Origin: a virus | IMG/VR virus record: IMGVR_UViG_3300035162_002531 | Location: 1-20,123 of that record | Reading direction: 5' to 3' (one strand) | Length of the DNA: 20,123 nucleotides | Shown: positions 1 through 20,123 of the stretch, one piece after another | How the letters are laid out: the number at the start of each line of letters is the position of its first letter | Numbering within the stretch: the first letter of the stretch is position 1 | The notes under the pieces: model-generated | Database searches by the model: none | What the model saw: the letters and a program-made list of their open reading frames with translations, nothing else | What the model was told of the DNA's origin: nothing | Position numbers and translations under genes: made by a program

Positions 1-671
1 ACGAGTGAAGATGTAACCAGACTTCCGTGCATAGCAGAGAAAAGAGATCCACCGAATACCCCAGCAACACCGAGCATGTGGAACGGGTGCATAAGGATAT
101 TGTGTTCTGCCTGGAATACAAGCATGTAGTTAAAAGTACCAGAGATACCAAGAGGCATAGCATCGGAGAAAGAACCTTGACCGAAAGGATAGACGAGGAA
201 TACTGCACTCGCAGCAGCGACTGGAGCAGAATATGCTACACAGATCCATGGACGCATACCTAAACGATATGAGAGTTCCCACTCACGTCCCATATAAGCA
301 TAGATGCCGATAAGGAAGTGGAAGACTACCAGTTGGAAAGGACCACCGTTATACAACCACTCATCGAGTGATGCTGCTTCCCAGATTGGGTAGAAGTGGA
401 GACCGATTGCATTTGAACTTGGGACAACTGCACCAGAAATGATGTTGTTGCCATACATGAGTGAACCTGCTACGGGTTCACGGATACCGTCAATATCGAC
501 GGGAGGTGCTGCGATGAATGCAACGATGAAGCAGACAGTTGCTGCTAACAGTGTTGGGATCATCAGTACACCGAACCAACCAACATACAAACGGTTGTTA
601 GTTGATGTCACCCACTCACAGAAATTCTGCCATGGGGATGTAGATTGTTGCCTTGAAAGAGTTGTAGCCAT
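1..671 (-). CDS. psbA: Photosystem II D1 protein, 5' part of gene (cut by window start)
   Basis: Residues 1-223 of the D1 reaction-centre protein are encoded; the 3' end lies outside the window. The reading starts [10 protein letters not shown] and runs without interruption through the first four transmembrane helices. Visible landmarks at the standard D1 numbering are Glu130, the redox tyrosine YZ (Tyr161), the Mn ligand Asp170, His190, the P680 chlorophyll ligand His198, and Met214-His215. Glu at position 130 is the form associated with high light in cyanobacteria (family knowledge). No intron interrupts the visible part. Phage psbA keeps photosystem II supplied with fresh D1 during infection while host synthesis declines. 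No convincing ribosome-binding site precedes the ATG. The gene sits alone behind two promoters and a long structured leader, directly after the tail-fibre block. Identification is essentially certain. Confidence 0.98.
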
Positions 672-905
672 TGAATTGTACGAAAAAGTAAGACCATCAG
701 GGAATGGTGGAGTTACTATTTCCCAGACACCCTAAGTCTGGGATATGAAAGACGTGTTTAGACACCCTATAGGTCTTGGTTTGAGGGGTGTTACAAACAG
801 TTAAGAAATGTGTTGGTTTCTTAACTTGCTGATGTATTTAGTGTATCACGATTTACAGTCCCTGTCAACCCCGTGTTGGAGGTGTTTTGAGGTGGTGTCC
901 CGAAT
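672..905 (-). promoter_or_regulatory. Structured psbA leader, no gene
   Basis: About 230 bases lie between the distal psbA promoter and the ATG. They contain no credible ORF but three inverted repeats: a perfect 9-bp stem GTTAAGAAA/TTTCTTAAC (800-808 with 817-825), a 6-bp stem ACACCC/GGGTGT around 763-790, and a perfect 8-bp stem TCCCAGAC/GTCTGGGA (721-728 with 736-743). None is followed by a T tract in the psbA direction, so they look like leader RNA structure rather than terminators. The psbA frame stays open for 20 codons upstream of the ATG but offers no start codon. A role in stability or translation control of psbA mRNA is inferred only. Confidence 0.5.
840..868 (-). promoter_or_regulatory. 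sigma70-type promoter, proximal psbA promoter
   Basis: A perfect -35 box TTGACA (863-868) is followed after 17 bases by TACACT (840-845), a 4/6 match to the -10 consensus that keeps the key T, A and final T. Transcription would begin near 833 and read all of the leader hairpins. A late-like motif CTAAATAC (835-842), one base off the cyanophage ATAAATA core, overlaps the -10, so the site could serve both early and late transcription. Based on motif spacing only. Confidence 0.6.
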
Positions 906-913
906 ACCTTAGT

Positions 914-942
914 ATTATAAGGCATAAAAAAAGACCCGTCAA
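914..942 (-). promoter_or_regulatory. sigma70-type promoter, distal psbA promoter, inside a terminator
   Basis: TTGACG (937-942) and a perfect TATAAT (914-919) are separated by exactly 17 bases. The -35 box lies in the loop and 3' stem base of the terminator at 925-949, and the terminator T tract makes up most of the spacer. The predicted start is near 907. Confidence 0.7.
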
Positions 943-949
943 GGGTCTT
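925..949 (-). terminator. Intrinsic terminator of the tail-fibre gene
   Basis: On the minus strand AAGACCC, loop TTGAC, GGGTCTT is followed by more T residues (926-932 include stem and tract). The hairpin begins within the stop codon of the fibre gene ending at 948. A perfect hairpin plus T tract is a textbook rho-independent terminator. Confidence 0.85.
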
Positions 950-2234
950 ATGCCAGTTGTGTGATTGCGAGTGTACTACTAGTTCCTTGAAGTGATACTG
1001 TTCCTGAATTTGCTAATCTTGCAACATAAATACTGACTTGATCATTAGCACTCAAACTTAGTGTAGTTGCCATATTTATAGATGACTCATTATGACCAGC
1101 ATTGTTTCTAATATAATTATTAGCAGCGATTTCAGTTTGTTGTGTATCATTAACGGCAAACTTTAATCCAATATTAGCTCGGGTAACACTTGCTGTTATA
1201 TAAAAATTAACTTGAACCAAATATAATCCATTATTAGGAACAACAACATGACTTGATGTTGCAGACCAAGTTCCATTGGAGAATTGTGGTGTTGTATTAA
1301 TCCATGAAACTTCACCATAAGTCGTACTGGAATTTAAGTTTGGTGTACCAGTCCCGACATATTTTGCATAGTTAGAAATACCTCCACTACCGGCATTTGC
1401 ATCAACATATGCTTTAACTGATTGTTGAGTAGGAACTTTAGTTGCTGAATCTGATGTCATGTTATCTTCATCAATAACAAAACTCATACCAGAAGTTGAT
1501 GTGTCATTATTCATAACAGCACCAGCAGCATCAACATTAGTTGCATCAGTTACATCTGCTGATGCTTCAATACCATCCAACTTTGTGCCATCGGTAGCAA
1601 CATCACGACCATCAACTGTTCCAGTTAAAGAAATATCTCCTCTAACATCTAGTTTTGCTGTTGGATTGTCTGTTCCGATACCCACATCACCAGTCGTGCG
1701 ATAAGCATCAGTTCCATCAGTTGTCCAAATAGTAGAAGGATACTGTACAGTACCAATAATTGTAACAAAAAATCCACGATCTACATAAGCATCAGCAGTA
1801 GTACCATTATCACCTTCATATATATTTAATGTAAATCCGGTTGTGGATTTTGTACTATCTACAACGTGAATTTTAATATCATCTCTATTAGATCCCTCTA
1901 TAATTTGACCAGAAATACTATAGTTTGTATTTGATAATGCAGAACTAAAAGTAATTGCAAAAACACCCGTGCTAGTTCTTGAACACGAAATACCATCTGC
2001 ATATACTGTCGATCCTGTACTAGAAAAATGTCCAGATGCAATGATACCCAAACTGGAAACTGTCCCCGAACTTCCACTCGAAGAAACATTAGCAACTTCT
2101 ATGACAGTTGAACCATCACGAAGATATATTTTTTGATCAGCACTATTTACTGCTAGTTCACCATCAGTAAGATCTGATATTGTTGGAACTGATGATCCTA
2201 CACTAGATCTTTTCGGTTTAAAAACATTTGCCAT
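948..2234 (-). CDS. Tail-fibre-like virion protein with C1q-like C-terminal domain
   Basis: This 428-residue, Ser/Thr/Gly-rich protein is a probable tail-fibre or adhesin subunit. The N-terminus (MANVFKPKRS...; about 1-46) resembles the N-terminal module of the fibre gene at 2479-4212, with a DGELAVNSADQKIYLRDG segment typical of phage fibre heads. Residues about 180-285 contain fibre segments VGIGTDNPTAKLDVRG, TDGTKLDGIEASADVTDA and PTQQSVKAYVDANAG. The last 140 residues (about 290-428) alternate strands in a pattern like the C1q/TNF jelly-roll (YLVQVNFYITA, GLKFAVN, DQVSIYVARL), a trimeric fold often used at fibre tips for receptor binding. It is the last gene before a terminator that overlaps its stop codon. 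The structural role is well supported; receptor binding is inferred. Confidence 0.85.
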   Translation of the reverse strand: MANVFKPKRSSVGSSVPTISDLTDGELAVNSADQKIYLRDGSTVIEVANVSSSGSSGTVSSLGIIASGHFSSTGSTVYADGISCSRTSTGVFAITFSSALSNTNYSISGQIIEGSNRDDIKIHVVDSTKSTTGFTLNIYEGDNGTTADAYVDRGFFVTIIGTVQYPSTIWTTDGTDAYRTTGDVGIGTDNPTAKLDVRGDISLTGTVDGRDVATDGTKLDGIEASADVTDATNVDAAGAVMNNDTSTSGMSFVIDEDNMTSDSATKVPTQQSVKAYVDANAGSGGISNYAKYVGTGTPNLNSSTTYGEVSWINTTPQFSNGTWSATSSHVVVPNNGLYLVQVNFYITASVTRANIGLKFAVNDTQQTEIAANNYIRNNAGHNESSINMATTLSLSANDQVSIYVARLANSGTVSLQGTSSTLAITQLA

Positions 2235-2242
2235 AATAATTT

Positions 2243-2476
2243 TTAATTATAATCAGTCACATTATCAATAGAGGATTTTTTAGTTTTTGTTATAGGTTTT
2301 TTAAGTTTATTATTTTCTAATTCTAAGGTTTTCATTTTACCAGTCAGTTCAATAATCGCATTAGAATAGGAATTAATTTTTGCCTCAGCAGTAATTAATT
2401 GAGTCAATAGTTCTCCCGATTTTAATTGATATGCTTTAAGTACATCTTCATAACTAATATTAATTTCACCAGACAT
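2243..2476 (-). CDS. Small coiled-coil protein between two fibre genes
   Basis: A 77-residue protein from the ATG at 2474-2476 (MSGEINISYEDVL...). Residues about 10-60 are heptad-like and highly charged (LTGKMKTLELENNKLKKP), predicting a coiled coil, followed by a basic Lys-rich tail. The upstream fibre gene stops at 2479-2481. An alternative TTG start (2480-2482) overlaps that stop as TTGA and sits six bases after a GGAGG Shine-Dalgarno, a better spacing than the 12 bases to the ATG; it would add two residues. The position between two fibre genes suggests a fibre assembly factor or chaperone, which is inference. No family was recognised. Confidence 0.75.
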   Translation of the reverse strand: MSGEINISYEDVLKAYQLKSGELLTQLITAEAKINSYSNAIIELTGKMKTLELENNKLKKPITKTKKSSIDNVTDYN

Positions 2477-2478
2477 AA

Positions 2479-4212
2479 TCAATAAGATCCTCCATCAAAA
2501 ATTAAATTAACTGCTTCTTGTGAACTATTTATTACCTCATTTCCAGAAGCAATACCACCAAGATAAAGACTATCTGCCGCAACCGGTGCATACGCAGTCG
2601 CAGTGATTTGTGGATCTGCGTTTCCACTATCAGAACTTTCCGATAGTTGGGAAAGCATTGCCATAAACTGATTGTTTAGCCAGACAAGACCAGACTTTTT
2701 AGCACCCGATGAATTATAGTTAAATGCAACTCCTAAGTCCCAAGTGGTTGCAGAAGATGGTGCATCACCATTAACAAGACCTAATTCAAATACCCTGTCT
2801 TCTACTTGTGTCGTTTCTACACTAAATGTAACTGCTGTACCAATAACGTTCAGATTACCATTAACTGTTAAATCATTTGTAATGGTTACATCATCAGGAA
2901 GACCGACAGTAATTGTTCCACTAGATTCAGCAACTTCTACCTCATTTGCAGTTCCACTAAATGTAATTGTTCCACCAAGAGCAGTCGCAGTACTTGTTGA
3001 ACCATCAGTAACTGTAATACTGCTGTTACTAAGTTGAGCATTAGCAATGTTTCCACTAAGACTTGATGTCGGATAGTTAGTGGCATCACTCAAATCAAAT
3101 GCTGGTGTTGCATCTGATTGCCCAAGATCTAAACTTACTCCACCGAATGAGACACTATCATTAAGTAACTTAGAATTAGCAATAGAACCTGCTAACTGAT
3201 CATTAGTAATTCCATCTCCAACAGAAGCGGCAGGAAGAGTTCCAGTTACATCAGTAGCAAGATCAATTGCGTTTCTAGTAATTGTTTGACCAGAAATAGT
3301 AATGTAATCTAATGACCCCGCAAGAGTTACATCTGTTGAATTATCTGTTCCAGCAGCATCAACACCTAAGTTTGTTCTAGCATCAGAAGCACTACTTGCT
3401 CCAGTACCACCATCAGCAACAGGCAAATCTCCAGTTACATCAGCAGCAAGATCAATCTGATTAAGAGTAATTGCTTGACCCACAATACTCAGATAGTCTG
3501 CAGTAGTGGTAACAAGAGTTACATCTGTTGAATTATCTGTTCCAGCAGCATCAACACCTAAGTTTGTTCTAGCATCAGAAGCACTACTTGCTCCAGTACC
3601 ACCATCAGCAATTGCAAGAGTTCCTGTAATAGAAGAAGCACCAAGATCAACAGCAATCTCAGTAGACTCAATTACAAGTCCACCATTTGCTTTCAAGTCT
3701 GCGGAAATAGTTAAGGTGTCTGTAGCACTTACTGCTGCAGTAATGCCATCACCACCAGTAAATGTTATTGTATTTCCACTAGCAATGGTCTCACTAGTAA
3801 CTCCATCAGTAATATCAAATCCACTGAATCCTGATGTTTGATCTACCCAATCAAGATTTCCCGATCCATCAGTTTTTAAAACTTGATCAGCACTTCCGGT
3901 TCCATTTGGTAAAGTAAGTGTATAGTTTGATCCAATTAATGCAGCTGCTGAAACAGAAACAAAATTCGTTCCATTATCAGTATCTTCATATAATTTAATA
4001 CTACCAGCACCAGATGCAGTTGCCTGATTAAGTATTTCTGCAACAGCACTATATGCACTTGCACTAGCTACAACACTTCCTGCACCAGTTCCAGTTCCAC
4101 CATCGTCTCCAACATATAAAACTTTACCACTTTTGTCATAAATGGGTTCACCTTCATAAAAGATAGTTCCTGGAGTAGTAGTACCTCTTTTAAATTGCAG
4201 TCTATTTGCCAT
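2479..4212 (-). CDS. Tail-fibre-like virion protein with ADGGTG repeats
   Basis: A 577-residue fibre protein. The N-terminal module (MANRLQFKRGTTTPGTIFYEGEPIYD..) matches the layout of the neighbouring fibre gene. The body is Gly/Ser/Thr/Asp-rich with two copies of the phage-fibre motif ADGGTGASSASDARTNLGVD (residues about 201-233 and 265-297), encoded by an exact 99-bp repeat. The C-terminal part (about 450-577; VNGNLNVIGTAVTFSVETTQ..., WLNNQFMAML) resembles the conserved end of cyanophage structural proteins. The start is an ATG with GGAT upstream, and a TATAAATA late motif lies at 4238-4245, fitting expression with virion genes. Structural assignment is strong; the exact fibre is unknown. 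Confidence 0.85.
   Translation of the reverse strand: MANRLQFKRGTTTPGTIFYEGEPIYDKSGKVLYVGDDGGTGTGAGSVVASASAYSAVAEILNQATASGAGSIKLYEDTDNGTNFVSVSAAALIGSNYTLTLPNGTGSADQVLKTDGSGNLDWVDQTSGFSGFDITDGVTSETIASGNTITFTGGDGITAAVSATDTLTISADLKANGGLVIESTEIAVDLGASSITGTLAIADGGTGASSASDARTNLGVDAAGTDNSTDVTLVTTTADYLSIVGQAITLNQIDLAADVTGDLPVADGGTGASSASDARTNLGVDAAGTDNSTDVTLAGSLDYITISGQTITRNAIDLATDVTGTLPAASVGDGITNDQLAGSIANSKLLNDSVSFGGVSLDLGQSDATPAFDLSDATNYPTSSLSGNIANAQLSNSSITVTDGSTSTATALGGTITFSGTANEVEVAESSGTITVGLPDDVTITNDLTVNGNLNVIGTAVTFSVETTQVEDRVFELGLVNGDAPSSATTWDLGVAFNYNSSGAKKSGLVWLNNQFMAMLSQLSESSDSGNADPQITATAYAPVAADSLYLGGIASGNEVINSSQEAVNLIFDGGSY
3321..3611 (-). repeat. Exact 99-bp direct repeat inside the fibre gene
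   Basis: Bases 3321-3419 and 3513-3611 are identical over 99 positions by direct reading, with a 192-bp (64-codon) period that keeps frame. Each copy encodes 33 residues around ADGGTGASSASDARTNLGVD. Identity at silent positions points to recent duplication or gene conversion. Confidence 0.9.
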
Positions 4213-4237
4213 TTACAATATCCAAATGCTTTTTTTA

Positions 4238-4245
4238 TATTTATA
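4238..4245 (-). promoter_or_regulatory. T4-type late promoter motif before the 577-residue fibre gene
   Basis: A perfect TATAAATA lies 26 bases upstream of the ATG at 4212, in the 35-base gap between two virion genes. This is the T4/cyanomyovirus late -10 element. Confidence 0.65.
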
Positions 4246-4247
4246 CC

Positions 4248-6083
4248 TTAATAAGTGCCATAATCAACAATATCTGGAGATGGATTTGAATCATTATTAA
4301 TACCAAAATAGGTCTTAGGATTTACAAATTTAAATCCAGGAATAGATGGATCATAAACCATTAGATAATCTGTACTAATACCAGATAGATTAGAAGTATT
4401 TACATTGGTAATATCAGACAAGGAGATTGCTACGTTAATAGTAGCGACACCACCAGAAAATGATGCATCTAATTGTGATCCAAAATCAATTGTAACCGCA
4501 GTTCCAACATTACTACCACCATTTCTTACTACAATACCAGATCCAGAAGCGACAATACCAGTTAATCCAGAACCATCTCCCGAAAATGATGATGCTGTTA
4601 TGATACCTGTGGTATTAATACTATCAGTAGTTCCAATTCCAACATTAGATTCTATACCAGCGGCACCAGGACTGATAAACTTAAACTTCTTCGTCGCAGC
4701 ATCATAAGATAAAACCTTACCATCAGAGATAGAAGATCTATCAATATCATCTAAGTAACGGAGATTAACTTCACCACCACCACCAAGACTCATCAGTTGT
4801 TGCTGAATACGATTGACGAAAGTTCTATAATGTGATGATAAATCATCAAATGTTACAAAGTTTTGATCAATCGGAAGTAATGGATCAGCATCTTCCTTGA
4901 CTGTAACTGGTTGTTCTTTAAGTTTTTCAATCTCTTTGAATGCTTTCTCAATCTCAATCTGAAGACCAGTTGGATCAAATTCTTCCGGTATCTCACGACC
5001 TTCTACTTCCGTAACTGATTTCTCTACGGCACGAATCGAAAGTTTAATATCAATAAGATTATCTCTGACCTTATCGATATCATCAGAAAGAATTTCAACC
5101 TCTTCATCATAATATTTAATTTCAGGAAGTTCAGGTATCTCAGGTATCTTTTTCTCTACACCTTTAATCTCTTCTCTAAGTGCTTCAATATCAGATTCAT
5201 AATATCTTACCTCAGGAACAGTTGGTATTCTATCCTCAACTTTTTTTAATGATTCTTCTAACTGAAAAATTTCATTCTCATAATACCTAACCTCAGGAAG
5301 TTCTGGAATATTTTCACGAACCTCCTCAATCATTTTGACAAGATTGCCTAAATCATCATCATAATATTTGATTTCTGGTATTTCTGGTATCTCAGGAATA
5401 GAATTTCTTACAGTTTCAATTCTATCCTGAAGATCTGTAAGTTCGGTATCATAATACTTAACTTCTGGAAGTTCAGAAAGTTCTTTCTTAAGTTCAGCAA
5501 TTCTCTCATAAAAAGTTTCTTTCGTTGCTGCAATGTCATTCGTAATTTCTGAAGGATCAAATGCTTCTGGTATTTCAAGTTTGGATAATGTATCCAAATC
5601 CTTCAGCATCTGATGCGTGACTTTCTTAATCTCTTTGAGACTTTCTCCATGCTGCTGGAAGATTTCAGAACCAGATACTTGAAGTTCGTCTACTCTCTCA
5701 GTAAGTTTCTCTACTTCCTCATCATAATACTTGACTTCTGGAAGTTCTGAAATTGATTCTCGGAGTCTCTTGATATTATTCTGAATTGGTTGAAGATTAA
5801 CATCATCCAGTTCAAGTTTATTTGCGAGACGAACTTCTAATTGCGCCAACTCCTCATTATATTGATTCGAAAACTCATCTACTTTTTCCTGTAAAAGTTC
5901 AATAGGTTCCTTTACAACTGGTTCTTCTACAACCTCAATAACAGGTTTTGGATCTAATAATTCCTTTGGTCCAGAAAGTTTTTTACTCTCTTTCCTCAAT
6001 TGCTCAGAACGAATTCTCCGTGCCTCTAACTGTTCGGCACGGAACTTCTTTAACTCTAATGGAGATAATAATTTTTTCTTCAA
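4248..6083 (-). CDS. Coiled-coil virion protein with PE-x-x-YY repeats
   Basis: A 611-residue protein, probably a fibre or virion structural component. The basic N-terminus (1-40) is followed by a long charged coiled coil (about 60-395) punctuated by six PE[VI][KR]YY motifs at about residues 114, 205, 235, 262, 289 and 319, and by two IPExFDP motifs at 171 and 365. After about 430 it changes to a Gly/Ser-rich fibre-like tail (SNVGIGTTDSINTTGIIT, SSFSGDGSGLTGI) and ends DIVDYGTY. No ATG is in frame near the 5' end; the start is TTG at 6081-6083, just after an in-frame TAG at 6096-6098, and the next in-frame Met is residue 159. A late motif lies at 6112-6119. The structural role rests on the fibre-like tail and neighbours; the repeat domain was not recognised. 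Confidence 0.8.
   Translation of the reverse strand: MKKKLLSPLELKKFRAEQLEARRIRSEQLRKESKKLSGPKELLDPKPVIEVVEEPVVKEPIELLQEKVDEFSNQYNEELAQLEVRLANKLELDDVNLQPIQNNIKRLRESISELPEVKYYDEEVEKLTERVDELQVSGSEIFQQHGESLKEIKKVTHQMLKDLDTLSKLEIPEAFDPSEITNDIAATKETFYERIAELKKELSELPEVKYYDTELTDLQDRIETVRNSIPEIPEIPEIKYYDDDLGNLVKMIEEVRENIPELPEVRYYENEIFQLEESLKKVEDRIPTVPEVRYYESDIEALREEIKGVEKKIPEIPELPEIKYYDEEVEILSDDIDKVRDNLIDIKLSIRAVEKSVTEVEGREIPEEFDPTGLQIEIEKAFKEIEKLKEQPVTVKEDADPLLPIDQNFVTFDDLSSHYRTFVNRIQQQLMSLGGGGEVNLRYLDDIDRSSISDGKVLSYDAATKKFKFISPGAAGIESNVGIGTTDSINTTGIITASSFSGDGSGLTGIVASGSGIVVRNGGSNVGTAVTIDFGSQLDASFSGGVATINVAISLSDITNVNTSNLSGISTDYLMVYDPSIPGFKFVNPKTYFGINNDSNPSPDIVDYGTY
5106..5744 (-). repeat. Six-copy PE-x-x-YY coiled-coil repeat (protein level)
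   Basis: Copies LPEVKYYD, LPEVKYYD, IPEIKYYD, LPEVRYYE, VPEVRYYE and LPEIKYYD. The last five are spaced 27-30 residues apart, close to four heptads. DNA copies have diverged, so this is an old repeat under protein-level constraint. Confidence 0.85.
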
Positions 6084-6111
6084 AGTATATTGTAACTATA
6101 TGCCGTAATGA

Positions 6112-6119
6112 TATTTATT
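6112..6119 (-). promoter_or_regulatory. Late promoter motif before the coiled-coil virion gene
   Basis: AATAAATA on the minus strand, 29 bases upstream of the TTG start at 6083, overlapping the stop codon of the small gene at 6118-6279. It matches the cyanophage late element NATAAATA. Confidence 0.5.
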
Positions 6120-6279
6120 ATAACCTATACTCATCTATTCTATTCAATACTTTATTCAAATACTTATGTGCCAAGTCCTTTTCACCCTTCCAAACAGTCT
6201 TTGGTTCATGATCAATTTCATGCTTTAACTTAAGGATATGACATTTCAGTTCATCCTTGTTCAATTGATTCTTCGGCAT
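6118..6279 (-). CDS. Hypothetical 53-residue protein
   Basis: A complete small ORF starting MPKNQLNKDELKCHILKLK and ending NRIDEYRL. It is highly charged and probably helical (Lys/Glu/His-rich), without membrane segment or signal. The ATG lies five bases beyond the T tract of the terminator at 6285-6325, and no Shine-Dalgarno is visible, so its own transcription is unclear. It may be read by terminator leak-through. Codon use and the sharp start and stop match its neighbours. The function was not recognised. Confidence 0.65.
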   Translation of the reverse strand: MPKNQLNKDELKCHILKLKHEIDHEPKTVWKGEKDLAHKYLNKVLNRIDEYRL

Positions 6280-6284
6280 ATCAT

Positions 6285-6325
6285 AAAAAAAGACTCTACT
6301 CAGTATATAGAGTAAAGTCTTTTTT
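6285..6325. terminator. Bidirectional intrinsic terminator
   Basis: An 11-bp stem (6291-6301 with 6310-6320, one G-U in the minus-strand RNA) is flanked by six A residues on one side and T residues on the other, so it can stop transcription in both directions. In the minus direction it ends the photosynthesis-accessory operon. Confidence 0.85.
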
Positions 6326-6330
6326 GTCTG

Positions 6331-6456
6331 CTATTGAATTGGGATTTGTGCTGGTATCAACATACCACCACCCTTATCATCGTCATCATCAATATCTTCA
6401 GAGAATACGGAATGAATTATAAAAGCACCCAACAAAAAGGTTGCTAGTAACATCAT
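6331..6456 (-). CDS. Small membrane protein with acidic tail
   Basis: A 41-residue ORF, one base after the stop of the hli gene at 6458. It begins MMLLATFLLGAFIIHSVF, a single hydrophobic span, followed by an acidic run SEDIDDDDDKGGG and a Pro/Ile-rich end. The frame is open further upstream through hli (to 6522), but coupling to the hli stop makes the ATG at 6454-6456 the likely start; a second ATG follows directly. It is the last gene of the operon before the terminator. A thylakoid or cytoplasmic membrane location is inferred from the span and the hli neighbour. No family recognised. Confidence 0.6.
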   Translation of the reverse strand: MMLLATFLLGAFIIHSVFSEDIDDDDDKGGGMLIPAQIPIQ

Positions 6457-6457
6457 C

Positions 6458-6565
6458 TCACCAAATGCCAGGAATAATCTGGCCACTGACGGCATATGAT
6501 CCCATTGCGGCAATAACACCAATCATTGCTGCCCAACCATTAATACGTTCTGCTCTTTCGTTCAT
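6458..6565 (-). CDS. hli: High-light-inducible protein, minimal 35-residue form
   Basis: A complete 35-residue Hli protein (MNERAERINGWAAMIGVIAA... ending IIPGIW). Hli proteins are single-helix relatives of chlorophyll a/b-binding proteins that protect photosystems in the thylakoid membrane. The helix carries the ExxN part of the ExxNxR pigment-binding motif (Glu6, Asn9), but the Arg position is Trp11. The ATG overlaps the stop of the upstream gene as ATGA, and AGGAG lies eight bases upstream. It is shorter than usual because the soluble N-terminal extension seen in the other hli (7411-7629) is absent. Confidence 0.9.
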   Translation of the reverse strand: MNERAERINGWAAMIGVIAAMGSYAVSGQIIPGIW

Positions 6566-6711
6566 TGTTCTTGCTCCTGTGTTTTGTTGTAAATAATGAC
6601 TCTACCATTTTCATGAGTGAATACTAATTCATCATCATGTGCCCAGCAGAGTTCTTCGTATAGGGCATTTAACCTCTCCATATCATCATAGAGTTGATTT
6701 GGATTAGGCAT
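6562..6711 (-). CDS. Hypothetical 49-residue acidic protein
   Basis: A small ORF starting MPNPNQLYDDMERLNALYEE and ending YNKTQEQEQ. It is acidic and predicted soluble, with a helical first half and a short strand-like segment (HENGRVIIYN). It overlaps the upstream gene by eight bases and the downstream hli by ATGA, so it is firmly inside the ferredoxin-hli operon. No catalytic or metal-binding motif is visible. I do not recognise a function. Confidence 0.75.
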   Translation of the reverse strand: MPNPNQLYDDMERLNALYEELCWAHDDELVFTHENGRVIIYNKTQEQEQ

Positions 6712-7021
6712 TCTTCACTGGTTCATATGGATGTTGAGGTTTGTGTTCTCTATCCATAGGTTGAGATTTACTAAGGTCTCTTCTGGATTGATTCTTAATA
6801 ACAATAAAAGCATCTTTATTGTACTTACGAGTACCAATGGGTGATTGCCACTTTTTGTTGTACTCTTCACCTACATCAATACCAGACACTTGAGTTCCTG
6901 CCATTTCGACAGAAATTTCATCTCCTTCTTCCCACCCATATTTTTGAGCAAGAAAAGAAACTTGTTCATAAACAGATGGAGAATCCATTACTCGATCCTC
7001 TGGTTCAAGACTTCCGTGCAT
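6704..7021 (-). CDS. Hypothetical 105-residue protein following ferredoxin
   Basis: The ATG shares a base with the ferredoxin stop (TGATG), so translation is coupled. Residues about 15-80 look like a small mixed alpha/beta domain (SVYEQVSFLAQKYGWEEGDE, KYNKDAFIVIKNQSRR); the C-terminus is basic and Pro/His-rich. No cysteine or membrane segment is present. Coupling to petF suggests action with ferredoxin, but this is guilt by association only. The family was not identified. Confidence 0.8.
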   Translation of the reverse strand: MHGSLEPEDRVMDSPSVYEQVSFLAQKYGWEEGDEISVEMAGTQVSGIDVGEEYNKKWQSPIGTRKYNKDAFIVIKNQSRRDLSKSQPMDREHKPQHPYEPVKNA

Positions 7022-7314
7022 CAGTAGAGATTTTCTTCTTGTTCAGTTTCAATTATAACATCAGAAGTTGGATATGCAACACAAGTAAGCACAAATCCTT
7101 CTTCCATTTGATCATCATCCAAGAATGATTGATCACTTTGATCTACCGTGCCAGAAACAATCTTACCTGCACAGGATGAACATGCACCAGCACGGCAAGA
7201 GTAGTTCATATCAATACCACCCTCCTCGGCAGCATCAAGAAGATATTGATCATCTTGACATGTGACAGTTGTTTCTGCACCATCAGAAGTACGGAAAGTA
7301 ACGTTAAAGTCCAT
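7021..7314 (-). CDS. petF: Plant-type [2Fe-2S] ferredoxin
   Basis: A 97-residue ferredoxin that would carry electrons from photosystem I to reductases in the host cytosol. The iron-sulphur ligands are Cys40, Cys45, Cys48 and Cys78, the exact CX4CX2CX29C spacing of the plant/cyanobacterial family, in the context [14 protein letters not shown]. Length and the acidic C-terminus (TEQEENLY) are typical. The start overlaps the stop of the upstream membrane peptide (TAATG), and the stop overlaps the next start (TGATG). A strong promoter at 7378-7406 and one at 7657-7685 could both drive it. Cyanophage ferredoxins are known auxiliary metabolic genes. Confidence 0.96.
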
Positions 7315-7400
7315 TAGTAAGTTTCAGATAAATTTTGTACGGAGTATGCCAACAATACAAGGAAGGCAATACTAGTTATTGTAAACAAGATTGAATGCAT
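7314..7400 (-). CDS. 28-residue single-span membrane peptide coupled to ferredoxin
   Basis: A small ORF encoding [20 protein letters not shown] plus eight more residues, a single hydrophobic helix with a polar C-terminus. Its TAA overlaps the petF ATG (TAATG), the coupling style used throughout this phage, which supports a real gene. It resembles small photosystem or cytochrome b6f subunits in size and topology but matches none that I can name. A sigma70 promoter overlaps its first codons, so only the transcript from the hli promoter could carry the whole ORF. Confidence 0.6.
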
Positions 7401-7406
7401 TGTCAA
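7378..7406 (-). promoter_or_regulatory. sigma70-type promoter inside the 28-residue ORF, for petF
   Basis: Perfect TTGACA (7401-7406), 17 bases, TACAAT (7378-7383; 5/6). The -35 abuts the ATG of the peptide ORF and the -10 lies inside it, so the predicted start near 7371 gives a petF-first transcript. Confidence 0.65.
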
Positions 7407-7410
7407 GTAC

Positions 7411-7629
7411 TCAGAAACCTAAAAGTCCGAAAAAGAACACACTACCAGTCGTAGCATAAGAAACCAGTGCAAAAGCAAATCCAATCATTGCTGTGCGACC
7501 ATTGAGTTTCTCTGCACGTTCTGCATGTGTCTCAAGACCATATACCTCAGTATAAGAGGGATCAACATACATACGGGGTTCAGTAGCCCACATGTTTGTG
7601 CGTCCACCATCTTCGGTTGTTACAGTCAT
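7411..7629 (-). CDS. hli: High-light-inducible protein (72 residues)
   Basis: An Hli photoprotective protein starting MTVTTEDGGRTNMWATEP. The soluble N-terminal region (about 1-36) precedes one transmembrane helix with the full pigment-binding motif ExxNxR (Glu40, Asn43, Arg45 in ERAEKLNGRTAMIG), ending FFFGLLGF. A longer start at 7648-7650 (MFLNKTQ plus this) is possible, but the promoter's predicted start site falls at about 7650, so that ATG would be leaderless; the ATG at 7627-7629 is preferred. It leads the photosynthesis-accessory operon. Assignment is very secure; the start is less so. Confidence 0.93.
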   Translation of the reverse strand: MTVTTEDGGRTNMWATEPRMYVDPSYTEVYGLETHAERAEKLNGRTAMIGFAFALVSYATTGSVFFFGLLGF

Positions 7630-7656
7630 TTGAGTTTTGTTAAGAAACATTACAGT

Positions 7657-7685
7657 ATTATATAGGAAACCTAAAGTCTTGTCAA
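7657..7685 (-). promoter_or_regulatory. Perfect-consensus sigma70 promoter of the hli-petF operon
   Basis: TTGACA (7680-7685), exactly 17 bases, TATAAT (7657-7662): both boxes are perfect matches. It sits directly after the stop of the glycan operon and before hli, so host polymerase with its housekeeping sigma factor can start here without phage factors. Confidence 0.85.
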
Positions 7686-7708
7686 GGGGCAGTCAGTATA
7701 AATGCTTA

Positions 7709-8500
7709 CTATTTGCCCTCAAATCCAGGAGGTAGACGATTGAAGTATGGATCATATTCAAAAATAGTATTCCAATCTTCAATCTGATTTGCCTGTGTTT
7801 TCCAAAAATTCCAAAGACCTTCATAACTTGACTTATGAAAAACATCAATGTGTTCTTTATGAATTGAAGAACCAAGTTCAAGTTTGTATAAGAATAAAGG
7901 AATGGAAAAAGTGTTTCCAGAATTATAAATCAGATCATCGGCAACTGCTCTTGGTTTGACTCCATTATCAATCTTATACTTATCTCCTCTTACATGAAGG
8001 TCAATTAGTTTTTGTGCATGACGACGTGTAATTAAATAACATGCCGTTGAGAAATCATTCACAAATCTCTTATGCATTTTTAAATGAACTGATGCAGGAT
8101 TAATGACGGCAAGTTGAATTACATCATAGTCATAAGGAACTTTTGCATAAAAATTCTTCCATTCAAAAGGCCAATACGATGCAGTAGAGATATCACAATC
8201 ATCTTCCATCATTAAAGCACATGGAGCATCTGTTTTAAGAAACTCCACCATTGCTCTCAGGTGTGAAGTAGTGCATCCTACTTCACCAGAAGACATACTA
8301 TCAGGGTATCTTCCTTTAAGGATGTCTCCAAGGTCTCTACCGTCCCTACCATCGTATGCAGAGATACGAGTATAATTCTCAATCTCCCAACACTTAAATT
8401 GCTCTTCCATATATTCTTTTCTTTCTGGTTGCTCATCCAGATTTAGATAGTAGATATGAGGAAGACCTTTAAGTTTATAGATCGCCTTATTCTTATCCAT
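7709..8500 (-). CDS. Glycosyltransferase family 25 protein
   Basis: A 263-residue enzyme of the GT25 (LPS-type glycosyltransferase) family. Visible family blocks are HIYYLNLDEQPERK (about 15-28), SGEVGCTTSHLRAM (71-84), the catalytic acidic motif MMEDDCDIS (97-105) and a later ADDLIYN block. GT25 members transfer sugars, often galactose, onto LPS cores or other acceptors. The ATG at 8498-8500 overlaps the upstream stop (TAATG); an in-frame TTG at 8513-8515 is less likely. It is the last gene of the glycan operon, and the next unit starts from its own promoter. Donor and acceptor are not deducible here. Confidence 0.88.
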   Translation of the reverse strand: MDKNKAIYKLKGLPHIYYLNLDEQPERKEYMEEQFKCWEIENYTRISAYDGRDGRDLGDILKGRYPDSMSSGEVGCTTSHLRAMVEFLKTDAPCALMMEDDCDISTASYWPFEWKNFYAKVPYDYDVIQLAVINPASVHLKMHKRFVNDFSTACYLITRRHAQKLIDLHVRGDKYKIDNGVKPRAVADDLIYNSGNTFSIPLFLYKLELGSSIHKEHIDVFHKSSYEGLWNFWKTQANQIEDWNTIFEYDPYFNRLPPGFEGK

Positions 8501-9357
8501 TAAATTACTTTCCAATTCTCACAATATAAATCTTTTGTATCTTTGTCAGCATAGTCAGAACCAAACCACATACTTGGTGCAACTACTTTACCTCTACTAT
8601 TCTGCAACCAGGCACCCCACCAAGAAAGAGAAGAGTTAGCAATGATAGCACCAGAACACAGACTCATCAGGCAAAGGTCAACATATGGAGTGTAAGAACC
8701 ATCTGAATACTTTTCTTCAGGTTCAGAGATAAGAAATCTATCACCAGAGAAAAACTCTTGTTCCTTCACCCATTCTGGAGAGTCTGAACATACAATAACA
8801 GGTTGGTCTTCGGGAAAATGCTTCAGTGCTTTCTCATAATACTCTACTGGTTGCGGAGGATGTTGAGAGGAGCATTGTGTATATGACCACTTAAATCCTC
8901 TTGAGTCAACTAAATTTGGGTCACCTCTCCTCACATGGAGAAACAGTGGAATCTCATCAAGAGACTCAATCATTCCCTTACATGGATTGAGTATTTCATC
9001 ATGGAAGGTATAATCATCACGAATTTGATTCTCGATATGTTTAAAGTACTTTTCAGTTTGAAAAAATCCATGCATAGAAACATCATTAGGACATAGAGAA
9101 AATAATTCATCATCAAAATGAAATTGCTTTTCCACAACTACCGGAGCATATCCTCTATCAAGAATATATTGATTTGTAGATTTTACACTACCCATAACAA
9201 AACAATTTCCAAGACTGTAGTTATCAACTCTTGGGGTGGAGAAGGGGGGAATACACCAATCATATCCTTTTGCTGCAGAGATTCCTCTCAGAGCAGAATA
9301 CTGAAACATCTGGTTTCCCAATCTCCCCAAATTACCAAGATCATTAAACGATAACAT
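8500..9357 (-). CDS. GT11-family (alpha-1,2-fucosyltransferase-like) glycosyltransferase, copy A
   Basis: A 285-residue GT11 enzyme. The three family signatures are intact: GRLGNQMFQY (11-20), HVRRGD (141-146) and NSSLSWWGAWL (241-251). Length matches bacterial FutC/WbsJ-type enzymes, which use GDP-L-fucose. No membrane span, so it probably acts at the cytoplasmic face. It overlaps the upstream gene by 14 bases and the downstream one by TAATG. It is a paralogue of the gene at 10156-11004, with shared stretches such as QTEKYFKHIE. With a GDP-mannose 3,5-epimerase in the operon, GDP-L-galactose is an alternative donor (inference). Confidence 0.92.
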   Translation of the reverse strand: MLSFNDLGNLGRLGNQMFQYSALRGISAAKGYDWCIPPFSTPRVDNYSLGNCFVMGSVKSTNQYILDRGYAPVVVEKQFHFDDELFSLCPNDVSMHGFFQTEKYFKHIENQIRDDYTFHDEILNPCKGMIESLDEIPLFLHVRRGDPNLVDSRGFKWSYTQCSSQHPPQPVEYYEKALKHFPEDQPVIVCSDSPEWVKEQEFFSGDRFLISEPEEKYSDGSYTPYVDLCLMSLCSGAIIANSSLSWWGAWLQNSRGKVVAPSMWFGSDYADKDTKDLYCENWKVI

Positions 9358-10159
9358 CTTTCATCCTCTCCTTTAAGTAGTCCTGTTGATTCATATAATT
9401 TATTATATCACTTTTATTTTGTTTCCTCAACCACTGCCATAAATTATGATTATCCATAAATTTTGGATTGTTGTAATGTGAATTGTGCGTTCTACTATGC
9501 TCCAAATGATATACCCAATCACTAATTCTCCCAACACGAAAACCTAATATATTATATCTAAAGTAAAACTCACAATCTTCTGCTCCCCAGGAAAGAAAAT
9601 TCTCGTTCCATAGACCACCTTTTAAGACTGCATCTTTACTATAAAATTGTGTCCATCCAATTGTAGATGATTGTGAATTACATCTCGGATGAATCACATT
9701 CATATCGAATCCACTTACTAAAAACTCCCGAAAGACTTCTATAGGATAATCAACCTGATGTTGCCATATGCCACATCCATAAGGGTAGATAACATCAAGT
9801 TGATTACTTTTAATTAATTTATAAGAATTCTGATGACTTGATATTGGAAGTATGACATCTACGTCATGACTACAAATTACACTCGTTTCAGAAAGCATAA
9901 TCAAATCATTCAATATTCTTGTTTTATGAAATAAAGTATCTACACTTTTCTCAAAAACATATTTTAAATTATCAGTATTACAAAATTTACTAATTTCAGG
10001 AAAGGCTTTAAACTTGAATCTTTCTCTATCACTAACTTCTTTAACAATCACCTTTGCTTCCGGAAAGTTCCTAAGAAGATAAGAAACTGAAGTAATAATA
10101 TTTTTAAGTCGATCTTCCGACTCAATTCGTGCAGGAATAATATAAGTTAAATCATTCAT
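9344..10159 (-). CDS. GT-A fold glycosyltransferase (GT2/GT7-like)
   Basis: A 271-residue enzyme. The N-terminus LTYIIPARIESEDRL is a GT-A start as in GT2 and GT7 proteins. A metal-binding DVD lies at 99-101 (SHDVDVILP), and WGAEDCEF at 191-198 is the acceptor and catalytic block of beta-1,4-galactosyltransferase-like C-terminal domains; His218 and His221 (HLEH) follow at the usual distance. It therefore probably transfers galactose, N-acetylgalactosamine or a similar sugar from a UDP donor using Mn2+. The ATG overlaps the upstream stop by ATGA. Specificity is unknown. Confidence 0.82.
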   Translation of the reverse strand: MNDLTYIIPARIESEDRLKNIITSVSYLLRNFPEAKVIVKEVSDRERFKFKAFPEISKFCNTDNLKYVFEKSVDTLFHKTRILNDLIMLSETSVICSHDVDVILPISSHQNSYKLIKSNQLDVIYPYGCGIWQHQVDYPIEVFREFLVSGFDMNVIHPRCNSQSSTIGWTQFYSKDAVLKGGLWNENFLSWGAEDCEFYFRYNILGFRVGRISDWVYHLEHSRTHNSHYNNPKFMDNHNLWQWLRKQNKSDIINYMNQQDYLKERMKDVIV

Positions 10160-11004
10160 AATTTATTCCAACCTTTTGGAATAAGATCATTCATATTAAA
10201 ATGAGAATATGCAGGACCAAACCAATTCTTAGGAGCGACAACTACACTATCTTTATTATTCATCAACCATGCTCCCCACCAACTAAAAGAACTATTTGCA
10301 ATAATAGCATCAGTACAAAGGGTCATCAAACATAAATCAGAAAAATGAGTTCTAACACCATTATCAAATTCTTCATAAGATTCAGACAACATAAATCTAT
10401 CATCTTCAAAATATTCTTGCTCTTGGCACCATTCAATATAATCAGAAAAAACTAAGATGGGAATATCTTTGGGAAGTTTACTTACTGCTTTTTTATAATA
10501 CTCAATTGTGCATGGTGGATGATATTGTTGTAAATTTGTATAAGCATCTCTTAATTTTGGATGACCTCTTCTCACATGGAGAAAAGCTACCCTTTCACTA
10601 TCAATAGAATCAATAAACTTTTGACATGGTTCAAGTATACTATCATGGAAAGTAAAATCTTCTCTTATACTATCTTCAATATGCTTGAAATATTTTTCAG
10701 TCTGCAAACACCCATTCAGATTTATATGATCTGGACAATTTTCAAATAAATGTTTGTCGAATCCAAATCCAGATTCAGAAATGTTTTGTGCTCTGATATG
10801 TCCTTGATTTTTTACATTGATTAATTTAAAAGTTTCCCATAGCATATAATTACAATCATTACCATCAGGAGCAATACTAGAAGATCCTTGTGGTGGAATT
10901 ATCCATTCATATCCATGTTTTGCCGCAATTCCTCTTAGAGTAGCATATTGGAACATCTGATTTCCAATTCTTCCTGCTCTACCCAAATCATTAAAACCAA
11001 TCAT
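10156..11004 (-). CDS. GT11-family glycosyltransferase, copy B, with altered HxRRGD motif
   Basis: A 282-residue GT11 paralogue of the enzyme at 8500-9357. GRIGNQMFQY (11-20) and NSSFSWWGAWL (237-247) are intact, but the donor-binding motif reads HVRRGH (143-148): the acidic residue is His148, encoded by CAT. The rest of the protein is full length and undisrupted, so this is substitution rather than decay. It could change donor or acceptor preference or lower activity. It overlaps the upstream methyltransferase and downstream GT-A gene by ATGA at both ends. Family assignment is secure; activity is open. Confidence 0.9.
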   Translation of the reverse strand: MIGFNDLGRAGRIGNQMFQYATLRGIAAKHGYEWIIPPQGSSSIAPDGNDCNYMLWETFKLINVKNQGHIRAQNISESGFGFDKHLFENCPDHINLNGCLQTEKYFKHIEDSIREDFTFHDSILEPCQKFIDSIDSERVAFLHVRRGHPKLRDAYTNLQQYHPPCTIEYYKKAVSKLPKDIPILVFSDYIEWCQEQEYFEDDRFMLSESYEEFDNGVRTHFSDLCLMTLCTDAIIANSSFSWWGAWLMNNKDSVVVAPKNWFGPAYSHFNMNDLIPKGWNKL

Positions 11005-11588
11005 TTTGTGTGATACCTATTACTATACTTTTTTCTTAAAATCGTAAGACCATTATTCCAGGGAAGAGTTGACCATTCCCAAAACTGAGGGTTTAACTCT
11101 GCTACAGCACGATATGGTCCCCCATCTGCCCACTGACCATCTTTTAATGTTAAATCTGTATGATAAAATGGATCCGTGTTTCCATACATTAAGTCGTGTA
11201 ATAGAATTATACTACTGGGACCAACATATTGATCCAAGAATTGAAGTTGTTGTTTTACATGAGAATAAGAATGCCAATCGTCAACGAAGACAACATCCAT
11301 TTTTATATCTGATTTCCAGTTTTTTAAAAATGACAAACTATCTTCTTGACAAAAAGTATAACTTGCATCATTCGATTTAAATTCTGTTGGTTGATTAATA
11401 TCTACTGACCATAGATGCCCATCATTCAATTTTGCAGCTTCATAAAGAGGTTTTGTCGTATGTCCTTCCCTAACCCCAAGTTCAATATAAACACTTCCTT
11501 TTGATGCTAGTGCAAGTGCAAATAATGAAATTAGATGCCTGTCAGAATCAAGATCACCATATAAGCATTTTTGAATTAAATTTTCCAT
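11001..11588 (-). CDS. Class I SAM-dependent methyltransferase (Methyltransf_24-like)
   Basis: A 195-residue Rossmann-type methyltransferase. Motif I is VYIELGVREGHTT (33-45), the acidic end of strand 2 is SVDI (61-64), FVDDWHSYSHV (101-111) is the post-II block of the Methyltransf_24/cephalosporin-hydroxylase-like group, and ILLHDL (128-133) follows. Its place among glycosyltransferases suggests O-methylation of a sugar. The start overlaps an 18-residue ORF by TAATG and the stop overlaps the next gene by ATGA. Confidence 0.82.
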   Translation of the reverse strand: MENLIQKCLYGDLDSDRHLISLFALALASKGSVYIELGVREGHTTKPLYEAAKLNDGHLWSVDINQPTEFKSNDASYTFCQEDSLSFLKNWKSDIKMDVVFVDDWHSYSHVKQQLQFLDQYVGPSSIILLHDLMYGNTDPFYHTDLTLKDGQWADGGPYRAVAELNPQFWEWSTLPWNNGLTILRKKYSNRYHTK

Positions 11589-11644
11589 TAGTCTTTTTCC
11601 TTAGCTAGAATAACAGTATTTTCGTAATCTTTATAAGTGCTCAT
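11588..11644 (-). CDS. 18-residue mini-ORF linking two operon genes
   Basis: MSTYKDYENTVILAKEKD fills the gap between the GT10-like gene and the methyltransferase. Its ATG overlaps the upstream stop (ATGA) and its TAA overlaps the downstream start (TAATG). It may be a peptide, a translation bridge carrying ribosomes across the gap, or a remnant of a larger gene. It is too short to judge by composition. Confidence 0.35.
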   Translation of the reverse strand: MSTYKDYENTVILAKEKD

Positions 11645-12444
11645 TTCCAATAAGTTTCGTATAGGTAATCTTCTGCAACTGGCAGATTATTGGCACGTTC
11701 AAAGTTATCTTTAACCGCATCCAATTTGGAATGATAGATATCTTCATTCAATTTAGAAATGTCAAAGTCATCATCTAGGAATATAATTCCATCTTCGTTG
11801 AAGTATTCTGTGACTCCTCTACAACCGTAGAAGACAGGAATCGTTCCTGTGGAGAAACAGTCTGTAAGTTTCTCCGTAAAGTATGTATCATAGACGGCAT
11901 TCTCTACTGCCACAGAAAACATATAGTCTCTAATACCTTCTTCTTTACGAGGAAGATCATTAAATCCTCTACCATAAAGATCAACTTGATCTCTAAATTT
12001 GTTTACAAATTCCAGTCTTTTACGATGTCCAGGAACCATTGATTTGTTTGAAGAGATCATAGAGACCAATTTTGTCTTTTCATAGATCTGACGTTCTTCA
12101 ATCCAGGGTGCGGCATTACTTAATGCGTAGAGAAACTTTGGATACTTTTTACATAATTCTTTATCACAACTAAAAATACCGTCCACCCTGGAAGCAACAA
12201 AGTCGTAATTTGTAAGAATCCAATCATAAACACCTTGGATAATTTGTTTAGATTCGAGTAACCAGATGTACTTAGGAGTTGATGAAACGTCTTGAAGTAC
12301 ATCCAATGACTTTTGATTCACATACAGACTTACTGAACCAGAACCATCATACACCCACTCAGTACATGTAGACGTGTTTTTATCTGAAGTCGATGGCAAC
12401 AAAGAATCATTGCAGATCAAGTTAATTTTAAATTTATTCATCAT
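11641..12444 (-). CDS. GT10-family (alpha-1,3-fucosyltransferase-like) glycosyltransferase
   Basis: A 267-residue protein whose C-terminal half carries the GT10 donor-binding signature: KLVSMISSNKS (about 125-135), GHRKRLEFV, VDLYGRGF and the conserved FSVAVENAVYDTYFTEK (176-192) followed by GTIPVFYG (200-207). This is the alpha-1,3/4-fucosyltransferase motif binding GDP-fucose. The N-terminal acceptor domain (1-120) is diverged, and no membrane anchor is present. The start is the ATG at 12442-12444 or the next codon; both lie inside the end of the upstream 29-residue ORF. Donor GDP-L-fucose or GDP-L-galactose is inferred. Confidence 0.87.
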   Translation of the reverse strand: MMNKFKINLICNDSLLPSTSDKNTSTCTEWVYDGSGSVSLYVNQKSLDVLQDVSSTPKYIWLLESKQIIQGVYDWILTNYDFVASRVDGIFSCDKELCKKYPKFLYALSNAAPWIEERQIYEKTKLVSMISSNKSMVPGHRKRLEFVNKFRDQVDLYGRGFNDLPRKEEGIRDYMFSVAVENAVYDTYFTEKLTDCFSTGTIPVFYGCRGVTEYFNEDGIIFLDDDFDISKLNEDIYHSKLDAVKDNFERANNLPVAEDYLYETYWK

Positions 12445-12523
12445 CAAGACACTTCAAAAACTCAGTTTTAGTGATCCATTCATTTTTAGACATATTGTCA
12501 ATTTCTATAAATTTATCACTCAT
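12434..12523 (-). CDS. 29-residue mini-ORF upstream of the GT10-like gene
   Basis: A small acidic ORF starting MSDKFIEIDNMSKNEWITKT and ending CLDDE. Its start lies eight bases inside the upstream SDR gene and its end overlaps the GT10 start (ATGATGAATAA). Without it there would be a gap of about 70 bases in an otherwise gapless operon. Possibly a real peptide or a coupling device; no family recognised. Confidence 0.45.
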   Translation of the reverse strand: MSDKFIEIDNMSKNEWITKTEFLKCLDDE

Positions 12524-13370
12524 ACCCATATTCCTTTTTCATTTCATTAAAGACTTTTGCAATCCCTCTATCTATATTAGTTCTAGGTATCCACCAACCA
12601 GTAATATAAGTATCTGCTTCGTTTCGTTTATCCATCTGAACACTATCTTTTGCAAGACCAGGTTTAATATTAACTGTTTTACCAATCAAATTAAATTGTC
12701 CTTGGATAATTTGAGCAACATCTTTAATCAAAGTAGAACTAAAAGACGTAATATGAAGAGGATCTTCTGATTTAAAATCGGTAAAGTTTTCCATCACCGT
12801 CTCCAGTGCTTCACAGCAGTCCTCAGCATATAAGAACTGACGTTCTTCAGTACCATCCGTCATCATTTCAAAATCACCATCTTCAAATCCTTTACGGATA
12901 AAGTCGGTGATGACATGTGCTTTCTCCATATCATTCTCGATACCATACACGTTCCAGAACTTCACTGTAAGTCCTTTGAGTGCAGTAGTATGGAGTTCCC
13001 CTACACGCTTCATTACACCGTAAGGAGAGTAAGACATATTACTCATCTGTGAAGAAGCAAATATAAATCTCTTCCGATACTTCTCAAGTAAGGCAAACGT
13101 ATTTGCCATCATGCGAGTATTGTTATTAATAAACTGAAAAGTATGTTGATACTTCTTCAGGTAGTGCGAACCACCGACATCAAACGCAAGGAAGAATACA
13201 AAGTCTGCATTCTTGATAATACTCTCAATATAGATGTTAGGTGTTACCCTCAGATCATTCTGAATACCATCAACAATATCAACACCGATTACATCGTGAC
13301 CCTTTTCTTTCAGGTACTCTTTTAGATAAGCACCGATCTGTCCAGCAGATCCTAAAATAGCAATGTTCAT
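12516..13370 (-). CDS. NAD(P)-dependent sugar epimerase/dehydratase (extended SDR)
   Basis: A 284-residue extended short-chain dehydrogenase/reductase acting on a nucleotide sugar. The N-terminal dinucleotide motif is GSAGQIG (7-13) with Asp31 at the end of strand 2, which favours NAD(H). The catalytic residues are Ser106/Ser107 in FASSQMS and Tyr117-x-x-x-Lys121 (YGVMK), followed by FWNVYG (138-143). The C-terminal segment has the usual ADTYITGWWIPRTNIDRGI substrate-binding pattern. It may be an epimerase, reductase or dehydratase; GDP-fucose synthase is possible from context but its signature is not evident. The start overlaps the upstream stop (TAATG). Confidence 0.88.
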   Translation of the reverse strand: MNIAILGSAGQIGAYLKEYLKEKGHDVIGVDIVDGIQNDLRVTPNIYIESIIKNADFVFFLAFDVGGSHYLKKYQHTFQFINNNTRMMANTFALLEKYRKRFIFASSQMSNMSYSPYGVMKRVGELHTTALKGLTVKFWNVYGIENDMEKAHVITDFIRKGFEDGDFEMMTDGTEERQFLYAEDCCEALETVMENFTDFKSEDPLHITSFSSTLIKDVAQIIQGQFNLIGKTVNIKPGLAKDSVQMDKRNEADTYITGWWIPRTNIDRGIAKVFNEMKKEYGYE

Positions 13371-13942
13371 TAGATATCAAGAAGAATTTGATGTTTTTCG
13401 CCAAAGTTGACAAGACCAGTACCACTCATATGAGCAATCTCAGTCACATCAAACTTCTCTTCAGGTATTTCATCCCACATAAGTTGAATATCAGGCCAAG
13501 CAGGTCCAATGTCATCATGAAGAAGTAGACCTTTCCACCCCTTATCACGTAACCAATCCATCATAACACGTTCTTGAAAACCATCATGGGGATCAACATC
13601 GATCATGACAATAGAAACATTTTCCCAATCAATCTTTTCATCTTGCATGAAGTCACCAATATTCCAGGTAATATTTTCCTTTTTAATTGATCTTGCACCC
13701 TTTTCTACTAAATCGTAACTACGAACTTTATTAGTAGGATTATAAGAAAGTGCAAGTGCAGAACCACCAGTTCTAGTACCAATATCTAAAATGATACTAT
13801 TATTAAAAAAGGTAGAAAGATATGCGTAGAGTCTATACTCACTCTGTCCAGCTGGCAACCAGTCATTCTGATTGAGAGAAAGTTCTCTCAAATGGTTATG
13901 ATCAAGTTCAAAAACTTGGTCTTTTTTAATTTCAATTTTCAT
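13370..13942 (-). CDS. Class I SAM-dependent methyltransferase
   Basis: A 190-residue methyltransferase from the ATG at 13940-13942, chosen because GAGG sits seven bases upstream; an upstream ATG at 13966 would overlap the previous gene. Motif I is ILDIGTRTGGSA (50-61), YDLVE (76-80) ends strand 2, MIDVDPHDG (113-121) and LLLHDDIG (139-146) follow. The layout is similar to the methyltransferase at 11001-11588, suggesting the same superfamily branch. Probably methylates a sugar of the glycan made by this operon; acceptor unknown. Confidence 0.8.
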   Translation of the reverse strand: MKIEIKKDQVFELDHNHLRELSLNQNDWLPAGQSEYRLYAYLSTFFNNSIILDIGTRTGGSALALSYNPTNKVRSYDLVEKGARSIKKENITWNIGDFMQDEKIDWENVSIVMIDVDPHDGFQERVMMDWLRDKGWKGLLLHDDIGPAWPDIQLMWDEIPEEKFDVTEIAHMSGTGLVNFGEKHQILLDI

Positions 13943-13944
13943 TT

Positions 13945-14637
13945 TTAAACCTCTTCCACGATCCATACAGTTTGAAGATGAGGATCACCTTGACCACCTT
14001 CATAAATTTTTGTCATTTTTAGTCCGTATTCATCTGATACTTCTTTATGAGCTCTAGACTCACCATGTTCAAAGTTCTTGTGAGGAGTTCCACCCCAATC
14101 ATCATAACCAACTAAAGTACCCTTAGTAATTAGGTCATTTTTAGCAAGATAATCAAAAGCATATTTTGTTGGGGAGTAGATATCTAAATCAAAGTCAACA
14201 TAAAATGCTTTAGTAAAAGTGGCAACAGTTTGCATAGTTTCTTCTACAAGTCCAGGAACAACCAAAACATCTGTAGAATATCCTTTATTAATGTAGATTT
14301 CTTGGACCTGCGATTGAATAGCAGTAGCAACTTCTTGTGGACTATTTAAATTCAATCTTTTAACTGAATTAAATGCATCAGGCATTTTTTCAGGATCCCA
14401 AGCATCTTGAAAGATTGGTTCTGCATTTTCTTTGGGCATTCCAGTGAAAACATCAAATCCATAAAATGATTTGATGAGAAATTCCAAAGTACAGAACATA
14501 TTTGATAGTTCTCTCATAGAATCTCCATCAAGAACTCCGAATTGGTACATACTCATCCCAGAAAGTTCTTCTTCTGAAAAAGTATTATACTTTTTAAACA
14601 GATAAGGAAGAACTCCACCACGCCAACTTCTATACAT
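13945..14637 (-). CDS. TylF/MycF-like O-methyltransferase
   Basis: A 230-residue protein with the hallmarks of the macrocin O-methyltransferase (TylF) family: FYGFDVFTGMP (58-68), the metal-binding acidic block FYVDFDLDIYSPTKYAF (145-161) and GYDDWGG (177-183), plus GESRAHKEV near the C-terminus. Family members methylate sugar hydroxyls using SAM and Mg2+. The usual motif I is less clear than in the other two methyltransferases of the operon. It follows the GDP-mannose epimerase after three bases and precedes the next methyltransferase by two bases. Confidence 0.84.
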   Translation of the reverse strand: MYRSWRGGVLPYLFKKYNTFSEEELSGMSMYQFGVLDGDSMRELSNMFCTLEFLIKSFYGFDVFTGMPKENAEPIFQDAWDPEKMPDAFNSVKRLNLNSPQEVATAIQSQVQEIYINKGYSTDVLVVPGLVEETMQTVATFTKAFYVDFDLDIYSPTKYAFDYLAKNDLITKGTLVGYDDWGGTPHKNFEHGESRAHKEVSDEYGLKMTKIYEGGQGDPHLQTVWIVEEV

Positions 14638-14640
14638 TTT

Positions 14641-15687
14641 CTATTCCCCACCAATTTGTGCAGAAATCCATGCATAAGTTTTTCGAATACCCTCTTCAAG
14701 GGTCTGAGAGTAATCCCAACCCAACTCTCTACGAATCACATCGTTGTTAGAATTACGTCCACGAACTCCAAGAGGTCCATCAATATGAATTTTATTCACA
14801 ATTTTATCAGAAACGTTAGCAGCAGTCTCTACCAGTTGATTAATAGTAACCATCTCTTCAGATCCAATGTTCACAGGACCCATAAAGTCACTATCCATCA
14901 ATCGTCTAGTTGCTTCAATGCATTCATCAATGAACAGGAAGGAACGAGTTTGTAACCCATCTCCCCACACCTCGATAGATCCACCTGACTCCGGGAGGTA
15001 AGCAACCTTGCGACAGATTGCAGCTGGTGCTTTCTCTCTGCCACCGTCCCAGGTTCCTTCAGGTCCGAAGATATTATGATACCTAGCAACCCGAACAGGG
15101 ATGCCATGGTTACGATTGTAAGCAAAGTAGAGACGCTCAGAGAAGAGTTTCTCCCATCCATACTCAGAGTCTGGGTTTGCAGGGTATGCTGATTCTTCAC
15201 GGCAATCAGGATTATCAGGGTCTAGTTGATTATGCTCTGGATACATACATGCCGATCCAGAGTAAAAGATTTTAGTTTTATTTTGCTCTGCAATTTCATT
15301 CAGTTTACGTTGTTCCTCAAGAACATTCAGATTGATGGACACAGAGTTATGCATAATGTCTGCATCGTTCTCACCAGTGAATACAAATCCTGCTCCACCC
15401 ATATCAGCAGCAAACTGATAAATCTCATCAAAAGGTTCGGCAAACTTATCTACAATATCTTTGTAGAAGTTTCCAAGGTATCCAGTAAAACGAACACATC
15501 TAGAAACAAAACGAGTGTCTCTTAAGTCACCAACAATAAACTCATTCGCATGAGATGCACAATATTCAGGATGCTTAAGATCAACTCCCCGAACCCAGTA
15601 TCCTTCTTGTCGAAGTCTCTTAACCATGTGACTTCCAATGAATCCACCTGCACCAAGCACAAGTGCAGTCTTCTTATAATCAGACAT
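14641..15687 (-). CDS. gme: GDP-mannose 3,5-epimerase homologue
   Basis: A 348-residue extended SDR closely resembling plant GDP-D-mannose 3,5-epimerase, which makes GDP-L-galactose and GDP-L-gulose. The NAD motif is GAGGFIG (12-18). Catalytic residues seen in the plant enzyme are all present: the acid/base Cys147 in SGSACMYPE, Tyr176 and Lys180 in YGWEK, Lys219 in GGREKAPAA, and the Arg-containing GVRGRNS (307-313). TRSFLFIDEC (247-256) and the ELGWDYSQTLEEGI ending match too. First gene of the glycan operon, behind the promoter at 15712-15740; AGGAG lies 12 bases upstream of the ATG. It would feed L-galactose-type donors to the fucosyltransferase-family enzymes downstream. The product in the phage is inferred from family chemistry. 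Confidence 0.93.
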   Translation of the reverse strand: MSDYKKTALVLGAGGFIGSHMVKRLRQEGYWVRGVDLKHPEYCASHANEFIVGDLRDTRFVSRCVRFTGYLGNFYKDIVDKFAEPFDEIYQFAADMGGAGFVFTGENDADIMHNSVSINLNVLEEQRKLNEIAEQNKTKIFYSGSACMYPEHNQLDPDNPDCREESAYPANPDSEYGWEKLFSERLYFAYNRNHGIPVRVARYHNIFGPEGTWDGGREKAPAAICRKVAYLPESGGSIEVWGDGLQTRSFLFIDECIEATRRLMDSDFMGPVNIGSEEMVTINQLVETAANVSDKIVNKIHIDGPLGVRGRNSNNDVIRRELGWDYSQTLEEGIRKTYAWISAQIGGE

Positions 15688-15711
15688 AAAATAATTAAAC
15701 TCCTAGTATAT

Positions 15712-15740
15712 ATTATACTAAAAAAGGAGAGTTTATGCAA
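15712..15740 (-). promoter_or_regulatory. sigma70-type promoter of the glycan operon, overlapping a terminator
   Basis: A perfect TATAAT (15712-15717) is preceded at exactly 17 bases by TTGCAT (15735-15740; a weak 3/6 -35). The -35 straddles the loop of the terminator at 15720-15746 and the T tract is part of the spacer. The -10 lies in an inverted repeat AGTATA-ATA-TATACT (15704-15718). Confidence 0.6.
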
Positions 15741-15746
15741 CTCTCC
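15720..15746 (-). terminator. Intrinsic terminator before the glycan operon
   Basis: Perfect 8-bp stem GGAGAGTT/AACTCTCC with loop GCATA and six T residues. It contains the stop codon of the 32-residue ORF and would end the transcript from the promoter at 16151-16179. Confidence 0.85.
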
Positions 15747-15831
15747 TCATAAGGTCTTGCCATGCACGCCACTTGCTCTTTGTCCAGAAGCAAGAAACTG
15801 GACGGTAGTAACCCACCCGCACCAACGGCAT
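15733..15831 (-). CDS. 32-residue basic peptide
   Basis: A small ORF beginning MPLVRVGYYRPVSCFWTKSK and ending MRRVA, strongly basic and aromatic. An in-frame TGA lies just upstream, so the ATG is the only ordinary start. The start codon lies in a 7-bp hairpin ACGGCAT/ATGCCGT, and the stop falls in the terminator loop, as for the fibre gene at 948, which fits a genuine terminal gene. A second frame over the same bases also encodes an ORF (MSLRHLSN...), so the call is tentative. Function unknown. Confidence 0.45.
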   Translation of the reverse strand: MPLVRVGYYRPVSCFWTKSKWRAWQDLMRRVA

Positions 15832-15906
15832 TTGAGAGATGCCGTAAACTCATAAGAGGGTCATAATGACTCCACCAGGGTTTTTAAAGTCTTTCCATGA
15901 CTAAAA

Positions 15907-16128
15907 TCAATCAACCTCAACAGGAATTTTTAGATCAGAATACAAACAGTCCATCATGATTTCATAATCATCAAGTGGATCACCAGAAAAAATTACTCCA
16001 TTAGATTCATAATATTTACGAACCTTCTTAAATAATTTTGGACTTTTTACATCTAAGAAAATTTCACCTTTTGCAGCATTACGAAGAGTTTCTAGATCTT
16101 TACTCTTGAATTTTTCAGTCAGTGCCAT
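15907..16128 (-). CDS. Hypothetical 73-residue protein
   Basis: A charged, probably soluble protein (MALTEKFKSKDLETLRNAAK... ending LKIPVEVD). It looks like a compact alpha/beta domain: a helix, strand EIFLDV, a basic helix KLFKKVRKYYES, a short strand GVIFSG and an acidic helix. No catalytic motif is visible. It has its own strong promoter at 16151-16179 with a short leader, which suggests early, host-polymerase expression. The 32-residue ORF and the terminator follow. Function unrecognised. Confidence 0.85.
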   Translation of the reverse strand: MALTEKFKSKDLETLRNAAKGEIFLDVKSPKLFKKVRKYYESNGVIFSGDPLDDYEIMMDCLYSDLKIPVEVD

Positions 16129-16150
16129 TGTCCGTTTTGATTACCTGTAT

Positions 16151-16179
16151 ATTATAAGGTGTTGTGATTATGTAGTCAA
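16151..16179 (-). promoter_or_regulatory. sigma70-type promoter of the 73-residue gene
   Basis: TTGACT (16174-16179; 5/6), exactly 17 bases, perfect TATAAT (16151-16156), 23 bases upstream of the ATG at 16128. Predicted start near 16144. Confidence 0.8.
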
Positions 16180-16189
16180 GTAGTTGTTA

Positions 16190-16362
16190 AGGCAGGTGCG
16201 GTATCCGGTTATAACCAATATCATAAGTCAATGCACATTCTTATGATAAACACGATTACATTGCCTCCCATGCTCCATTTACTTCTCTGACCTTAACTGT
16301 AGGTTCCTATCGCCGCTACTCCTGAACCTACTGAAGGGAAGTACCGCAGTTGATATCTCAAC
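16190..16362 (-). ncRNA. Candidate structured noncoding RNA
   Basis: About 220 bases between the 51-residue gene and the next promoter hold no ORF longer than about 18 codons, yet directly follow a perfect-consensus promoter at 16369-16397. The predicted minus-strand transcript contains hairpin GTTGA-GATA-TCAAC (16349-16362), an 8-bp stem GTAGGTTC/GAACCTAC (16324-16331 with 16299-16306) with a 17-base loop, a 9-bp stem TATCATAAG/CTTATGATA (16240-16248 with 16219-16227), and the palindrome GGTTATAACC. TGCGGTA (16342-16348) can pair with TACCGCA (16197-16203), closing a multibranch fold. No terminator was seen, so it could instead be the leader of the 73-residue gene. No known RNA family was recognised. 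Confidence 0.4.
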
Positions 16363-16368
16363 TTACAT

Positions 16369-16397
16369 ATTATACTACCTCTAGTTCCCTCTGTCAA
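16369..16397 (-). promoter_or_regulatory. Perfect-consensus sigma70 promoter before the structured region
   Basis: TTGACA (16392-16397), exactly 17 bases, TATAAT (16369-16374); both boxes perfect. The -35 lies in the last codons of the 51-residue gene. The first ATG of the transcript is followed at once by a stop, so no protein gene is close. Confidence 0.8.
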
Positions 16398-16536
16398 ATG
16401 GTGCCCAATGCTGCCAGTTGTATTTGTGGACTGCCCACATTCCTATGATAGGAACAAAGACAAGACACCATGCTAAGAAACCGCAACCCCATGGATTGTT
16501 TAATACTGTTCCGCAAAACCTAGCAAACTGTAACAT
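16381..16536 (-). CDS. 51-residue membrane protein
   Basis: A complete ORF with a TAATG overlap to the preceding 27-residue ORF. It begins MLQFARFCGTVLNNPWGCG, followed by one transmembrane helix FLAWCLVFVPIIGMWAV (20-36) and a Trp/His-rich tail KYNWQHWAPFDRGN. Four Trp residues and three Cys in 51 residues is unusual. The N-terminal part is short, and topology is not clear. Its 3' end carries the -35 box of the downstream promoter. No family recognised; a role at the host inner or thylakoid membrane is inferred. Confidence 0.75.
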   Translation of the reverse strand: MLQFARFCGTVLNNPWGCGFLAWCLVFVPIIGMWAVHKYNWQHWAPFDRGN

Positions 16537-16619
16537 TACTCTTGTAAAATTGAAAGGATAAAAAGAAATAAACCTAATGAAGAATAAAATACTATGAAGG
16601 CAATGACCATGTTTTCCAT
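16536..16619 (-). CDS. 27-residue single-span membrane peptide
   Basis: A short ORF, MENMVIAFIVFYSSLGLFLF and seven more residues, almost entirely one hydrophobic helix. It overlaps the 101-residue gene by 28 bases and the next gene by TAATG; a start at Met4 would reduce the first overlap to 19 bases. Coupling at both ends supports it. Function unknown. Confidence 0.5.
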   Translation of the reverse strand: MENMVIAFIVFYSSLGLFLFILSILQE

Positions 16620-16897
16620 AGTTCTAAAAAATAACGATCAACTTGATATAAGTCTTTAGCAGGTGGTATTTCATCAATATTTTCAGACCACTCTCTACAA
16701 AGTGCTCTCATCTCACATATAATATTATTGGGTCTAAACATTCTACCAAATGAGGACATGGCAAACGCATATCTCATCTTAATGCGCTGTTCCATTTCCG
16801 TCATATTTGTCACTTTCATAGTAGACATTTTCACCTTTTCTGTGCCCGAAATAAATGGTGGCACATAGAAAGGGTATTGTTCCCCAGAGTAAGACAT
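16592..16897 (-). CDS. Hypothetical 101-residue protein
   Basis: MSYSGEQYPFYVPPFISGTE leads into a helical, Met- and Arg-rich domain (about 28-85: MTEMEQRIKMRYAFAMSSF, NIICEMRALCREW) and an aromatic end YFLELWKTWSLPS. No signal peptide or membrane span. It starts nine bases after the stop of the truncated gnd gene. No recognised family or motif. Confidence 0.75.
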   Translation of the reverse strand: MSYSGEQYPFYVPPFISGTEKVKMSTMKVTNMTEMEQRIKMRYAFAMSSFGRMFRPNNIICEMRALCREWSENIDEIPPAKDLYQVDRYFLELWKTWSLPS

Positions 16898-16906
16898 CTG
16901 CTAAAG

Positions 16907-17377
16907 TCATATGACATTTCCTGGTGATAAAGATTGAAAAATTTTAGAACAAGTATCAATAGCAACATGTGCTCCATATACCCCAGAGAAAATATATAAG
17001 ATACCTAACTTAGAACAGTACAGTTCCAGTTCCTGACATTTTCTTATATCTGTGGTACTGTAATCAATAATAATATCACCCTCCTCAAGTAAAGGTAGCA
17101 ACTCATCAAGTGTGTCTTCTGTCTTTTGCTCTGGAAGTGTAATCTGAAAGATGCCAGGAACTTTTCCGGCACTAGTGTATCTAAGACCATCAGATTTAAC
17201 TGCCTGAACAAGATACTCTAATGAAGTTACACATCCACTAATATATCCTGCTTCATATTGTCCACAGGCATTCTCATAACTACTGCTACTGTAACCCCAA
17301 ACTTCAATTCCCTTTTCAATCATACGACGGGACATACCTTCACCAGTACGACCCAATCCAATCATTCCAACTTTCAT
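16907..17377 (-). CDS. gnd: Truncated 6-phosphogluconate dehydrogenase, NAD(P)-binding domain only
   Basis: A 156-residue protein that begins MKVGMIGLGRTGEGMSRRMI, the dinucleotide-binding start of 6PGDH/beta-hydroxyacid dehydrogenases (Gly7, Gly9, Gly12). QITLPEQ at about 78-84 and DIIIDYSTTDIRKCQELELYC (about 100-120) are the later Rossmann strands and the Asn/Ser-Thr substrate loop, here changed to DYSTT instead of DGGNS. It stops at SPGNVI, before the catalytic-Lys helix and the large helical C-terminal domain needed for dimerisation and activity. Full-length enzymes are two to three times longer, and no remainder is found downstream. Cyanophage gnd boosts NADPH through the pentose phosphate pathway; this version is probably inactive in that reaction or repurposed. 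Confidence 0.8.
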   Translation of the reverse strand: MKVGMIGLGRTGEGMSRRMIEKGIEVWGYSSSSYENACGQYEAGYISGCVTSLEYLVQAVKSDGLRYTSAGKVPGIFQITLPEQKTEDTLDELLPLLEEGDIIIDYSTTDIRKCQELELYCSKLGILYIFSGVYGAHVAIDTCSKIFQSLSPGNVI

Positions 17378-17386
17378 AAAATTCTC

Positions 17387-17602
17387 CTACAATTTAATTT
17401 GTAACCATGGTAATAGTGGTGGAATAACACCAATCAATCTGAGAAGGCCCTCAGCAAATAAAGATAAGACAACCCACCCCACACACATGCTGATAATACC
17501 TGCGTTTCTATTGTGTCTCCGAATAGCATCGTCGATCATCTCCTTACACTCTTTTTGAGTGACATATTGTTCTGACTTTATTTCATCCATCCGATGGTTC
17601 AT
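17387..17602 (-). CDS. Small membrane protein with charged N-terminal helix
   Basis: A 71-residue protein: a charged helical N-terminus (MNHRMDEIKSEQYVTQKECK) followed by about 30 hydrophobic residues (35-68; GIISMCVGWVVLSLFAEGLL, IGVIPPLLPWL), long enough for one span with a Pro break or two short spans. It overlaps the upstream gene by 20 bases; starting at Met5 (17588-17590) would leave an eight-base overlap. Function unknown. Confidence 0.75.
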   Translation of the reverse strand: MNHRMDEIKSEQYVTQKECKEMIDDAIRRHNRNAGIISMCVGWVVLSLFAEGLLRLIGVIPPLLPWLQIKL

Positions 17603-17741
17603 TTTTCATCATTTTATCAATAGGATCTGGTGCTCCACTAACAATTACACATGCTCTCTGATAAAAGAAATTGTCGGTATTTCCAGATGACTCAAAAGTC
17701 TCTTTGACTTTCACCCAGTTATTGTAGGTGTGCTCGTCCAT
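17583..17741 (-). CDS. Hypothetical 52-residue protein
   Basis: Starts MDEHTYNNWVKVKETFESSG and ends KNEPSDG; a small soluble, mostly helical protein with an aromatic NFFYQRACVIVSGAPDP block. It is first in a tight run of small genes (52, 71, truncated gnd, 101, 27 and 51 residues) behind the promoter at 17770-17797. No recognised function. Confidence 0.75.
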   Translation of the reverse strand: MDEHTYNNWVKVKETFESSGNTDNFFYQRACVIVSGAPDPIDKMMKNEPSDG

Positions 17742-17769
17742 GGTTTTTAGATTGAAATACATATTAGCT

Positions 17770-17797
17770 ATAATAGTTACTAATTCGTATTTGTCAA
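17770..17797 (-). promoter_or_regulatory. sigma70-type promoter of the small-gene run
   Basis: Perfect TTGACA (17792-17797), 16 bases, TATTAT (17770-17775; 5/6). It lies in the only gap between the 85-residue and 52-residue genes, about 29 bases before the ATG at 17741. Confidence 0.65.
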
Positions 17798-17817
17798 CTT
17801 ATTTTGATTTCCTAATA

Positions 17818-18075
17818 TTATCTAACTTCAAAATCCATTTTACGAACTTTACGTTGCTTTCTTTGTTCCTGCCACAGAATATCTTCTTGTGAAAGAACTG
17901 GATTTTTATTTTTAGATTGATAAGAGTTTAACATAACAATCTTCGAAAAATCAACTGCAGAAATCTTATCACCACGAATGGTTGCCATATTCGGACAACC
18001 ACAACAAACTGTCTTACTTGGGTGCCCTTCCAATTCCTTTCCACAGGAACGACACCTAATCTTTATATTTTCCAT
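17818..18075 (-). CDS. Zinc-ribbon-like small protein
   Basis: An 85-residue protein. The N-terminal third carries cysteines Cys8-x-x-Cys11 and Cys24, Cys25, Cys27 (IRCRSCGKELEG, KTVCCGCPN), spaced like a one-knuckle zinc ribbon. A short middle region (AVDFSKIVMLNSYQ) and a basic C-terminal helix (WQEQRKQRKVRKMDF) follow, which could contact nucleic acid. A late promoter motif lies at 18109-18116. Zinc binding is inferred from cysteine spacing; function unknown. Confidence 0.78.
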   Translation of the reverse strand: MENIKIRCRSCGKELEGHPSKTVCCGCPNMATIRGDKISAVDFSKIVMLNSYQSKNKNPVLSQEDILWQEQRKQRKVRKMDFEVR

Positions 18076-18108
18076 TGTATAATTCTTTATACGTCTTCAG
18101 TTTTCAGT

Positions 18109-18116
18109 TATTTATA
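18109..18116 (-). promoter_or_regulatory. T4-type late promoter motif before the zinc-ribbon-like gene
   Basis: Perfect TATAAATA on the minus strand, 34 bases upstream of the ATG at 18075 and overlapping the stop of the 58-residue gene. The intergenic position supports it. Confidence 0.5.
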
Positions 18117-18288
18117 ATTTTTCTTCTAACATATACTCTACTGTATTGGCAACATCATTCATTGCATCTCGCAATTCCTCACGTTGTCCGGCATGTTGTT
18201 CTACTTTAGTAACACCATTTTTAAATTCTTCACAAAGAGTCCATCTCCATTGACTCATACTCTTAGAGTACCAAAGATTAATTTTCAT
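18112..18288 (-). CDS. Hypothetical 58-residue protein
   Basis: Starts MKINLWYSKSMSQWRWTLCE and ends EYMLEEKL. The first half looks like a small beta hairpin (LWYSKS, WRWTLCEEF), the second a helix rich in Glu, Asp and Asn. The ATG overlaps the end of the upstream gene (ATGAAAATTAA). No recognised family. Confidence 0.75.
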   Translation of the reverse strand: MKINLWYSKSMSQWRWTLCEEFKNGVTKVEQHAGQREELRDAMNDVANTVEYMLEEKL

Positions 18289-18454
18289 TTGTAGAAAAGT
18301 CGTCTACGCGACTATTTAGTTCTCCCATCTTACGAATCAATTGCGTGTGTTCATTTTCTATTTCCTCAATACGACACTGTAGTATCTCAATCATATCATA
18401 GATGTTATCGCAGTCTGCAATTTTTTGTTCCGACTTTTTAATTTTCTTTTTCAT
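18278..18454 (-). CDS. 58-residue coiled-coil protein
   Basis: Starts MKKKIKKSEQKIADCDNIYD and continues with heptad-spaced Ile/Leu (MIEILQCRIEEIENEHTQLI), predicting a short coiled coil, ending STNEN. The ATG is immediately after the T tract of the pstS terminator, with no Shine-Dalgarno visible, so its transcription depends on leak-through or an unseen promoter. Function unknown. Confidence 0.72.
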   Translation of the reverse strand: MKKKIKKSEQKIADCDNIYDMIEILQCRIEEIENEHTQLIRKMGELNSRVDDFSTNEN

Positions 18455-18478
18455 AAAAAAGGGGGACTATTGTCCCCC
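18455..18478 (-). terminator. Intrinsic terminator of pstS
   Basis: Perfect 7-bp GC-rich stem GGGGGAC/GTCCCCC, tetraloop AATA, then six T residues, 12 bases after the pstS stop. Confidence 0.9.
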
Positions 18479-18490
18479 ACTATACTTATA

Positions 18491-19447
18491 TTATTCGATA
18501 CTGTCAACAGCAGCAAGTGCTTTCTGTCTCAGATCCTCAGGCAGTGGAACATAACCAAGACCATCAGACATTGCTTGTGCTTTCTCACTCAACATATAAC
18601 GAAGAGTTTCCTTTACACCTTCCTTAGACTCAGGGTATGCTAAGACCCAAGTTAGAGAGACAATAGGATATGCATTGGCACCAGCAGGGTTAGCGTCAGC
18701 ACCACGAAGTTGATCGTCCAGGACGATCTGTGATAGACCTGCTGCAGATGTTTCAGCATTTGCTTTGACATAGTTACCTGCTTTGTTTTGTAGTGATACT
18801 TGTTGAAACTTATCACCATTCACATAACCATAGTTTAGATAACCAATGGCACCAGGAACTTGCTTCACTTGTGCGGCAACACCAGAGTTACCTTTACCAC
18901 CAACACCAGCAGGCCACTTTACTGCCTTACCTGTTCCGACATTCTCTTTCCACTCAGGAGAGAATGCTGATAGTGAGTTAGTGAAACCTTTTGTGGTGCC
19001 ACTACCATCAGAACGGAATACAGGAACAATAGTTTTACTCTCACATCCAAAAGTAGACCAGTTAGTAATCTTACCAAGATATACATCAGCAAGTTGTGTC
19101 TGTGTCATCTTAACATCACAACCAGGCATGTTGTAAGTAGGAACAATAGCACCACCAGTCATAGGAATGTGAAGCATCGGAAGCTTCTGCTTCTCATCAC
19201 TTACAGCACCATCACTGGCACCAAAATCAACTGTGCCAGCCATATACTGACGGACACCAGAACCACTACCAACTGCTTGATAGTTTACTTGGTTTCCAGT
19301 TTCACTTGCCATGGTTTGAAACCATGCTTGATATAACGGAGCAGGGAATGTAGCACCTGCTCCATCTAATCTAAATGTGGTTGATGTACCACCACATGCC
19401 ACCATCAGTGGAGCAATAGAGATTGTTGCGAGTGCTTTGAGTTTCAT
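18491..19447 (-). CDS. pstS: Phosphate ABC transporter substrate-binding protein
   Basis: A 318-residue PstS that captures phosphate in the periplasm for the host PstCAB transporter. The signal peptide ends in a lipobox LMVAC with Cys18, so it is a predicted lipoprotein. The phosphate-binding loops are GAGATFPAPLYQAW (29-42), GSGSGVRQ, FGASDGAVS and FRSDGSGTTKGFT, all intact, and the length is normal. It is monocistronic, between two terminators (19472-19496 and 18455-18478). Phage pstS copies are known to be raised during phosphate-starved infection through host PhoB; only a weak Pho-box-like stretch is visible upstream. An auxiliary metabolic gene typical of marine cyanophages. Confidence 0.97.
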   Translation of the reverse strand: MKLKALATISIAPLMVACGGTSTTFRLDGAGATFPAPLYQAWFQTMASETGNQVNYQAVGSGSGVRQYMAGTVDFGASDGAVSDEKQKLPMLHIPMTGGAIVPTYNMPGCDVKMTQTQLADVYLGKITNWSTFGCESKTIVPVFRSDGSGTTKGFTNSLSAFSPEWKENVGTGKAVKWPAGVGGKGNSGVAAQVKQVPGAIGYLNYGYVNGDKFQQVSLQNKAGNYVKANAETSAAGLSQIVLDDQLRGADANPAGANAYPIVSLTWVLAYPESKEGVKETLRYMLSEKAQAMSDGLGYVPLPEDLRQKALAAVDSIE

Positions 19448-19471
19448 AAATTTACGATATTAGTTAACCAT

Positions 19472-19496
19472 AAAAAAAGGACTCTCGTCAGAGTCC
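19472..19496 (-). terminator. Intrinsic terminator between the outer-membrane-like gene and pstS
   Basis: Perfect 7-bp stem GGACTCT/AGAGTCC, loop GACG and seven T residues. It separates the upstream late unit from pstS. Confidence 0.88.
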
Positions 19497-19499
19497 CCG

Positions 19500-19513
19500 A
19501 ACATCTAGATGTT
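19500..19513. promoter_or_regulatory. 14-bp perfect palindrome upstream of pstS
   Basis: AACATCTAGATGTT is fully self-complementary and lies just before the terminator, about 55 bases upstream of the pstS ATG. It could be an operator-type protein site or extend the terminator structure. No matching regulator motif was recognised. Confidence 0.3.
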
Positions 19514-19529
19514 TATTTTATATGGAAGA

Positions 19530-19904
19530 TCAGAAGGAATACTTCAGACCCAACTTGGTTCCGTAACCACGGTCGATGTCAGAATCACCTGAACCGACGA
19601 AGGAGACTTCACCATAAGCACCCAGTGCGTCGGTCAGTGCAAGACCGAGACCTGCCTTACCAGAAGGAACAGTGTCACTTTCAGCACCATCAGGGGAGAC
19701 TACAGTAGCACCACCTTGGACGTAGTAGGATGCAGACTCACCCAATTCACCTTCATATCCTACGTGAAGGTCTGTGGCAGTTCCACCATAATCAGATCCT
19801 GTCCAACCGGAGTTAGCTTCGACGTTGACGTAGGGTCCGGCTAGGGCAGCAGCAGGGGCAAGAGCAATTGCAGCAGCAGCTGCAGCGATAGTCGTTTTGA
19901 ACAT
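19530..19904 (-). CDS. Small outer-membrane beta-barrel-like secreted protein
   Basis: A 124-residue protein with an Ala-rich signal peptide (1-22, cleavage after ALA). The mature part is Gly/Ser/Tyr-rich with alternating strands (YVNVEANSGW, TDLHVGYEGEL, SYYVQGGATVV, AGLGLALTDALGAYGEVSF) and ends TKLGLKYSF, the C-terminal Phe typical of outer-membrane barrels. At this size about eight strands are possible. The start has GAGGA six bases upstream, and a late motif lies at 20002-20009. It follows the tRNA gene and precedes pstS, so it might alter host envelope permeability late in infection; that is inference. Confidence 0.75.
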   Translation of the reverse strand: MFKTTIAAAAAAIALAPAAALAGPYVNVEANSGWTGSDYGGTATDLHVGYEGELGESASYYVQGGATVVSPDGAESDTVPSGKAGLGLALTDALGAYGEVSFVGSGDSDIDRGYGTKLGLKYSF

Positions 19905-20001
19905 TTGTTTTCCTCGTTTTTTTACTTGCGGAATGGTTACCCGCAGATGTTAAGAACCTCGACTGGTTCTGTTGTAATTTGTTACTTACGTAACTTCAGA
20001 G

Positions 20002-20009
20002 TATTTATA
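20002..20009 (-). promoter_or_regulatory. T4-type late promoter motif of the outer-membrane-like gene
   Basis: Perfect TATAAATA, embedded in the inverted repeat GAGTA-TAAA-TACTC (20000-20013), about 98 bases upstream of the ATG. The leader holds two short hairpins (AGAACC/GGTTCT and TGCGG/CCGCA). Confidence 0.65.
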
Positions 20010-20044
20010 CTCATCAATTTTTCGGGATATTCGGATAACCCGAA

Positions 20045-20115
20045 AGCGGAATACCAGAATCGAACTGGTGACGAAAGGTTGGAAACCTTTAGTTTTGCCT
20101 CTAAACTAATTCCGC
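20045..20115 (-). tRNA. tRNA-Gly (anticodon UCC)
   Basis: A 71-base cloverleaf: acceptor stem GCGGAAT/ATTCCGC, D stem GTTT/AAAC, anticodon stem AAAGG/CCTTT with loop TTTCCAA (anticodon TCC), T arm ACCAG-TTCGATT-CTGGT and discriminator U, as expected for bacterial tRNA-Gly. No intron; the 3' CCA is not encoded. It reads GGA and GGG codons; GGA is common in the Gly-rich fibre and GT genes here. Confidence 0.95.
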
Positions 20116-20123
20116 AGAGTGGG

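Follow-up and report, generated by a model that had tools for sequence, protein, structure and literature searches.

The DNA analysed here, referred to throughout as the window, is a 20,123-base viral contig from IMG/VR (IMGVR_UViG_3300035162_002531), whose nearest relative is the cyanophage S-SKS1 (96% identity across 70% of 14000-20123). All feature coordinates given for it lie on the minus strand. A sequence-only reading had pointed, without naming a strand, to a consensus promoter followed by a gene-free stretch, and both are present on this strand. The promoter, of the sigma-70 type (TTGACA-17-TATAAT; 16397-16369), matches consensus at 12 of 12 positions, with its -35 element at 16397-16392 and its -10 element at 16374-16369; the predicted +1, a G, falls at 16362. 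No credible ORF was found between 16369 and the next gene in the window's clade, which encodes 73 amino acids (MALTEKFK...; 16128-15907), lies outside the RNA described below and is driven by a second sigma-70-type promoter (TTGACT-17-TATAAT; 16179-16151) that is conserved in relatives. The remaining features noted in that reading are also there: an 8-bp stem, GTAGGTTC/GAACCTAC (16331-16324 with 16306-16299), a 9-bp stem, TATCATAAG/CTTATGATA (16248-16240 with 16227-16219), a palindrome, GGTTATAACC (16216-16207), and the complementary pair TGCGGTA/TACCGCA (16348-16342 and 16203-16197). Folding energy gave no signal against shuffled sequence (z = -0.70 for the whole region, -0.89 for its 3' module and -0.95 for its core). 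Since energy cannot tell the region from its shuffles, the case for an RNA is made here by comparison instead.

Other structured RNAs and genes on the same strand of the window were recorded alongside. A PhotoRC-II RNA (RF01717) lies at 803-708, and a wcaG RNA (RF01761, 84 bits) at 15853-15724 has an intrinsic terminator immediately behind it and then an epimerase gene, an arrangement that would fit attenuation of transcription by wcaG. A pair of related ORFs sharing NDLGxxGRxGNQMFQYxxLRGI motifs (8500-11004), within a phage sugar/glycosyltransferase cluster, appear by eye to be alpha-1,2-fucosyltransferase-like.

By blastn, the first ∼50 transcribed bases downstream of the promoter recur in otherwise differing leaders, mostly outside annotated genes, in S-SKS1, SynMITS9220M01, S-SCSM2R, ACG-2014f, P-SSM2, P-SSM5 and single-cell viruses; further named carriers are S-SM2, Bellamy, S-B05, S-B43, RB11-B and S-H68. 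In P-SSM2 (AY939844) the element occupies 144034-144103. A core-pattern search returned at least 120 viral stretches, and a second subfamily, found by letting position 49 of the core vary, added at least 120 more; with duplicates removed, viral contigs hold at least 205 distinct elements. Exactly one strong copy was present in 17 of 17 records carrying the element, and 11 other cyanophage genomes examined had none, so the family is patchy. A weak match in S-IOM18, antisense within a gene, was dropped. When 84,980 genomes of bacteria and archaea were scanned for exact matches, for the GCGGC subfamily only, there were four unrelated hits, about the chance expectation, in which only 23-25 nt of the model matched. 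At the gathering threshold no Rfam 15 family matched the element in the window, P-SSM2, S-SCSM2R, 18 loci and 13 further loci; at E values up to 10 the window, P-SSM2 and S-SCSM2R gave chance-level hits only, and the Rfam models of known self-cleaving ribozymes matched none of these three. No published description was found among open-licence papers. Judged on these searches, the element is an RNA family of T4-like cyanophages that is not in Rfam 15 and is new by every test run.

Homologues and covariation define a conserved core of about 64 nt (16362-16299) consisting of a 5'-terminal hairpin, P1, and an H-type pseudoknot formed by P2 and P3. P1 pairs GTTGA with TCAAC (16362-16358 and 16353-16349). 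It is followed by the 5' strand of P2, CGGTACTTC (16346-16338), and the 5' strand of P3, GTAGGTTC (16331-16324); the 3' strand of P2, GGAGTAGCG (16322-16314), lies within the P3 loop, and a loop that is nearly invariant in both alignments described below, L3 (GCGATAG; 16313-16307), separates it from the 3' strand of P3, GAACCTAC (16306-16299), so that the 8-bp stem already noted is P3. When A16363 is numbered 1 (position p then corresponding to window base 16364-p), P3 joins positions 33-40 to 58-65 (8 pairs) and P2 joins 21-26 to 42-47, extended by 18-50 and 19-49 (8-9 pairs), with G.G, A.G or C-G at 20/48.

All four strands of P2 and P3 are supported by covariation. In an alignment of 72 sequences (A1), 99.9% of P2/P3 cells were paired and double changes numbered 169 against 53 (sd 5) in shuffles, all slid controls being far lower. 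In a second alignment, of 110 sequences (A2), the covariation score was 0.543 against 0.203 (sd 0.008) and double-change cells numbered 333 against 108 in shuffles; unpaired cells were nearly all at 20/48. In these counts each cell stands for a sequence rather than a separate event, and the shuffles take no account of ancestry; the slid controls and the many pair types, six for the pair 23-45, argue against a purely inherited pattern. The 19-49 pair emerged independently from the second subfamily, where it covaries (G-C in 119, U-A in 76 and U-G in 11 of 208 listed elements; of the two exceptions, L130 arose from parsing and L279 is a coding sequence unrelated to the family), and because position 19 changed together with 49, P2 reaches 18-50 and 19-49. 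The UUC/GAA top of P3 was set by the search pattern, and a scan for a different base at position 39 found no variants. An excess of G-U over A-C cells (101 versus 3) fixes the sense strand. The window scored 81.9 bits (E 7.5e-17) against a covariance model of the family, R1, among whose own building sequences it is counted, and it displays the features of the new family: P1 from +1, a pseudoknot of P2 and P3, an invariant L3 and covariation. A likeness of CTGCGG...CCTT to the 16S rRNA 3' end was considered and dropped, because some of these bases covary within the pseudoknot.

On this comparative evidence the region is almost certainly a real conserved structured RNA. Its first description as a phage noncoding RNA holds up well, given the covariation, the G-U pairs of the sense strand and the lack of coding character, and the comparison proposed with it, of homologues from other cyanophages, yielded stem-preserving covariation. 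The early expression proposed for it would be in keeping with the host-type sigma-70 promoter, the one feature that points to it. Less survives of the proposed fold. A multibranch structure closed by TGCGGTA/TACCGCA is unsupported, because TGCGG is kept in phages without the partner and C18 and G19 pair within the pseudoknot; moreover, what was taken for one fold of ∼200 nt is two units, the widespread ∼64-nt core and a clade-specific module of 112 nt.

The position of P1 relative to the transcription start was analysed by picking the best upstream promoter without regard to pairing and comparing the five bases 6 nt past its -10 element with the five before TGC. Pairing began at exactly the expected +1 in 148 of 182 listed elements, other offsets each accounting for at most 10 of the 182, and in 94 of 104 in a smaller set. 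The first base of P1 was G in all 148, and double-change cells in P1 numbered 109 against 26 (sd 5) in shuffles. The P1 loop spans 3-70 nt in relatives and 101-209 nt in eight loci; in a wider search of P1 loops, a control with the 3' strand swapped gave 3-8% hits. These loops occur in any length and any frame, with stops in all frames, and in some phages the 5' strand of P1 lies inside the upstream coding sequence, overlapping the gene end. An intrinsic terminator overlaps the promoter in 20 of 117 cases; at these 20 loci (L029, L060, L094 and L124 among them) the -35 element, TTGACG, sits in the terminator's loop and the T-run forms the promoter spacer.

The core accepts additional RNA both within P1 and behind P3. 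In 17 contigs of P-SSM2-like phages (L032, L053, L161, L166, L167, L181, L185, L195, L203, L205, L209, L244, L247, L248, L251, L261 and L277) a further conserved domain of 100-210 nt is nested in P1. All 24 pairs proposed for it are 100% paired in 13 sequences, with 27 double changes against 8 (sd 2); the structure was drawn from the same sequences, which biases slid controls in its favour, and it is the double changes that serve as evidence. No Rfam family matched the 13 loci tried, including those with the large P1 domain. Other modules move, lying sometimes within P1 and sometimes behind the core.

In the window the space behind the core is filled by the 112-nt module (16297-16186), which has GTTAAGG/CCTTAAC ends and an internal stem and is found in seven contigs (the window and L139-L144). 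It is absent from S-SKS1, has no relative among named phages and is not a tRNA by ARAGORN. Its 9-10-bp stem keeps pairing, by eye, through G-U changes and one double change in L141. At the syntenic locus the slot between the core and the next promoter is empty in S-SKS1, L020 and L040 (in L020 the -35 element of the next promoter abuts P3), holds a tRNA-Pro and a hairpin in L028, L102, L106, L125 and L024 and a hairpin in L030, and holds the 112-nt module in the window and L139-L144, with a further insert ending ...CTTCTCCCAACAAC in L141. Promoter and core are retained while the content of the slot varies, and the module probably represents an additional RNA unit inserted at this position.

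Elsewhere the element is followed by a restricted set of tRNAs or by a varied set of genes. A tRNA begins within 20 nt of its 3' end in 104 of 198 testable listed cases, separated from it by 2-5 nt, and these are 85 tRNA-Arg(UCU) and 19 tRNA-Pro(UGG), with no other. Where no tRNA is present, the downstream ORFs are of unrelated kinds (by eye, PurM-like, HAD-type and tryptophan-halogenase-like proteins and small membrane proteins) and start mostly 16-29 nt past P3. The element always heads a co-directional transcript. Of the marks of a self-terminated small RNA it has its own promoter, but no intrinsic terminator lies close downstream, the nearest being 259 nt away, and terminator density downstream is not clearly enriched (0.21 versus 0.16 per kb). 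Several loci have further features in this tRNA neighbourhood. The tRNA-Arg behind the element in L044 (∼2020-2550, plus strand) seems interrupted by an HNH-like ORF (MNSCLKCGSPTKTKFCSRSC...). In ACG-2014f (L005, 2557-2915) a manA RNA lies between two tRNAs with 1-nt gaps, directly behind the element and its tRNA, an odd placement if manA is, as supposed, a leader that regulates a protein gene in cis. An abiF RNA (RF03085) occupies 2590-2554 (minus strand) of L031, in a cyanophage tRNA cluster beside the element; abiF has been reported in cyanophage S-CREM1 (PMC9964418).

As an explanation for the element we tentatively favour a stand-alone gene for a trans-acting small RNA, processed from a longer transcript, a reading we rate as plausible yet somewhat short of probable. 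The RNA would be made from its own promoter as the leading part of the longer transcript and be freed by processing, with RNase P cutting at the 5' end of the tRNA in those phages that have one there and another nuclease acting in the rest. With its 5' end locked in P1 and its 3' end in P3 it would be stable. In infected cells its invariant loops would recognise a single conserved partner, either a protein or an RNA and of either host or phage origin. That the RNA itself is the product is favoured by the single copy, the interchangeable neighbours, the promoter kept beside an abutting next promoter and the sealed ends taken together. Where a strong promoter of its own drives the next gene, the specific product of the first promoter would be the core RNA; the 2-5-nt gap to the tRNA fits a unit within a processed RNA array, and a further covarying domain in P1 is expected if the RNA is the product. 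Against a trans-acting RNA, the lack of a near terminator makes processing a requirement, the element, like one acting in cis, is in every case the first part of a co-directional transcript, and the exclusive association with Arg(UCU) and Pro(UGG) tRNAs might reflect a cis role instead. It is possible, if doubtful, that the element is a phage-only hub for modular RNA, a start-locked pseudoknot core with domains and tRNAs inserted in its 5' hairpin and 3' flank, which would act in trans, by a mechanism not known from any RNA described so far, on some conserved machinery of the host or the phage.

The strongest rival to a trans-acting RNA is control in cis resembling that of the put sites of phage HK022, in which the nascent RNA would bind polymerase and make it resist pausing and termination through the downstream tRNA cluster or operon; we consider this somewhat unlikely. 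The putL RNA is ∼70 nt long, lies just past its promoter and pairs from its third nucleotide (PMC9378689), and the element is comparable in length and position, being structured from +1 at the promoter-proximal 5' end of a transcript that has no early terminator. Untranslated tRNA arrays would be plausible clients for such control. RNase P cleavage would do this reading no harm, since the put effect on polymerase persists without tethering (PMC9378689). However, HK022 carries two put sites (PMC9378689), whereas a genome carries the element only once despite its many operons; its topology is an H-type pseudoknot and not the two-stem-loop put fold, it tolerates large extra RNA domains, downstream terminators are not clearly enriched, and in S-SKS1 and L020 the operon has its own promoter directly behind the element. 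A blunt 5' hairpin and pseudoknot could also protect the transcript in infection against attack by RppH, RNase E or RNase J, which we regard as very unlikely. Stems at the 5' end are known to stabilise mRNA, and the first transcribed base is paired in 148 of the 182 listed elements. Also in its favour, host cells infected by cyanophage are reported to express more RNase E under the action of a phage MarR-type factor (PMC9692554). Yet P1 alone would be enough for protection, leaving the conserved pseudoknot and L3 unexplained, RNase P would remove the shield 2-5 nt downstream in about half of cases, and the element fronts only one transcript per genome.

The riboswitch-like leader that the sequence-only reading had offered as its alternative, a metabolite sensor controlling the gene behind the element, is quite unlikely. 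In its favour, the pseudoknot is compact, has invariant bases that stay unpaired and sits where a leader would, and cyanophage leader RNAs, wcaG and manA, are precedents as candidate regulators (PMC2864571). Nevertheless, the genes behind the element are unrelated to each other, no terminator or ribosome-binding site is there to be controlled where a tRNA follows, the 2-5 nt before that tRNA leave no space for an expression platform, and the element is single-copy, with no copy turning up in host genomes within the sensitivity of the scan. Overlap with upstream gene ends in some phages could suggest that what is conserved is a site in the DNA or a short stretch of coding sequence, but the compensatory changes in P1, P2 and P3, the strand-specific G-U pairs and the P1 loops of any length and frame, with stops in all frames, make this scarcely credible. 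The single copy, the promoter lock and the tRNA adjacency give clear predictions separating the trans-acting RNA that we favour from a polymerase-modifying leader, and these are directly testable, as the carriers include cultured phages (P-SSM2, S-SM2, Bellamy and S-SKS1).

T4-like cyanophages are among the ocean's most abundant viruses, and their regulation has mostly been described through proteins. The element adds to them a new structured-RNA family comparable to wcaG or manA, with comparative support far above what folding energy provides. Like wcaG (RF01761), manA (RF01745) and PhotoRC-II (RF01717) it is a structured RNA of these phages, and wcaG and manA occur near it, but their Rfam models do not match it; an identification with manA, guessed from its location near purM in P-SSM2, was wrong, manA sitting elsewhere. 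It resembles HK022 putL and putR in being a promoter-proximal phage RNA of ∼70 nt structured from its first nucleotides, and differs from them in that put has two stem-loops with a triplex and two copies per genome, in a lambdoid phage. The ToxI antitoxin and abiF RNA (RF03085) are likewise small and noncoding, and ToxI is a protein-binding pseudoknot; ToxI, however, forms tandem repeats beside a toxin gene, whereas the element is single and without a constant neighbour gene, and no ToxI or abiF model matches it. GOLLD and ROOL RNAs, which are found near tRNAs, are large, modular and phage-linked, and unlike them the element has a core of only ∼64 nt and no Rfam match, but the expanded P1 domain of P-SSM2-like phages gives it a comparable modular build.
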